This document shows, piece after piece, positions 1-64,000 of a DNA stretch of 64,000 nucleotides; the first letter of the stretch is position 1; each line of letters starts with the position of its first letter. The stretch spans positions 124,001 to 188,000 of the forward strand of contig NZ_CANMJB010000001.1 of assembly GCF_947498175.1 (NCBI RefSeq), written 5' to 3'. The translations under genes were made by a program, and so were the position numbers. Below the pieces are notes generated by a model. The model saw only the letters and a list, made by a program, of their open reading frames with translations, was not told the DNA's origin and did no database searches. This DNA is from an uncultured Algimonas sp. (lineage in GTDB: Bacteria > Pseudomonadota > Alphaproteobacteria > Caulobacterales > Maricaulaceae).

Positions 1-1
1 G

Positions 2-1792
2 GATGCGACTCGCGAGCTGTTCCGTGTGGTCGGGGGGCTTCGGGGTGAGATCGATTCTCTCGTCGACAGTGATGATATATGGCAATGGGAGGTTTCCGGA
101 AATTTTGGCCGCACTCTCGCCACCAATAGACAGCTCAACGTTCGATTGAACGATTCTTTCTTCGCAGGGGCCGACGCTATCCGTATCAACCAAGCTGATA
201 TTGATAGAATTGCTGCCGCAGGGGGCACTTCAGGATTTAGTGTCGGGGACGTGGTTTGCCGTGTGCAATATCTGCAAGCCGTTGGTCTCCCGGCATCTGT
301 ACCAGGTGTTGGCAATATATCTCAGCAGGTGATCGATGGATGCGTGCCATTTTCAGTATTTGGCGAAAACCAGATCAACGGTGATGCGCTCGAATACGTT
401 CAGGCCAATCTTAACGATCGCTTCGAGCAGGAGCAGGTTGTATTCAATGCCAGTCTGAATGGCCCGCTCGGTGATTTCTGGGGTGCGGGAGATATGTTCT
501 TCGTCGCCGGTGCTGAATATCGCGAAGAAAGATCCGAAACGAACCCTGATGAGTTGGCTCTTGAGAGAGACACTTTTGCAAACGTCATACAACCCACGGC
601 GGGTAAGTTCAGTGTGACGGAGGTCTTTGGTGAACTAGAAATTCCAATCCTTACTGAAACCCCGTTTGCTGAGCAATTGACCGTGGCTGGAGCGGCGAGA
701 TATTCGGACTACACTACGATTGGTGAGACTTTCACATGGAGCGCACGCGGCGAGTGGGAGCCCATAACCGATCTTCGATTCAGTGGTGGTTTTGCGAGAT
801 CTGTTCGAGCGCCCAATATTGGCGAGCTCTTTCAAGCTCCAGCTCAGACCTTCTTTCAGATACTAGATCCCTGCGACTCGGTTTCATCCGTACCTAATGC
901 AGACGATCCAACGGTTCGGGCTGCTAATTGTGCAGCGGCTGGAATTGCAGCTGACTTCATTGATCCCAATCCTAATATCTCCAATTCGGGATTTAACGGA
1001 GGTAATCCCGACCTTATCGAAGAGACATCGGATACGTATTTCTTCGGTGTAAGCTGGCGTCCGAGTTTCGAACCGGACTTCGTCATCGATCTTGATTATT
1101 TTAACATCGATATTGAGGATGCCACCACGACTCTGGGTGCTCAAACTGTCGTCAACAACTGTTACGATAGTGCAAATGGCATTGATAATGCCTTCTGCGC
1201 AGCTTTTGAGCGCGATCCTGCAAACGGAAATGAGATCGCCAACATAAACGTTGCGCCGATCAATGCTGCATTCTTTGCAACGGAGGGGATTGATTTTGAG
1301 GCTTTGTATCGCAAAGACTTGTCTGATATTTTCGGTGCGTCTGCGAGCGACTACGGCTCCTTGACGCTCCGTTTGCAAGGCACGCATCTGATCAACTTCG
1401 ATACGCAGCCTGACCCGCTCGATGATACCACGTTCGATACCGACGAAGGTGAAATCGGCTTTCCCGAGTGGCGGTTCAACACACGTTTGGCTTGGGATAT
1501 CGGGCGCTTTGGTCTGACATACCGTGTTGATTGGCAGTCGTCGCAGAACGTGTTCGATGAACAAAATCCTGATATCAGAGATGCTGCTGGTGCTGACATA
1601 CCCAGCGAGTTCTTGAAAACCGGATCGTTCGACCAACATGATCTAACAGGCACATTCGAACTGGGCGAAGGTGTCGTGCTACGAGGTGGCGTCATCAACA
1701 TTTTTGACAACGATCCGCCTCTTTATGCTGTTAACAACATCTTCGACATCTTTGGTCGTCGGATGTTCATCGGTTTCAACGCAAAGTTCTAA
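2..1792 (+). CDS. TonB-dependent receptor, C-terminal part (5' end outside window)
   Basis: Outer-membrane beta-barrel receptor that would import a siderophore, vitamin or glycan with energy from TonB-ExbBD. The reading frame is open to the window edge, so the plug domain and signal peptide lie upstream. About 596 residues are visible. They show barrel features of the family: a repeated pattern of amphipathic strands, the segment GGFARSVRAPNIGELF typical of this receptor class, YFFGVSWRP-type strands, loop cysteine pairs, and a C-terminal strand ending GRRMFIGFNAKF with terminal Phe. The substrate cannot be told from this part. Base composition is visibly more AT-rich, with more A/T third positions than the following genes, which may mean a different history. 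A strong terminator follows directly, separating it from the atp operon. Confidence 0.93.
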   Translation, partial: DATRELFRVVGGLRGEIDSLVDSDDIWQWEVSGNFGRTLATNRQLNVRLNDSFFAGADAIRINQADIDRIAAAGGTSGFSVGDVVCRVQYLQAVGLPASVPGVGNISQQVIDGCVPFSVFGENQINGDALEYVQANLNDRFEQEQVVFNASLNGPLGDFWGAGDMFFVAGAEYREERSETNPDELALERDTFANVIQPTAGKFSVTEVFGELEIPILTETPFAEQLTVAGAARYSDYTTIGETFTWSARGEWEPITDLRFSGGFARSVRAPNIGELFQAPAQTFFQILDPCDSVSSVPNADDPTVRAANCAAAGIAADFIDPNPNISNSGFNGGNPDLIEETSDTYFFGVSWRPSFEPDFVIDLDYFNIDIEDATTTLGAQTVVNNCYDSANGIDNAFCAAFERDPANGNEIANINVAPINAAFFATEGIDFEALYRKDLSDIFGASASDYGSLTLRLQGTHLINFDTQPDPLDDTTFDTDEGEIGFPEWRFNTRLAWDIGRFGLTYRVDWQSSQNVFDEQNPDIRDAAGADIPSEFLKTGSFDQHDLTGTFELGEGVVLRGGVINIFDNDPPLYAVNNIFDIFGRRMFIGFNAKF

Positions 1793-1810
1793 AGCTAATT
1801 CATAGCTTTT

Positions 1811-1835
1811 AAGCCGCCCCTCTGGGGCGGCTTTT
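1811..1835 (+). terminator. Rho-independent terminator after TonB receptor
   Basis: A perfect 10-bp stem (aagccgcccc paired with ggggcggctt), a 3-nt loop and a run of four T, starting 18 nt after the receptor stop codon. The A/T ends of the stem also give some termination potential in the other direction. Confidence 0.9.
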
Positions 1836-1992
1836 GTGTATGAAGAAGACTTATGTGCCGCGCTGATTCCGCGGTTGGCATTCGCATCGGGTTTTGCTAG
1901 GCCGCGCGCGGATGTGAGAGGTTTGGAAATGTTTCGGACCTCGATGATCGATCGGATCTTTCTTCCGGTCCTTTATAGCGGACATTGCACAC

Positions 1993-2550
1993 TTGACTTC
2001 CGAAGATGTTATCACGGGCGAAGCCCCAGCGCGTTACGCCGAGGCGCTGATCGACCTAGCCGAAAGAGCCAAGTCGCTGTCGCGCGTGCAAAGGGATCTC
2101 GCTTTCGTTGGACAGGCGTTCAAGGACAGTGACGATCTCTGCCGTTTAGTCGACAGCCCTGTCTTCGCGACCGAAGACAAGGTGTCGGCCCTGACGGCCA
2201 TCGCCGAAAAGGTCGGCGTCAGTCCTTTGACGCAACAGTTTGTCGGTACGGTCGCGGCGAATCGCCGGTCTGCCGATCTGCCGGCGATTATCAGCGCCTT
2301 CAACGAGCTGGTCGCCTTGAGGCGGGGCAGCCAGGTCGCGCGCGTGACGTCTGCCGCGAAGCTGACGCAAGCGCAGCTGACAGAGCTACAATCGCAATTG
2401 AAAACCGAGACCGGCCAGACCGTCGAAATCGAGACGGCGATCGATCCCGACCTGCTCGGCGGTTTCGTCGTCAAGCTCGGCTCGCGCCTTTACGACGCGT
2501 CTCTCAAGACCAAACTCGAGGACCTGCGCCTCGCTCTCAAACACGCGTAA
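1993..2550 (+). CDS. atpH: F0F1 ATP synthase subunit delta
   Basis: Delta subunit (OSCP homologue) of the peripheral stalk, linking the F1 head to F0 subunit b. The 185-residue length matches the family. The N-terminal helical domain has the motif RYAEALIDLA and the C-terminal part has the conserved GGFVVKLGSRLYDASLKTKLEDL signature. The start appears to be TTG at 1993: no ATG in frame gives a full-length N-terminus. No clear Shine-Dalgarno sequence precedes it, and a TATAGC element at about 1974 would place transcription start close to the start codon. It is the first gene of atpHAGDC; the F0 genes are elsewhere, as usual in alphaproteobacteria. Confidence 0.95.
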   Translation: MTSEDVITGEAPARYAEALIDLAERAKSLSRVQRDLAFVGQAFKDSDDLCRLVDSPVFATEDKVSALTAIAEKVGVSPLTQQFVGTVAANRRSADLPAIISAFNELVALRRGSQVARVTSAAKLTQAQLTELQSQLKTETGQTVEIETAIDPDLLGGFVVKLGSRLYDASLKTKLEDLRLALKHA

Positions 2551-2611
2551 CCGACGCGGTTTCGCATTCTGATTTCCGGCGATGGCCGGCCTTACGACAA
2601 GGACTTCTTCG

Positions 2612-4147
2612 ATGGACATTCGCGCCGCTGAAATTTCCACAATCCTGAAACAGCAGATCAAGGACTTCGGCAAGGAGGCCAAGGTCTCCGATGTCGGACA
2701 GGTGCTGAGCGTCGGCGACGGCATCGCCCGGGTCTATGGTCTCGACAATGTCAGCGCCGGCGAAATGGTCGAGTTTCCGGGCGGCATCAAGGGCATGGCC
2801 CTGAACTTGGAGAGCGACAATGTCGGCGTCGTGATTTTCGGCGACGACCGTTCCATCAAGGAAGGCGACCAGGTCCGGCGTCTCGGCGAAATCGTGGACG
2901 TGCCGGTCGGCAAGGGCCTGCTCGGCCGGGTGGTCGACCCGCTCGGCAATCCGATCGACGGCAAGGGCCCGATCGAAGCGACGGAGCGCCGCCGCGTCGA
3001 CGTCAAGGCGCCCGGCATCATTCCGCGCAAATCCGTGCATGAGCCGGTGCAGACCGGCATCAAGGCGATCGACGCATTGATCCCGATCGGCCGCGGCCAA
3101 CGCGAACTTATCATCGGCGACCGCCAGACCGGCAAGACCGCCGTGGCGATCGATGCGATCCTGAACCAGAAGGCGGCATTCGACGAGGACCGCGAAAGCG
3201 ACAAGCTCTACTGCATCTATGTCGTCGTCGGACAGAAGCGGTCGACCGTGGCGCAACTCGTCAAGACGCTCGAGGAAAACGGCGCGATGGACTATTCCAT
3301 CGTCGTCGCCGCCACGGCGTCCGAGCCGGCCCCGCTGCTTTATCTCGCGCCGTTCTCCGGCTGTGCCATGGGCGAATATTTCCGCGACAACGGCATGCAT
3401 GCGCTGATCGTCTATGACGATCTGTCCAAACAGGCCGTGGCCTATCGCCAGATGTCCCTGCTGCTGCGCCGCCCGCCGGGTCGCGAAGCCTATCCGGGCG
3501 ACGTGTTCTACCTCCATTCCCGTCTGCTGGAACGTGCGGCCAAGATGGACGAGCCCTATGGCGGCGGTTCGCTGACGGCCTTGCCGATCATCGAAACGCA
3601 AGGCAACGACGTGTCGGCCTTCATCCCGACCAACGTCATCTCGATCACGGACGGGCAGATCTTCCTCGAAACCGACCTGTTCTTCCAGGGTATCCGTCCG
3701 GCGCTCAATGTCGGCCTGTCGGTGTCCCGCGTCGGGTCTGCCGCGCAGATCAAGGCGATGAAACAGGTGGCCGGTCCCATCAAGGGCGAACTGGCGCAGT
3801 ACCGCGAAATGGCGGCCTTCGCGCAGTTCGGTTCCGACCTCGACGCCTCGACGCAAGCCCTTCTGGCACGCGGCGACCGCCTGACGGAACTGCTCAAACA
3901 GCCGCAATTCTCGCCGCTTCAGGTCGAGGAGCAGGTGGTCGTGCTTTACGCCGGAACGCGTGGTTATCTCGCCAATGTCGCCGTCGGCGATGTGCAGGAC
4001 TACGAGGCGAAGCTGCTTCACCATCTGCGCACCGACCAGACGGCTCTACTGTCGGACATTGGGACGCAGAAGAAGTTGACCGACGAGATCGAAGCCAAGG
4101 TGAAGGATGTGCTCGACGCTTTCACCAAGAGCTACACCGCAGGTTAA
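2612..4147 (+). CDS. atpA: F0F1 ATP synthase subunit alpha
   Basis: Non-catalytic nucleotide-binding subunit of the F1 hexamer. The Walker A motif GDRQTGKT lies near residue 170, followed by the alpha-specific region PAINVG-like [17 protein letters not shown] near residue 370. The ATG at 2612 (MDIRAAEIS) is chosen because it is the family's usual N-terminus and has AAGGA about 9 nt upstream; an in-frame ATG at 2582 would add ten atypical residues. This gives 511 residues, the normal size. It follows atpH by about 60 nt and atpG starts 3 nt after its stop, so it is co-transcribed. Confidence 0.97.
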
Positions 4148-4150
4148 TCG

Positions 4151-5050
4151 ATGGCTTCTCTCAAAGAGCTCAAGAACCGGATTTCCAGCGTCAAGAACAC
4201 GCAGAAGATCACGCGCGCCATGCAGATGGTCGCGGCCGCGAAATTGCGCAAGGCGCAGGAAGCGGCGGAGAATGCCCGCCCCTATGCCGAGCGTATCCGC
4301 GGCGTGATCGCCAATCTGGCCGACTCCATGGGCGAGGGAGGCGGTGACGCCCCGAAGCTTCTGACCGGAACCGGCTCGGACGAGACGGTTCTGCTGATCG
4401 TTGCGACAGCCGATCGCGGGCTGTGCGGCGGGTTCAACACCAATATCGTCCGCCGCGCCCGTGAAGAGATCGTTGCGCAGGAGCGCGCCGGCAAGTCGGT
4501 GAAGCTCTATGTAATCGGCAAGAAAGGCCATGATCAGCTTAATCGGCTCTATGGCGACCAGATCGTGAAATACATCTCGCTGAAGGAAGAGCGGACGTTG
4601 CATGCCGGGATCGCCAAGGGCATCGGCGAGGACGTGACGTCCATGTTCGACGCTGGCGAATTCGACATCGCCAAGCTGGTCTTCGCCAAGTTCCGCAACG
4701 TCATGGAGCAGGATCCGGTCGCTCAGACGATCATTCCCGCCAACGCCTCGATCGACGCGACCGAGGCCGGTGCTTCCGCTCCGGATCTCGGCGGTGCGAT
4801 CTATACCTACGAGCCGGACGAGGCGGGCATTTTGGAAGTCCTGCTGCCGCGTTCCATCAATACGCAGATCTACTCCGCCCTGCTGGAAAACCAGGCAGGC
4901 GAAATGGGCTCCAAGATGACGGCCATGGACAATGCCACGCGCAATGCCGGCGAGATGATCGACGACCTGACGCTGACGTTCAACCGGACGCGCCAGGCGA
5001 AGATCACCTCCGAACTCATTGAAATCATTTCAGGCGCGGAAGCGCTCTAA
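4151..5050 (+). CDS. atpG: F0F1 ATP synthase subunit gamma
   Basis: Central rotor shaft of F1-ATPase, coupling c-ring rotation to catalysis in the alpha3beta3 head. The 299-residue product begins with the classical N-terminal coiled-coil helix (LKNRISSVKNTQKITRAMQM), has the central Rossmann-like part with TADRGLCGGFNTN, and ends with the C-terminal helix containing NATRNAGEMIDDLTLTFNRTRQ. It lies between atpA (3 nt gap) and atpD (about 25 nt gap). Nothing unusual is seen. Confidence 0.97.
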   Translation: MASLKELKNRISSVKNTQKITRAMQMVAAAKLRKAQEAAENARPYAERIRGVIANLADSMGEGGGDAPKLLTGTGSDETVLLIVATADRGLCGGFNTNIVRRAREEIVAQERAGKSVKLYVIGKKGHDQLNRLYGDQIVKYISLKEERTLHAGIAKGIGEDVTSMFDAGEFDIAKLVFAKFRNVMEQDPVAQTIIPANASIDATEAGASAPDLGGAIYTYEPDEAGILEVLLPRSINTQIYSALLENQAGEMGSKMTAMDNATRNAGEMIDDLTLTFNRTRQAKITSELIEIISGAEAL

Positions 5051-5063
5051 CGTACGTAGCTGA

Positions 5064-6602
<1,539 letters not shown>

Positions 6603-6614
6603 AGGCCAGCCGCC

Positions 6615-7007
6615 ATGGCTGACAAGCTCAACGTCTCTCTCGTCTCGCCGGAGCGGGAATTGTTTTCGGGGCAGGTCGACCAGGTCGATCTGCCGGGGAC
6701 CGAAGGCAATATGGGTATCCTGCCCGACCACGCGCCGCTCATGGCGGCGCTCTCGACCGGGGCGATCACGCTCTATGATGGCGGCAAGGAAGAGAAGTTC
6801 TTTGTCCAGGGCGGCTTTGCCGACGTGACACCCGCCGGACTTACCATTCTGGCCGAACGGGCCCTGCCGCTGCGCGACATGACGCGCGACGACCTTAGCG
6901 CGGAAATCGAAAAGGCGAAGGCGGACCTGGACGCGCTGGGCGATGAAGGCGCGCTTGCCGCGCGCCAGAATATCGACGGCCTCGAAATGCTGTTCGACCT
7001 GGTCTGA
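6615..7007 (+). CDS. atpC: F0F1 ATP synthase subunit epsilon
   Basis: Epsilon subunit at the foot of the central stalk, regulating ATP hydrolysis. The 130-residue product has the N-terminal beta-sandwich signature (VSPERELFSGQVDQVDLPG and GNMGILPDHAPLM) and a short C-terminal helical part rich in Ala and Glu. It is the last gene of the operon, 12 nt after atpD, and is followed by a terminator-like hairpin at 7034. Confidence 0.95.
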   Translation: MADKLNVSLVSPERELFSGQVDQVDLPGTEGNMGILPDHAPLMAALSTGAITLYDGGKEEKFFVQGGFADVTPAGLTILAERALPLRDMTRDDLSAEIEKAKADLDALGDEGALAARQNIDGLEMLFDLV

Positions 7008-7014
7008 GCTTCGA

Positions 7015-8310
7015 TCACCGTCTTTTTGGAATGGCGGCTTCCGGGCCGCTTTTTTCTTGTCTGTCGTCAGACTGTCTCGCGGGTCGCGCCCGGTCGCTTG
7101 CATCCGTCGCGATGATGAACGTTGCGAATGAAATGACGGCGAGCCCGGCGGCGAGCAGGAACGGCGAACCCGGCAGATAGAAGGCCGACGTCTCCGGGTC
7201 GGCGAAGACGTAGAACACCCAGGTCAGGACCAGCGGGCCGATCATGAGGGCCAGCCCTTGCGCGGCGCCGAGTGCGCCTTGCAACTCGCCCTGTTCGCTA
7301 TCGGAGACGCGCACGCTCATCATGTTCGTCAGGGCCGGGCCGTAGAACCCGGCCAGGGCGGCGAACGGTCCGGCCGCATAGACGATCCAGCCCTGGGTCG
7401 CGTTGCCGAGAATGAAATAGGCGAGCACCGCACTAACCATGCCGATCAGGCCGGACCAATAGACACCCAGCCTGGGTATGGCGATCCGGATCAGGTAGCC
7501 CTGCACGAACAGGCTGGCGAGGCCGAAGGCGCCGAGCGAATTGCCGACATCCTTCGGCGTCCAGCCAAGCGCTTCCTGCGTCGAAAGCGTGTAGGTGCTG
7601 GGATAGACCGTGTGGGCCAGCGCCAGCAGGAAATAGACGAAGATCAAGCCTTTAACGCCGGTGATCCGGCCCAGGCTCCTGAGCGAACCGACCGGATTGG
7701 ATCGGGCGAGATCGAAAGCCCGGCGCTTTTCCGGCTTGTGCGTCTCGGGCAGGACGACGAGGCCGTAGACGAAGTTCGCCGCACAGATAGCGGCGGCGGC
7801 GAAGAACGGCACGCGCGGCCCGAACTCGCCCAGCCATCCGCCGAGCACGGGACCGAGGATGAAGCCCACGCCGAACACGGCGCCGACCAGGCCGAAGTTC
7901 TGCGCTCGCGTTTCCGGAGGGCTGACATCGGCGATATAGGCATTGGCCGTCGAGAAGGTCGCGCCGAACGCACCCGATATGGCGCGGCCGAGATAGAGGA
8001 TGGCCACGGTCGGCGCGAGCGCCATGAGAAGATAGTCCAGCGCCAACGCCCCGACCGAGACGAGCATGACCGGCCGTCGCCCGAATGCATCGGACAGGCC
8101 GCCCGCGACCGGCATGCACACGAACTGCATGACGGCGAACACGAAGGTCATGCCGCCCAGATGCAAGGCGGCCTGGTTGTTGCCGAGACCTGTCAGGGAT
8201 TTGATGAGATCGGGCAGGACCGGGATCATGATCCCGAAGCCGATCGAATTGATCGCGACCGTGATCAGGACGAAGATCAGAGCGTGGCGGTCCCGGAAGG
8301 AGGAGGTCAT
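7015..8310 (-). CDS. MFS transporter, TetA/TCR-like drug-efflux family
   Basis: A 431-residue integral inner-membrane protein with about 12 hydrophobic segments, of the major facilitator superfamily. The loop 2-3 motif A is seen as [13 protein letters not shown] and the helix 5 motif C region as GPVLGGWLG, features of proton-coupled antiporters. Overall resemblance ([13 protein letters not shown] at the start; [17 protein letters not shown] in the middle) is to the TetA/tetracycline-resistance-like group, but the substrate is unknown and a resistance role should not be assumed. It lies 20 nt downstream of rppH and may be co-transcribed with that long minus-strand run. The hydrophilic C-terminus ends in a basic tail. 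Confidence 0.9.
7034..7055 (+). terminator. Terminator of the atp operon
   Basis: A 5-bp GC stem (gcggc/gccgc) with a 6-nt loop and six consecutive T, 27 nt after the atpC stop. It lies inside the last codons of the convergent MFS gene, so the two converging units share this stretch. Confidence 0.75.
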
Positions 8311-8329
8311 GGGACGGCCTTAACCGGTT

Positions 8330-8812
8330 TCAATCCGCGGCGAACCGTTCGAATTCGCGCGCCAGCCGTTCATAAACCCCCCGCTTGAACGGGATGACCT
8401 TGCCCGGCGTCTTGTGCAGCTTCGCCCATTTCCATTCCGAAAACTCCTGCGTGCCGTGGGCCGTCAGGTCGAAATCCGTTTTGGCGCCGTGATAGCGGTA
8501 GGCGAACCAAAGCTGGCGCTGCCCGGCATAGCGCTGGCCCTTCTTCGGTGCGACGCCCGCCGGATAGTCGTAGGTCAGCCAGTCCTCGATCCGGCCCAAG
8601 GGCGAGAGATGCGCAATGGTGATGCCGGTTTCTTCCCACAATTCCCGCAAGGCGCCGAACTCCGGGCTCTCACCGGCGTCCAGACCGCCTTGCGGGAACT
8701 GCCAACTATGCGGTCCGCTCTCGCCGTAGCGCCGTCCGAGCCAGACTCGGCCCTTCGCGTTGAAAAGGCAGACGCCGACACAGGGCCGGTAACGCTTGAT
8801 GTCGGATTTCAT
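8330..8812 (-). CDS. rppH: RNA pyrophosphohydrolase (Nudix)
   Basis: Nudix hydrolase that converts the 5'-triphosphate of RNAs to a monophosphate and starts RNase E-dependent decay, or hydrolyses dinucleoside polyphosphates. The Nudix box is complete: GGLDAGE, then RELWEETGI. The preceding WQFPQGG and the later family sequence YDYPAGV also fit RppH. The start at 8812 (MKSDIKRYRPCVGVCLF) gives 160 residues and overlaps the upstream gene's stop as ATGA, which indicates translational coupling. A longer in-frame start would lie inside the upstream gene. Confidence 0.94.
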   Translation of the reverse strand: MKSDIKRYRPCVGVCLFNAKGRVWLGRRYGESGPHSWQFPQGGLDAGESPEFGALRELWEETGITIAHLSPLGRIEDWLTYDYPAGVAPKKGQRYAGQRQLWFAYRYHGAKTDFDLTAHGTQEFSEWKWAKLHKTPGKVIPFKRGVYERLAREFERFAAD

Positions 8813-9975
8813 TCCGGGAGCGCTGCCGTGGCGGGGACGAGGACGAGACCGTCGTCGGATAATGTCGCGGCCCACCCTTGGACGGCGTCGAGCGTCTGCG
8901 GATAGGCGAAGCCGACTCCGACGACCCCGGTGTCCGTCGCTGCGGCGTCGGACAACCGGTTCAGTCGCGCATCGATTATGCGGCGGCTCGGCGCGGGATC
9001 GATGATCCCGTGACCCTGACGAAAAGGCAGCTTCGCCGATTGGGCCAGGGCGGACAGGGACGGCGTCTCGAATGATCCATCGGTGAAAAAGGCCAACCCG
9101 GATGCGGCAAGCTCCGCCAAAACGGGCGCGGCCGCGTCGGTTCGTGTCAGGAAGGCCTCGCCCTGATAATGCGTGACGCCGGCATAGCCCTGGGCGGACG
9201 CCAGGAGCGCATGCAGTGTCCGCCGGTTGCGTTCGGCGTCGGTATCGGTGCGGAGCGTTCTGTCCGCCTCAGTGGCGGACGGATCGAAGCCTGTGCCTGC
9301 CATCGGGATCTCCAGCAGGACTTCGTGACCCCGTGCGCGCGCCTTGCCGACCCAATCCTGCAGATCCGGCGCTTGCGGCGCAAAGGACAGGGTGACGGCG
9401 GCAGGCAGGTCCCGGATGGCCCGCTCCGTCAACTCCGCATTGATGCCCAGCCCGCCGACGATGAGCGAGACGGGGCGGCGGTCGTCGAGATCGGGAACGG
9501 CCGCTCGGTAGGCGGCCAGCGGTGTGAGGCCCTGGGCGTTCGGGCCCGGTATCGGTCCGGATGCGCTTTGGCGTGTCAGGGATGCATCCAGCGGCGGTGC
9601 CTCCAAATCGGGTTCGGGGAGTGTGATGACTCGGGGTTTATCAGGCGTGGCAATCCCTGGTTTCGTCTCCCGCACCATCGCCTCCGTTGGGTTGTCCCCG
9701 ACGGGAACGGTGTCGGCGAGCAGGTCGGGCAGGCGGTCCGCGCTGGCGTCCAAGGGGGAAGGGCGCTGCCCAGCGGGAAGCGTGGCGATCGCCACGGCGC
9801 CGTGCGGTTCGGCGTCCGCCCCGTCGCCCACGAGGCGCGCCAGCAGGAAAGGCAGGGCGGCGACGACAGCCAACAGGCCAAGCGACAGGGCGAGGTGGTG
9901 GCGGCGTCTGGGCAGGCGGGGCGATTGGCGCCGCCGATGCGCAGCAGCCCTCGCGGTCGGTTTGTCCGGACTCAT
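8809..9975 (-). CDS. Divergent polysaccharide deacetylase family protein (YibQ-like)
   Basis: A 388-residue protein with a basic N-terminus, one membrane segment at about residues 28-47, a variable Pro/Asp-rich linker, and a C-terminal (beta/alpha) domain of the divergent polysaccharide deacetylase family. Seen motifs are SLIVGGLGIN, AVTLSFAPQAPDLQDW, GHEVLLEIPM and FFTDGS. The family sits in the glycoside hydrolase/deacetylase clan, is anchored in the inner membrane facing the periplasm, and its substrate is not established. It lies between the ctpA pair and rppH, its usual place in alphaproteobacteria, where EnvC, CtpA and this family travel together. Confidence 0.88.
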   Translation of the reverse strand: MSPDKPTARAAAHRRRQSPRLPRRRHHLALSLGLLAVVAALPFLLARLVGDGADAEPHGAVAIATLPAGQRPSPLDASADRLPDLLADTVPVGDNPTEAMVRETKPGIATPDKPRVITLPEPDLEAPPLDASLTRQSASGPIPGPNAQGLTPLAAYRAAVPDLDDRRPVSLIVGGLGINAELTERAIRDLPAAVTLSFAPQAPDLQDWVGKARARGHEVLLEIPMAGTGFDPSATEADRTLRTDTDAERNRRTLHALLASAQGYAGVTHYQGEAFLTRTDAAAPVLAELAASGLAFFTDGSFETPSLSALAQSAKLPFRQGHGIIDPAPSRRIIDARLNRLSDAAATDTGVVGVGFAYPQTLDAVQGWAATLSDDGLVLVPATAALPE

Positions 9976-10002
9976 GCGGGCTTCTTGTGCCGGACCGCAG
10001 CG

Positions 10003-11313
10003 CTAGTCGAGATCGGATTGCGCGTCGAGGAGCTCGGCATAGCGCGGCGATTTCAGGATGCGCACCGCCGTGGCGAGCTGGAAGTCCTCGTCGCGCGGGA
10101 AATTCTCCGGCGGAAAGAGGACGTCGTCATACTTTTCCTCGTAATCCGTCTCGTCCAGATTGATCAGGGCGTTCGGCAGGCTGTCTTCCCGGAACCGGCG
10201 GCGCAGCTCCCCGTCATCGTCCAGGGCGGAGACGAGCAGGTCCGGCATGATGCCGCGGCCCTGGATGCTCTTGCCGGACGGCGTGTAATATTTCTGCGTC
10301 GTCAGGCGCAGCGCGCCTTTCTCGCCGGGCAGGGGCGTGACGGACTGGACCGAGCCCTTGCCGAAGGTGCGGCGACCCACGACGATGGCGCGTCCGCGGT
10401 CCTGCAGCGATCCGGCGAGGATTTCGGCGGCGCTGGCCGATCCGGGCGAGACGAGCACGACGATCGGCACACCGGCGAGGGTCTCGCCGTCTTCGGCATG
10501 ATAGCGTTCCGTGTCGCGGTCGTCGCGACCGCGGACCGACAGCACTTCGCCGCCGTCCAGGAACAGGCCGGAGATGGAGACGGACTGCGTGAGGAGCCCG
10601 CCGCGATTGCCGCGGAGATCGATGATCAGGCCCGGAATCTCGCCGCCCAGCTCACCTTGCAAGATCTCCAGCGCCCGGACCATGTCGCCGGTCAGGCGGT
10701 CATTGTTGAAGCTTTCGATCACCACATAGGCCAGCCCGTCCTCGACACGGTGTCGCAAGGCGCGGCCACGCACCTGTTGGCGGATGACCGTGACCACGCG
10801 TGTCACACCGTTGGGCGACTGGACGGTGACATCGACCGGATCTCCGGCCAGTCCGCGAATGCCCTCGACCGCGTCGTCCAGATCCTGGTCGCGGATCGAC
10901 ACGCCTTCGACGGCGGTGATGAAATCGCCCGTCCGGATGCCGGCGGCATAGGCCGGACCCTCTTCGAGCGCATAGGTGATCTTGATCAGCCCGTCTTCCA
11001 TCAGGACTTCGATGCCCAGCCCGCCATATTCGCGCCGCGCGGCCTCGCGCTGCTCGGAGAAGTCGGTGGGGGGCACATAGGCCGAATGCGGATCGAGCTT
11101 GGACAAGGCGCCGTTCAGCGCCCCTTCGATCAGTGCGCGCGTTTCCACCGGTTCGACATATTCGCGCTCCACGATGGTCATGATGTCGGCCATGACCTGC
11201 ATCTTGTCGTAGGACGGCGCGTCGGGGCCCTCGGGCGGCGCGGCATGCGACTGGCCCGAAGCCAGCGCAAGACCGCCCATCAGCGATGCGATGATCCCCC
11301 GTCCGAGCGGCAC
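10003..11313 (-). CDS. Carboxy-terminal processing protease, S41 family (second tandem copy)
   Basis: Periplasmic serine protease of the CtpA/Prc type. The 436-residue product has a signal peptide (cleavage likely after SHA, about residue 24), a PDZ domain around GGLGIEVLMEDGLIKI and AAGIRTGDFITAVEG, and the S41 catalytic core. The nucleophile Ser is in SPGSASAAEI and the general-base Lys in RTFGKGSVQ. The start is GTG at 11313, overlapping the stop of the upstream paralogue by one base (TAGTG). It is clearly homologous to that paralogue along its whole length, so this is an old tandem duplication. The C-terminal region after the core is shorter and different, perhaps giving a different substrate range. 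Confidence 0.93.
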   Translation of the reverse strand: MPLGRGIIASLMGGLALASGQSHAAPPEGPDAPSYDKMQVMADIMTIVEREYVEPVETRALIEGALNGALSKLDPHSAYVPPTDFSEQREAARREYGGLGIEVLMEDGLIKITYALEEGPAYAAGIRTGDFITAVEGVSIRDQDLDDAVEGIRGLAGDPVDVTVQSPNGVTRVVTVIRQQVRGRALRHRVEDGLAYVVIESFNNDRLTGDMVRALEILQGELGGEIPGLIIDLRGNRGGLLTQSVSISGLFLDGGEVLSVRGRDDRDTERYHAEDGETLAGVPIVVLVSPGSASAAEILAGSLQDRGRAIVVGRRTFGKGSVQSVTPLPGEKGALRLTTQKYYTPSGKSIQGRGIMPDLLVSALDDDGELRRRFREDSLPNALINLDETDYEEKYDDVLFPPENFPRDEDFQLATAVRILKSPRYAELLDAQSDLD

Positions 11314-12668
11314 TAGTCGGACAATTCCGCGAGCCGCTGCGGATATTCGCCCGATTTGATCAGGGCGATGGCGCGCTGCAGCTGGTAATCTTCCTGGATA
11401 TCGAAATCAACCGGCGGATAGTCGATCACGGCGTCCGCCGGCACTTCCGCACCCTCTTCGGGGGCCGTCTCGCTGGCGTCTTGCGCATCGTCCACGGGAT
11501 TTTCGTTTTCGATGGCATTGGGCAGGTCGCGCTCGCTCATGCGCGAATGGTCCTCGCCGTCATCGGGAAAGGAGGAGACGAACAGGTCCGGGTCGATGCC
11601 CGTGGCCTGGATCGACCGGCCGTCCGGCGTGTAATAGCGCTGGGTCGTCAGGCGCAGTGCGCCGTCGCGTCCGCCGCGCAACGGGATGAGCGACTGGACC
11701 GATCCCTTGCCGAAACTGGTCATGCCCAGAACGATGCCGCGGTCGTGATCCTGTATCGCGCCCGCCACGATCTCGGATGCCGACGCCGACGCCTCGTCGA
11801 TCAGCACGACGACCGGCACCCCACGCAGCAGTTCGCCCGGCTCGGCATCGTAGTTCTGCTGGTCGGCCCCGTCGCGTCCGCGTGTGGAGACAACTTTGTC
11901 GCCGTCCAGAAAGTAGGAGGAAATCTTGATGGACTGGTCCAGCAATCCGCCGGGATTGGTCCGCAGGTCCAGCACGAGGCCGGGCAGGCGGCCATTCACC
12001 TGGCGGCGCAATTCCGTCACCGCGCCTTCGAAGCCCGGCGCAGCCTTTTCGTTGAACTGGCTGATCCGGATATAGGGCACCCCGTTCTTGATCTCGTGGG
12101 TCACGACTTCGCGGTCCACTTCGCGGCGCACCAGCGTGATGTCCTTCTGGTCTTCGTCCATGCGGGCGATGGTCAGCGTGACGCTGTCGCCGGCCTTGCC
12201 GCGTATCGTGTTGACCGCTTCGGTCAAAGACAGGCCCAGAACGGTTTTTCCATCGATTTCAATGATATAGTCGCCGGACTTGATCCCGGCCTCCTTGGCG
12301 GGAGAGCCGTCGATCGGGGCGACGACCTTGACGTAGCCGTCTTCCTGAGTGACCTCCATCCCGACGCCGACATAGCGGCCCGTGGTCTGTTCCTGCAGGC
12401 GGCGGAAATCTTCCGGATTGACGTAGGAGCTGTGTGGGTCGAGCGATTGCAGCATGCCGTTGATGGCATCCTCGATCAGCTCGCCGTCCTCGACCTCGAC
12501 GACATAGTCGCTGCGCACGCGCGCCATGACGTCGGCGAACAGGTCCAGCTGCTCGAACGTATCGGTGTAGGAAGGTTTCTCGACCGCGAGCGCCGCCTGG
12601 TTGGCCGTGGAGACCGCGAACAGGCTGACGGCGGCAACCGTGCCCACGAGCGGCAATACATATTTCAT
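11313..12668 (-). CDS. ctpA: Carboxy-terminal processing protease, S41 family (first tandem copy)
   Basis: Periplasmic C-terminal processing peptidase. The start at 12668 (MKYVLPLVG) is chosen over an upstream in-frame start because AAGGAGA lies 7 nt upstream and a signal peptide follows at once. The 451-residue product has a PDZ domain (GVGMEVTQEDGYVKVV; KEAGIKSGDYIIEIDG), the catalytic Ser in DEASASASEIVAG and Lys in TSFGKGSVQ. An acidic low-complexity insert near the C-terminus (about residues 395-420) is absent from the second copy. It lies directly downstream of envC. In other bacteria CtpA proteases act on cell-wall hydrolases and their activators, which fits the neighbour. Confidence 0.94.
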   Translation of the reverse strand: MKYVLPLVGTVAAVSLFAVSTANQAALAVEKPSYTDTFEQLDLFADVMARVRSDYVVEVEDGELIEDAINGMLQSLDPHSSYVNPEDFRRLQEQTTGRYVGVGMEVTQEDGYVKVVAPIDGSPAKEAGIKSGDYIIEIDGKTVLGLSLTEAVNTIRGKAGDSVTLTIARMDEDQKDITLVRREVDREVVTHEIKNGVPYIRISQFNEKAAPGFEGAVTELRRQVNGRLPGLVLDLRTNPGGLLDQSIKISSYFLDGDKVVSTRGRDGADQQNYDAEPGELLRGVPVVVLIDEASASASEIVAGAIQDHDRGIVLGMTSFGKGSVQSLIPLRGGRDGALRLTTQRYYTPDGRSIQATGIDPDLFVSSFPDDGEDHSRMSERDLPNAIENENPVDDAQDASETAPEEGAEVPADAVIDYPPVDFDIQEDYQLQRAIALIKSGEYPQRLAELSD

Positions 12669-12758
12669 CGGGCGTCTCCTTGCGAAATCATTGCCTATCG
12701 CCGCGACGGACGCGTTTCCAGTCAAATTGCTGCGATTTATGGTCCGACTTACAGACGT

Positions 12759-13907
12759 TTAACCTCGTCCGCCCATCCAGGGCTCCGGGTCGATGGGCCG
12801 CCCGTCGCGGCGGAGTTCCAGATAGAGGTCCGTGCGGCCCGACGTTTCGGGCATGCGCCCGATCGGCTCGCCCCGCTTCACCACCTCGTTCAAACCCACA
12901 TAGGGTTGGCCCAAGCCCGTCAGTGCCATGTAATGCGTATCGTCCAGATTGATGATCACGATGTAGCCCAGATCCATGCGGGGGGTCGGACTGACGAACT
13001 CCACGCGTCCCGCATAGGGGGCGAGGACCTGTCCGCCGCCCCGGGCCGAATAGGTCTGGCCTTCCGCCCCGCGCCCGAAGCCCTTCGTCAGCGAGCCCGT
13101 GACGGGCCGGACGACGCCGCCCTTGGCTTCGGCGAAGCGCACCGTGCCGGGCGGCAGGACGACCGGTTCGTCCGGCCGGACGCCCGGCTTGATTCGCGGC
13201 GTGATGTCATCGGGAATGGCTGCGACGCGTTCCAGCAATTCGCGCAAGGTTTCGGCTTCGCTGGCCAGCCGCACCGCCTCGGCGCGCGCCTTGTCCTCGT
13301 CGGACTGGATCGAGGCCTGCAGCGCCTCCTTCTGCGCGACGAGCGCTTCCGTCTGGGCGCGGCGGCGGCGCAACTCTTCGGTGTTGGCGTCGAGTTCGGC
13401 CTGTTGCGCCTGCGCTTCGGCGCGGCTTTCGGACACGCGTGCCGCCAGGGCGACCGTCTGCTCCGCCCGGAGCCGCAATTCGCGCGACAATATGTCGATC
13501 ATGGTCGCGGCCTGCGCCGTGCGCACGGCGTCGTCCGGATCGGCGATCGCCGCGGCGCTGGGCGCCATCTGAAGGCGCTGCAACGCGGCAAGCAGTTGCT
13601 GCGTTTCCATGCGGGTCTCGGCCAGCTCGGCTTCCAGCCGGTCCAGCGTCTGCGTCGCCTCGGCGACGCGCTCGCTGATCCGCAGGCTTTCGCGCTCGAA
13701 GGCGCGGGTCTGTTCGACATCCCGGGCGAGCGCGGCCTTCAGCTCCGCAATCTCGCGGCCGACCGTTTCGCGTTCGGTTTTCAGACGGGCTTCGGTCTCG
13801 CGCGCTTCGGACTCGGCCTGTGTCAGCGCGTCCAGGTCTTCGGCCTGCTGGGCGGCGACCGGACCGGCAAGGCCCAGTAGGATGAGAAGGAAAACGACGA
13901 GGCGCAT
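12759..13907 (-). CDS. envC: EnvC-like murein hydrolase activator (coiled coil plus LytM domain)
   Basis: Periplasmic activator of cell-division amidases. The 382-residue product has a signal peptide (cleavage after VAAQ, about residue 20), a long coiled coil to about residue 240 rich in Ala, Glu, Arg and Gln, and a C-terminal LytM/M23 domain from about residue 265 (GSLTKGFGR; VLAPYAGRVEFV; YIVIINLDDTHYMALTGL; LYLELRRDG). The zinc-binding His residues of active M23 peptidases appear replaced (LYLELR instead of HLHFE), as in EnvC, so it should activate amidases rather than cut peptidoglycan. The start at 13907 has GGAAGAG 6 nt upstream. An amidase of the matching type is encoded at 52328. Confidence 0.92.
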   Translation of the reverse strand: MRLVVFLLILLGLAGPVAAQQAEDLDALTQAESEARETEARLKTERETVGREIAELKAALARDVEQTRAFERESLRISERVAEATQTLDRLEAELAETRMETQQLLAALQRLQMAPSAAAIADPDDAVRTAQAATMIDILSRELRLRAEQTVALAARVSESRAEAQAQQAELDANTEELRRRRAQTEALVAQKEALQASIQSDEDKARAEAVRLASEAETLRELLERVAAIPDDITPRIKPGVRPDEPVVLPPGTVRFAEAKGGVVRPVTGSLTKGFGRGAEGQTYSARGGGQVLAPYAGRVEFVSPTPRMDLGYIVIINLDDTHYMALTGLGQPYVGLNEVVKRGEPIGRMPETSGRTDLYLELRRDGRPIDPEPWMGGRG

Positions 13908-13960
13908 GGGTGCTCTTCCGCAGGAAGGCATCGTTCGTCAATGCCTGGCGTGGTCGGAGT

Positions 13961-14431
13961 TCAGTCGCGGTGATAGGGCGTTCCGGCGAGGATCGTCAGG
14001 GCGCGGTAGATCTGCTCGGCCAGCATGACCCGCACGAGCTTGTGCGGCCAAGTCTGTGATCCGAAAGAGATTTTGCGTATGCCTGAGGGCAGGGCGGCCG
14101 GGTCGAACCCGTCCGCCCCGCCGATCAGGAAGACGGATGACGGCCGGCCCTCGTCGCGCAGCCGGACGAGCGCGTCCGACAATTGGCGCGAGGTGAGCGA
14201 CTTGCCGCGCTCGTCCAGGACGAAGACGGCCGCATCACGCGGCACGCCGCCGACGATTTTCTCGGTTTCGTCGGCGCGCGATCGGCACTTGCCCAGATCG
14301 ACGCTGTGTTCCTCGACATCGAGGAAACCGAGGCCTCGCGCCAACCCTCTGGCGCGGCCGAGATAGTCATCGACGAGATCGCGTTCCGGGCCGGTGCGCA
14401 GGGCACCGCCCGCGCGAAGAACCAGCCTCAC
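13961..14431 (-). CDS. rlmH: 23S rRNA (pseudouridine-1915 N3) methyltransferase
   Basis: SPOUT-class methyltransferase acting on pseudouridine 1915 in helix 69 of 23S rRNA. The 156-residue product has the RlmH hallmarks: VFVLDERGKSLTS, VFLIGGADG, ISFGSQTWPHKLVRVMLAEQIYRA and the C-terminal PYHR-containing end. The start is GTG at 14431, overlapping the rsfS stop as GTGA. The rsfS-rlmH pair is one of the most conserved bacterial gene neighbourhoods. Confidence 0.96.
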   Translation of the reverse strand: MRLVLRAGGALRTGPERDLVDDYLGRARGLARGLGFLDVEEHSVDLGKCRSRADETEKIVGGVPRDAAVFVLDERGKSLTSRQLSDALVRLRDEGRPSSVFLIGGADGFDPAALPSGIRKISFGSQTWPHKLVRVMLAEQIYRALTILAGTPYHRD

Positions 14432-14940
14432 TCCCTTGATTCGTTGGGAGTTGATTCGTCAGGGGAGCGTTCCGCCACGCCGCGCAAGCCGTCGGGCAGC
14501 GGGACGGACCAGATCTTCTCCAGATTGTAGAAGACGCGAACTTCCGGGCGGAAGATGTGCAGGATCACATCGCCGCCGTCGATCAGGACCCAGTCCTGGC
14601 CGTCCTGGCCTTCCGTGCCGATATCCTTGAACCCGGCCTGTTTCAGGCCGCGCAACACATAGTCGGACAGGGCGCCGACGTGACGGTTCGACCGCCCGGA
14701 CGCGACGATCATGTAGTCGGCGACGGAGGATTTGCCGCGAATGTCGATTTCCAGAATGTCCTGGGCGGAATTGTCGTCCAGGATCTCCTGGACGTAGCGG
14801 GACAAAGCTTGGGCGTCGTCATGGAGCGCGTCGGCTTCGGGTGTCCCGGCATTGATGAAAGGGGCGTGAGCGAGAGCGTCGGACAGGGTCGGTCTCCTTT
14901 GGTCCGGGGTGAGGGCTTTTGGCGTCGTTAGCATACTCAA
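14428..14940 (-). CDS. rsfS: Ribosomal silencing factor RsfS
   Basis: Binds uL14 of the 50S subunit and blocks subunit joining when nutrients are low. The 170-residue product has an N-terminal extension of about 45 residues, then the RsfS core: ILDDNSAQDILEIDIRGKSS, DYMIVASGRSNRHVGAL and DWVLIDGGDVILHIFRPEVR. A short acidic/polar tail follows. It overlaps rlmH by 4 nt and starts 10 nt after nadD. Confidence 0.96.
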   Translation of the reverse strand: MSMLTTPKALTPDQRRPTLSDALAHAPFINAGTPEADALHDDAQALSRYVQEILDDNSAQDILEIDIRGKSSVADYMIVASGRSNRHVGALSDYVLRGLKQAGFKDIGTEGQDGQDWVLIDGGDVILHIFRPEVRVFYNLEKIWSVPLPDGLRGVAERSPDESTPNESRE

Positions 14941-14950
14941 CGCGGCAAAA

Positions 14951-15550
14951 CTATGATGGCTCCGCAGACTGTCGCATCCGGATGCGCGACGAGGACAAAG
15001 GGTTGAGCGGCAGGGTCAGATAGGTCCAGGCGGGCGGGTCGCGGTCCTTGAGCGTATGCGCTTGTGCTTCCGACACGCGCGACTGTGCCACCCGGCGCGC
15101 CACCCGGCCCAATCTCGCCCTGACCGCTTGGCCGGGTCGCGCGACCACGGCGACCGGTACGAGCTCGAACAGCGCCTTCCAGTCCTTCCACTCCGGCATC
15201 TGCGCCAGATTGTCGGCGCCGATCATATAGACGAAGCGCGTATCGGCGTTGCGGTGGCGCAGGATCCGCAGCAATTCGACCGTGTAGCGCGTTTCCAGCC
15301 GGGTCTCGATGTGGCTGATCTTCATGGCATAGGGCAGGTCGAGCGCGCGGATCGTGTCGGCCCGTTGCCGCGCATCGGGCTGGGCGGGCTTGAGCGGGTT
15401 TTGCGGGCTGACGAGCCACCAGACCTGATCGAGCGCCAGTTCGCGCAGTCCGGCTTCGGCGACATGCAGATGGCCCGCATGCGCCGGGTTGAACGACCCG
15501 CCGAACAATCCGACGGCCAGCCCCGAGCGCGGTCTGCCAAGCGGTCTCAC
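14951..15550 (-). CDS. nadD: Nicotinate-nucleotide adenylyltransferase
   Basis: Forms deamido-NAD from nicotinate mononucleotide and ATP in NAD synthesis. The nucleotidyltransferase motif is GLFGGSFNPAHAGHLHVAE near residue 15, and later conserved parts are WWLVSPQNPLK, YMIGADNLAQMPEWKDW and the C-terminal SSSRIR motif. The product is 199 residues. The start is GTG at 15550, overlapping the proA stop as GTGA, so translation is likely coupled to proA. Confidence 0.95.
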   Translation of the reverse strand: MRPLGRPRSGLAVGLFGGSFNPAHAGHLHVAEAGLRELALDQVWWLVSPQNPLKPAQPDARQRADTIRALDLPYAMKISHIETRLETRYTVELLRILRHRNADTRFVYMIGADNLAQMPEWKDWKALFELVPVAVVARPGQAVRARLGRVARRVAQSRVSEAQAHTLKDRDPPAWTYLTLPLNPLSSSRIRMRQSAEPS

Positions 15551-16830
15551 TGACGCGAAGTTCCGTCGCCAGAGACCTGATACTTATAGCTTGTCAGCTG
15601 CTGGGCGCCGACCGGGCCGCGCGCGTGCAGCCGTCCGGTCGCAATGCCGATTTCCGCGCCGAAACCGAACTCTCCGCCATCGGCGAACTGGGTCGAGGCG
15701 TTGTGCATGACAATGGCGCTATCGACCCGGTCGAGGAAGATCTGCGCGGCATCCGCATCGGCCGTGATGATGGCGTCCGTATGGCCCGAGCCATGCCGGT
15801 CGATATGGGCGAGCGCCGCGTCGAGATCGTCGACGACGGCCAGATTGAGGACGGGCGCGAGATGTTCCGTGTCGAAGTCGGTGTCGTTGGCGGCGACCAA
15901 ACCGTCCGACAGCTCCATGGCCGCCGCATCGGCGCGGACTTCGCATCCCGCATCGGTCAGGGCCAAGACGAGATCCGGCACGAAACCCTTCGCGATGTTC
16001 CGGTCCACCAGCACCGTTTCCGTCGCCCCGCAGACACCCGGACGCCGCAGCTTGGCGTTGAGGATGACCGACTGCGCCATGCCGAGGTCCGCGGCGGAAT
16101 GGACATAGGTGTGGTTCAGCCCGTCCAGATGCGCGAGCACCGGCACGCGCGCATCGGTTTGCACCCGGTTCACCAGCCCCTTGCCCCCGCGTGGAATAAT
16201 GAGGTCTATCTTGCCGTCAAGGCCGCCCAGCAAGTGTCCGACTGCGGCCCGGTCCTGCGTCCCGACGAGCTGCACGGCGTTTTCAGGCATGGTTCCGACG
16301 CGCAATCCGTGCTGCACGGCTTTCAGGATCGCGCGGTTGGACTGGACCGCTTCGGACCCGCCGCGCAGGATCACCGCATTGCCCGACTTCACGCAGAGCG
16401 CCGCCGCGTCCGCCGTGACGTTGGGACGGCTTTCATAGATCATGCCGATCACGCCGATGGGAACGCCGACTTTCCTGAAGCGCAGCCCGTTCGGTTGCGT
16501 CCATGTTTCCAACACGGCGCCGACTGGATCGTCCTGATCGGCGATGGCCTCGACGCTGGCGGCGATGGCCTCGATTGCGGGACTGTCGAGCGTCAGCCGG
16601 TCGATCATGGCGGCGCTCAGCCCGCGCGCCGCCGCAGCTTCCACATCGGCCGCGTTGGCGGTGAGGATATGATGGGTCGCATTCCGCAATGCGGCGGCAA
16701 CCGCATGGAGCGCTTTCGTTTTGGCGTCACCGTCGATCGTCGCCAGGCTGCGCGAGGCGTCCCGTGCCTTGCGGCCCAGATCGCCCATGGCGTCTGCCAG
16801 CGCGCCGTGACGATCGTGAAGGGCGTTCAT
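15547..16830 (-). CDS. proA: Gamma-glutamyl phosphate reductase
   Basis: Second step of proline synthesis: NADPH-dependent reduction of gamma-glutamyl phosphate to glutamate semialdehyde. The 427-residue product is an ALDH-fold enzyme with GVIGMIYESRPNVTADAA, ILRGGSEA and the catalytic Cys region RRPGVCGATETVLVD. The start at 16830 (MNALHDRHG) overlaps the proB stop as ATGA. A longer in-frame start lies inside proB and is disregarded. Confidence 0.96.
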   Translation of the reverse strand: MNALHDRHGALADAMGDLGRKARDASRSLATIDGDAKTKALHAVAAALRNATHHILTANAADVEAAAARGLSAAMIDRLTLDSPAIEAIAASVEAIADQDDPVGAVLETWTQPNGLRFRKVGVPIGVIGMIYESRPNVTADAAALCVKSGNAVILRGGSEAVQSNRAILKAVQHGLRVGTMPENAVQLVGTQDRAAVGHLLGGLDGKIDLIIPRGGKGLVNRVQTDARVPVLAHLDGLNHTYVHSAADLGMAQSVILNAKLRRPGVCGATETVLVDRNIAKGFVPDLVLALTDAGCEVRADAAAMELSDGLVAANDTDFDTEHLAPVLNLAVVDDLDAALAHIDRHGSGHTDAIITADADAAQIFLDRVDSAIVMHNASTQFADGGEFGFGAEIGIATGRLHARGPVGAQQLTSYKYQVSGDGTSRQ

Positions 16831-17939
16831 AGCATCACCAGATTGTCGCGATGGATGACGACCGGACCGTAGGGATGGTCGATCTCGTCGGACCGCAGAC
16901 CGCACAAAGGCGGCAAGTCCGGGCTGTCATAGGCGGACAGGCCGTGCGCGATCTCGCAGCCATCCGCGCCGACGACGCAAACCGTGTCGCCCTTGGAAAA
17001 GGTGCCGGAGACGGAGACGAGTCCCGCTGCCAACAGGCTGCGGCCGTCGCCAAGCGCGTTTTGCGCGCCCTGGTCGACGACGAACCGTCCACTCGGTGCG
17101 AGGCTGCCGCGAATCCACTGCGCGCGCGCGCTGATCGGGTCGGCCTGGGACTTGAACAAACTGTGCCTGGCGCCACCTGCCAGGCGGCCCAGCGGATTGT
17201 CGGGCCGCCCGTCGCACACGATCATGTCGCAGCCGGAGTCCATGCAGATGCGCGCGGCGAGCAGTTTCGTCGCCATTCCGCCAGACCCGACCCCGCCTCG
17301 TTTATTGGCTTCGCCGCCCATGGCCAGCACATCGTCCGTCAGCCGCTCCACGACCGGAATGTGCTCAGCCACGGAGTCCAGACGCGGATCGGCCGTGTAG
17401 AGCCCGTCCACGTCGGACAGCAGGACCAGCATGTCCGCTCCGATCATCTGCGCCGTGCGGGCGGCCAGCCGGTCATTGTCGCCGTAGCGGATCTCCGCCG
17501 TGGCGACGGTATCGTTTTCATTGACCACCAGCACGACGCCCGCGTCCACCAGGGTCCGCAGCGCCGCGCGCGCATTCAACCAGCGCCGCCGGTCTTCCGT
17601 GTCGTCCAGCGTCAGCAGCGCCTGGGCCGAGCGCAGGCCGAACGCGCCCAGCGCATCGTCATAGGCGCGCGTCAGCCGCGATTGCCCAGCCGCCGCACAC
17701 GCCTGTTTCTGAGCCAGGGACAGCTTGGCGCGGTCCAGTCCCAGCACCGGACAGCCCAGCGCAACCGCACCGGAAGACACCAGAACAACCTCTGCACCGG
17801 CCGATTTCAGATTGGCGATGTCGCTGCATAGCCGTGTCAGCCAGGCGCGCCGCAGCGCCCCGCCCTCGATCAGCAGGGCCGATCCGACCTTGACGACGAT
17901 CCGTCTGTAGCGGTTCAGCCCCGTCACAGAGGCGACCAT
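16827..17939 (-). CDS. proB: Glutamate 5-kinase with PUA domain
   Basis: First and usually feedback-inhibited step of proline synthesis. The 370-residue product has the amino-acid kinase domain ([55 protein letters not shown]) to about residue 260 and a C-terminal PUA domain ([25 protein letters not shown]). Its start overlaps the last 16 nt of obgE, and its stop overlaps proA. Confidence 0.96.
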
Positions 17940-18970
17940 CCGGCGGCCTCATCGGCGTCGGGTGCCCGCTCCGACGTGCGTCGCGCATCGACATGCTGGT
18001 ACAGAGCCGACAGCAGCGGTTTCAGCCCCTGCCGCGCGACGGACGAAACCAGGAAGACCGTCCGGCCGCAAGCCGATTCCAGCTCGGCCTTGGCCGCGGC
18101 CAGATTGTCTTCGCCCACCGTTTCGCACTTGGTCAGCGCCACGATCTCCGGCTTGTCGGTCAGGCCTTCGCCGTAAGCGTCCAGTTCGCCGCGGATGATC
18201 CGGTAGTTCTCCGCCGGGTCCTGGGATGTCGCATCGACCAGGTGCAGGATCGCCGCGCAGCGTTCGACATGGCCGAGAAAGCGGTGGCCAAGCCCGGCCC
18301 CGTCCGCCGCGCCTTCGATCAGGCCGGGCAGGTCGGCCAGCACGAACCGCTCGCCGGGCCCCAGATCGACCACGCCCAGATGCGGATGCAGCGTCGTGAA
18401 GGGATAGTCCGCCTGTTTCGGCTTCGCCGCCGATACGGCCGCCAGGAACGTCGACTTGCCCGCATTGGGTAGGCCGACCAGGCCAGCATCGGCGATCACT
18501 TTCAGCCGCAGCCAGATCGTGCGCTCTTCGCCCGGCTCGCCTGGGTTGGCATTGCGCGGCGCCTGGTTGGTGGACGATTTGAAGCGGGCATTGCCCCAGC
18601 CGCCGTTCCCGCCGCGCGCCAGCATGGCCCGCTGCCCGTCCTTGGCCAGGTCGACCAGCATCTCGTCCGTCTCCGCGTCGATCACCTGCGTTCCGACCGG
18701 CACCATCAAGGTGATGTCCTCGCCGGATGCGCCGGACCGGTCGCGGCCCATGCCGTGCCCGCCCGTGCCGGCCTTGGCATGCTGGCGGTAACGAAAGTCG
18801 ATCAGCGTGTTCAGATCGTCGGTCGCTTCGATGTGGACATGACCGCCGCGCCCGCCATCGCCGCCGTTCGGGCCGCCGAACTCGATATATTTTTCGCGCC
18901 GGAACGACACGCTGCCCGCCCCGCCATTGCCGGAACGGACATAGATCTTGGCTTGGTCGAGAAACTTCAT
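17924..18970 (-). CDS. obgE: GTPase ObgE/CgtA
   Basis: Essential GTPase in 50S ribosome assembly and stress/cell-cycle control. The 348-residue product has the Gly-rich Obg domain (residues 1 to about 158, with [23 protein letters not shown]), then the G domain: G1 GLPNAGKS, G3 [17 protein letters not shown]4 TKCE and G5 VSSVARQG. A full C-terminal OCT domain is absent, normal for many alphaproteobacteria. It follows a non-coding stretch of about 500 bp that probably holds its promoter. Confidence 0.97.
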
Positions 18971-19476
18971 GGCGCGCTCTTAAGGGGTTGTTCGCCGTCG
19001 GACCAGGGCGGGGCGGGACTGGTGCGGAAATAGATCCGCGAAAATACCATTGGAATTTCGCATTGTTTCAGTGCCTTGCAGGAAAAACAGCGAAATAGAT
19101 CCGTGTTGGTCGATTCAAGGCTATTTTCAACTCACCCGGTCTGGACACGAGCGCTGCAGAACTCGCGCGGACCGGGGCCCGAAACGGCACTTGGCAGGCC
19201 GGATGGGAAAGATCGATGCCGCAGACACGGGGTGACGTCCGGGACCGGCGGTCGTCGGACCGGGAATGACGACCCGGAGACCGACGTTTCGAGCTTCCCC
19301 TTGCCATCCGGCCGCCGCTTCGGGGCATGGAACACCGTTTCCGACGCGTTTCCCATCCACACCAGCCCATCGCAACGGGACGGTGTTCCACGCTCGTGTC
19401 ACCCACCGCGAGCCGATCGATCCCCGCCGGACCCTTCGATGGCCGGTCGCAATGTTCGCCTGCCTGCCTGTCGCCC
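18971..19476 (-). other. Non-coding stretch between GNAT gene and obgE
   Basis: About 506 bp with no recognisable gene; short open frames on both strands have no family likeness. It contains a 12-bp direct repeat (gaaatagatccg at 19027-19038 and 19092-19103), an 11-bp inverted repeat (19328-19338 with 19380-19390) and an AT-richer part near 19020-19135 that may carry the obgE promoter. No tRNA or known RNA fold was recognised. Confidence 0.5.
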
Positions 19477-20037
19477 TCATCCGGCCGCCATGAGTTCGAG
19501 CCGCTCGCGCCGTTCCTCGGCGACGGCCGACATCTCGAACCGCCAAAGCGGATGGCGCGCATCGCGGCACAGGCTGTAGCTGTCAGACAGACCATCGAGC
19601 GCGGTGAAGCCGAGCTTGAGCAGCAACCGCCGGCTCGCCGGATTGTCCGTGAAGACTCCCGCGCTCACGGTGGCGTCCGGGTGCGCGCCGCGAAAGGCGA
19701 GCAAGGCAGCGCGGACCGCTTCGCTGGCGAAGCCTCGGCCCCAATGGGGTCTGCCGATCCAATAGCCCAACTCCCAGCTCCGGTCTTTGCGGGCGAAGCC
19801 GACGACTCCGATCAGCCGGTCGTCCGACAGGATGGCGCGGTGTATGGCCTGACCGGTGGCCTCGCGCGCCCGGAAGATGTCGATCAGGCCTTCCACGGAC
19901 CGGATTGGAAAAGGCGAGGGGAAGGAGCCCGTCATGCGCGCGACCTCCGGCGTGCCCGCGAGGGCGGAGAATCGCGCGGCATCGGCGCGTCGCAACGGGC
20001 GCAGGGTCAACCTGTCGGTCCGGATGGTTTCTTGCAT
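19477..20037 (-). CDS. GNAT family N-acetyltransferase (RimJ/RimL type)
   Basis: A 186-residue acetyl-CoA-dependent acetyltransferase. The start RTDRLTLRPLRRADAARF and the acetyl-CoA-binding motif A (LGYWIGRPHWGRGFASEAV, near residues 90-108), followed by NPASRRLLLKLGF, are typical of the RimJ/RimL-like group. The acceptor is unknown. Genes of this type are often found between rpmA and obgE in alphaproteobacteria, so its place is conserved. It lies about 120 nt downstream of rpmA on the same strand. Confidence 0.9.
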   Translation of the reverse strand: MQETIRTDRLTLRPLRRADAARFSALAGTPEVARMTGSFPSPFPIRSVEGLIDIFRAREATGQAIHRAILSDDRLIGVVGFARKDRSWELGYWIGRPHWGRGFASEAVRAALLAFRGAHPDATVSAGVFTDNPASRRLLLKLGFTALDGLSDSYSLCRDARHPLWRFEMSAVAEERRERLELMAAG

Positions 20038-20158
20038 GTCGGCCTCCTTGGAAAAAAGGGAGGCAGGGAAACGAAAAAGAGAAACCGGACGATCCGGTTT
20101 CCCTGCATATCAAGCGGCGGATCGTCCTGGCGGGCGACCCTTGTAAGAGAGCGGTCGC

Positions 20159-20428
20159 TTACTCTGCGGCTTCGGCCATCGGCTCGACGGACACGTAGGT
20201 GCGCTGGTTGCGTTTGGTCGCAAACGTCACGCGGCCGGCCTCTAGCGCATAGATGGTGTGGTCCTTGCCGATGCCGACATTGACGCCCGGATAGTACTTC
20301 GTGCCGCGCTGGCGGATGATGATGTTGCCCGGAATGACGGCTTCGCCGCCGAATTTCTTGACGCCGAGGCGGCGGCCTGCGGAATCGCGGCCGTTATTGG
20401 ACGAGCCGCCTGCTTTCTTGTGTGCCAT
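20159..20428 (-). CDS. rpmA: 50S ribosomal protein L27 (bL27)
   Basis: Large-subunit protein whose N-terminus reaches the peptidyl-transferase centre. The 89-residue product begins [16 protein letters not shown] and has [11 protein letters not shown] and [15 protein letters not shown], all standard. It follows rplU by 39 nt in a two-gene ribosomal operon. Confidence 0.98.
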
Positions 20429-20467
20429 GTCGGTCTCCTGTTCCTGTGTCGGGGAAGGGCGTGCGCC

Positions 20468-20779
20468 CTAGCCCTTGATGCCCGTGATGCGCACAACCGT
20501 TTCCAGCTGGCGGTGGCCGCGTTTGCGGCGGTAGTTCTGGCGGCGTTTCTTCTTGAAGACGAGGACTTTGGCGCCCTTGCGCTGCTCGACCACTTCGCCG
20601 GTGACCGACGCGCCATCGACCAGGGGCTCGCCCACGGTGACGTCGCCGGCCTTACCGTGCATCAGCACGTCGCCGAAGGTGACTTTCTTGCCTTCTTCGG
20701 CGTCGAGTTTCTCGACGACGATGATGTCGTCCTTGGCAACCTTGTACTGCTTGCCGCCTGTCTTGATGACTGCGAACAT
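20468..20779 (-). CDS. rplU: 50S ribosomal protein L21 (bL21)
   Basis: Large-subunit protein binding 23S rRNA. The 103-residue product has [18 protein letters not shown] at the start and the basic RNA-binding end [15 protein letters not shown]. It is the first gene of rplU-rpmA, with a sigma70-type promoter proposed at 20891-20919. Confidence 0.98.
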
Positions 20780-20890
20780 GATCGTTCCGTCCTTGCTGTC
20801 TGGTGGCCAGGCCGAACGCGTTGCGTGCCGCCGAACCCAAAAATCACGAAAGCCGCGCGCGTGAGAGACTCACCGGCGGCAGTAGCGGGC

Positions 20891-20919
20891 GACCTAACCC
20901 TGCCTTGAAAAACTGTCAA
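20891..20919 (-). promoter_or_regulatory. Putative sigma70 promoter of rplU-rpmA
   Basis: On the minus strand a perfect -35 TTGACA (20919-20914), a 17-nt spacer and a -10-like TAGGTC (20896-20891), about 110 nt before rplU. The -35 and the spacing are ideal, the -10 only partly. Confidence 0.5.
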
Positions 20920-21342
20920 GCCGTCCCGGACAGACGGTTCGCGCTGATATGTGGTTCATGCCGTCCCGACACGATGAGAGGTCTTTGCGTACAGGATCGC
21001 AGCGCGACGTCATTGCGGCGCGTGGTCGACCTTGGGAATGGCCTCGAGCCGATCCTCCCGATCGGCGCGACTGGACATATGGATGTGTGCGTCCGGCCTG
21101 ACCGGAACGGATGTGTCGAGGCTTCCGGCAGGGACGACCGGAAGCGCGCCATCCATCTACAGGCTCGGAACGGCAGAGCCGCATGTCGCGCAAGAGCTTT
21201 TCGCATGACGTGTGCTGGGCAGACGGTTCCGCACAGGCCTGAGCCGACATGCCGATGTGTCATGGCGTCGATTTCCGCTGGCTGTGGCCGTTCTGTAACC
21301 GGGCCGGATCGACATCAGGCCGTCACGCGTGCCCGACCCATG
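20920..21342. other. Non-coding stretch upstream of the rplU promoter
   Basis: About 420 bp between the rplU promoter and the terminator of the giant repeat gene. No gene, tRNA or clear RNA fold was recognised; short open frames lack any family likeness. Confidence 0.5.
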
Positions 21343-21375
21343 AAAAAAGCCCCGCCGCCGGAAAGGCGACGGGGC
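21343..21375 (-). terminator. Terminator of the giant repeat-protein gene
   Basis: An 11-bp stem (21349-21359 with 21365-21375, one non-canonical pair) with a 5-nt loop; read on the minus strand it ends in six T. It starts 24 nt after the giant gene's stop codon. Confidence 0.88.
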
Positions 21376-21398
21376 CGGTCTCGTGGGCGGCGCGGGCT

Positions 21399-24300
21399 TT
21401 AGTTGGCCCGGCCGATGACATTGCCGCGCGCGTCGCGGATCTGGCCCTGGCCGTCGACACGGCCGACGATGACGCCGCGATTATCCGTCACGAACCCGTC
21501 GGACCGGACGATGAAACCGCCGGCGGTCGTCGCCGGCACGGTGCCCGGAGCGCTGACCGTGACCGGCCCGGCCGGGGCATCGACGACGACGGGAACGACA
21601 GGGGCGCCAGTCGAGAAGCTGCTGGTCGTCGTGACGGCGGTACCGCCCACCATGGAGCGCCAATCGACCTGCAACTCATCCACCGTGCGCAGCGTCAGCC
21701 CGCCCGTGGAGAGATTGCGCGAGACCTGGAAGGCTTCGACCGCGGCGTAGGTTTCCTGTGTCAGTCGGCCATCGATAGCCCCCTGGTAGAAGCCGAGTTC
21801 CTGCAGGCGGCGCTGGATGGCCGAGATGACGACCGAGTTGGCGTTGGCCTCGCACAGGACCTGGCGCCATTCGGATTGCTGCGCGCTGGTCTGCGCGCGT
21901 TTCTCCACCACGCCGAACTCGGCCGGAATGACGACCGTCTCGATGCGGGCGGGTACGGCGACGCGCTGGACCTCGATCGTGTCGTAGACGGCGGGAACGA
22001 CGCGGGTCTGCACCTGCGGCTGGCTGTCCACGACGCGGCGCGTGACCGTGCGGGTGACCGCCGGGATGGTGCGTTCCTCGACGCGGGCCGGCTGCGCCAG
22101 CACGCGGCGTTCGACCGTGCGGGTGACGGCCGGGACGACGCGCTGCTCGGACCGGGCGGGTTGCACGATGCGGCGGCGCGTTTCCTGGCGCGTGACCGCC
22201 GGGATGACGCGTTCTTCCACACGGCCCGGCTGAGCGACGACGCGGCGCGTGATCGTCTCGGCCACGGCCGGAATGGCGCGTTCGACCGCGCGGGCGGGCT
22301 GCGCCACGACGCGGCGCGTGACCGCCTTGGTGACGGCCGGGACCGCCACTTCGACGGTGCGGGCCGGCTGCGCGATGACGCGGCGGACTTCCTGTCGGGT
22401 GACGGCCGGAACCGCCCGTTCGATTACTTGCGCTTCCTGGCGCAGCACCTGGCGTTCGACCTGGCGGGTGACCGCCGGGATGACCCGTTCGGTGACTTGC
22501 GCCGGGGTGCGCACGACCTGTCGCTCGATCTGGCGCGTCACGGCCGGGATGGTCCGTTCCACGACACCCGCGGGCTGGGCGATGACGCGGCGCGTCACAT
22601 TGGCCGTCACGGCCGGTATGGCGCGTTCGACGGTGCGGGCCGGTTGCGCGATGACGCGGCGGACTTCCTGGCGGGTGACCGCCGGGATGGCCCGTTCCGT
22701 CACCTGCGCCGGGGTGCGGACGACGCGGCGCTCTTCCACGCGGGTCACGGCCGGAATGGCGCGTTCCACCACACGGGCGGGCTGCGCCACGACGCGGCGG
22801 GTGATCACGTCGGTCACGGCCGGGATGGTCCGTTCCACGACGGCGGCCGGGGTGCGCACGATGCGGCGTTCGACCTGCTGGGCGACGGCCGGGATGACGC
22901 GTTCGACGGTCGCGGCCGGTTGCACGATGCGGCGCAGCGTTTCCTGTCGCGTGACGGCCGGAAGGGTGCGTTCCACGACGGAGGCAGGCTGCGTCACGAC
23001 GCGGCGTTCGATCTGGCGCGTGACGGCCGGAATGGCGCGTTCGACGGTGCGGGCCGGTTGGACCACGACACGGCGCTCCTCGACGGTGGTGACGGGCGGG
23101 GTGACCCGTTCCACGACGGCGGCCGGGGTGCGCACGACGCGGCGCTCCACGACCTGCGTGATCGCCGGAACGGCGCGCTCGACGGTCGCGGCCGGCTGGA
23201 CCATGACGCGGCGCGTTTCCTGTCGCGTGACGGCCGGAAGGGTGCGTTCGGTCACAGTCGCCGGGGTGCGCACGACGCGGCGTTCGACCTGGCGCGTCAC
23301 GGCCGGAACCGCGACTTCGACCGTGCGGGCCGGAGCGGACACGCGAAGGATGGCCTCCTGGCGCGTGACGGCCGGAATGACCCGCTCGGTGACGGCGGCC
23401 GGGGTGCGCACGACGCGGCGGGTGATCTCTTCCGTGACGGCCGGGATGGTCCGTTCGGTGACGGCGGCCGGCTGGACGATCACGCGGCGTTCCTCGACCC
23501 GTGTCACGGCCGGGATGACCCGTTCGGTGACTTGCGCCGGGGTGCGCACGACCTGGCGTTCCACCTGGCGCGTCACGGCCGGGACGGCGCGTTCCACGAC
23601 GCGGGCCGGCTGCGCCAGCACGCGGCGCGTTTCCTGGCGGGTGACGGCCGGGATGACCCGTTCGACGGCCTGGGCCGGAGTGCGCAGGATCTGGCGTTCG
23701 ACCTGCTTGGTGATGGCCGGAACGGCGACTTCGACCGTGCGGGCCGGTTGTGCGACGACGCGGCGGGTCTCGACGCGGGTGACGGCCGGAATGACCCGTT
23801 CGACGGTCTGGGCCGGTGTCTGCACGACGCGGCGTTCGATCTGCTTCGTGATCGCCGGAATGACGCGCTCGACGGTCGCAGCCGGCTGGACCATGCGCAG
23901 CCGTTCCTCGACGCGGGTGACCGCCGGAACGGTCCGCTCGACCACGGCGGCCGGTTGGGCGACGACGCGGCGTTCGACCACTTCGGTGATCGCCGGGATG
24001 GCCCGTTCGGTCACAGCCGCCGGAGTGCGGATGACGCGGCGTTCTTCGACGCGGGTGACGGCCGGAACGGCGCGCTCCGTCACGGCGGCCGGCGTGCGGA
24101 CCACGCGGCGCTCGACCTGACGGGTCACGGCCGGGACGGCGCGTTCGACCGTGCGGGCCGGTTGCACCAGGACCTGGCGCTCTTCCAGGCGCGTCACGGC
24201 GGGAATGACGCGTTCGACGGCCTGGGCCGGAGTGCGCAGGACGCGGCGTTCGACCACTTTCGTCACGGCCGGGATGGCGCGCTCGGTGATGGCGGCGGGC

Positions 24301-27300
24301 GTCCGGACGATGCGGCGTTCCTCGGCGCGGGTGACGGCCGGGATCGCGGTTTCGACGACCTGGGCGGGCGTTCGCACGCGGCGGCATTCGATTTCCTTGG
24401 TGACCGCGGGGATGACCCGTTCGACCACGCGGGCGGGCTGGGCCACGACGCGGCGGCTCTCGACGCGGGTGACGGCCGGGATCGTGCGTTCCGTGACCTG
24501 CGCCGGGGTGCGCAGGACCTGGCGTTCGACCACTTTCGTCACGGCCGGGATGGCCACTTCGACGGTGCGGGCCGGTTGGGCGATGACGCGGCGTTCCTCG
24601 ACGCGGGTCACGGCCGGGATGACGCGTTCGACGACGGCGGCCGGACGGTCCACGACGCGGCGCGTGACCTGGCGGGTGACGGCCGGAACGGCGCGTTCCA
24701 CGACACCGGCGCGTTCGGCGACGACCTGGCGTTCCACCACTTCGGTGATGGCCGGGATGGCCCGTTCGACGACGGACGCCGGCTGCGCCACGATGCGGCG
24801 CTCCACAACCTGCGTGATCGCCGGAACGGCGCGTTCCACGGTCGCGGCGGGCTGGACGATGCGGCGGCGTTCCTCGGTCCGGGTGACGGCCGGGACGGCC
24901 CGCTCCACGACCTGGGCGGGCGTGCGGATGACGCGGCGCGTCTCTTCGCGGGTGACGGCCGGGATGACGCGCTCGACCGTGCGGGCGGGCTGGGCGACGA
25001 CGCGGCGTTCCTCGACGCGGGTCACGGCCGGAACGGCGCGTTCCACGACGGCGGCGGGACGATCCACGACGCGGCGGGTCACGGCGCGGGTGACGGCCGG
25101 GATGGCCCGTTCCACAGTGCGGGCGGGCTGGACGATAACGCGGCGGGTTTCGGTCCGGGTGACGGCCGGGACGGCCCGCTCCACGGCGGTCGCCGGACGG
25201 TCGATGACGCGGCGGGTCACGGCGCGGGTCACGGCCGGAATGTCGCGTTCGACCATGCGGGCGGGCTGCACCACGACCTGGGTCGAGACCTGTCTGGTCA
25301 CGGCGGGCACGCGGCGTTCGACGATTCGGGCTTCCTCGATCAGGCGCTCGACCTGGACGACGTCGACCTGCTGGGTGAAGTCGGCGTTGCCGGCCGTTGC
25401 GGGATCGATCTCGACCACGCGGGCCGGAGCGACCAGGCGGTTGACCTCGACCGTTTCGTAGATCGGCGGCACGGCGACTTCGCGCGTCGTCGCCGGACGG
25501 TCTACGACACGGCGCGTGACCTGGCGCGTGACGGCCGGAACGACCCGTTCGACGGCACGGGCGGGCTGGGCGACGACGGTCTTGGTGATCGTTTCGTAGC
25601 GGGCGGGAACCAGCACGCGGCAGAGGATCTCGCCGGTCTGGGTGACGATGGTCTGGGTCGATTCCACGACCTGTTCAGACACGCCGTTGAAGACGGTGAA
25701 CTGTCCGCGCGTATTGGTGTTGATGCGGCCAGAACCGCCGAGTTGCGCGGCATTGAGCGCCTGCGACCCGGGTTTCCATTCCTCGCGGGCGGGTTCGATG
25801 ATGACCTGTTCGGTGCGGGTCTCGTAGACCGGCGGGATGACTTCGATATCGACGCGTTCCGGCGAGACGACGATCGTCTCCGATACGTCGCGGTAGGTGG
25901 CGGGCACGACTTCGACGCGGGTCGTGGCTTCCTGCAGCAGCACCTGTTCCGACACGGTCTCGAACTGGGCCGGAATGACGCGCAGCAGCGAGGCGGCATC
26001 GCGCGCGACATAGGTCTCGGCGACCGTTTCGTATTCGGCGGCGACGGCGACGTATTCGACCGTTTCCGGCTGGACGATGACGGTTTCCGTCACGGTTTCG
26101 AACTCGGCCGGGACGACGACCAGTTCGGTCGAGGCGTCCTGGACGACGACCGTCTCGGTGACGTCGCGGAAGGTGGCGGGCTGGGCGATCAGCTCGACGC
26201 TGGCGTCCTGGACGACGACCGTCTCGGTCACGTCCTCGAACACGGCCGGGATGGTTTCGAATTCGACGGAAGCGGGCTGCACGACGACGGTCTCGGTGAT
26301 ATCGCGGAACGTGGCAGGCGTGGCGATCAGTTCCGTCGTGGCCGGGGTGACGACGACCGTCTCGGCGATCGTTTCGAACTCGGCCGGAACGGCGACGAGC
26401 TCGGTGGTGGCGTCCTGCACCACGACCGTTTCGGTCACCGTGTCGAATTCGGCCGGGACGACGACCAGTTCGGTCGAAGCGGGCTGGACGACGACGGTTT
26501 CGGCGACCGTCTCGAACACGGCCGGGACGGTCTCGAACTCGACCGATGCGGGCTGGACGACGACGGTCTCGGCGACCGTCTCGTAGACGGCCGGCACGCT
26601 GACGAGCTCGACGCTGGCCTCTTGCACCACGACCGTCTCGGCCACGGTTTCGTAGCGGGCGGGCGTGACGACCAGTTCGGTCGTGGCGTCCTGGACGACG
26701 ACCGTCTCGGTGACGTCGCGGAAGGTGGCGGGTTGCGTCACCAGTTCCGTCGACGCTTCCTGCGCGACGACGGTTTCGGCGACGGTCTCGAACACGGCCG
26801 GAACGGTCTCGAACGCGACGGAAGCGGGTTGGACGACCATGGTCTCGGTCACGGTCTCGAAGACCGGCGGGATCGTCACGAGCTCCGTGGACGCTTCCTG
26901 AGCGACGACGGTGAAGTCCTCGTCGGCATAGACGGCCGGGACGGTTTCGTACTGGACCGTTTCGGGCTGGACCAGCACGACTTCCGTATAGGTTTCGAAG
27001 ACCGGCGGCACGACGTTCAGCTCGGTCGCGGCCGTCTGAACGACGACGGTTTCCTGCACCGTGTCGAACACGGCCGGAACGGTGACATATTCGACACTGG
27101 CGGGCTGGACGACAACGGTTTCGGTGACGGTTTCGAATTCGGCCGGAACGGTGACCAGCTCCGTCGCCGCTTCCTGGGCGACCACTTCGAACTGCTCGGT
27201 CTCGTAGATGGCCGGGGTGGCGACGAATTCGACCGATGCGGGCTGGACGACCAGCGTTTCGGTCACGGTGTCGAAGACGGGGGGAACGGTCAGGAGCTCG

Positions 27301-29618
27301 GTCGAGGCATCCTGCACCACGACCGCCTCTGACACGGTTTCGAACACGGCCGGGACCGTGACATAGTCGACGCTGGCGGGTTGGACGACGACGGTTTCGG
27401 CCACGGTTTCGAACACGGCCGGGGTGGCGATCAGTTCGGTCGAGGCCGCCTGGACGACGACTGTTTCCTGATAGGTCTCGAACTGAGCGGGAACGGCCTC
27501 ATACTCCACGCCCGCAGGCTGGATCACCACGGTTTCGGCCACGGTCTCGAAGACGGGCGGCACGCTGACCAGCTCGGTGGACGCTTCCCGGACGACGACG
27601 GTTTCGGCGACGTCCTCGAAAACGGCCGGGATGGTCTGGTATTCGACCGTGGCCGGCTGCACGACGACCGTTTCCGCGACGGTCTCGAACACGGCCGGAG
27701 TCGTCACCAACTCGGCGGACGCTTCCTGCACGACGACGGTGAACGCCTCTTCTTCATAGACGGCCGGCAGAGTGTCGAATTCGACGGAGGCCGGTTGCAC
27801 GACGACCGTTTCCGCGACGGTCTCGAAGACCGGCGGCACGGCGACCAGCTCGGTGGAGGCGTCCTGAACCACGACCGTTTCCGTCACCGTGTCGAACACG
27901 GCCGGAACGGTGACGTAGTCGACGCTGGCGGGCTGGACGACGACCGTTTCCGTCACCGTGTCGAACACGGCCGGGATGCTGACCAGTTCCGTCGACGCTT
28001 CCTGCACGACGACGGTCTGCGTGACCTCTTCGAACTGGGCGGGGATGGTGTCATAGCGGACACCGGCCGGTTGGACGACGACCGTTTCGGCGACCGTTTC
28101 GTAGACCGGCGGCACGGCGACCAGCTCGGTCGACGCGTCCTGCGCGACGACCGTATAGACTTCGTCCTCGTAGACGGCCGGGGTCGCGATATATTCGACG
28201 CTGGCCGGCTGGACGACGACCGTCTCGGCGACGGTCTCGAAGACGGGCGGAGTCGCGACCAGTTCGGTCACGGCTTCCTGGATGACGACGGTCTCTGCGA
28301 CCGTCTCGAATATGGCCGGAACGGTTTCGAACTCGACGCTGGCTTCCTGCACCACGACCGTTTCGGCGACGGTCTCGAAGACCGCCGGGACGGTGACGAG
28401 CTCGGTCGAGGCGTCCTGGACGACGACCGTCTGGGTGTAGTCCTCGAACACGGCCGGAACGGTTTCGTACTCGACGCTGGCCGGTTGGACGACGACGGTC
28501 TCGCTGACCGTCTCGAAGACGGGCGGGGTGGCGACAAGTTCGGTCGCGGCGGCTTGCACCACGATGGTCTCGGACACGTCCTCGAACACGGCCGGAACGA
28601 CCGTCAGTTCGACATCGGCGTCGCGGACCACGACCGTCTCGGCGACGGTTTCGAAGACGGGCGGCACGACGACCAGCTCGGTCGAGGCCTCTTGCACGAC
28701 GACCGTCTCGGCGACCTCCTCGAATTCGGCCGGGATGCTGACATATTCGACGCTGGCGGGCTGGACGACGACCGTTTCGGTCACGTCCTCGAACGCGGCG
28801 GGCGTCGCGACCAGTTCGGTCACGGCGGGCGTGACGACCATGGTCTCGGCGACGGTCTCGAACGTGGCCGGCACGGTGACCAGCTCGGTCGAGGCCTCTT
28901 GCACGACGACCGTTTCGGCGACCGTTTCGAAGACGGGCGGGGTGACGACCAGCTCGGTCGAGGCGTCCTGGACGACGACCGTCTCGGCGACGTCTTCGAA
29001 CACGGCCGGGACGGTCTGGTAGTCGACGCTGGCGGGTTGGACGACGACCGTCTCGGTCACGTCCTCATAGACGGCCGGGGTGATCAGCAATTCGCTGGCC
29101 GCGGCCTGGGTGACGACGGTTTCCGTGACGGTCTCGAAGACCGGGGGGACGGCGATCAGTTCGGTGGAGGCGGCCTGGACAACGACATTCTCGACATAGT
29201 CTTCGAACACGGCGGGGGACGTGACGAAGGCGACGGATTCCGGGCGGACCAGGACGGTTTCGGCGACGGTCTCGTAGACGGGGGGGATCGTCACGAGCTC
29301 GGTCGAGGCTTCCTGGACGATGACGGTCTCGGTGACGTCGCGGAAGGTGGGGGTGCCCGACCCGACGACAACAAGCTCCGTGCTTTCTTCTTGGACCAGG
29401 ACGCGTTCGGTCACGGTCTCGATCTGCGCCGGGATCTTGCGGATCTCCTCGACGGCTTCGCGCAGGACGACCTGTTCGGTCGATATCTCGTACTGCGCCG
29501 GGACGATGACCCGGGCGAAACATTCGCCGGGCAACGGATTGCCGGGCGGCAATTCCTGCGCCACGGTCGGTGCGGCCAAGACAGCCACGCTGGCTGCCGT
29601 CAAAAGAGTGCGTTTCAT
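21399..29618 (-). CDS. Giant secreted protein of 108 23-residue repeats with C-terminal peptidoglycan-binding domain
   Basis: About 2739 residues. Start at 29618 (MKRTLLTAASVAV) because a signal peptide follows at once, cleaved near TVAQ (residue 21). Layout: cap 1 with Cys33 (GECFARVIVPAQYE); 54 acidic units, residues 40-1284, ending in an EEW motif; a 53-residue linker with Cys1333 (EILCRVLVPARYE); 54 basic units, residues 1338-2584, ending SEW; Cys2589 (RQVLCEANANS); a peptidoglycan-binding-1 domain at about 2597-2650 (IQRRLQELGFYQGAIDGRLT); and a tail with two Gly/Asp turns (DNRGVIVGRVDG; DARGNVIGRAN). Each unit starts with PA or PP and is predicted to hold two beta strands. Acidic units carry about -2 to -3 net charge, basic units about +2 to +3. 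Expected location is the periplasm or cell surface, bound to the wall. Function unknown. Shorter relatives with the same caps and domain exist to my memory as unnamed 'peptidoglycan-binding proteins'. Confidence 0.9.
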   Translation of the reverse strand: MKRTLLTAASVAVLAAPTVAQELPPGNPLPGECFARVIVPAQYEISTEQVVLREAVEEIRKIPAQIETVTERVLVQEESTELVVVGSGTPTFRDVTETVIVQEASTELVTIPPVYETVAETVLVRPESVAFVTSPAVFEDYVENVVVQAASTELIAVPPVFETVTETVVTQAAASELLITPAVYEDVTETVVVQPASVDYQTVPAVFEDVAETVVVQDASTELVVTPPVFETVAETVVVQEASTELVTVPATFETVAETMVVTPAVTELVATPAAFEDVTETVVVQPASVEYVSIPAEFEEVAETVVVQEASTELVVVPPVFETVAETVVVRDADVELTVVPAVFEDVSETIVVQAAATELVATPPVFETVSETVVVQPASVEYETVPAVFEDYTQTVVVQDASTELVTVPAVFETVAETVVVQEASVEFETVPAIFETVAETVVIQEAVTELVATPPVFETVAETVVVQPASVEYIATPAVYEDEVYTVVAQDASTELVAVPPVYETVAETVVVQPAGVRYDTIPAQFEEVTQTVVVQEASTELVSIPAVFDTVTETVVVQPASVDYVTVPAVFDTVTETVVVQDASTELVAVPPVFETVAETVVVQPASVEFDTLPAVYEEEAFTVVVQEASAELVTTPAVFETVAETVVVQPATVEYQTIPAVFEDVAETVVVREASTELVSVPPVFETVAETVVIQPAGVEYEAVPAQFETYQETVVVQAASTELIATPAVFETVAETVVVQPASVDYVTVPAVFETVSEAVVVQDASTELLTVPPVFDTVTETLVVQPASVEFVATPAIYETEQFEVVAQEAATELVTVPAEFETVTETVVVQPASVEYVTVPAVFDTVQETVVVQTAATELNVVPPVFETYTEVVLVQPETVQYETVPAVYADEDFTVVAQEASTELVTIPPVFETVTETMVVQPASVAFETVPAVFETVAETVVAQEASTELVTQPATFRDVTETVVVQDATTELVVTPARYETVAETVVVQEASVELVSVPAVYETVAETVVVQPASVEFETVPAVFETVAETVVVQPASTELVVVPAEFDTVTETVVVQDATTELVAVPAEFETIAETVVVTPATTELIATPATFRDITETVVVQPASVEFETIPAVFEDVTETVVVQDASVELIAQPATFRDVTETVVVQDASTELVVVPAEFETVTETVIVQPETVEYVAVAAEYETVAETYVARDAASLLRVIPAQFETVSEQVLLQEATTRVEVVPATYRDVSETIVVSPERVDIEVIPPVYETRTEQVIIEPAREEWKPGSQALNAAQLGGSGRINTNTRGQFTVFNGVSEQVVESTQTIVTQTGEILCRVLVPARYETITKTVVAQPARAVERVVPAVTRQVTRRVVDRPATTREVAVPPIYETVEVNRLVAPARVVEIDPATAGNADFTQQVDVVQVERLIEEARIVERRVPAVTRQVSTQVVVQPARMVERDIPAVTRAVTRRVIDRPATAVERAVPAVTRTETRRVIVQPARTVERAIPAVTRAVTRRVVDRPAAVVERAVPAVTRVEERRVVAQPARTVERVIPAVTREETRRVIRTPAQVVERAVPAVTRTEERRRIVQPAATVERAVPAITQVVERRIVAQPASVVERAIPAITEVVERQVVAERAGVVERAVPAVTRQVTRRVVDRPAAVVERVIPAVTRVEERRVIAQPARTVEVAIPAVTKVVERQVLRTPAQVTERTIPAVTRVESRRVVAQPARVVERVIPAVTKEIECRRVRTPAQVVETAIPAVTRAEERRIVRTPAAITERAIPAVTKVVERRVLRTPAQAVERVIPAVTRLEERQVLVQPARTVERAVPAVTRQVERRVVRTPAAVTERAVPAVTRVEERRVIRTPAAVTERAIPAITEVVERRVVAQPAAVVERTVPAVTRVEERLRMVQPAATVERVIPAITKQIERRVVQTPAQTVERVIPAVTRVETRRVVAQPARTVEVAVPAITKQVERQILRTPAQAVERVIPAVTRQETRRVLAQPARVVERAVPAVTRQVERQVVRTPAQVTERVIPAVTRVEERRVIVQPAAVTERTIPAVTEEITRRVVRTPAAVTERVIPAVTRQEAILRVSAPARTVEVAVPAVTRQVERRVVRTPATVTERTLPAVTRQETRRVMVQPAATVERAVPAITQVVERRVVRTPAAVVERVTPPVTTVEERRVVVQPARTVERAIPAVTRQIERRVVTQPASVVERTLPAVTRQETLRRIVQPAATVERVIPAVAQQVERRIVRTPAAVVERTIPAVTDVITRRVVAQPARVVERAIPAVTRVEERRVVRTPAQVTERAIPAVTRQEVRRVIAQPARTVERAIPAVTANVTRRVIAQPAGVVERTIPAVTRQIERQVVRTPAQVTERVIPAVTRQVERQVLRQEAQVIERAVPAVTRQEVRRVIAQPARTVEVAVPAVTKAVTRRVVAQPARAVERAIPAVAETITRRVVAQPGRVEERVIPAVTRQETRRRIVQPARSEQRVVPAVTRTVERRVLAQPARVEERTIPAVTRTVTRRVVDSQPQVQTRVVPAVYDTIEVQRVAVPARIETVVIPAEFGVVEKRAQTSAQQSEWRQVLCEANANSVVISAIQRRLQELGFYQGAIDGRLTQETYAAVEAFQVSRNLSTGGLTLRTVDELQVDWRSMVGGTAVTTTSSFSTGAPVVPVVVDAPAGPVTVSAPGTVPATTAGGFIVRSDGFVTDNRGVIVGRVDGQGQIRDARGNVIGRAN
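21867..25607 (-). repeat. Tandem array of 54 basic 69-bp units
   Basis: Coding repeats of period 69 bp (23 residues), counted one by one from the translation: 54 units including the short last unit and two irregular ones (unit 3 of 22 and unit 4 of 32 residues). The count closes exactly on the Trp codon at 21867-21869. Consensus features are PAVTR at positions 1-5, E/R-rich 7-10, VV at 11-12, AQPAR or RTPA near 13-17, and VERAI at 19-23. Unit 18 carries the only Cys of the array (residue 1745). Confidence 0.95.
25767..29501 (-). repeat. Tandem array of 54 acidic 69-bp units
   Basis: Coding repeats of period 69 bp counted from the translation: 54 units, unit 2 longer by three residues. Consensus features are PAVFE or PPVFE at positions 1-5, TVAETVVVQ at 6-14, and P/E/D-AS at 15-17. 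Positions 18-20 are TEL or VEY/VEF, alternating over much of the array to give a 46-residue (138-bp) super-repeat. The array is homologous to the basic one: PA at 1-2, VV at 11-12, Q-P-A at 14-16. Confidence 0.95.
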
Positions 29619-30217
29619 GGTCAAGACCCCCAAGTCTCCGGTCGATGTCGCTGCAAAGGCGCAGGTAGGGCAGGGTTTAGCCAATGGCCGGAAACATGGC
29701 TAGGTGTTAATATAAATGTATCAAATCGGCCGGGCCGCCGGAAAAGTACAATGGATTGCGGCAAACCCGGTTTCGTTCCCGGATCGCGCCCCGGAATATC
29801 CGACCAAGAATTAACCGGGGTTAGGGAACCTGATAAAATTTACACCAAGCGTGCCCGATTTTCGCCATTATCCGGCTTCGCCAAAACGGTTTCGCTAGCA
29901 AACGCACTCAACCGGGCCGCAGAAGATAATTTTCATATCCTTGAAATAGAACGAAACTTTTTTTCAAGAATTTCACCTGGCGCCGCTTTATGGTTTCCCA
30001 GTTCTTAAAATATGTCCCTTTCCGGGACACGTCCCGCCAAATCCTGACGGCGTTCGCATCGTTGGAGCGAAATCGTCGGTCGATCGGCGAATCGACGCGG
30101 CGCGAGACCGATCCTCGATTAACGAACCCTTGCGACTTCCCGCATCATGCCCGATGTCGGTCGGATAAGGATCCGGGCGTTGGCCGCCCGGGGCAGGGTC
30201 GAAGGGCATCCTCTATC
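29619..30217. other. AT-rich divergent intergenic region
   Basis: About 600 bp between the giant gene and the M16 peptidase gene, clearly AT-richer than its surroundings from about 29700 to 30015. It must hold both promoters. Possible -10 elements are TATATT on the minus strand (29714-29709) and TAAAAT on the plus strand (30006-30011), neither with a convincing -35. A 7-bp inverted repeat CTTGAAA/TTTCAAG (29940-29946, 29962-29968) and a small hairpin GTCCC/GGGAC near 30015-30028 are present. No gene was recognised. Confidence 0.55.
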
Positions 30218-33127
30218 ATGACGCATCTGAAATTGCGACTTCTCACCACCGTCGCGGCCGGTTGGCTCGCAGCCTGCGGGGCTCAGGATCCGGCCGACCC
30301 CCCGGCCGCGACGCAGACGGCGCCTCAGACGGCGCCCCAGGCCGCCCAGACGGCACAGGCCGGGCCCTTCGATTTCGTCCAGGACATCAGTGACCTGCCG
30401 ATGGACGAGGACATTCTGTACGGCAAACTCGACAATGGGCTGCGCTATGCGGTGATGAGCAACGACACCCCGTCGCAGACGGCGACCCTGCTGATGCGCG
30501 TCGATGCGGGATCGTTCGACGAAACGGACGAGACGCGCGGCATCGCGCACTTCCTGGAGCACATGGCCTTCAACGGATCGGAAAACGTGCCCGAAGGCGA
30601 GATGATCAAGCGGCTGGAGCGTCTCGGCCTGGCCTTCGGTCCGGACACGAACGCCTCGACCGGGTTCGACCAGACCGTCTACCAGCTGGAACTGCCGGAC
30701 GTGTCGGACGAGTTGATCGGCGAGGCGCTCGGCATCTTTCGCGAGACGGCGGAGCGGCTGACATTGGCGCCGGACGCGATCGACCGCGAACGCGGCGTCA
30801 TCCTGGCCGAGAAACGCGCGCGCAACAGCCCGGCCTACCGCTCGCAGATCGCCGCGCTGGAATTCCAGACCGAAGGGCTGGAACTGGGCCAGCAGTTGCC
30901 GATCGGCACGGTCGAGACAATCCAGTCCGTCACGCCGGAGCAATTCCGCCATTTCTACGAGACGCAATACCGACCCGAAGACACGTTCGTCGTGCTGGTC
31001 GGCGACCGGTCGAAGGAGGAACTGGCGGCCGCGATCGAAACGGCTTTCGCCGACTGGGCCAACGACGCCGAGCCGGTCGGCGACACCGACCTGCCCGAGA
31101 TCGGTTTCGACGAGCCGCGCTTCGGCGCCTTCTTCGATCCCGAGATCGTCAGCCAGATCACTCTGTCCACCATCGGCGAAATCGCACCGGAGGAGGAACG
31201 CCGCGACACGGCCGCCAACCGGGCCGCCGACATGCCGCTCTATCTGGCCAACGCCATTCTGAACCGCCGTTTCGCGCGCAAGGTGCGCGCCGGGGAGGCG
31301 AGCTATACGGGCGCCGGTGTCGGTGTCAGCGACCTGTTCGACTCGGCCGAGATCGCGAGCCTGCGGGTTTCGGCCGAGCCGGACCGTCTGCGCGACGGCT
31401 TCATCGAGGCGGAGCGGATCCTGCGCCAGGCCATCGACCACGGTTTCACCCAGGCCGAGCTGGACGAGCAGATCGCCAATGCACGCAAGAGCTGGGAAGT
31501 CGCCGTGCAGACCGCGCCGACGCGCCGCACGCCGTCGCTGGCGCAGCGCATCGTCAACAGTTTCGCCAGCGAACGCGTCGTGACAAGCGCCGAAAGCTCG
31601 CTGGAGCGGTTCGACGCAACCATCGGCGACGTCGATCTGGCCGCGGTCGAGGCGGCGCTGCGCGATGCCTGGGAAAGGCTCGACACGGCGCCGCAGCTCT
31701 ATCTGCAGAGCGACGAGGCGGTCGAGGATCCGGAAGGCTGGCTGCAGTCCCTACTGGACGAGGCCCGCTCGGTGTCGCTGCCGGCGGATGTGCGCAAGGA
31801 TGCGGGCGCGTTCGCCTATGTCGATTGGGGCGAGGCGGGCACGGTGGCCGAACGCGGAGAGATCGCGGACATCGGCATCCAGACGGTCGTCTTCGACAAT
31901 GGCGTGCGTTTGAACATGAAGCCGACCGATTACGAGCAGGACGTGGTGCGCATCCGCGTGCGGGCCGGGTCGGGCGGGGCCTTCTACCCGCAGGACCGGC
32001 CGGCCTTCGGCATGCAGCTGCGGTCCGTGCTGGGCGCATCCGCGGTCGGCGCACATGCGGCGGACGACCTCGCCACGCTCACGGCGGGCCGCACGGTCGG
32101 CGTGAGCCGGTCGTTCGGCACGCGCGACATGATCCTGTCCGGCGCGACGGTGCCGGGCGATCTGGATCTGCAGATGCAGCTGATGGCCGCCTATCTGGCC
32201 GATCCGGCCTACCGTCCTGAAACGCTGGCCAATTTCGAAAGCCAGATCCGGTCGGTCTGGTCCAAACTCGACTCGACCCCGCGCGGTGCGGCCGGGATCG
32301 CGGTCCCGTCCATCCTGTCCTCAGGCCATTGGCGCGACGTGCACCCGTCCGAGGCGCAGGCGCTGGACGTCGATCTGGACGCGCTCGCGGACTGGTACGA
32401 CGCCAACATCGAAGGCGGTCCGATCGAGATCGGCGTCGTCGGCGATTTCGACGTCGACGCCATGACCGATCTCGTCGCGCGCACGTTCGGCACCCTGCCG
32501 GAGCGCGCGGCCGCATCGCCTGCTCTGCCGGCCAGTGCGCTCGACCGGGTCTTCCCGGACGGCCGCGCCGCGCCGCACCTCATCGCCCATGCGGGCGAGC
32601 CGGACACGGCCCGCGTCAGCGTCTACTGGCCGGTCGCCGATCATGAAGACACGCTGACGGACCGGCGCCTGCGGGCGTTGTCCGACGTGTTGCAGCTCGA
32701 ACTCAACGAAGTGCTGCGGGAAGAGGAGGGCGCGACCTACTCGCCGTCCGCCTTCGCCTCGCTGCCCGACACCGACCCGGATTGGGGCTATATCGCCGTG
32801 ACCATCGAAGCCGAACCGGACGAGGCGGCGCGCCTGACAGGCGTGATCGAAACGGTGGCGGCGGATCTGGTCACGAACGGCGTGGAGGCCGACACGTTCG
32901 ACCGGGCCATGAAACCGACGCTTGAAGGGATCGAGACCAGCCTGGAGAACAATGACTATTGGCTCGGCGTGATCGACGAAGCCCAGACCCGGCCTGAAAC
33001 GCTCGACCGCCACCGCACGCGCGAAGCGGCCTATGCCGACATGACGGCGGAGGATCTGTCAGGCCTGGCCGAGCAGATCCTGTCGCCGGACCGCGCCGTC
33101 CGGGTTCATGTGTTGCCGGAAGGCTGA
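30218..33127 (+). CDS. M16 family zinc metallopeptidase, lipoprotein
   Basis: Periplasmic or membrane-anchored pitrilysin-type protease. The start at 30218 gives a lipoprotein signal peptide with lipobox LAAC (lipid-bearing Cys at about residue 20), then a Gln/Thr/Pro-rich linker. The inverted zinc motif HxxEH is H111-F-L-E-H115 (in IAHFLEHMAFNGSEN), with the distal Glu likely in GVILAEKRARNSPAYR. The 969-residue length covers two M16 domain pairs; the second half keeps the substrate-binding region ATYSPSAFASLPDTDPDWGY. Such proteins degrade small peptides in the envelope. GAAGGG lies 11 nt before the start. It is divergent from the giant repeat gene. Confidence 0.93.
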   Translation: MTHLKLRLLTTVAAGWLAACGAQDPADPPAATQTAPQTAPQAAQTAQAGPFDFVQDISDLPMDEDILYGKLDNGLRYAVMSNDTPSQTATLLMRVDAGSFDETDETRGIAHFLEHMAFNGSENVPEGEMIKRLERLGLAFGPDTNASTGFDQTVYQLELPDVSDELIGEALGIFRETAERLTLAPDAIDRERGVILAEKRARNSPAYRSQIAALEFQTEGLELGQQLPIGTVETIQSVTPEQFRHFYETQYRPEDTFVVLVGDRSKEELAAAIETAFADWANDAEPVGDTDLPEIGFDEPRFGAFFDPEIVSQITLSTIGEIAPEEERRDTAANRAADMPLYLANAILNRRFARKVRAGEASYTGAGVGVSDLFDSAEIASLRVSAEPDRLRDGFIEAERILRQAIDHGFTQAELDEQIANARKSWEVAVQTAPTRRTPSLAQRIVNSFASERVVTSAESSLERFDATIGDVDLAAVEAALRDAWERLDTAPQLYLQSDEAVEDPEGWLQSLLDEARSVSLPADVRKDAGAFAYVDWGEAGTVAERGEIADIGIQTVVFDNGVRLNMKPTDYEQDVVRIRVRAGSGGAFYPQDRPAFGMQLRSVLGASAVGAHAADDLATLTAGRTVGVSRSFGTRDMILSGATVPGDLDLQMQLMAAYLADPAYRPETLANFESQIRSVWSKLDSTPRGAAGIAVPSILSSGHWRDVHPSEAQALDVDLDALADWYDANIEGGPIEIGVVGDFDVDAMTDLVARTFGTLPERAAASPALPASALDRVFPDGRAAPHLIAHAGEPDTARVSVYWPVADHEDTLTDRRLRALSDVLQLELNEVLREEEGATYSPSAFASLPDTDPDWGYIAVTIEAEPDEAARLTGVIETVAADLVTNGVEADTFDRAMKPTLEGIETSLENNDYWLGVIDEAQTRPETLDRHRTREAAYADMTAEDLSGLAEQILSPDRAVRVHVLPEG

Positions 33128-33223
33128 CGAGACAAAAACTGCGAGCGAATAGCTCCGCGCCTGTTAAGACTCGGGGCTACAGGTTTGACCAATAAGAAAA
33201 ACGTTGCTCTTTTCCAAAAGTAA

Positions 33224-33246
33224 GCCCCGGCAATCGATGCCGGGGC
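33224..33246 (-). terminator. Hairpin between M16 and FKBP genes, likely terminator
   Basis: A perfect 9-bp stem (gccccggca/tgccggggc) with a 5-nt loop. On the minus strand it is followed by TTACTTTTGG, a weak T tract, 73 nt after the FKBP stop. It may serve both converging genes. Confidence 0.55.
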
Positions 33247-33318
33247 GAGGATCCGGGCTAAGGCCCTTGATGGATATGAGAACGGGCGAGCGCAACGACT
33301 GCCGTGCTGTACTGAAAC

Positions 33319-33921
33319 TCAGTCTTCCACGCCCACGGCGTCGTCCAGCCCTTCTCGGTTCACGCGGATCAGCTGCATGTTGAAGACCAGCGTGTCGCCG
33401 GGTCGGATGTCTTCGCCAGCGCCGCGCTCGCCGTAAGCCAGGTTGGCGGGCAGGTAGAGCGTACGGGCTTCGCAGACCTTCATGCTTTCGACGGCTTCCG
33501 TCCAGCCCGCAATGACCCGGTCCGTCGGGAAGATGAAAGGCTCGTCGCGCTCGTAGGAGCTGTCGAAGACCGTGCCGTCCGTGCGGTAACCGTGATACAT
33601 GGCGATGACTTCTTCGCCCGGACGCGGCGTCATGCCGTTTTCCATGCCGGGCTGGATGACCTTGTACTGCATGCCGCTTGCGGTCTGCTGCACGTCGGGA
33701 CGCTCGGCGTTTTCCATGTGCCAGGCATTGTAGTCCTCGGCTTCGGGCAGCGTTTCATCCGCGTAGCCGTCCAGATCGAGGACCAGGTTGTCGGGACAGA
33801 CGGAGACCATTTCGGCCACGCCGGGCGCGTCGTTCTCGCCCAGCTCGCCGACATCGTCGGACGACGCGGTGCAGGCGGCCAGCAGGGCGGCGGTGGAAAT
33901 GGCGGCGAGAAAGCGTGTCAT
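33319..33921 (-). CDS. FKBP-type peptidyl-prolyl isomerase lipoprotein
   Basis: Periplasmic folding helper. The start at 33921 has TTGGAG 5 nt upstream and gives a lipoprotein signal (TAALLAAC). The 200-residue product has a variable N-terminal part with one extra Cys, then an FKBP domain from about residue 85: SGMQYKVIQPG, DGTVFDSSYERDEP, VIAGWTEAVESMKV, LPANLAYGERGAG and PGDTLVFNMQLIRV. The active-site Tyr, Phe and Trp of the family are present. An ATG further upstream would hide the signal sequence and is disregarded. Confidence 0.93.
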   Translation of the reverse strand: MTRFLAAISTAALLAACTASSDDVGELGENDAPGVAEMVSVCPDNLVLDLDGYADETLPEAEDYNAWHMENAERPDVQQTASGMQYKVIQPGMENGMTPRPGEEVIAMYHGYRTDGTVFDSSYERDEPFIFPTDRVIAGWTEAVESMKVCEARTLYLPANLAYGERGAGEDIRPGDTLVFNMQLIRVNREGLDDAVGVED

Positions 33922-33988
33922 GAAAACTCCAATTGAACAGGTGGACGAAGGTGACGTTGAATAATGGCGTGATTGCGGCAACGGCTGG

Positions 33989-35176
33989 CTAGCGGGCGAG
34001 TTCCCGCATGGCGCTTTCCAATCCCGACAGGGTCATGGGAAACATGCGATCCGGGCCGATGATCTGCTGGATCATCTGTGTCGACTGGCTGTATTCCCAG
34101 TATGTCTCCTGCGTCGGATTGATCCAGACCAGGTGCGGGTAGACGTCGGCGATGCGCTTCAGCCAGACCGCGCCGGGCTCCTCGTTCCAGTGCTCGACCG
34201 ACCCGCCGCGCATGGCGACCTCATAGGGGCTCATCGCGGCGTCACCGACGATGACGACGCGGTGATCGCTGGGAAACTTGTGCAAGATGTCCCAAGTCGG
34301 CGTGACCTCGCTCATTCGGCGGCGGTTGTCCTGCCAGACCTGCTCGTAGATCATGTTGTGGAAGTAGAAATATTCCAGCCGCTTGAACTCGGACTTGGCG
34401 GCGGAGAACAGGTCTTCGGCCTGCTGAACGTGCGCATCCATGGACCCGCCAATGTCGAAGAAGGCGAGCACCTTGACCGCGTTGCGCCGCTCGGGCCTCA
34501 TCTTGATGTCGAGCCAGCCCTGCCGCGCCGTGCCGCGGATCGTGCCGGGCAGGTCCAGTTCTTCGGCCGCGCCTTCGCGCGCGAACTTGCGCAGGCGGCG
34601 CAGCGCCACCTTGATGTTACGCGTGCCGATCTCCCGGTCGCCGTCCAGATTCTTGAACTGCCGCTTGTCCCAGACCTTGACCGCCTTGCCGTGGCGGCCC
34701 TCCTTCTGACCGATGCGCACCCCTTCGGGATTGTAGCCATAGGCGCCGAAGGGCGAGCGGCCCGCCGTGCCGATATTCCTGTTTCCGCCCTCGTGTCGCT
34801 TGTCCTGGTTTTCCAGCCGCTCGCGCAAAGCCTCCATGATCTTGTCCAGATCGCCCAGGCCTTCGATCTCCGCCATCTCTTCTGGGCTGAGATGCAGCTC
34901 CGCCATTTTGCGCAACCAGTCTTCGGGGATGGCATGTTCGTCTTCGCCGAAAATGTCGTTCAGATAGTCGACCCCGCGGAAAACGTGCCCGAAGACCTGG
35001 TCGAACTTGTCCAGATCGCGTTCGTCCTTGACCAGCGCGGTGCGCGACAGGTGGTAGAAGCCGTCCATCGACTCTTCGGCCACGCCCTTGTCCACCCCTT
35101 CCAGCAGGGTCAGATATTCCCGGATCGACACGGGCACGGACGCCCGCCTGAGTTCGCTGAAGAAGTGGTGGAACAT
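33989..35176 (-). CDS. VWA domain-containing protein (CoxE-like)
   Basis: A 395-residue cytoplasmic-type protein of the CoxE-like VWA group. The N-terminal half has FFSELRRASVPVSIREYLTLLE and FGAYGYNPEGVRIGQ; the VWA domain begins near residue 235. The metal-site motif is FFDIGGSMD, that is DxGGS in place of the usual DxSxS. Related genes usually partner a MoxR AAA+ ATPase as a chaperone pair for metal-enzyme maturation, but no MoxR gene is adjacent here. The start ATG at 35176 overlaps the stop of the Kazal gene (ATGA), so translation is coupled; a TTG one codon upstream is less likely. Confidence 0.87.
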   Translation of the reverse strand: MFHHFFSELRRASVPVSIREYLTLLEGVDKGVAEESMDGFYHLSRTALVKDERDLDKFDQVFGHVFRGVDYLNDIFGEDEHAIPEDWLRKMAELHLSPEEMAEIEGLGDLDKIMEALRERLENQDKRHEGGNRNIGTAGRSPFGAYGYNPEGVRIGQKEGRHGKAVKVWDKRQFKNLDGDREIGTRNIKVALRRLRKFAREGAAEELDLPGTIRGTARQGWLDIKMRPERRNAVKVLAFFDIGGSMDAHVQQAEDLFSAAKSEFKRLEYFYFHNMIYEQVWQDNRRRMSEVTPTWDILHKFPSDHRVVIVGDAAMSPYEVAMRGGSVEHWNEEPGAVWLKRIADVYPHLVWINPTQETYWEYSQSTQMIQQIIGPDRMFPMTLSGLESAMRELAR

Positions 35177-35619
35177 CAACGCGGTCTATCTATCGGCCTC
35201 AACGGTTCTCTGTTGCACTCGCCGCGATAGGCGGCGGAAACGCCGTTGCCGTTGGCGACGCACTCATTGCTGTAGGTCTTGCCGTCGCAGCCGCAGACGG
35301 GATCGTACTGCATCGTGCACATCTCCGGAGCCGTTCGGCACACGCCGGGCTGGTCGGCCGCGCCGCACTGCGCTTCGAGCGGACGGTAGCAGAATTCGCC
35401 AGGGCCGCACGGCGCGCCTTGCCAGGCCACCATCCCGCCGCACAGGCGGTCGCCGGGCTGGACGGCCGGTCCGGGCGGGAGGGGCGATCGCAGAGGGGGC
35501 TGCGGGATGGGCTGGTAGACCGGCGGCGCTGCACCATGGCCCGGGCCTTGTTGCGGCCCGGTCTGCATGCAGGACACGAGCACGGCCGATCCGATCGCGA
35601 GAAGAAAGACGCGTATCAT
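35176..35619 (-). CDS. Kazal-type serine protease inhibitor lipoprotein
   Basis: A 147-residue lipoprotein with lipobox VSC (Cys17), a Pro/Gln-rich linker of about 50 residues, a Cys-rich part (CGGMVAWQGAPCGPGEFCYR; CGAADQPGVC) and a C-terminal Kazal domain: CTMQYDPVCGCDGKTYSNEC, ending in GEC. By alignment with classical Kazal inhibitors the P1 residue after CTM is Met, suggesting a chymotrypsin/elastase/subtilisin-type target (inference). Start and stop overlap both neighbours as ATGA. The protein probably guards the cell surface or its own envelope against serine proteases. Confidence 0.88.
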   Translation of the reverse strand: MIRVFLLAIGSAVLVSCMQTGPQQGPGHGAAPPVYQPIPQPPLRSPLPPGPAVQPGDRLCGGMVAWQGAPCGPGEFCYRPLEAQCGAADQPGVCRTAPEMCTMQYDPVCGCDGKTYSNECVANGNGVSAAYRGECNREPLRPIDRPR

Positions 35620-36326
35620 CCTGTTCTCACTTCCGTTTCGATCAGGGCGGCGGCTTCGGGGTCGAGCCGGAGCGCCATGGCGAGGCGGTCGAGATAGTCC
35701 CGGTCCGCCGGGATGTTGCCATCCGCCACACGCGCGCTGACGGCGTAGATCTCCGCGCCGCACTGGTCCGACGTCGCCAGACCGGCGATGGCGACCGGAT
35801 CGGGCGGCGTGGAAAGCAGTTCGTTGAGCGTGTCGATGTCGGCGTTGGGGTAGGCTTCGATGATGGCGCGTTCGTCCGCCGTGACGATGCCGTCCGCCTT
35901 GGCCGCCGCGATCATGGCGCGCAGCAGGCGGTCGGCGCGCTCATCGGCGGCCTGGCCGGTCAGCAGCCCCACCGCATCCTTGAAGCTGTCGGGCATGCGG
36001 CCGCGCTTGTGGCCTTTATAGGCGATCGCGCCCAAGGCGGCGAGCCCGCCCAGCGCCGCGACCTTGCGGGTCGAGCGCGACTTCAATAGCAGCGCCAACG
36101 CCCCGGCGATGCCGGCATATTTGGCCTGCTGGCGGATCTTGTCGCGACTTTGGGACGTGTCCTCCATGCCCAGCTTGTCGATCAGGAAGTCTTCGCCGCG
36201 CTGGCCCAGATCGCGGGCCTGTCGGGTCAGGTCGCCGGACAGGCCGGACATGTCGCGGGAGCCGCCGCCCAATATCTGCGCCAGCAGATCCTGCGGCGAG
36301 CCGGGTAGGTTGCGCGAGTCGGTCAT
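35616..36326 (-). CDS. TerB-like DUF533 family protein
   Basis: A 236-residue protein with an N-terminal Gly/Gln/Asp-rich part (QDLLAQILGGGSRD), a hydrophobic stretch with Gly/Ala pattern near residues 70-100 (AALGGLAALGAIAYKG), and a C-terminal TerB-like helical domain (LLRAMIAAAKADGIVTADERAIIEA), as in YebE-like DUF533 proteins. The biochemical role of the family is not established. The start at 36326 has AGGAGA 7 nt upstream. It is the first gene of a three-gene ATGA-coupled operon with the Kazal inhibitor and the VWA protein. Confidence 0.86.
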   Translation of the reverse strand: MTDSRNLPGSPQDLLAQILGGGSRDMSGLSGDLTRQARDLGQRGEDFLIDKLGMEDTSQSRDKIRQQAKYAGIAGALALLLKSRSTRKVAALGGLAALGAIAYKGHKRGRMPDSFKDAVGLLTGQAADERADRLLRAMIAAAKADGIVTADERAIIEAYPNADIDTLNELLSTPPDPVAIAGLATSDQCGAEIYAVSARVADGNIPADRDYLDRLAMALRLDPEAAALIETEVRTG

Positions 36327-36418
36327 GTAAACATCTCCTTTCCCCATGCCTATGATGTTCCGCCCGACGCTTCAAATGTTGTCTTGCCGTCACGAAAGTT
36401 TCGCGCAAAAGCCGGATC

Positions 36419-38560
36419 ATGAAGAAAATTCTGTTTTCCCTGGCGGGGTTGGTCGCGATCGTGCTCGTCGGCGCGGCCGTCTATCTGTGGACGCCGGTGG
36501 ACCGGTCCTTCGATCCGGACGCGGCGCGGGCTGCGGCCCAACCCTATGACGCGCGCATCGTGCGGGACGAATTCGGCGTCGCCCACGTAATGGGCCGGAC
36601 CGATGCGGACGCTCATTTCGGCTTCGCCTACGCCCATGCCGAGGATGCGTGGGAGATCATGGAAGAGACCATCATGGCCGGGCGCGGCATGGCGGCGCAG
36701 TATCGCGGGCAGGGCGACGCCCCGGCGGACTATCTCTACGATCTGTTCCGGGTCGAACAGGCGGTCGCGGCGGAGGATTTCCCCGTCCCCGACGACGTGC
36801 GCGCCATCGTCCGGGCCTATGCCGCCGGGCTGAACCTGTTCGGGGCGGAGCATCCTGAGCGCGTCACGCCGGGCCTGCTGCCGGTGACCGAAGCCGACAT
36901 CCACGCCGCCGTCATGTGGCTGACCCCGTTCTTCTACCTGCTCGACGGCCATTTGGAACCGCTCTTCAGCGAAACCGACGCGCCGCAGGTCTCGCCCTGG
37001 GGCAGAACGGCTCGCCTCGACCTGCCGGACGCGGTGCGCGGCTCCAACGGGTTCGCCGTGGCCCCGTCGCGCAGCGCCGACGGCCATACCCGCCTGATCG
37101 TCAATTCGCACCAGCCCATGAATGGCCGCTATGCCTGGTACGAAATCCACCTGATGAGCGAGGAGGGGTTGAACATCTTCGGGGGCACGTTTCCCGGACT
37201 TCCGATCGTGCCGCAGGGCATCACGCCGAACACGGCCTGGACGCACACGGTCAACCGGCCCGACCTGGTCGATATCTACAAGCTCGACGTGGACGACGAA
37301 GACGATCCGCAGGCCTACCGGCTGGACGGCGAGTGGCGCGACTTCGACCGGGGCGAGGCGGAGTTCCGGGTCAAGCTGTGGGGGCCGTTTTCCCTGCCGG
37401 TCACGCGCGACGCGCTCTGGTCCGAACACGGCCCCGTCCTGTCCACGCCGAGCGGACACTACGCGCTGCGGTTCGCCGGAATGGGCGAGACGCGCGCCAT
37501 CGAGCAATGGTACCGGATGGGCAAGGCGCGCGACGTGAACGAATGGCGCGAGGCGCTTGATATCAATGGCGTCCTGTCCTTCAACATCGTCTATGGCGAC
37601 CGCGACGGCAATATCGGCACGATCTACAATGGCCGCGTGCCGGACCGGATCGCCGGGCCGGACTGGCAGTCCATTCTGCCGGGCGACGATTCGCGCCTGA
37701 TCTGGCGGGAATTCCACGCCGTCTCCGACCTGCCGCAGCATTGGAACCCGGAGTGCGGCTGGCTGTTCTCCGCCAATGCCACGCCCTTCATGGTGACGGA
37801 CGAAGCCTGCGAGAATGCGCGCGCGGACTTCTCCACGACGATGGGGATCGAGGACCGCATCACCAACCGGTCGCGCCGGGCCGTCGCGCTGTTCCGGCCG
37901 GACGCGTCGATCACGCGCGAAGACTTGATGCGCTACCGGTCCGACACGCGGTACGATCCGGAGTCCCTGCTGATGCAGCTCGTCGTCGAACTGGTGTCCC
38001 TGCCCAGCGACGAGGCGGACGTGCGCGCCGCCCAGGACGTGTTGCGCAACTGGGACGGCCATGCCGACACACCCTCGCGCGGGGCGGCGCTGGCGGTCAT
38101 CACCGGGGTGCGCACTTTGGGCCGCGAGTACATGGACGAAGCCGACGCGTCGCTCGACACCCTTCTGGAGGTGGCGTCGGAGCTGGAGGCGGTCTTCGGG
38201 CGCATCGATCCAGAATGGGGCGAGGTGAACCGGATCGTGCGCGGCGAGGAGAACTGGCCGCTGGACGGCGCGCCCGACGTGCTGCGCGCCATCTATTCGG
38301 ACGAGGACGGGCTGGCGACGCAGGGCTATCTGAACGCCCTCGCCGGGGACACGCACATCATGGTGGCGGATTGGGCGCCGGACGGCACGCTGCGGGCCGA
38401 AAGCATCCTGCAATACGGCGCGGCGACGGTGGACGAGACCTCGCCGCATTACGACGACCAGGTCGAGATGTTTTCCAAGGGCGAATACAGGACGCTGGCG
38501 ATGAGCCAGGAGGCGGTGCTGGCCAGCGCCGTCGAGGATTACCGGCCGGGCGAGCGCTGA
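36419..38560 (+). CDS. Penicillin acylase family N-terminal nucleophile hydrolase
   Basis: A 713-residue exported amidohydrolase. The N-terminus is one membrane/signal segment (LFSLAGLVAIVLVGAAVYLW). The proenzyme would be cut between Gly208 and Ser209 in RGSNGFAV, freeing the catalytic Ser. Conserved beta-chain parts follow: INSHQP-like VNSHQPMNGRYAWYEIHL, GGTFPGLP, QGITPNTAWTHTVN and the NGVLSFNIVYGDRDGNIGTIYNGR region. Members hydrolyse penicillins, acyl-homoserine lactones or other N-acyl compounds; the substrate cannot be read here. It diverges from the terB-like operon and its end overlaps alr by 22 nt on the opposite strand. Confidence 0.92.
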   Translation: MKKILFSLAGLVAIVLVGAAVYLWTPVDRSFDPDAARAAAQPYDARIVRDEFGVAHVMGRTDADAHFGFAYAHAEDAWEIMEETIMAGRGMAAQYRGQGDAPADYLYDLFRVEQAVAAEDFPVPDDVRAIVRAYAAGLNLFGAEHPERVTPGLLPVTEADIHAAVMWLTPFFYLLDGHLEPLFSETDAPQVSPWGRTARLDLPDAVRGSNGFAVAPSRSADGHTRLIVNSHQPMNGRYAWYEIHLMSEEGLNIFGGTFPGLPIVPQGITPNTAWTHTVNRPDLVDIYKLDVDDEDDPQAYRLDGEWRDFDRGEAEFRVKLWGPFSLPVTRDALWSEHGPVLSTPSGHYALRFAGMGETRAIEQWYRMGKARDVNEWREALDINGVLSFNIVYGDRDGNIGTIYNGRVPDRIAGPDWQSILPGDDSRLIWREFHAVSDLPQHWNPECGWLFSANATPFMVTDEACENARADFSTTMGIEDRITNRSRRAVALFRPDASITREDLMRYRSDTRYDPESLLMQLVVELVSLPSDEADVRAAQDVLRNWDGHADTPSRGAALAVITGVRTLGREYMDEADASLDTLLEVASELEAVFGRIDPEWGEVNRIVRGEENWPLDGAPDVLRAIYSDEDGLATQGYLNALAGDTHIMVADWAPDGTLRAESILQYGAATVDETSPHYDDQVEMFSKGEYRTLAMSQEAVLASAVEDYRPGER

Positions 38561-39774
38561 GGCCGCTTCGGCCCGCGGCGCGCGGACGGTCCGCCGCCGC
38601 GCGGTTTTTGCGGCGGTTTGGACCGGTTCGCAGGGGCGCCGGGCTTGTCAGAGCCCTGTCTGGCAGAGCCCTGTCTGGGCTTCCAGTAATCGCGGCGCGG
38701 CCGTTGGCCGATCCGGACCAGCAGTTCGTAATTGATCGTTCCGGCTTCTTCGGCCAACGCTTCGAGCCGTTCGCCGAGCAGCTCCACCACGCCGCCGACG
38801 TTCATGGGCAGATGCACGTCGGTCACGTCGAGCAAGGTCAGGTCCATCGATACCCGGCCGACGATGGGCACGGGCTGGTCGTGCAGGACGGCATGACCCG
38901 CATTCGACGCGCTGACCGGAACGCCGTCCGCATAGCCCGCGCCGACCGTGGCGACCCGCATGTCGCGGGCGGCCGTATGCGTGGAATTGTAGCCGAGGCT
39001 TTCGCCGGCGGCGACATCGCGGATCTGCAGGATCGGCGCGAGCAGCTTGACGGCCGTCTGCGTGACCTCCCGATCCGGCCGATCCGTCGCCTGCGCGGCG
39101 TAGAGCCCGATGCCGGGCCGGACCAATTGGAAATGATAGCTTCTGCCGAGATAGATCCCGGCCGTGTTGGCGAGGCTGAGCGGTGTGGGCGGCAGGCTCG
39201 CGGCTGCGGCCTTGAACCGCCCGAGCTGTTCGGCGTTCAGCGGGTGATCCGTGATCGAGGCACAGGCGAGGTGGCTCATCACCCATTCCGGGTTCAGCGC
39301 CTTCCACAGCGCGGTGTCGCGCGACAAGTCCCGCACGCCGTCCGCCGTCAGGCCCAGACGGTTCATGCCGGTATCGATGTGGATGGCCGTGTAGGGCGGT
39401 TCGTTGACCTGACGGCTGATGTCGGCCCAATAGCGGGCTTGATCGATGGAATTGATCACCGGTTTCAACTTCGCGCCCAGCAAGGCGCCCTTGTCGCGCG
39501 GGGCCGGGCCGTTCAACACGTAGATGGCCGCATTCGGGCCGATGGCGTCGCGCAGCCTTTTGCCTTCGCCCGCCGTCGCCACGAAGAAGATGCGGCATCC
39601 CGACCCGTAGAGCGCCCGGCCGACACTGTCCGCGCCTAGCCCGTAGGCATCCGCCTTGACGGCGGCCGCGACCTTGGCGCGCGGCGTCAACGCCTTCAAC
39701 GCCTCATAATTGGCTTTCACCCGCGCGAGATCGACACGCAAGGTCGGGCGGGTGGAGTAGGCGGGCAGGTCCAT
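38539..39774 (-). CDS. alr: Alanine racemase with basic C-terminal tail
   Basis: PLP enzyme making D-alanine for peptidoglycan. The 411-residue product has the PLP-binding Lys in AAAVKADAYGLGA (near residue 38), IDTGMNRLG, and the second catalytic base Tyr in GAGYADG, plus GRVSMDLTLLDVTD. The catalytic core ends at about residue 360 (VRIGQRPRRDYW). It is followed by about 45 residues rich in Arg, Pro, Gly and Gln, not part of the enzyme fold. The start at 39774 (MDLPAYSTRPTLRVDL) is chosen over one 12 codons upstream because it matches the family N-terminus. Confidence 0.93.
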   Translation of the reverse strand: MDLPAYSTRPTLRVDLARVKANYEALKALTPRAKVAAAVKADAYGLGADSVGRALYGSGCRIFFVATAGEGKRLRDAIGPNAAIYVLNGPAPRDKGALLGAKLKPVINSIDQARYWADISRQVNEPPYTAIHIDTGMNRLGLTADGVRDLSRDTALWKALNPEWVMSHLACASITDHPLNAEQLGRFKAAAASLPPTPLSLANTAGIYLGRSYHFQLVRPGIGLYAAQATDRPDREVTQTAVKLLAPILQIRDVAAGESLGYNSTHTAARDMRVATVGAGYADGVPVSASNAGHAVLHDQPVPIVGRVSMDLTLLDVTDVHLPMNVGGVVELLGERLEALAEEAGTINYELLVRIGQRPRRDYWKPRQGSARQGSDKPGAPANRSKPPQKPRGGGPSARRGPKRPQRSPGR

Positions 39775-39846
39775 CGCCGCGCGCCTAGAGAGGCGGGGCG
39801 GCGATTGCAAGACGAGTGACAGGCGACGGGGGTGAGGGAAGGGCCG

Positions 39847-40470
39847 CTACAGCGAGGTGGCCGCCTCGGCGTTGCGCGTGATCGCATCCCAGTCCCTGTC
39901 GGCCAGCGACGCCTTGTCCGCGACCCACGATCCGCCCACGCAGACAACGTTCGGCAAGTCGAGATAGCGCCGGACATCGCCGCGCCCGATCCCGCCCGTC
40001 GGCATGAAGGAAAGTTGCGGCAACGGCCCGCCAATGGCTTTCAGGGCCGAAACCCCGCCCGACGCTTCGGCCGGGAAGAATTTGACCAGTTCGTAGCCCC
40101 GCTCCAGCATCGCCACGGCTTCGCCGACCGTGCTGATGCCGGGAATGGCCGGAACGTTCGCCGCGGCCATCGCATCGGCCAGGCGCGGCGTCGTGCCGGG
40201 CGTGACGATGAAATCCACCCCGATATCCGCGCAGCGTTCGACCTGGTCCGTATCGACGACCGTGCCGACACCCAGCACGATGCCGGTGTCCGCCCGTTTC
40301 AGCATTTCGATCCCATCGAACGCATTCGGCGTCCGCAAGGTCAGTTCGATGACCTCGATCCCGCCTTGCATCAGGGCTTTCGCCAGGGGGACGGCGTCGT
40401 CGGGATCGCCGAGGGCGACGACCGGGACGAGCTGGGAGCGTTTCAACATATCGACGTCATGCAGGGACAT
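39847..40470 (-). CDS. eda: KDPG aldolase (2-dehydro-3-deoxyphosphogluconate aldolase)
   Basis: Last step of the Entner-Doudoroff pathway, splitting KDPG into pyruvate and glyceraldehyde 3-phosphate. The 207-residue product has the class I aldolase pattern: IEVIELTLRTPNAFDGI, GVGTVVD, FIVTPGTTP, the Schiff-base Lys in YELVKFFPAE, and FMPTGGIG. It is divergent from the LacI-family gene, with a shared operator at 40490-40505. No Shine-Dalgarno sequence is seen before the ATG at 40470. Confidence 0.95.
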   Translation of the reverse strand: MSLHDVDMLKRSQLVPVVALGDPDDAVPLAKALMQGGIEVIELTLRTPNAFDGIEMLKRADTGIVLGVGTVVDTDQVERCADIGVDFIVTPGTTPRLADAMAAANVPAIPGISTVGEAVAMLERGYELVKFFPAEASGGVSALKAIGGPLPQLSFMPTGGIGRGDVRRYLDLPNVVCVGGSWVADKASLADRDWDAITRNAEAATSL

Positions 40471-40489
40471 GATGCGGCGGTAGTCAGGC

Positions 40490-40505
40490 TTGACACCGCT
40501 GTCAA
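40490..40505. promoter_or_regulatory. Operator in the eda/lacI divergent promoter region
   Basis: TTGACACCGCTGTCAA, a 16-bp near-perfect palindrome (only the pair at positions 7/10 mismatches). It matches the perfect palindrome before zwf. Each arm contains TTGACA in the direction of the gene it faces, so it can act as -35 for both genes. It lies 19 nt from the eda start codon and 20 nt from the regulator's. Confidence 0.75.
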
Positions 40506-40525
40506 CGCGGCTGCATCAACCTGTC

Positions 40526-41530
40526 ATGAAGACGACCATCACCGATGTCGCCCGCCAGGCCGGCGTGTCGATAAAGACCGTTTCACGCGTGCTGAACGAC
40601 GAACCGAACGTGGCCGAAGCAACGCGCGCGAAAGTCGTCAAAGCGGCGGGCGAGCTGCAATATGCGCCCAATCTTGCGGCGCGCGGGCTGGCCGGATCGC
40701 GGTCCTACATGCTCGCGCTGATCTACGACAATCCCAATCCGAGCTACATTGCAGGCCTGCAGGGCGGCGCGGTCGCGGCTTGCCGCCGCAAGGGCTACCG
40801 CCTCGTCCTTGAGCCGATGACGCAAGCCGCGGCGGAAGCGCCCGACGTAGCGCTGACCCTGCGCCGTCTCGGCGTGGACGGCGTGATCGTCTCGCCGCCT
40901 CTGTCGGCGTCTGACAGCCTGCTCGCGGCATTGGCGGATGTCGGCCTCCCGCATGTCGCGATCGCATCCAGCCCGATCGGATCCGTTCCGACGGTGCACA
41001 TGGACGATGCCGAGGCCGCTCACCGCATGACCTGCCACCTGATCGATCATGGCCATGGCGCCATCGGGTTCGTCGCCGGCCCGGATTCCCATCCCGCATC
41101 GTCTCGCCGCCGCGAGGGTTTCGTGCGCGCCATGACGGAGGCCGGATTGGCGGTCCCGGCGGTCCGGATGGCGCAAGGCGATTTCACCTTCGACAGCGGA
41201 GTCCGCGCAGGCCGAACACTACTGTCGCAAGGAGGCGACCGCCCGACCGCTATCTTCGCCACGAATGACGACATGGCGGCCGGCGTCATGGCCGCAGCCA
41301 CAGAAGCGGGGTTTGCCATACCGGACGACCTGTCTGTCGGCGGTTTCGACGACACGCCGATCGCCCGCATGATCCGCCCCGGGCTGACGACCATTGCACA
41401 GCCGATCCGGGACATGGGTGCCGCGGCCGCCATGCGGCTGATCGCCCGGCCCGTCGGCGATGGATCCGATGCGGACGCCTTTGGATTCGATCTGGCCGTC
41501 CGCGGCTCGACTGGGCCGGCGCCAACATGA
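40526..41530 (+). CDS. LacI family transcriptional regulator of the Entner-Doudoroff genes
   Basis: A 334-residue repressor-type protein. The N-terminal LacI helix-turn-helix is TITDVARQAGVSIKTVSRVL, followed by the hinge helix NLAARGLAGSRSYMLALI and a periplasmic-binding-protein-like sensor domain (GVIVSPPLSASDSLLAAL; AIFATNDDMAAGVM; LSVGGFDDTPIARMIRPGLTTI). The start at 40526 begins directly before the HTH, the family norm. It is flanked by two copies of the same palindrome, before eda/lacI and before zwf, so it most likely autoregulates and controls the whole pathway in response to a sugar phosphate (inference). Confidence 0.93.
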   Translation: MKTTITDVARQAGVSIKTVSRVLNDEPNVAEATRAKVVKAAGELQYAPNLAARGLAGSRSYMLALIYDNPNPSYIAGLQGGAVAACRRKGYRLVLEPMTQAAAEAPDVALTLRRLGVDGVIVSPPLSASDSLLAALADVGLPHVAIASSPIGSVPTVHMDDAEAAHRMTCHLIDHGHGAIGFVAGPDSHPASSRRREGFVRAMTEAGLAVPAVRMAQGDFTFDSGVRAGRTLLSQGGDRPTAIFATNDDMAAGVMAAATEAGFAIPDDLSVGGFDDTPIARMIRPGLTTIAQPIRDMGAAAAMRLIARPVGDGSDADAFGFDLAVRGSTGPAPT

Positions 41531-41541
41531 GGGGTTTCGTG

Positions 41542-41557
41542 TTGACAGCGCTGTCAA
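41542..41557. promoter_or_regulatory. LacI-type operator before zwf
   Basis: TTGACAGCGCTGTCAA, a perfect 16-bp palindrome. Its left arm is the -35 element of the zwf promoter, so a bound repressor would block RNA polymerase. It shares 15 of 16 bases with the palindrome at 40490-40505. Confidence 0.85.
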
Positions 41558-41570
41558 GAGCTTTCATATT
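41542..41570 (+). promoter_or_regulatory. Sigma70 promoter of zwf-pgl-edd-glk
   Basis: Consensus -35 TTGACA (41542-41547), an exact 17-nt spacer and -10 CATATT (41565-41570). Transcription would start near 41577, leaving a leader of about 50 nt before zwf. Confidence 0.75.
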
Positions 41571-41627
41571 CGTGGCCAGGCGCATCCCCGTCCAGCCGCC
41601 AATCCGTCTATACGTCACGAGGTCATG

Positions 41628-43142
41628 ATGCCGGAACGCGACCCTCAGCAGTCCGACGAACATGAAGGGTCCTCGACATTCGTTCCCGTCGACCCGTTCG
41701 AGATCGTGGTCTTCGGCGCAACCGGAGATCTGGCCCGCCGCAAACTGCTGCCTTCGCTCTATCACCGCTATTGCGACGGCCAGATCCCCGACAATTCGCG
41801 CATTATCGGTGTGTCGCGAACCGAATTGACCCGCGAGGCGTTCGTCGCCCTGGTGCGCGACGCCTACGCCGAATTCGAGGACGCGGAGAACTGGAAGCCC
41901 GATTGTTTCGAGGCGTTCGCCGAAATGCTCGACTATGTCGCCCTGGACGTCATGTCGGACGGCGACGACTGGGCGCGTCTGGATGAAACGCTCGGCCCGA
42001 AGTCGGACCTGATCCGCATCTTCTACCTCGCCATGCCGCCCAAGCTCTATGTCCGGATCGCGGAAGGGCTCGACAAGGCCGGGTTGGCACATGCGGAAAG
42101 CCGGGTCGTGCTGGAAAAACCGCTCGGCCGGGACTTCGCCTCCGCGGACGCGATCAATGCCGGGGTCGGCCGGGTTTTCGACGAAAACCGCATCTACCGG
42201 ATCGATCACTATCTGGGAAAGGAGACGGTGCAGAACCTGATGGTGCTGCGGTTCGGCAACATTCTGCTGGAACCGCTGTGGAACAGCCGCGCCATCGAGC
42301 ACATCGAGATCACGGTCGCCGAAACGCTGGGCGTGAACGGCCGCGGCGCCTATTACGACGCGTCTGGGGCCCTGCGCGACATGGTCCAGAACCATCTGCT
42401 GCAGCTGCTGTGCCTGACGACTATGGAGCCGCCGGCTTCCATCGATGCGGACGATCTGCGCACCGAGAAGATCAAGGTATTGAGAGCGCTGCGACCCGTG
42501 ACGGCTGCAAACGTGGCGGAGACGACGGTGCGCGCGCAATACACGAAAGGCCGCATCGACGGCGTTCCGGTCGACGACTATCTGGCCGATGCCGACACGG
42601 TCGAGTCCGGTACGGAAAGCTTCGTCGCCATCCGGACGGAGATCGAGAACTGGCGTTGGGCCGGCGTGCCGATCTACATGCGTTCCGGCAAGCGCATGGC
42701 GACGCGGCGTTCCGAGATCGTGATCCAGTTCCGCCCGGTGCCCCATTCCATCTTTCCGGGCGAAACCAATCTGGACGCCAACAAGCTCGTCATCCGCCTG
42801 CAACCCGACGAGGCGGTCACGCTGTGGATGGAAATCAAGGAGCCGGGCGCCGGGGGGTTGCGGTTGAAGACCCTGCCGCTGAACCTGTCCTATGCCGACA
42901 ATTTCGCCGTGCGCTATCCGGATGCCTATGAACGTCTGCTAATGGATGTGGTGCGCGGCAACCTGTCGCTTTTCATGCGCCGCGACGAAGTCGAGGCCGC
43001 CTGGCACTGGGTGGACGGCATCATCGACGCCTGGGCCGAGACGCAGCAGCGGCTGAGCCTCTACCCGGCCGGAGAGGACGGGCCGGACGCGGCTCGCTTC
43101 ATGCTGGAGCAGCACGGCGATCATTGGGCGGATGCGTCATGA
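41628..43142 (+). CDS. zwf: Glucose-6-phosphate dehydrogenase
   Basis: NADP-dependent oxidation of glucose 6-phosphate to 6-phosphogluconolactone, the entry to the Entner-Doudoroff and pentose phosphate routes. The roughly 504-residue product has the nucleotide-binding motif VVFGATGDLARRKLLPSLY near residue 30 and the active-site signature RIDHYLGKE near residue 190, then NRAIEHIEITVAE-like NSRAIEHIEITVAE. Two ATG codons lie side by side (41625 and 41628); the second has the better distance to ACGAGG. Its stop overlaps pgl (ATGA). Confidence 0.96.
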   Translation: MPERDPQQSDEHEGSSTFVPVDPFEIVVFGATGDLARRKLLPSLYHRYCDGQIPDNSRIIGVSRTELTREAFVALVRDAYAEFEDAENWKPDCFEAFAEMLDYVALDVMSDGDDWARLDETLGPKSDLIRIFYLAMPPKLYVRIAEGLDKAGLAHAESRVVLEKPLGRDFASADAINAGVGRVFDENRIYRIDHYLGKETVQNLMVLRFGNILLEPLWNSRAIEHIEITVAETLGVNGRGAYYDASGALRDMVQNHLLQLLCLTTMEPPASIDADDLRTEKIKVLRALRPVTAANVAETTVRAQYTKGRIDGVPVDDYLADADTVESGTESFVAIRTEIENWRWAGVPIYMRSGKRMATRRSEIVIQFRPVPHSIFPGETNLDANKLVIRLQPDEAVTLWMEIKEPGAGGLRLKTLPLNLSYADNFAVRYPDAYERLLMDVVRGNLSLFMRRDEVEAAWHWVDGIIDAWAETQQRLSLYPAGEDGPDAARFMLEQHGDHWADAS

Positions 43143-43855
43143 CTGAGGCTTTCCTTAGATACTTCAGTGATCTGGATGATCTCGTTCATGCGGCTACGGC
43201 GCATCTGTCGGGAACCCTCGCCAAAGCGCTGGACGCGCGCGGGCGGGCCAGCCTCATGCTGTCCGGCGGGTCCAGTCCGGAGCCGGTCTATCGCCGCCTG
43301 GCGCAGGAGCCGCTGGCGTGGGACGGCGTCGGCGTGGGACTGGTGGATGAACGGTGGGTGCCGCGCGGCCATCCGGCGTCCAACGCGGATTTCGTGCAAA
43401 ACTGTTTCGAGGACAGCCCGGCAGACCGCGCCTTGTTCGTTCCGCTCCATAACGGTCACGAGCGCGCGGCGGAGGGGCTGGAGGCTGCAGAGCAAGCTCT
43501 GGCCTTGCTGGCGCAACCCTTCGACATTTGCGTCATGGGCATGGGGCTGGACGGGCACACGGCCTCCTGGTTTCCGCGGTCCATGGGTCTGGACGCGGCT
43601 CTGGATGCCGATGGCGACGCTCGCGTGGCAGCAGTCGATGCCCGCGGGTGCGAAGGGGCCGGGGAAATCACGCAGCGCATGACGCTGACATTCGCGGCGG
43701 TCGCGGCGGCGCGCCATACGGTTCTGCTGCTCAGCAGTTGGGAAAAGCTTGATGTCTTCCGCGCCGCGGCCGACCTCGATGTCAGGGACGCCCCGGTCAA
43801 GGCGCTGCTGTCGCTCGGCGACCGGCTGACCGTGTTCGCGCTGGAGATCGCATGA
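43139..43855 (+). CDS. pgl: 6-phosphogluconolactonase
   Basis: Hydrolyses 6-phosphogluconolactone to 6-phosphogluconate. The 238-residue product has the DevB/Pgl features [34 protein letters not shown] and [19 protein letters not shown]. Start and stop overlap zwf and edd by 4 nt each as ATGA, showing tight coupling in the operon. Confidence 0.95.
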
Positions 43856-45702
43856 CCGTCCATGACGCCCTGCAGGCCGTGACGGACCGGATCGCTGCGC
43901 GCTCGGCGAAGACCCGTGCCGCCTATCTCGACGCCTGCCGCGCCAATATGCGGCCCGGCCCGCGGCGGCGCCTTCTGTCCGAGGGCAATCTCGCCCATGC
44001 GGCTGCGGCGTGCCCGGTGCTGGAAAAGACCGAATTGCTCGGGGCGAGTTGGCCCAATCTCGGCATAGTCACGGCCTATAACGACATGCTGTCGGCGCAT
44101 CAGCCATTCGGCCGTTTTCCGGACGTCATCAAACGGGCCGCGCGCAAGGCCGGGGCGACGGCGCAGGTCGCGGGCGGCGTGCCCGCCATGTGCGACGGGG
44201 TCACGCAAGGCCGCGACGGAATGGAGCTGTCGCTGTTTTCGCGCGACGTGATCGCGCAAAGCACGGCCGTGGCGTTGTCGCACGATTGTTTCGACGCGGC
44301 GATCCATCTCGGCGTCTGCGACAAGATCGTGCCGGGCCTGCTGATCGCGGCGCTGCGTTACGGCTACCTGCCGCATATCTTCGCACCGGCCGGACCGATG
44401 CCGTCGGGCATTCCCAACCCGGAAAAAGCAAAGGTGCGCCAGCAATTCGCCGCCGGAGAGGTCGGTCGCGACACGCTCCTTGCTGCCGAAGCCGCCAGCT
44501 ATCATTCGCCGGGCACCTGCACCTTCTACGGCACGGCCAACACCAACCAGATGCTGATGGAAATCATGGGCATGCAGCTGCCCGGCAGTTCGTTCATCCA
44601 TCCCAACACGCCGCTGCGTGACGCGATGACGGCGCGCACCGTCGCCCGCGCCGTCGCGATCACGAACATGGCCGAAGACTTCACACCGGCCTGCGAGGTG
44701 ATCGACGTCCGCGCCATCGTCAACGGGCTGGTCGGCCTGATGGCGACGGGCGGATCGACCAATCTGACGATCCACCTATCCGCCATTGCGCGAAGCGCGG
44801 GCCTGTTGATCGATTGGAACGATTATGCCGAGATTTCGCGCATCGTGCCGCTGATCTGCCGCATTTATCCCAACGGTGCGGCGGATGTGAATCACTTTCA
44901 CGCAGCCGGCGGCATGGCCTATCTGGTCGGTGAATTGCTGGGCGAGGGGCTGCTTCACCCCGATGTCACGACCGTGGCTGGCGGTGAGGGCCTGTTGGAA
45001 TACGCGAAGGAGCCGGTCCTGATGGATGAGAGCACGCTCGAGGTCGGCTACAGGGACGGACCCGGAACCAGTCTCGTGCCAGACATACTGGCCTGCGTTT
45101 CCGAGCCGTTCCGGGCCGATGGCGGGCTGGCGCTGATGACCGGCAATCTCGGACGCGGCGTTATGAAGGTCTCCTCCGTGGCGCGCGAGAACTGGCAGGT
45201 CGAAGCCCCCGCCATCGTGATCGACGATCAGGACGATCTGATCGCCCTGCACCAGGCAGGCGAGCTGGAACGCGATTTCGTGGCGGTGCTGCGGTTCCAG
45301 GGACCGCGCGCCAACGGCATGCCGGAGTTGCACAAGCTGACACCCGTACTGGGTCTGCAGCAGGACAAGGGCTTCCGCGTCGCGCTGGTCACGGACGGCC
45401 GCATGTCGGGAGCGTCCGGCAAGATCCCGGCGGCGATCCACATGCATCCGGAAGCGCTGCTCGGCGGGCCCCTGTCGCGTGTCGTGACGGGCGACACGGT
45501 CCGGGTCGATGCGGCGGCCGGGACGGTCGAGGTGCTGGATGCGGACCTGTCGCGCCGTGACCCCGCATCGGCGCCGATGCGCGGCAACCTGTCGGCGCTC
45601 GGCATGAACATGTTCGCGCCGCAACGGTCTATCGCGACCGATGCGGAAAGCGGCGCATCGACACTTGGGAACATGTTCGGCAATGCGGCGGTGCCGGCAT
45701 GA
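43852..45702 (+). CDS. edd: Phosphogluconate dehydratase
   Basis: Fe-S dehydratase that turns 6-phosphogluconate into KDPG, the key Entner-Doudoroff step. The 616-residue product belongs to the IlvD/Edd family, with cluster-ligand cysteines in [19 protein letters not shown] and [14 protein letters not shown], and the C-terminal signature [21 protein letters not shown]. It overlaps pgl at its start and glk at its end by 4 nt. Confidence 0.96.
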
Positions 45703-46661
45703 GCCGCGTCCTCGTCGGCGATGTCGGGGGCACGAATGTGCGCTTCGCTCTGGCCGAGACGATGGCCGACGGAACGATCCATCTGCACGATCCGGACATC
45801 TTTCCGGTGCGCGAGTTTCCGGCTTTCGACGACGCCGCGCGCCTCTACCTATCCAATACGGGCAGCGCGCCGGACCGGGCGGCCTTCGCATTCGCCGGGC
45901 CGAAAACCGGCGACACGATCCGCATGACCAACGTGGATTGGACGGTATCCGAAAGCGGATTGCGCGGTGCGTTCGGACTGCGCGACGCCGTTCTGATGAA
46001 CGATTTCGTCGCCATGGCCTATGGTGTGTCCATCATGGCGGATACGGCGTTCGAAACGGTCGTGGAGGGCAGCGTGCCGGACCCGGCCACACCGGTCGCC
46101 GTGCTTGGGCCTGGGACAGGCCTGGGTCTGGCTTCCATCCTGCCGGACGACCCGCCGCGCGTTCTGGCGACCGAAGGCGGACATGCCGCCCTGTCGCCGA
46201 TCGGCGATCTGGAAATAGCGGTGTGGCGCTATTGGCTGGAGCGGCAGGATTTCGTGTCGGCGGAGACATTGCTGTCCGGATCGGGCCTGCACCGCGTCTA
46301 TCGCGCGCTTTGCGACGCGACTGGCAACGCGCTGGATCTGTCGAACGAGGAGGAAGTCGTGCTGATCGCCTTGTCCGATCCGGCATCGGTCGCCCGGCAA
46401 AGCGTCGATCTGTTCTGCGGCATGCTCGGCACATATGCGGGCAATGCCGCCTTGATGCTGGGCGCGGGCAGCGTCACCCTGGCCGGAGGCGTGACACGCC
46501 ATGTCGCGCCGTTCTTCGCCGAGTCGGACTTCACCGCGCGCTTCCGCGAGCGTGGCGCCGGATCCGGATATCTCGCCGACATGCCCGTCCGCCGCATCGT
46601 TGCGTCCTATGCGCCGCTATACGGCGCGGCGCTCAGGTCGGTCAGGCCGGCTTCGCCCTAG
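45699..46661 (+). CDS. glk: Glucokinase
   Basis: ATP-dependent phosphorylation of glucose, feeding zwf. The 320-residue product is of the proteobacterial Glk family: the phosphate-binding [12 protein letters not shown] at the start, [22 protein letters not shown], the [11 protein letters not shown] active-site region and [13 protein letters not shown]. It is the last gene of zwf-pgl-edd-glk. Its stop codon shares the palindrome CTAG with the stop of the convergent dsbA-like gene. Confidence 0.95.
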
Positions 46662-47404
46662 CCCTCCAGCGCGGCGTCCAGCAGCTCGGTCATCTTCGCC
46701 ATGTCCGCGCCGGACACGAATTCGTCGTTGACGATGAAGAACGGCGTACCCGTCAGAGCCGGGATGCGCTGTCCGAGCGCGAGATTGTCCGCGATCTGGC
46801 GGTCGATGGCCGGATCCTTCATGTCGCGTTCCAATTGTTCCGTATCCAGACCCATGGTCTTGGCGAGGTCGAGAACACGCTTTCGGTTGAGCGCGCGCTC
46901 ACCCATCATCGCGAAATGCATCTGGCGGTATTTGCCCTGGCGCGCCGCCGCGAGCGCCGCGCGCGCGGCCATGTGGGACGTGCCGTCGCGGCCTGTCAGC
47001 ACGGGCAATTCCTTGAACACGACGCGCACATCGTCGGGATGCTTTTCGATGGTTGCTTCGACCCAATCCGTCGAGCGTTTGCAGAAGCCGCAATTATAGT
47101 CGAAGAACTCGACCAGCTGCACCTTGGCGTCTTTGGGGCCGATGGAATAGTCGCGCGGGTCGCGGAAGATCTGGTCCGAAAGCTCCGCGATCGCATCCAC
47201 GCTGTCCTGCAGCTCGGCCTGGCTGTCCTTGCGGTCCAGTTCGATCAGGGCCTCCCGGATGACTTCGGGGTTTTCCAGCAGATAGGCGCGAACGATCTCT
47301 TCCACGTCGCTCTTGGACATCTGGCCCGGATCGGCTTGCGCGCAGGCGGCGAGGCCGAGGACCGAGAGGGCGGCAGCGGTGCGGAGAAGGCGTATCATGG
47401 ACAT
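46658..47404 (-). CDS. DsbA family thioredoxin-fold lipoprotein
   Basis: Periplasmic thiol-disulfide oxidoreductase of the DsbA/Com1-like group. The 248-residue product has a lipobox GLAAC (Cys20), an N-terminal helical part (VEEIVRAYLLENPEVIREAL), and the active site Cys104-G-F-Cys107 in FFDYNCGFCKR. The cis-Pro loop is TGTPFFIVNDEFVSG. An alternative start two codons later (MIRLLR) is possible. Confidence 0.93.
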   Translation of the reverse strand: MSMIRLLRTAAALSVLGLAACAQADPGQMSKSDVEEIVRAYLLENPEVIREALIELDRKDSQAELQDSVDAIAELSDQIFRDPRDYSIGPKDAKVQLVEFFDYNCGFCKRSTDWVEATIEKHPDDVRVVFKELPVLTGRDGTSHMAARAALAAARQGKYRQMHFAMMGERALNRKRVLDLAKTMGLDTEQLERDMKDPAIDRQIADNLALGQRIPALTGTPFFIVNDEFVSGADMAKMTELLDAALEG

Positions 47405-47457
47405 ATCCGGAAAGGGTCGAAGGTCGGGTCGGACTTAGTCGCCTGCATGGGGTTTGG

Positions 47458-48909
47458 CTATGGCCAAACGGGCCGCGTCCTGACGTGTTCGTGCGGGTCG
47501 TCCTGACCGGACGTCACGGACAGGCCGAACGGTTTGCCGCGGCGCTGGTCGCGGCGGCGCTTGTCGAGTTGCGCTTCGGCGACGACGACGATGTCGGCCG
47601 CGCGGCGCCATTGCGGAATGCCTTCTTCCAGATCTTCCTTGGCGCGTCCGGCGAAAGAGTAGGCCTGATCGAGCTCTCCGATCGCATAGAAGCGTTCGGC
47701 CGATGCATACTTGGCCAGTCCGTCTTCATCCTGTTCCGCGTAAGCCAGCGACAGGAGATACCAGGCATAGGAATAGGACGGCTCCTGACGCAGGGCGGAC
47801 TTGAGCAGCTCGACGGATCGCTCGACTTTCTCGGGATCGCGCGTTTCGAACAATGACCGCGCCAGAGCGACCTTCAACAACATGGCGTCGGGTTTGAGTG
47901 CCAGCGCCCGCTCGGCAGGCGGCAGCGCCAGTTCGCGTTGACCGGATTCGTGCAGGATCTGTGCCTTGAGTTCATGGAAGTAGGGATTGTCCGGCTCATC
48001 GTCGATGAGCGTGTCGACCTCGCGGATCGCATTGCGCAGATCGGCGGCGCGGAAGTGGGCGACGGCGCGGGCATAGCGGGCGGGTTGCGTCATGTCGTCG
48101 AGCGGATAGCGGTTGAAGACCAGTTGCGGCGCATCGAGGAAACCGCGCAACTTGGCTTTCATCATTTCGTGCCGGTGGAGATCCTCCGGCGGATCGACCG
48201 CATCGGCATATTCGCTCTCGGCCACGCGTTCGCGCATCTTGTCGATCCGGTCGGCCGACAGAGGGTGGGAGCGGAAATATTCGTAACGACGGGCTTGCGA
48301 CAGCACTTCCTGGGCGCGGTAATTGTCGAAGAAGTCGATCAGCCCCTGGCCGGATTGGCCCGTCATTTCGAGAAACTGGATGGCATATTGGTCGGCGGCC
48401 GATTCGTCGACGCGGGAATGGGCCAAGGCTTCGACCGCGCCGAACTGCGTCGCTCCGCCGAGAATGGCCGCGCCCGCGCCGCCTTCACCCGCGAGGATGG
48501 CAGCCAGTCCGACCCCGGCTGCGAGCAGCATGGCGCCGTAAGCGGACCGGTTGCCGTAATCGGACCGCACGATGTGGCCGCCGACGATGTGCCCGGCTTC
48601 ATGGGCGATGACGCCCTTGAGCTCATTGGGCGTCTCCGCCCGCATGATCAGCCCGCTATGCAGGAAGATGTTCTGCCCGCGTGTGACGAAGGCATTCAGT
48701 TCCGGATCGTTGACGATATAGATATCGACGGACGCCGGGTTCAGCCCACCGGCGCGCAGCAGCGGATCGGTGAATTCGCGCAGCGTTTCCTCGATCTCCG
48801 TATCGCGCAGCAAGCTCTGCGCCTGGCTCTGCGCGAACAGCATGGCCGCCACGGCGAAGCCGCCGAGCAGGCGCAGCAAAGCTGTTATGATGACACGTGA
48901 ACGGATCAT
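47458..48909 (-). CDS. M48 family metalloprotease with TPR repeats (BepA-like)
   Basis: Periplasmic zinc protease/chaperone like BepA, which clears badly assembled outer-membrane proteins. The start at 48909 has GGAAGAAG 6 nt upstream and gives a signal peptide (ALLRLLGGFAVAAMLFAQSQAQ). The zinc motif is H103-E-A-G-H107, and the third ligand Glu is probably in ALAHSRVDESAAD. The C-terminal half has TPR-like repeats (ARYARAVAHFRAADLRNAI; LALPPAERALALKPDAML; AWYLLSLAYAEQ). Length is 483 residues. Confidence 0.93.
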   Translation of the reverse strand: MIRSRVIITALLRLLGGFAVAAMLFAQSQAQSLLRDTEIEETLREFTDPLLRAGGLNPASVDIYIVNDPELNAFVTRGQNIFLHSGLIMRAETPNELKGVIAHEAGHIVGGHIVRSDYGNRSAYGAMLLAAGVGLAAILAGEGGAGAAILGGATQFGAVEALAHSRVDESAADQYAIQFLEMTGQSGQGLIDFFDNYRAQEVLSQARRYEYFRSHPLSADRIDKMRERVAESEYADAVDPPEDLHRHEMMKAKLRGFLDAPQLVFNRYPLDDMTQPARYARAVAHFRAADLRNAIREVDTLIDDEPDNPYFHELKAQILHESGQRELALPPAERALALKPDAMLLKVALARSLFETRDPEKVERSVELLKSALRQEPSYSYAWYLLSLAYAEQDEDGLAKYASAERFYAIGELDQAYSFAGRAKEDLEEGIPQWRRAADIVVVAEAQLDKRRRDQRRGKPFGLSVTSGQDDPHEHVRTRPVWP

Positions 48910-48950
48910 TACGGGCTTCTTCCACCTGCGAGAGGCCGGAATCAAGTTAC

Positions 48951-48980
48951 GCAGGGGTCACGATTCAGTGTGACCCCTGC
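48951..48980 (-). terminator. Strong hairpin after rne (terminator-like, no T tract)
   Basis: A perfect 11-bp inverted repeat (gcaggggtcac/gtgacccctgc) with an 8-nt loop, 22 nt after the rne stop and 42 nt before the M48 start. No run of T follows on either strand, so it may mark an mRNA end or protect it rather than terminate by itself. Confidence 0.45.
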
Positions 48981-49001
48981 GCGAAAGCATCGCCGACGCG
49001 G

Positions 49002-51950
49002 CTAGTCCTTGCCCATCAAGCGGTCAATCAGACCGCGTTTGCGCCGGGGCGGCGCCTTGCGGCGACGGGCTTCGGCGGGTTCCGCCTCGGCCGGGCGCTC
49101 GGCGGCCGGAGCCGGTTCGGCCTTGGTGTCCGATTCGGTTTTGGCCGCAGGCGCCGATTTGCGAGCGGGAGCCCGGCGGCGGCGCGCCGGTTTTTCGTCC
49201 GCGTCACCCGCCTTGGCGGGTTTGCGCCGTGCCGCCGGTTTTGCCGGGGCTTCATCCTCGGACGCTTCGGCCTTCTCGGTGACGGGCTTCTGGGTGGCAG
49301 GCTTCTTAGGCGCCGCTTTCTTGCGGGCTGGCTTGGCCGGTTGGCCATCCTCGGCCTTCGCCTGGCTGGGGGCCTTTCGCTTGCGGACGGGTTTCGCCTT
49401 CGGCGCGTCATTGCCGGACGCGGCCTTACTCGCTTCCTTGGCCGCCCCTTTGGCGGGAGCCCGGCGACGACGGGCGGGTTTCGCATCCGCTTCCGGTGCG
49501 TCGGCGTCGTCCTTTTTGGGCGCGCGGCGACGTTTGGGCTTATCCTCCGTGTCGGCCGACGTTCCGGCGTCGCGCTTCGGTGCAGCGCGGCGGCGTTTCG
49601 GCTTCGATGCATCCTCCGCTTCGGACGTGTCCTCGGCTTTGGGCTTCGAAGGCGCGCGGCGGCGGCGGGCAGGCTTGGCCTCATCCGCAGTGTCGTCCGC
49701 AGTGTCGTCCGACGCACGGGACGGCGCCCTGCGACGGCGCTTGGGCGCCTCTGCCTCGTCTTCGGACGGGACGGCGGCGGCGTCCTCGACGGGTTCGGCA
49801 TTGCCGCCGGACCGGGACGGCGCCTTGCGGCGGGAGCTGCTGCGGCGACGTTTCGGTTTGGGGGTGTCTTCGCCAGCCTGGTTATCAGATCGATCGCCAG
49901 ACTGAGTGTCTGACCGATCATCCGTCTCGACCGCGCTGTCTTCCGTCCGCTCCTGGGCGTCCTTCTTCGGGCCGCGGCGACGGCGGCGCTTGGGCTTGGC
50001 GGACTCCGTCTCATCGTCGGAGGAAGCCGATCCGGTCTCTTCCGACGCCGCTTCGGCGTCGGATCCGGACGGGTCCGCACTCTGACGCTTGCGGTTGCGG
50101 CCGCCGCGACGGCCGCGGCGACGGCGCGGCTTGGCGTCGTCGTCTTCGGTCCTGTCCTCGGTCGCCTCCACCTCGGTGTCGTCCTCATCCTCGTCCTGAA
50201 CGGCCATGGCGCGTTTCCGGTTCTTCGCAGCCTGCTTGCTCTCCTCGCGCAGATCCTTCTCGATCTGGACGAGCGGATCCTTGCGGCCGTCGCTGCGCTT
50301 CTCCGACACTTCGATCGTGAAGTCCGGGCGGATCAGCGCGTCGTCATGTTCGACGACGGTGAAGACGTCCGCATTCTCGTCGACCTTCGTCAGCAGGTCG
50401 CGCTTCTCGTTCAGCAGATAGAGCGCGACATCGGGCGGACATTTCAGGCGGATCTTCTTCGCCCTGCCACGGATCGCGAATTCCTCGACCGCGCGAATGG
50501 CAGCCAGCGCGGACGATTCGACCGTGCGTTTGCGGCCCACCCCGTCGCAATGCTTGCAGACGGCGGTCGAGCCTTCGAGCAGGGAGCGGCGGCGGCGCTG
50601 ACGGCTGATTTCCATCAGTCCGAACTGGCTGATGCGCGACGTCTGGATGCGCGCGCGGTCGCGGCTGAGCGAGTCTTTCATCTTGCGTTCGACGGCGGAG
50701 TTGTTCTTGCGTTCGTCCATGTCGATGAAGTCGACCACGATCAGACCGGCCAGGTCGCGCAGGCGCATTTGACGGGCTAGCTCTTCGGCCGCTTCGAGAT
50801 TGGTCTTCAGCGCGGTGCGCTCGACATTGCGTTCCTTGGTCGATTTTCCCGAGTTCACGTCCACGGAGACGAGCGCTTCGGTCGGGTGGATGACCAGATA
50901 GCCGCCGGACTTCAGCTTGACGGTCGCGTCCAGGCCGTTCTCGATCTGGCGTTCGACATCGTAGCGCAGGAAAAGCGGGATCGAATCGTCATACTTCTTC
51001 ACGAATTTGGCGTGGCTCGGCATGAGCATCTTGATGAAGGCCTTGGCCGTCTTGTAGGCCTCCTCGCCCTGGACGAGGACTTCTTCGATGTCCTTGTTGT
51101 AGAGGTCGCGGATCGACCGCTTCACCAGATTGCCTTCCTCGTGGATCAAGGCGGGCGCGACGGATTTCAGCGTCGTGTCGCGGATCTCGTCCCAGAGGCG
51201 TGAGAGATAGCTATAGTCTCGCGTGATCTCGGCCTTGGTGCGCTTGGCGCCCGCCGTGCGCACGATCACGCCCATGCCTTGCGGCACCTCGAGGTCGCTC
51301 ATGATGGTCTTCAGACGCTTGCGGTCCGAGCCGTTGGCGATCTTGCGCGAAATGCCGCCGCCGCGCGGCGTGTTGGGCATCAGCACGCAATAGCGCCCGG
51401 CGAGCGACAGATAGGTCGTCATCGCCGCGCCTTTGTTGCCGCGTTCTTCCTTGACGGCCTGGACCAGCAGGATCTGGCCGCGCTTGATGACTTCCTGGAT
51501 CTTGTAGCGGCGCTTGGACTTGGAGCGGCGGCGGCGCGAGGCGACCTTCACCTGCTCGTCGGCGACCTCGGCGTCGTTCTCGTCTGACGTATCGTCCTCG
51601 TCCGGATCTAGGTTCTCGTCCTCTTCGACCGTTTCGTTCTCGTCGTCCTCCTCGGCTGCGAGTTCGGCCTCGACTTCCTGTTGCAGCGCGAGTTTGTCCT
51701 CGTAAGGGATCTGGTAATAGTCGGGGTGGATCTCGGAAAAGGCGAGGAAGCCGTGGCGGTTGCCGCCATATTCGATGAACGCCGCCTGGAGCGACGGCTC
51801 GACGCGCGTGACTTTTGCGAGATAGACGTTGCCGCGCAGCTGGCGCTTGTTGCGGCTTTCGAAATCAAGTTCTTCGACGCGGGTCCCGTCGACGATGACC
51901 ACCCGGGTTTCTTCGGGGTGGGCGGCGTCGATCAGCATACGTTTCGTCAT
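49002..51950 (-). CDS. rne: Ribonuclease E
   Basis: Central endoribonuclease of mRNA decay and rRNA/tRNA processing, and degradosome scaffold. The 982-residue product has the S1 domain at residues 35-190, interrupted by a very acidic insert (EEDDENETVEEDENLDPDED) and a basic stretch. The RNase H-like/DNase I catalytic core carries VDVNSGKSTKERNVERTALKTN and VVDFIDMDERKN, and the Zn-link is CKHCDG. From about residue 595 to the end the protein is low-complexity, with about a dozen modules of the type KPKRRRxAP separated by Asp/Glu/Ser-rich spacers, the probable degradosome and RNA-binding region. The start at 51950 (MTKRMLIDAAHPEETRV) has AGGAGA 6 nt upstream; longer in-frame starts are not supported. 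Confidence 0.96.
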   Translation of the reverse strand: MTKRMLIDAAHPEETRVVIVDGTRVEELDFESRNKRQLRGNVYLAKVTRVEPSLQAAFIEYGGNRHGFLAFSEIHPDYYQIPYEDKLALQQEVEAELAAEEDDENETVEEDENLDPDEDDTSDENDAEVADEQVKVASRRRRSKSKRRYKIQEVIKRGQILLVQAVKEERGNKGAAMTTYLSLAGRYCVLMPNTPRGGGISRKIANGSDRKRLKTIMSDLEVPQGMGVIVRTAGAKRTKAEITRDYSYLSRLWDEIRDTTLKSVAPALIHEEGNLVKRSIRDLYNKDIEEVLVQGEEAYKTAKAFIKMLMPSHAKFVKKYDDSIPLFLRYDVERQIENGLDATVKLKSGGYLVIHPTEALVSVDVNSGKSTKERNVERTALKTNLEAAEELARQMRLRDLAGLIVVDFIDMDERKNNSAVERKMKDSLSRDRARIQTSRISQFGLMEISRQRRRRSLLEGSTAVCKHCDGVGRKRTVESSALAAIRAVEEFAIRGRAKKIRLKCPPDVALYLLNEKRDLLTKVDENADVFTVVEHDDALIRPDFTIEVSEKRSDGRKDPLVQIEKDLREESKQAAKNRKRAMAVQDEDEDDTEVEATEDRTEDDDAKPRRRRGRRGGRNRKRQSADPSGSDAEAASEETGSASSDDETESAKPKRRRRRGPKKDAQERTEDSAVETDDRSDTQSGDRSDNQAGEDTPKPKRRRSSSRRKAPSRSGGNAEPVEDAAAVPSEDEAEAPKRRRRAPSRASDDTADDTADEAKPARRRRAPSKPKAEDTSEAEDASKPKRRRAAPKRDAGTSADTEDKPKRRRAPKKDDADAPEADAKPARRRRAPAKGAAKEASKAASGNDAPKAKPVRKRKAPSQAKAEDGQPAKPARKKAAPKKPATQKPVTEKAEASEDEAPAKPAARRKPAKAGDADEKPARRRRAPARKSAPAAKTESDTKAEPAPAAERPAEAEPAEARRRKAPPRRKRGLIDRLMGKD

Positions 51951-52327
51951 GTGGGTCTCCTGTGGCCCGTAAGCGTGCCTGCGGCGCGGCGACACGCGAA
52001 TGCGTGCGGCGTCCATGCAAGACGGGGCCAGATGATGGGGTGATGGGTCGGGCGCATACGGGGCGGACATTGTCGATCGGATCGAACAGGTCTGTCAGCC
52101 TCACACTGCGCATGAATTCTCTCTAATGCGGGGCAGGGCGCGGATTTGCGAGCTGTCCCCGGATAACCGTTGCCGGACAGGGCCTTACAACCCGGAACGC
52201 GAACGGACTCAAGCGTCCTGCCTCAATTCGCCGGGCTGTGCAAAGCATTTGTCAGCCTGCCGCAGCCTGTCCATCCTGTCATGAGTCTGGCAAGACTTTG
52301 TTCATCCTGTTGCGAAAGGGTCCGCGC
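51951..52327. other. Divergent rne/amiC intergenic region
   Basis: About 377 bp. The minus-strand side is likely a long rne 5' leader, where RNase E autoregulation acts in other bacteria; a weak promoter candidate TTGTAA-N18-TTATCC lies on the minus strand near 52192-52163. The plus side carries the amidase Shine-Dalgarno sequence AAAGGG. No further gene was recognised. Confidence 0.45.
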
Positions 52328-53146
52328 ATGTCGATCCGGCCATTCATCGCCATCATCATGCTTGCCGTGATGGGCCTGTTCGCCGCTGTGCCCGCCACGG
52401 CGCAATCGCGCTATTTCAAGGACGCTGTCCCCTATCCGCGCCTCAAACCTGCGCCGATCAAGCCGTCGACGTTGCCGTTAATCGTTCTCGATCCCGGCCA
52501 TGGCGGGCGCGACCCCGGCGCGATCGGGCAGAACGGTCTGCAGGAAAAGACGGTGACGACATCGGCCGCCAACGAGTTGAAGCGTCTGCTGGAAGCGACG
52601 GGCCGTTATCGCGTTGTGTTGACGCGTAACAATGACAGCTATGTCGAGCATGACAACCGCATCCGGATCGCGCGGGAGCGCCAGGCGGACCTGTTCATTT
52701 CCATTCACGCCGATTCGACCTCTGGCCGCAACGTGCGCGGGGCGTCTGTCTATACGCTCGCGGACCGCGCGCGGAACCGCAGCCGGCGAATCGTCAACAG
52801 CCAGAACTGGATCATGGATGTCGATCTGGCCGAACAGACCGATCCGGTCGGCGACTTCCTCGTCGATCTCGCCATGCGCAGCACGGAGAGCCAATCGGAA
52901 GCCTTCGCCGACATCCTGCTGTCCAACCTGGAAGGCCAGACGCGGCTGGTCGGCAATTCCCACCGCCGGGCGGGCTATTTCGTGCTTCTGGCGCCCGACG
53001 TTCCGGCCGTTCTGCTGGAACTCGGTTTCCTATCCAACGCACAGGACGAAAAGCTGCTCAAGACCAAAGCGCATCGCGACAAGCTGATGCGCGCCGTCCG
53101 GCTCTCCATCGATGAGTATTTCTCGGTGTCGCGCCGGAGCGGTTGA
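52328..53146 (+). CDS. amiC: N-acetylmuramoyl-L-alanine amidase (AmiC-type, Amidase_3)
   Basis: Periplasmic zinc amidase splitting septal peptidoglycan between MurNAc and the stem peptide. The start at 52328 follows AAAGGG and begins a signal peptide ending ATAQ (about residue 26). The catalytic domain has the zinc ligands in VLDPGHGGRDPGAIG, the Glu in LQEKTV, the His in FISIHADS, and the catalytic Glu in VLLELGFLSN. Length is 272 residues; there is no AMIN domain. EnvC at 12759 is its likely activator. Confidence 0.95.
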   Translation: MSIRPFIAIIMLAVMGLFAAVPATAQSRYFKDAVPYPRLKPAPIKPSTLPLIVLDPGHGGRDPGAIGQNGLQEKTVTTSAANELKRLLEATGRYRVVLTRNNDSYVEHDNRIRIARERQADLFISIHADSTSGRNVRGASVYTLADRARNRSRRIVNSQNWIMDVDLAEQTDPVGDFLVDLAMRSTESQSEAFADILLSNLEGQTRLVGNSHRRAGYFVLLAPDVPAVLLELGFLSNAQDEKLLKTKAHRDKLMRAVRLSIDEYFSVSRRSG

Positions 53147-53211
53147 CCTTCATCTGCAAATAGCCGGTCTTAGACCTCGACCTCGCCATATTTCCCGCTA
53201 CACGGGCCATC

Positions 53212-55965
53212 GTGACCGAAACTGTCGAACATATCATCGCTGACGAGACGCCGCCGCGCACGCGACTGCGCGATGCGCTCTGGTTCAGGATCGCCAAATG
53301 GGTCGTCATCGTCGGCGTCGTTCTGGGCCTGATCGCGGCCGTCATTCTGACGGTCTGGACCATACGCGCGACCGAAGACCTGCCCAGCGTCGAGACGCTG
53401 TCCGAATACAGGCCCCCGGTCATGAGCCGGGTCCATGCCGGGGACGGCAAGCTCATCAGCGAGTTCCGGACCGAAGCCCGGGTCTTCGTGCCGATCGAGA
53501 GCGTGCCGCTGCAATTGCAGCAGGCCTTCATCGCGTCCGAGGACAAACGGTTCTTCCGTCACAATGGTTGGGACCCGATCGGGTTGACCCGGGCGGCTCT
53601 GACCGCCCCGGGCAAGAAGATGCGCGGCGAGCGGATCGGCGGCACGTCCACCATCACCCAGCAGGTGGCCAAGAACTTCCTGGTCGGGAGAGACTATTCG
53701 ATGAAGCGGAAGGTGCGCGAAATCTTCATCGCCCGCCGCATGGAGAAGGCCTTCACCAAAGGCGAAATCCTCGAACTCTACCTGAACGACAACTATTTCG
53801 GCCGGGGCGCGTATGGCGTGGCGGCCGCCGCGCTCAATCATTTCGGCAAGGAGATGGACGACCTGTCCATTGGCGAAATGGCCTATCTCGCTCTGGTCGT
53901 GAAAGGCCCGGCCAATTACGAATTGGACGATCCCCGCGAATATGCGGCGGCCAAGCAGCGCCAGCGCTACGTCCTCGATCGCATGGCTGAGGACGGCTAT
54001 ATCACCCAGGCCGAAGCTGATGCCGCCCATGCCGAAGAGCTGGTCTGGACAGACAGGCTGTCGGGGGCCGAATATCTCGCGGCCGAATACTTCGTCGAAG
54101 AGGCCCGCAAGCAGATCTTCGCCATGTACGGCTCGGACGAGCTCTATTCGGGCGGGCTGTCGATCCGCACCACCCTGGATACGGACATGCAGCTGGCCGG
54201 GCGTCGCGCGCTGCGGCGCGGGATCGAGCTGCTGGACCGGCGCATGGGTTGGCGCGGGCCGCTGACGACGTTCGAGACTTTGGGCGACTGGGCGGAGCAG
54301 CTCGCCGCCTTCGATGCCCCGAACGATATCGGCGACTGGCGCGTGGCGGTCGTGCTGGAACGCAGCCAGGAAACGGCCGAACTGGGTTTCGTGGTCGAGA
54401 CGGATGAAGACGAAGTCCGGACGGAAACGGGACGGCTCGATCTGGAGGACGTGTTGTGGGCCGGACGGGCGCGCGACAATGGCCGCAAGGGTCCGGCACC
54501 CACATCGCTCGAAACCGTGATCGAACCCGGCGATGTCGTGCTCGTACAGGCGCATCTGGAAAAGGACGGCGCCTATAACCTGCGCCAGATCCCCGAAGTG
54601 AACGGCGCGCTGATCGCCATGGATCCGCATACCGGACGGGTGAAAGCCTTGATCGGCGGTTACAGCTTCGACCAGAGCGAATTCAACCGCGTGACACAAG
54701 CCTATCGGCAGCCGGGATCCAGTTTCAAACCCTTCGTCTACGCGACGGCCCTGCTCGAAGGCTATACGCCGTCCACGCAAGTGCTCGACTCGCCTTTCGT
54801 CATCCCCAAGTCGGACGGGCGCTGCGTGAGCAACGAACTCGGCGTGCTGGAGCGGCGCGGCGCCTACCGGGCGCGTCAGAACGGCTCGGGCGGCGCGCCG
54901 GCCCGCCGCGACCAATGCGAACGTTTCTACAAGCCGCAGAATTTCGATGCCGGGCGCTATTACGGTCTGTCCACGCTGCGGTTGGGAATCGAGAAGTCGC
55001 GCAACGCCATGACCGTGCGCCTAGCCAACGATGTCGGCATGGAGCCGATCATCAATCTGGCTCAGCGGTTCGGCATCTACGACAATCCCCGTCCGGAGCT
55101 GGCTTGGTCGCTCGGGGCCGGGGAGACGAACCTGCTTCGCCTCGCCACGGCCTATTCGATGATGGTCAATGGCGGGAAGCGCGTCGTGCCGAGCATTCTG
55201 GACCGTGTCCAGGACGGACAGGGCAATACGATCTTCCTGAATTCGTCTGTCGCCTGTCCGGAATGCCGGCAGGACGACTATACGGGCCAGGCACCGCCGG
55301 TCCTGCCCGACGCGCGTGAACAGATCGTCGATCCGATCACGGCCTACCAGATCACGTACATGATGATCGGCGCGGTGGAGAACGGAACCGGCGCCAAGAT
55401 GCGCGCCCTCGGCCGACCGGTCGGCGGCAAGACCGGCACCACGAATGATTCGAAGGACAACTGGTTCATGTCGTTCACGCCGGACCTCGTCGTCGGCGTC
55501 TATGTCGGCAAGGACACGCCGGAACAGATGGCCAACGAGACGGGTTCGTCCTCTGCCGTTCCCATCGTGCTCGACTTCATGACCGAAGTGCTGGAAGACG
55601 AACCGGTCGTTCCGTTCCGCATTCCGGACGGCATGACCATGTCTCCCGTCAATCGCAACACGGGAACTCCGAGCTTCATCGGCGCGCCGAACGTCATCCT
55701 GGAAGCCTACCGGCCGGGGACCGAGCCCAAAGTCGGCAGCCTGGACACGACTATCCGGATCGGCAGCGGCGACGATACGTTCGGATCGAACTTCTTCGGC
55801 GACGGCGAGGAGATCCTCGATGACGGCACCCCTGACGGCTTCCTGCCCGATCAGGACGCTCCGGCCGTCGACCCGCTTGCGGAAGCGTTTCCTATTCCCA
55901 ATATGCCGACTCCCCGCCCGACCGACCCCGAACCCAAGCGGGATCTGGAAGACGGGCTCTATTAG
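53212..55965 (+). CDS. mrcA: Penicillin-binding protein 1A (bifunctional class A PBP)
   Basis: Inner-membrane glycosyltransferase and DD-transpeptidase of wall synthesis. The 917-residue product has a GTG start at 53212, a cytoplasmic tail, one membrane helix at about residues 28-50, and the GT51 domain with IASEDKRFFRHNGWD, GGTSTITQQVAKN and RKVREIFIA. The transpeptidase domain has SxxK as PGSSFKPF, SRN as KSRNAM and KTGTT. It has an OB-like insert and an Asp/Pro-rich C-terminal tail. A Cys pair (CPEC) lies between the catalytic motifs. It follows amiC by 65 nt and precedes prfB by 16 nt, a conserved alphaproteobacterial order. Confidence 0.96.
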   Translation: MTETVEHIIADETPPRTRLRDALWFRIAKWVVIVGVVLGLIAAVILTVWTIRATEDLPSVETLSEYRPPVMSRVHAGDGKLISEFRTEARVFVPIESVPLQLQQAFIASEDKRFFRHNGWDPIGLTRAALTAPGKKMRGERIGGTSTITQQVAKNFLVGRDYSMKRKVREIFIARRMEKAFTKGEILELYLNDNYFGRGAYGVAAAALNHFGKEMDDLSIGEMAYLALVVKGPANYELDDPREYAAAKQRQRYVLDRMAEDGYITQAEADAAHAEELVWTDRLSGAEYLAAEYFVEEARKQIFAMYGSDELYSGGLSIRTTLDTDMQLAGRRALRRGIELLDRRMGWRGPLTTFETLGDWAEQLAAFDAPNDIGDWRVAVVLERSQETAELGFVVETDEDEVRTETGRLDLEDVLWAGRARDNGRKGPAPTSLETVIEPGDVVLVQAHLEKDGAYNLRQIPEVNGALIAMDPHTGRVKALIGGYSFDQSEFNRVTQAYRQPGSSFKPFVYATALLEGYTPSTQVLDSPFVIPKSDGRCVSNELGVLERRGAYRARQNGSGGAPARRDQCERFYKPQNFDAGRYYGLSTLRLGIEKSRNAMTVRLANDVGMEPIINLAQRFGIYDNPRPELAWSLGAGETNLLRLATAYSMMVNGGKRVVPSILDRVQDGQGNTIFLNSSVACPECRQDDYTGQAPPVLPDAREQIVDPITAYQITYMMIGAVENGTGAKMRALGRPVGGKTGTTNDSKDNWFMSFTPDLVVGVYVGKDTPEQMANETGSSSAVPIVLDFMTEVLEDEPVVPFRIPDGMTMSPVNRNTGTPSFIGAPNVILEAYRPGTEPKVGSLDTTIRIGSGDDTFGSNFFGDGEEILDDGTPDGFLPDQDAPAVDPLAEAFPIPNMPTPRPTDPEPKRDLEDGLY

Positions 55966-55981
55966 ACCGAGGGTATGATTG

Positions 55982-57098
55982 ATGCGGGCTGACATCGAAC
56001 AGCTGAAATCCGAAATCGAGCAGTCCGTGGAACTGCTGAGGAGGCGTCTTTGACTGGGAAACCAGTGAACGCCGCTTAGCGGAACTGAACGCGCTCGCGG
56101 AAGATCCGTCCTTCTGGGACGACGCGCAGAAAGCCCAGAAACTGATGCAGGAGCGCTCGCGCCTCGAAGCCGCGTTCGACGCCATCAACACGATCACAAC
56201 CGATCTGTCCGACAATGTCGAGTTGGCCGAGCTGGCCGAAATGGACGACGATACGGACCTGCTGGACGAGTCGGCCAAGGCCCTGGCCGTCGTCAGCGAA
56301 AAGGCCGCCAAGGCTGAGCTGGACGCGCTGCTGTCCGGCGAAGCGGACGGCAATGACTGCTTCGTCGAGATCCATCCCGGGGCGGGCGGCACGGAGGCCC
56401 AGGACTGGGCCGAGATGATGATGCGCATGTATTCGCGTTGGGCCAATGCGCGCGGCATGAAGGTGGACGTTCTTGAAACGTCCGACGGGGACGAGGCGGG
56501 CATCAAATCCGCCACGTTGAAATTCAAGGGCGACAATGCGTTCGGATGGATGAAAACGGAGTCCGGCGTGCACCGCCTGGTCCGGATCAGCCCTTACGAT
56601 TCCAGCGCCCGCCGTCATACCAGCTTCGCCAGCGTCTGGGTCTATCCGGAAATCGACGATTCCATCGAGATCGAGATCAATGAGTCCGACTGCCGCGTCG
56701 ATACGTACCGGGCGTCGGGCGCTGGCGGGCAGCATGTCAACAAGACGGATTCAGCCGTTCGCATCACCCATGAACCGACCGGCATCGTCGTGCAGTGCCA
56801 GAACGACCGCAGCCAGCACAAGAACAGGTCCCAGGCGTGGGACATGTTGCGGGCGCGTCTGTACGAGAAGGAATTGCAGGACCGCGAAGCGGCGGCCCAG
56901 GCCGAAGCCGATTCGAAGTCCGAGATCGGCTGGGGCCACCAGATCCGATCCTACGTCCTGCAACCCTACCAGATGGTCAAGGACCTGCGGACCGGAGTGG
57001 AAACGTCCGATACTCAAGGCGTGCTGGACGGCAAGATCGACGAGTTCATGGCGGCCGCGCTGTCGGCCCGCGTCGGGGACGATGCGAACCCGGCATAG
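55982..57098 (+). CDS. prfB: Peptide chain release factor 2, with programmed +1 frameshift
   Basis: Release factor recognising UGA and UAA. Translation starts at 55982 ([20 protein letters not shown]) and meets an in-frame UGA at 56051-56053 as codon 24. The site is AGGAGG (56039-56044), then CGT, CTT TGA C: the internal Shine-Dalgarno sequence and spacing match the classical RF2 autoregulatory frameshift. After skipping T56051 the frame goes on from GAC at 56052 ([12 protein letters not shown]) to give about 371 residues. The catalytic GGQ is at 248-250 (GAGGQHVNK). The stop-codon tripeptide position reads SPY (203-205), where Escherichia coli has SPF. An annotation starting at 56145 would lose the N-terminal domain. 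Confidence 0.95.
56039..56054 (+). promoter_or_regulatory. prfB: RF2 programmed frameshift site
   Basis: Internal Shine-Dalgarno sequence AGGAGG, three spacer bases (CGT), slippery CTT and in-frame stop TGA followed by C. When RF2 is scarce the ribosome pauses at UGA and slips +1, making more RF2. Confidence 0.92.
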
Positions 57099-57120
57099 AA
57101 AAAGGCGCCGTAACGGCGCC
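57099..57120 (-). terminator. Terminator of the M23 peptidase/bactofilin operon
   Basis: A perfect 7-bp GC stem (ggcgccg/cggcgcc) with a 3-nt loop; read on the minus strand it is followed by five T. It starts 24 nt after the bactofilin stop and directly follows the prfB stop on the other strand, so it may also help end prfB transcripts. Confidence 0.8.
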
Positions 57121-57144
57121 TCGCTGCTCGCTCTCTGATCGGGA

Positions 57145-57606
57145 TCAGGCCGATTTCTTGGCGGCCGCCTTGACCGGTTCGGCCGCCTTGATCGGCGTCG
57201 GAGCGGCGGATTTGCGATTGCACTTGCCGTCCAGGAAAGCGCCGTTCGCCACCACTAGCTTGTCCTGGACCAGATCGGCCTGGACGTTGGCCGTCTCGGC
57301 CAGTTCGATGCTGGTTGCGTCGATCTTGCCCGTGACCTTGCCGCGGACGAGGACGACCGTGCTGACGATCTTGCCGTTGACGGCTCCGTGCTCGCCGATC
57401 GTGACCTTGCCGGCCGAGATGTTGCCGTCGAGACGTCCATCGATCTGCACTTCGCCATCGGTCTTGATGTCGCCGGTGATCAGCAGATCCTGGCTGAGCA
57501 GGGACGGGACGGAGGCGGCGCGATTCTGACCTGGAGCGGTGCTGGCCTTCCGCGGCGGGATGCTATCGGATTGAGACGACGACCCGCCGGAAGACTTAGT
57601 GAACAT
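57145..57606 (-). CDS. Bactofilin family cytoskeletal protein
   Basis: A 153-residue polymer-forming protein. An N-terminal Ser/Gln-rich tail of about 35 residues is followed by the right-handed beta-helix bactofilin domain (LLITGDIKTDGEVQIDGRLDGNI; VTIGEHGAVNGKI; VRGKVTGKIDATSIELAETANVQADL) and a Lys/Ala/Pro-rich C-terminus. Bactofilins position wall enzymes and, in stalked relatives, work in stalk or bud formation. The start at 57606 overlaps the end of the M23 gene by 11 nt, indicating co-translation with that enzyme, a pairing common for bactofilins. Confidence 0.93.
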   Translation of the reverse strand: MFTKSSGGSSSQSDSIPPRKASTAPGQNRAASVPSLLSQDLLITGDIKTDGEVQIDGRLDGNISAGKVTIGEHGAVNGKIVSTVVLVRGKVTGKIDATSIELAETANVQADLVQDKLVVANGAFLDGKCNRKSAAPTPIKAAEPVKAAAKKSA

Positions 57607-58810
57607 GACGCCCTGCCTTGATGAATGTCTGGGGGTCGAAGGCCTGGCCTTCGAAACGCACCTCGTAGTGGAGATGCGTCGCTGTGCTGCGACCCGTTGA
57701 TCCCATGCCCCCGACCTTGTGGCCTTGTTGCACGGTCTGCCCCCGTTTGACATGCAATTTCTTCAGATGCGCGTAACGCGTTGTGAAACCGTGGCCGTGG
57801 TCGATTTCGACCATGTTGCCGTAGCTGCCGTTCCACCCGGCCTTGGTGACGATGCCGGGCGCCGTGGCCAGAATCGGAGCCATGGATCCGCTGATGAAAT
57901 CCAGCCCGCTGTGATGGGTCGGCCGCTTCGTGAAGGGGTCGCGTCGGACGCCGAAACGCGACGTCATCATCGCGGTCGTCTTGACGGGATGGCCCAGAGG
58001 CATGGCGTCGATGACCTCGTTCAAGGCTTCGGCTTCGTAGAGGCGGGCCTCGATGGCTGTCAGCCGGGATTGGAACTGGCCTTCCACAAGTGCCGCTCCG
58101 GGGCCGTCGAGCGGTATATAGGGACCGCCTTGGCCTTGCGCGCCCGCCTGGATGACGCGGTCCGGATCCATCTGAGTGGAATCTATGAGAGCCCGTTTGA
58201 ACGCGATCGTGTCGAGCAATTCGGCTTCGGCGGAAATGAGAATGTCGTTTTGCGTGTCGTCCAGGGAGGCGAGGGAATTATCGATCGGCAGACCCGTCGC
58301 GGCGTCCTGGCTGGGGATGCGGCTGCGCCGCGCGACGCGGTCTTCGCTGTCGCGCAAGGTTGGCGCCATCAGGATTTCGGCTTCGGCGAACTGGATGACC
58401 GGTTCCTCGCCAAGGCTGAGGATCGTCTCGTTGCCGGCCAGTTCGGACAGGATGTTGTGCTTGGCCTCGATGCTGGCCGTCATGGCTTCGAAATTCTCGC
58501 GCTGTTCGGTCAACAGCAATTCGGCGTTCTGGATCTGGGCCTGGCTTTCGGCCAGCTGGCGTTCGAAGGTCGTTTCCAGTTCGACGATGCGCTCATCCGT
58601 GTTGGCGAATGGAGAGCCGCCCAGCGCGATGTTGACCGCCGAAACCAGGCACCAGGCCAACATGATGAGAAGCAGGGTGACGAAGGAGACCTGCAGTCGC
58701 GTCGAAAGATTGTAATAGGTGACCTCGCCGCCGGACCGGAGATAGATCTGACGTTCGGGAAAAGTTCTGAGAGCACGCTTCCGCATGTCCCCGAATATAT
58801 CGACAATCAT
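57596..58810 (-). CDS. M23 family metallopeptidase, membrane-anchored (bactofilin partner)
   Basis: Probable peptidoglycan DD-endopeptidase. The product (about 404 residues) has a cytoplasmic N-terminus with FPERQIYLRSGGEV, a membrane helix at about residues 40-65 (VSFVTLLLIMLAWCLVSAVN), a coiled coil at about 75-125 and an intact M23 domain from about 275: RFGVRRDPFTKRPTHHSGLD with the first zinc ligands, and HLHYEV with the second. Three in-frame ATG starts (58840, 58810, 58756) are possible; 58810 has GGGGA just upstream. It resembles LmdC-type enzymes that work with bactofilin in Hyphomonas-like bacteria. A CtrA-type box lies 85 nt upstream. Confidence 0.92.
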   Translation of the reverse strand: MIVDIFGDMRKRALRTFPERQIYLRSGGEVTYYNLSTRLQVSFVTLLLIMLAWCLVSAVNIALGGSPFANTDERIVELETTFERQLAESQAQIQNAELLLTEQRENFEAMTASIEAKHNILSELAGNETILSLGEEPVIQFAEAEILMAPTLRDSEDRVARRSRIPSQDAATGLPIDNSLASLDDTQNDILISAEAELLDTIAFKRALIDSTQMDPDRVIQAGAQGQGGPYIPLDGPGAALVEGQFQSRLTAIEARLYEAEALNEVIDAMPLGHPVKTTAMMTSRFGVRRDPFTKRPTHHSGLDFISGSMAPILATAPGIVTKAGWNGSYGNMVEIDHGHGFTTRYAHLKKLHVKRGQTVQQGHKVGGMGSTGRSTATHLHYEVRFEGQAFDPQTFIKAGRHVH

Positions 58811-58894
58811 GATTCCCCATCCGGCTTTGGAAGCTGTCATCTCTTACACCATAGGCTTATCCGGATCGTAAAGCCCTTTTGCCACCATACAGGG

Positions 58895-58909
58895 TTAACA
58901 TCGCATTAA
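58895..58909 (-). promoter_or_regulatory. CtrA-type binding site before the M23/bactofilin operon
   Basis: TTAA-N7-TTAA with exact spacing (58895-58898 and 58906-58909). On the minus strand it reads TTAATGCGATGTTAAC, the full CtrA consensus. It lies in the short gap upstream of the M23 gene. CtrA is the cell-cycle master regulator of alphaproteobacteria. One such site can occur by chance, but here it sits in a promoter region. Confidence 0.6.
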
Positions 58910-59712
58910 ATTCGCGGCTGAAGCGTCAGTTCGTTATAATAAGTCAACTCCAGACCCGCCTCGTGACGGGCGTCATGGTTGAGCGGCGGCCGGATCACGC
59001 CGTCATAATGTTCAACAACCATGCCGCGGAAGAGATCGCGACAATCCAGTTGCCTGAAAGCGGCCACGTGTCGGAGCCATGTCATGCCCGTCGCGACATG
59101 GCCGATCTCCTCGCGGTAGATCACGCGCAACACATCCGCACTTTCAGTATCGCCTGCCTGCACGAGCTTGTCGATCATGCCCGGCGTGACATCCAGGCCG
59201 CGCGCTTCCAAGACGAGCGGGGCGACGGACAGTCGTGCCGCGATGTCGCCGCGCGTTTTCAAAGCGGCATCCCATAATCCGCCATGCGCCGGGAAATCGC
59301 CATAGCTGTGGCCGAGTTGTTCCAGCCGGTCCGATACCATGACGAAATGGCGCGCTTCGTCGTCGCAGACGGACGACCAGTCGCGGATGAAATCGCCGCG
59401 CCGGTCTGCGACTTCCTCGCACCGGCTGAACCGTGCGATCATGTCGGCGGCAAGGTCGATGGCGTTCAACTCGATATGCGCGATGGCATGCAACAGGGCT
59501 GCGCGGCCCTCCTCGCTGCCCAACTTGCGCTTGGCGAGCGAGCGGGCCGGGACGAGCCGGGGCCGGTCGGGTCGGGACGGCCGATCGGGAGGCGCGGCTG
59601 TCACGACCGTCGCACCGTCGCAGATGGCGGCATGCATGGCGCGGGCAGCCCGGGCCTTCCGCCACGGATCGCCTTCGCACAGGACCGATAGAGGGTCGGT
59701 CTTAGGCCGCAT
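58906..59712 (-). CDS. DUF455 family ferritin-like protein
   Basis: A 268-residue cytoplasmic protein of the DUF455 family, a ferritin-like four-helix fold with a likely di-iron site. Metal-ligand candidates are in [25 protein letters not shown] and YREEIGHV, giving the ExxH pairs expected. The function is not established; the family is related to tRNA hydroxylase-type ferritin-like enzymes. It overlaps the end of bcp by 11 nt and is co-transcribed with it, hinting at a link with iron or oxidative stress. Confidence 0.88.
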
Positions 59713-60175
59713 GGTCGCGGACGGCGTTCACGACCTTGTCCACATGGCCTTTGACGCGGACCTTGCGCCAGATTTCCAGAATCTTGCCGTCCGGGCCGAT
59801 CAGGAAGGTCGAGCGCTCGATGCCCATATAGGTCTTGCCGTAGTTCTTCTTCTCGACCCAGACACCGTAATCTTCCAGCGTTCCGCCTTCTTCGTCCGAA
59901 GCGAGGCGGACATCCAGATCGTGCTTGGCGACGAACTTGTCATGCTTGGCGACCGTGTCCTTGGACAGGCCGATCACGGTCGCGCCCAAGCTTTCGAGTT
60001 CGTCTTTCGCGGCCGTGAATTCCTTGGCTTCTGTCGTGCAGCCCGGCGTGTCGTCGCGCGGATAGAAGTAGAGGACGACATGTTTCCCGCGCAAGTCCGA
60101 CAGCGCCACGGTGCTGCCGCCGTCGCCGGGCAGCGTGAAATCCGGCGCTTCGTCGCCGACTTGAAGATGGGACAT
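59702..60175 (-). CDS. bcp: Thioredoxin-dependent thiol peroxidase (Bcp/PrxQ)
   Basis: Reduces hydrogen peroxide and alkyl hydroperoxides. The 157-residue product has the AhpC/TSA fold and the peroxidatic Cys46 in [16 protein letters not shown]. The resolving Cys five residues later in many PrxQ enzymes is absent (Glu/Phe region instead), and no other Cys is present, so it must work as a 1-Cys type with an outside thiol. It is the first gene of a two-gene unit with the DUF455 gene. Confidence 0.94.
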
Positions 60176-60261
60176 GGTCCGCCTTTCCAGATGATATTTC
60201 AGGTCACGCCATGACCCCGGTGCTGGACGCCATGGCGGGCCTTGTCTAGCGAAGGCCGCTT

Positions 60262-63200
60262 ATGGCGGAGAGTCCGACATCCGACAAGGCGGCCGGCCCC
60301 GCCGATCCCGAGCGCGACGCGTCGGGGACGGTGAACCGTTGGTTGCGCCGGACCGGATACCGTGTCTTCCGCTTGGGCGGTGAGGTCGTCTCCATGGTTC
60401 TGGCGGGCGGCATCATCGCCCTGTTCTTCGCCGGCGGCCTCGTTTCCCGACAGTCCGCCGATCTGACACCGCTCAGGCCGACCTTCGAACGCTGGTTCTC
60501 GCAGAGCTTCGACGGGGCGAGAGCCGAGTTGGGAGACCTGCGTCTGGACTGGAATCCATCCAACGATACGGTGTCGTTCACAGCGTCCGACGTCGTGGTC
60601 TACGACCCGGACGGTGAAATCCTGCAGACCCTGGACCGGTTGAGCGCGACGACCCGCAAGACGGACATTGCGACACGGCGCGCCGTACTGAGGAACATAG
60701 AAATCATCGGCGGCGAGGTGACCTGGCTCGAACGGGCCGACGGCACGGTCGTTGCGGGTCTGGGAACGCCGAAGTCGGTCGGCGGCTTCGGCCCCGTCTT
60801 CCGCGGCACGGCCGCGGCGGGGCGCGCCAACCGGTTCGATTGGCTGGAGGCATTCGAGACTGTGTCGATGCGCGACAGCACGGCGCATGTCGTACGGGAG
60901 ACGGACGGTCTCGACATCGTTCTGGATGTCGCAACCTTCGACGGGCTTCGCGACGGCGCGCTCATGCAGATGAACATGGTCGGCGACGTCAGGGCGCCGG
61001 ACGGACCGGATGCCGGGTCGGTCCGCTTGGAAGTGGAAACGGAAGACGGGCTGGAAACACTCGCCTTTGCGATCGAAACGCACGATCTCGTGCCCAGCCG
61101 GATCGCGCCGTCCCGAGGTCGCTTGGGCGCATTGGCGGGTGTCGAAGTGCCGATCGATGTCACGCTCGAAGGTGTGAACAGCCGCTCGGCGGGCGTCGTC
61201 TCGGCAACCGTCGACGTCACGGTCGGCGCCGGCAGGATCGGCTTGGCGGGGCGTGAAGAGACGGTCGAGTCCGCCCGGTTCACGGCGTCGCTCGATCCGG
61301 GCGAAGAGGAAATGCGCGTCGAACGGCTGATGATCAAGGCGGATCATCTGAGCCTGGAGGCGCAGGGAGTCGTCCGCGAGATCGGACGTTGGAGCGACGG
61401 AGACATCGGTACGTCGCCGAAATTCGACCTCGACGTGTCGGATATGCGCCTGGATCTCACACCGGTCTTAGAAGCGCCGGTTCTAGTCAGCCGGGCGGAT
61501 GTGGTCGGCGAGATCGATTTCGACACGCGCACTTTGACTCTGGACCGGTTGGATGCGCGCTTTCCCACTTTCGGCCTGGAACTGGAAGGCCGGATCGGCA
61601 CGCAGGCGGACGGCCTGGAGCGGGTCGTGCTGCGGGGACGCAGCACGACGGCTTTGAGCGCGCCGGACCTTCTATCCCTCTGGCCGGTCGATGCGGCGGA
61701 CGGGGCGCGGCGATGGATCGATCGTGCGGTTCTGGAAGGCCGAATCGATAATGTCGTGTTCGATGTGGATCTGGATGCCGACTTCTTCGAAACGCCGCGC
61801 CTGAATGCGGATCGGCTGCAATTGACCTTCGACGCCCATGACGGCGTCGTACGCTATATCAGCACGATGGACCCGTTGGTGGAAGCGAGCGGTTCGGGAC
61901 GGATCGACGGCAACCGGTTCGGATTCGTGCTGGACTCCGGCCGCATCGACGATGTCGCCATCGTCGGCGCAGATGTGGACATTCCGCGCCTGACCCCGAA
62001 AGGCGGCGACATACTGATCTCCGCCGGCGCGCGCGGGCGGGCGCAGTCTCTGCTCGGTCTCGTGAACCAGCCGCCCTTCCGCTACCTCGACCGATACGGT
62101 GTCGATCCGGACGGGTTTGCAGGGGAGGCGGATGTCACTCTGAACATCAGGCGGCCCTTGCTCGAGCATTTCGACGAAGACCGCATCGAATACGACATTT
62201 CCGGCACGTTCACCGATGCTGCCGCGCCGTTCTCTTTCGGGCCGCACGCGCTGCACGATGCCGATGTGACCATAAAAGGCGGCAAGGACGGGCTGTTCCT
62301 GACCGGTCCGGCCAATCTGGGACCTTGGCGTGCCGATCTGGTCTGGGCCGAACGGTTCGGACAGAACGGCGAACCGACGCGTTACAGGCTGACCGGTCCC
62401 GTGAACCGCGAAACCCTGGACGGGTTCGGAATCGGTCTGCGCGAATATTTCGGCGGCGAGATCGGGATGGACATCGAAGCGAGCGGAACCGGCTTGACCA
62501 TCGAAGCCGCGACCATCGATCTGGATTTCGCACAGTCCGAGCTGTTTTTGCCGGACCTGTGGTCGAAACCAATCGGCATGCCGGGATCCGCCAGTCTGGA
62601 CATCGTCTGGCAGAACGATGGCATGGCCGTTCCCCGCGCGACCGCCGTGGCGCCGGGCCTGGATCTGTCGGGATCGGCAGCGTTCAAGTCGGGGTTTGCT
62701 CTTCGCGAGGCGCGGCTGGACCGCGCCCGTATCGACGGGTTCATCGACGGGCGCGTCCTGCTTCGGCGCGACGAGGCGGCGCAACGGCTGGCTGTGGAAG
62801 CCAGCGGGAACCGGCTCGATCTGACTCCTTTCGTCAAAGCGGCTTTGCAGGGTGCGGGGGGCGAAACCCCGGACTTGCCGATCTCGTTGGACGCGGCCTT
62901 CAACCAGATCGTACTGGGCGACGATTACGCCCTGGCTGAAGCCGCATTGACCTATCGGCACGATGGTCAGGCGGTCGACCGGTTTTCGCTCAAGGGCGAC
63001 CGGCCGGCCGGCCGTCTGGTCGCCATCATGGACGACGCGCCGGGATCCGGGCGATCGGTCAACGTCGTCGTTCCCGATGCGTCCGCCATCGCCAGGTCGC
63101 TGCTCGGCCTGGAGGCAATCCGCGACGGCTCTTTGCGCCTTCAGGCCACGATGCCACCGGCCGGAGCGAAGGGTCCGACCATCGGCAGGCTCGTCGCGCG

Positions 63201-63699
63201 GGATTTCACGGTCATCCGCGCGCCTTTCCTGGCGCAGATCCTGTCACTCGCCTCGCTGACGGGCATCGTCGATACGTTATCGGGCAGCGGGTTGGGTTTC
63301 GACGCATTGGAATTCGACTTCGCGCTGGAAGACGGCACCCTGTCGGTGCGCGACGCCAAGTTGTGCGGTCCCGCCATCGGGATGACGGGCGAAGGCGATG
63401 TCGATCTGACCGGAAAGCATGTGGACTTCGGCGGCACGCTCGTGCCCGCCTATACGGCCAACTCGATCCTCGGCCACATACCGCTGCTCGGTCCGCTCCT
63501 GATCGGCCGGGACGGGGAGGGAGTGTTCGCCGTCACCTACTCGGTCGAGGGACCGTTTTCGGGCGCGCTGATCGCCATCAATCCGCTATCCGCCCTGACG
63601 CCCGGCTTCATCCGAGGCATCTTCCGCGAAAGTCGCGAAGACCTTCCGGACAGCGTCATGGACGAAATCGAATCGGTCAGGCCCGCGCCGACCGACTAG
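60262..63699 (+). CDS. AsmA-like/DUF3971 envelope protein (YhdP type)
   Basis: A 1145-residue protein with one N-terminal membrane helix at about residues 40-62 (VVSMVLAGGIIALFFAGGLV) and a long periplasmic part rich in beta strands, with the DUF3971 region in the middle and an AsmA-like C-terminal domain (DFALEDGTLSVRDAKLCGPAIG; VDLTGKHVDFGGTLVPAY; NPLSALTPGFIRGIF). Proteins of this superfamily (AsmA, TamB, YhdP) form hydrophobic grooves bridging inner and outer membranes, and YhdP/TamB carry phospholipids in enterobacteria. It diverges from bcp. Its TAG stop overlaps the convergent tyrS stop in CTAG. Confidence 0.9.
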   Translation: MAESPTSDKAAGPADPERDASGTVNRWLRRTGYRVFRLGGEVVSMVLAGGIIALFFAGGLVSRQSADLTPLRPTFERWFSQSFDGARAELGDLRLDWNPSNDTVSFTASDVVVYDPDGEILQTLDRLSATTRKTDIATRRAVLRNIEIIGGEVTWLERADGTVVAGLGTPKSVGGFGPVFRGTAAAGRANRFDWLEAFETVSMRDSTAHVVRETDGLDIVLDVATFDGLRDGALMQMNMVGDVRAPDGPDAGSVRLEVETEDGLETLAFAIETHDLVPSRIAPSRGRLGALAGVEVPIDVTLEGVNSRSAGVVSATVDVTVGAGRIGLAGREETVESARFTASLDPGEEEMRVERLMIKADHLSLEAQGVVREIGRWSDGDIGTSPKFDLDVSDMRLDLTPVLEAPVLVSRADVVGEIDFDTRTLTLDRLDARFPTFGLELEGRIGTQADGLERVVLRGRSTTALSAPDLLSLWPVDAADGARRWIDRAVLEGRIDNVVFDVDLDADFFETPRLNADRLQLTFDAHDGVVRYISTMDPLVEASGSGRIDGNRFGFVLDSGRIDDVAIVGADVDIPRLTPKGGDILISAGARGRAQSLLGLVNQPPFRYLDRYGVDPDGFAGEADVTLNIRRPLLEHFDEDRIEYDISGTFTDAAAPFSFGPHALHDADVTIKGGKDGLFLTGPANLGPWRADLVWAERFGQNGEPTRYRLTGPVNRETLDGFGIGLREYFGGEIGMDIEASGTGLTIEAATIDLDFAQSELFLPDLWSKPIGMPGSASLDIVWQNDGMAVPRATAVAPGLDLSGSAAFKSGFALREARLDRARIDGFIDGRVLLRRDEAAQRLAVEASGNRLDLTPFVKAALQGAGGETPDLPISLDAAFNQIVLGDDYALAEAALTYRHDGQAVDRFSLKGDRPAGRLVAIMDDAPGSGRSVNVVVPDASAIARSLLGLEAIRDGSLRLQATMPPAGAKGPTIGRLVARDFTVIRAPFLAQILSLASLTGIVDTLSGSGLGFDALEFDFALEDGTLSVRDAKLCGPAIGMTGEGDVDLTGKHVDFGGTLVPAYTANSILGHIPLLGPLLIGRDGEGVFAVTYSVEGPFSGALIAINPLSALTPGFIRGIFRESREDLPDSVMDEIESVRPAPTD

Positions 63700-64000
63700 C
63701 CCACGGTCGCGCGCAGCAAGGCATGGCGCTTTTTCCCGACCGAAAGCTTGACGATCCCGTCATGGATGTCGCGGTCGCCGATGGAGGTTTCGTGGGACGC
63801 GACCGCATCGTCATTGAGCTTCAACGCGCCTGCCTTGATGTGGCGGCGTGCTTCGCCGTTCGACGCCGCCAAGCCAGCCGTGACCGTGGCGTTCAGAATG
63901 CCCATCCCGAGCAGCACGTCGAGCGTGACGTCGGTCGTCGGCAAGCCCTCCGCCGCGCCGCCCGCAAAAACCTCGCGCGCCGTCGCCTTGGCGGTCTGCG
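63696..64000 (-). CDS. tyrS: Tyrosyl-tRNA synthetase, C-terminal part (5' end outside window)
   Basis: The last 100 or so residues of a class I aminoacyl-tRNA synthetase. The frame is open to the window end and reads AREVFAGGAAEGLPTTDVTL and then an S4 RNA-binding domain (ILNATVTAGLAASNGEARRH; IKAGALKLNDDAV; IVKLSVGKKRHALL), the typical end of bacterial TyrS. The catalytic domain lies beyond the window, so the assignment rests on the linker and S4 domain. Confidence 0.85.
   Translation of the reverse strand, partial: QTAKATAREVFAGGAAEGLPTTDVTLDVLLGMGILNATVTAGLAASNGEARRHIKAGALKLNDDAVASHETSIGDRDIHDGIVKLSVGKKRHALLRATVG

Follow-up and report, generated by a model that had tools for sequence, protein, structure and literature searches.

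The 64,000-nucleotide stretch of DNA from an uncultured Algimonas sp. that was analysed as a whole (contig NZ_CANMJB010000001.1, positions 124,001 to 188,000; referred to as the window) contains a giant gene that is one unbroken frame on the minus strand at 21399-29618, with coding bases at 21402-29618 and the stop codon at 21399-21401. The encoded protein comprises 2739 aa, starting with MKRTLL. Its self-identity is 0.49 at a lag of 23 residues and 0.53 at a lag of 46, compared with 0.12 at lags of 22 and 24, and therefore the repeat is not a product of chance. The protein is arranged in the order signal peptide, GECFARVI, acidic units, a 49-residue linker ending in GEIL, CRVL, basic units, EWRQVLCE, a PG_binding_1 domain and a tail. 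Both arms are opened by a GE..C.RV motif and closed by EW, and three cysteines (C1, C2 and C3) are conserved. The features in the window are as follows.

29559..29618, minus strand: signal peptide (residues 1-20, MKRTLL...VA), plain and with no lipobox, from a translation read by eye without a predictor
29520..29522, minus strand: conserved cysteine C1, directly ahead of acidic unit 1 (GECFARVI), in a Cys motif common to giants and short relatives
25770..29504, minus strand: acidic arm A, 54 units of 23 residues, ending in ...EEWKP, from sequence and unit count
25977..26045, minus strand: odd acidic unit A51 (n-3), opposite the odd basic unit B4, from unit parse and register
25623..25769, minus strand: conserved tip linker (GSQALN...QFTVFNG...TGEIL), from sequence comparison
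25620..25622, minus strand: conserved cysteine C2, directly ahead of basic unit 1 (GEILCRVL), from sequence comparison
21861..25610, minus strand: basic arm B, 54 units of 23 residues including the degenerate B4 and the last unit B54 (...SEWRQ), from sequence and unit count
25380..25403, minus strand: short insert following B3, from sequence comparison
25311..25379, minus strand: degenerate basic unit B4, the ladder partner of A51, from unit parse and register
21852..21854, minus strand: conserved cysteine C3, directly past B54 (EWRQVLCE), about opposite C1 by the ladder offset
21678..21827, minus strand: PG_binding_1 domain (Pfam PF01471)
21405..21509, minus strand: C-terminal tail, weakly DUF3659-like (16.8 bits, under the cut-off of 24.8)
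21348..21376, minus strand: intrinsic-terminator-like 12-pair hairpin directly 3′ of the stop codon, from a pattern match

With degenerate units included, the protein has 54 acidic and 54 basic units of 23 residues. The unit-scoring script alone returned 54 acidic units (net charge −199) and 52 basic units (net charge +96); the two further basic units are the degenerate fourth unit and the last unit, which runs into EWRQVLCE. The PG_binding_1 match at residues 2598-2647 (E 4.3e-8, 33.7 bits, above the cut-off of 23) places the protein among the PF01471 proteins. The unit count, this match and the intact frame bear out the initial sequence-only reading of the locus, which had described 54 acidic plus 54 basic units followed by a peptidoglycan-binding domain in a protein of about 2739 aa. 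The conserved linker, the insert following B3, the common ends of the arms, the cysteines and the terminator-like hairpin go beyond that reading. The terminator-like pattern occurs at 5 sites in the region against a shuffle mean of 0.5. A Pfam match to Caudo_bapla_N (36.5 bits for the whole protein, cut-off 26.7) was rejected as a sum over repeats and not homology, as no single stretch passes. The plus-strand frame at 21249-27332 (2027 aa) opposite the giant gene is without support as a gene and is likely a by-product of the repeat composition. By eye, a stretch resembling the C-terminal tail is inserted past A2 in many relatives. Many relatives also carry a tip insert of roughly 56-84 residues after B3, where the insert of the window protein is short, and this often contains a DxNxDGxDDRDG-like motif that resembles calcium-binding motifs.

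A scan of one genome per species (84,980 species) returned 13 loci, 11 of them with giant forms, some truncated by contig ends; the genera with giant-form loci include Algimonas, Hellea and the named relative Litorimonas, which NCBI assigns to the family Robiginitomaculaceae. Of 137 genomes from the family searched with the C-terminal 200 residues, 71 gave a match at E<=0.001; 38 of these fell below E 1e-40, and they span 8 of 19 genera with open frames of up to 3052 aa. One scan of viral contigs found no relative. Among 11 loci that were compared, an M16 peptidase gene adjoins the giant gene in nine and obg in seven, and a gene called as a HAD-like hydrolase, checked with Pfam in two cases, precedes it in nine. 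The window giant has the M16 and obg neighbours without the HAD gene; its M16 peptidase is 73% identical in Algimonas arctica, the nearest named relative. The A. arctica giant (L013:7932-13670 and on; the same as L035) has a frame break in the basic arm, which is either real or a sequencing error. The first reading had named many characterised homologues of like length and charge layout, or a lack of expression together with frequent frameshifts in related strains, as observations that would speak against it: no characterised homologues were found, and a frame break was seen in this one relative.

The two arms of the giants are generally equal in length. Among 26 distinct complete giants including that of the window, all of which had open frames by selection, 18 have 54+54 units, five have 46+46 and three are unequal, so that 23 of 26 have equal arms. 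The unequal giants (L009, L017 and L058) have 52+48, 54+50 and 42+41 units; the first two come from MAGs and the third from a 73% complete assembly. Incomplete or broken copies (L012, L013, L018, L019 and L049) were excluded from the unit statistics, and a few counts were corrected by hand from the sequence (a spurious insert unit dropped in L040, L045 and L050, a missed unit added in L041). The acidic arm precedes the basic arm in 28 of 28 distinct giant copies measured, and L045 and L049 agree. In an M16 peptidase tree of 17 rows, the 54+54 rows are scattered and the 46+46 rows, of which the tree has three, group in a single supported clade.

We analysed the covariation of charge between the arms in the 18 54+54 species after removing species-by-parity and position means from unit net charge, using units 5-50; in the correlations, three or four units at either end of an arm were set aside. 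The charges of A(i) and B(j) are anticorrelated at i+j=55 (r = −0.397), whereas r stays within −0.107 to 0.099 in 28 other antiparallel registers. Compared with 24 other registers the signal has a z of −7.0, each half of the arms agrees, and 0 of 2000 species permutations matched it. The minimum falls at register 55 in 9 of 18 individual species. In the five 46+46 species it falls at i+j=47 (r −0.18). Thinning to six species under 70% identity left a weaker signal (r −0.31, z −3.1).

At the level of residues, the leading couplings at i+j=55 are A8-B12, A11-B7, A7-B9 and A6-B14, with position sums of 16-20, and this ladder is extended by the couplings A20-B22, A19-B23, A22-B20 and A23-B21 at i+j=54; some strong couplings sit off the ladder, such as A17-B13 at i+j=54. 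Summed by offset, the couplings peak along an antiparallel ladder at 15-22 with a maximum at 20. Mean-field direct coupling analysis of 846 unit triples (effective number 274), to which registers 55 and 54 were supplied, placed 19 of the top 20 A-B couplings at ladder sums of 16-22. As read from covariation, the pattern is that of an antiparallel two-stranded sheet. Species permutation was discarded as a control for whole-residue coupling: because of shared ancestry every register tried beats the permuted mean (z 8-13), and therefore registers were compared with each other instead. Stacking within an arm, as in a solenoid or coil, was not supported either, since couplings over distances of two to eight units are dispersed and reach at most z 17.7, compared with 60 on the ladder.

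Three residue exchanges account for a key code between the arms: Tyr/Phe at A8 goes with Arg/Lys at B12, Ala/Pro/Met at A11 with Met at B7, and Arg/Lys at A6 with Asp at B14. Across the 23 equal-arm species, keyed A units face a matching B unit in 110/110, 95/110 and 129/148 cases (A8, A11 and A6, respectively), where 13.5, 13.3 and 18.8 are expected; such units number 139, 107 and 140 in the B arms. The keys were picked from the 18 54+54 species, so that the five 46+46 species alone form the held-out set. With all units scored, 264/297 keys match at i+j=55 in the 54+54 set. When the register is shifted by one unit, the counts are 12/297 and 13/296, and no even shift of up to six units exceeds 80 (of 265). 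The held-out set gives 70/71 at i+j=47 and 0/71 in both adjacent registers, and its even shifts reach no more than 23 (of 62). The code is not without exceptions: 33/297 keyed A units in the 54+54 set are unmatched, and 29/139 B units with Arg/Lys at position 12 are without a Tyr/Phe partner. In gapped alignments of the unequal giants, the keys match on both sides of one local gap of 4, 4 and 1 units. The five partial copies, aligned from the tip, mostly match, with three unmatched acidic marks in L018. We read the keys as probable register marks against slippage.

VWA proteins of two relatives (L020:7413-10673 and L021:7518-10442, both plus strand) contain, by eye, pieces like B54-A1-A2 and like tip linker-B1-B2-A54, that is, ladder partners in permuted order. 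The L020 protein has Pfam matches to YfbK_C, vWF_A and VWA. When the L021 protein was used to search the window's genome, the giant itself was the sole match.

Short relatives, whose existence had been anticipated, do occur: two-arm proteins with 23-residue units were found across Alphaproteobacteria and in three sampled genomes of other classes. A machine parse that requires the C and W landmarks and allows no indels yielded 61 distinct proteins, namely 44 with 4+4 units, 11 with 3+3, five with 2+2 and one with 10+6, so that 60 of 61 have equal arms. Forms missed by the parse were counted by eye (L065 6+6; L078 2+2; L126 3+3; L071/L102/L103, L108 and L150 4+4). The sole unequal case, L117, has 10+6 strongly basic units, and its locus also holds a 4+4 frame. 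The genome of the window holds a 4+4 paralogue as well (426-aa frame, L066:5315-6592, plus strand), which is absent from that genome's PF01471 listing. Neither Pfam nor NCBIfam has a model that convincingly matches the repeats of giants or short forms. By eye, a 544-aa protein from another class (L109) shows the arm order A A B B, with three units in each of its four arms, an order that looks like one hairpin nested in another. Small proteins at L128, L129 and L130 have a single arm of about three units by eye, and these may perhaps pair as homodimers.

The ladder of the giants, in which X+Y is about 23(n−1)+19, recurs in the short forms. It predicts X+Y = 89 for 4+4 proteins, and in 35 non-redundant 4+4 proteins the two most negative of the residue-charge offsets tested are the antiparallel sums 88 and 89 (z −6.4 and −6.2; the next-strongest offset has z −4.6). 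All-residue coupling ranks 87, 89, 88 and 86 first. Whole-unit net charge shows no antiparallel pattern in these 35 short relatives (partner correlations of −0.11, −0.26, +0.36 and +0.06). The linker comprises 12-55 residues in 4+4 forms, 12-19 in 3+3, 13 in 2+2 and about 50 in giants; it does not lengthen with n and therefore fits a hairpin and not a parallel arrangement.

Structure prediction of both halves together, which had been proposed at the outset, gave mirrored strands but at low confidence. An AlphaFold2 model of A49-54, the linker and B1-9 (pLDDT 62.8, pTM 0.21) places strands at positions 4-15 and 18-24 of the unit. Where the partner is included, namely in B1-5 and the first strand of B6, the basic arm is modelled as strand, and B7-9 as coil with pLDDT near 34; A46-48, the partners of B7-B9, are missing from that piece. 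In a 12+12 piece (pLDDT 47.4, pTM 0.19), strand and coil stretches are mirrored along A43-54 and B12-1, with strands at A43, the first strand of A44 and A47-54 on one side and at B12, B11, the first strand of B8 and B7-1 on the other. With its partner present, B7 turns to strand in this model (pLDDT under 50), whereas A45-46 and B9-10 are coil despite the presence of their partners. The mirrored pattern in these low-confidence models weakly supports A-B pairing. A PDB fold search with the model returned nothing significant, with pore-forming toxins among weak matches to unrelated beta proteins, and a viral fold library gave one match (E 7.5e-5, TM-score 0.18). A PDB sequence search with the giant found one weak match (8eoz_B, E 0.063); the 19 PDB matches of a short-form profile all lie on the PG-binding part.

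Equal arms, a defined register, the residue ladder and the key code are established by sequence statistics, and they strongly support the earlier suggestion that the acidic and basic arms pair like a zipper, down to the key code in held-out species. We consider it highly likely that the giant is one keyed antiparallel beta-hairpin, A(i) pairing with B(55-i), anchored to the wall at its base. The acidic arm would run from base to tip, the short linker would turn and the basic arm would return, with A(i) opposite B(55-i). Each unit pair would set two strands of A, of 12 and 7 residues, against their counterparts in B, with the Pro-Ala kinks of the two arms facing each other. Near-identical units could let the arms slip by two or four units; key pairs would mark particular levels and fix the register as slip stops. 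From the signal peptide and the PG_binding_1 domain, export, presumably to the periplasm, and wall binding can be inferred. The base would hold the peptidoglycan-binding domain and probably a C1-C3 disulfide, a closing bond suggested because the ladder offset sets C1 about opposite C3 there. Zipping may proceed from the tip, and the shape would be extended, with 54 units reaching roughly 0.35-0.4 micrometre if straight, by strand-rise arithmetic. Our tentative proposal for the function is a mechanical one, namely that of a long fibre, strut or ruler anchored to the wall within the envelope, and we give it somewhat less than even chances.

The keyed hairpin may itself be part of a larger structure, a four-arm cable formed by two hairpins lying head to tail, or by one folded at mid-length, in exact full-length register. 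We regard this as somewhat unlikely. A dimeric cable would have one wall-binding domain at either end; in both forms the cable would add to the hairpin ladder and not replace it. A secondary charge signal between A(i) and B(i) (r −0.18, z −3.3, in both halves, 0/2000 permutations), at a residue offset of about −4, points in this direction, and in the 46+46 set it gives the lowest value (r −0.12) among 15 parallel registers. This signal is far weaker than the ladder, is not seen in the short relatives and finds no counterpart in the key code, which scores 10/297 and 0/71 at A(i)-B(i); parallel pairing as the main contact of the arms was discarded, the A(i)-B(i) signal being only a secondary one. 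Symmetric A-A and B-B couplings also favour the cable, although they may be indirect. In a four-species 46-unit group, the acidic arm is best fitted by the loss of two four-unit blocks, 17-20 and about 34-37 in the numbering of the 54-unit form, which nearly mirror each other across the centre. In the basic arm, however, the deletion sites are not clearly defined, and for Hellea a single central block fits about equally well. In its most specific form, the cable would be a measuring rod: two keyed 54-unit hairpins lying head to tail would give four strands whose length is fixed (about 0.35-0.4 micrometre if straight), both ends would bear a wall-binding domain, and a code of residue pairs along the arms would set the register in the manner of complementary bases; we judge this unlikely.

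It had been left open whether the arms pair within or between molecules. Pairing as such stood; an arrangement in which the same antiparallel contacts join two molecules by domain swap, linking chains into a polymer or lattice, is quite improbable. Coevolution is blind to the difference between intra- and intermolecular contacts and would serve both equally. A tip linker that is short and does not grow with n, and short relatives with the same residue ladder, are most simply explained by a hairpin. That the arms are separate, unpaired repeat domains (beta-solenoids or disordered polyampholytes) that bind other charged polymers and are equal in length for historical reasons is barely credible, as opposite charges, low complexity and low AlphaFold confidence would suit it but register-specific covariation, the key code, equal arms at n = 2, 3, 4, 46 and 54 and the scattered within-arm couplings speak against it.

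A literature search over 5.39 million papers, which took in few subscription papers and no bioRxiv preprints, brought up no account of the giant protein, of a giant hairpin or of the unit code. Within the literature covered, the surmise that this size and charge split might be undescribed is consistent with the lack of any account of the large form. A hairpin as such is an ordinary motif. As far as we can tell, a repeat protein in which two separate arms pair unit by unit through a residue key code is of a new kind, and if our reading is right, this would to our knowledge be by far the longest beta-hairpin known. It would then be a natural, genetically encoded zipper in which two strands of >1200 residues find a unique register via a few residue-pair keys, providing a readable pairing code for protein design and a clean case of coevolution inside one repeat protein that exposes its fold. 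It would also be a candidate for a structural element of set length in the envelope, in a family that includes prosthecate members such as Algimonas. The recurrence of 54 units in rows spread over the M16 tree makes the question of a molecular ruler testable.

The closest known systems are the short two-arm proteins. The window giant shares with them two arms of 23-residue units, each beginning with a Cys motif and ending with W, the equal unit number (54 + 54), the start Cys, the tip W, the linker and the second Cys, and giants and short forms have the residue-level ladder in common. Like the giant, the short proteins often end in PG_binding_1 (7/7 scanned). They differ in having 2-6 units per arm compared with 46-54 in the giants and in lacking a strong acidic/basic split, and some carry a lipobox by eye, which the window giant does not. 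Pore-forming toxins such as lysenin, the anthrax PA channel and aerolysin, whose weak fold matches span both arms of the model, have stems formed by a long two-stranded antiparallel ribbon and in this respect resemble the proposed hairpin. Giant repeat adhesins and fibre proteins (Ig-like, RTX and autotransporters) are likewise secreted, thousands of residues long and built from tandem repeats; their repeats fold one by one, whereas in the giant described here the two arms appear to be paired unit by unit.
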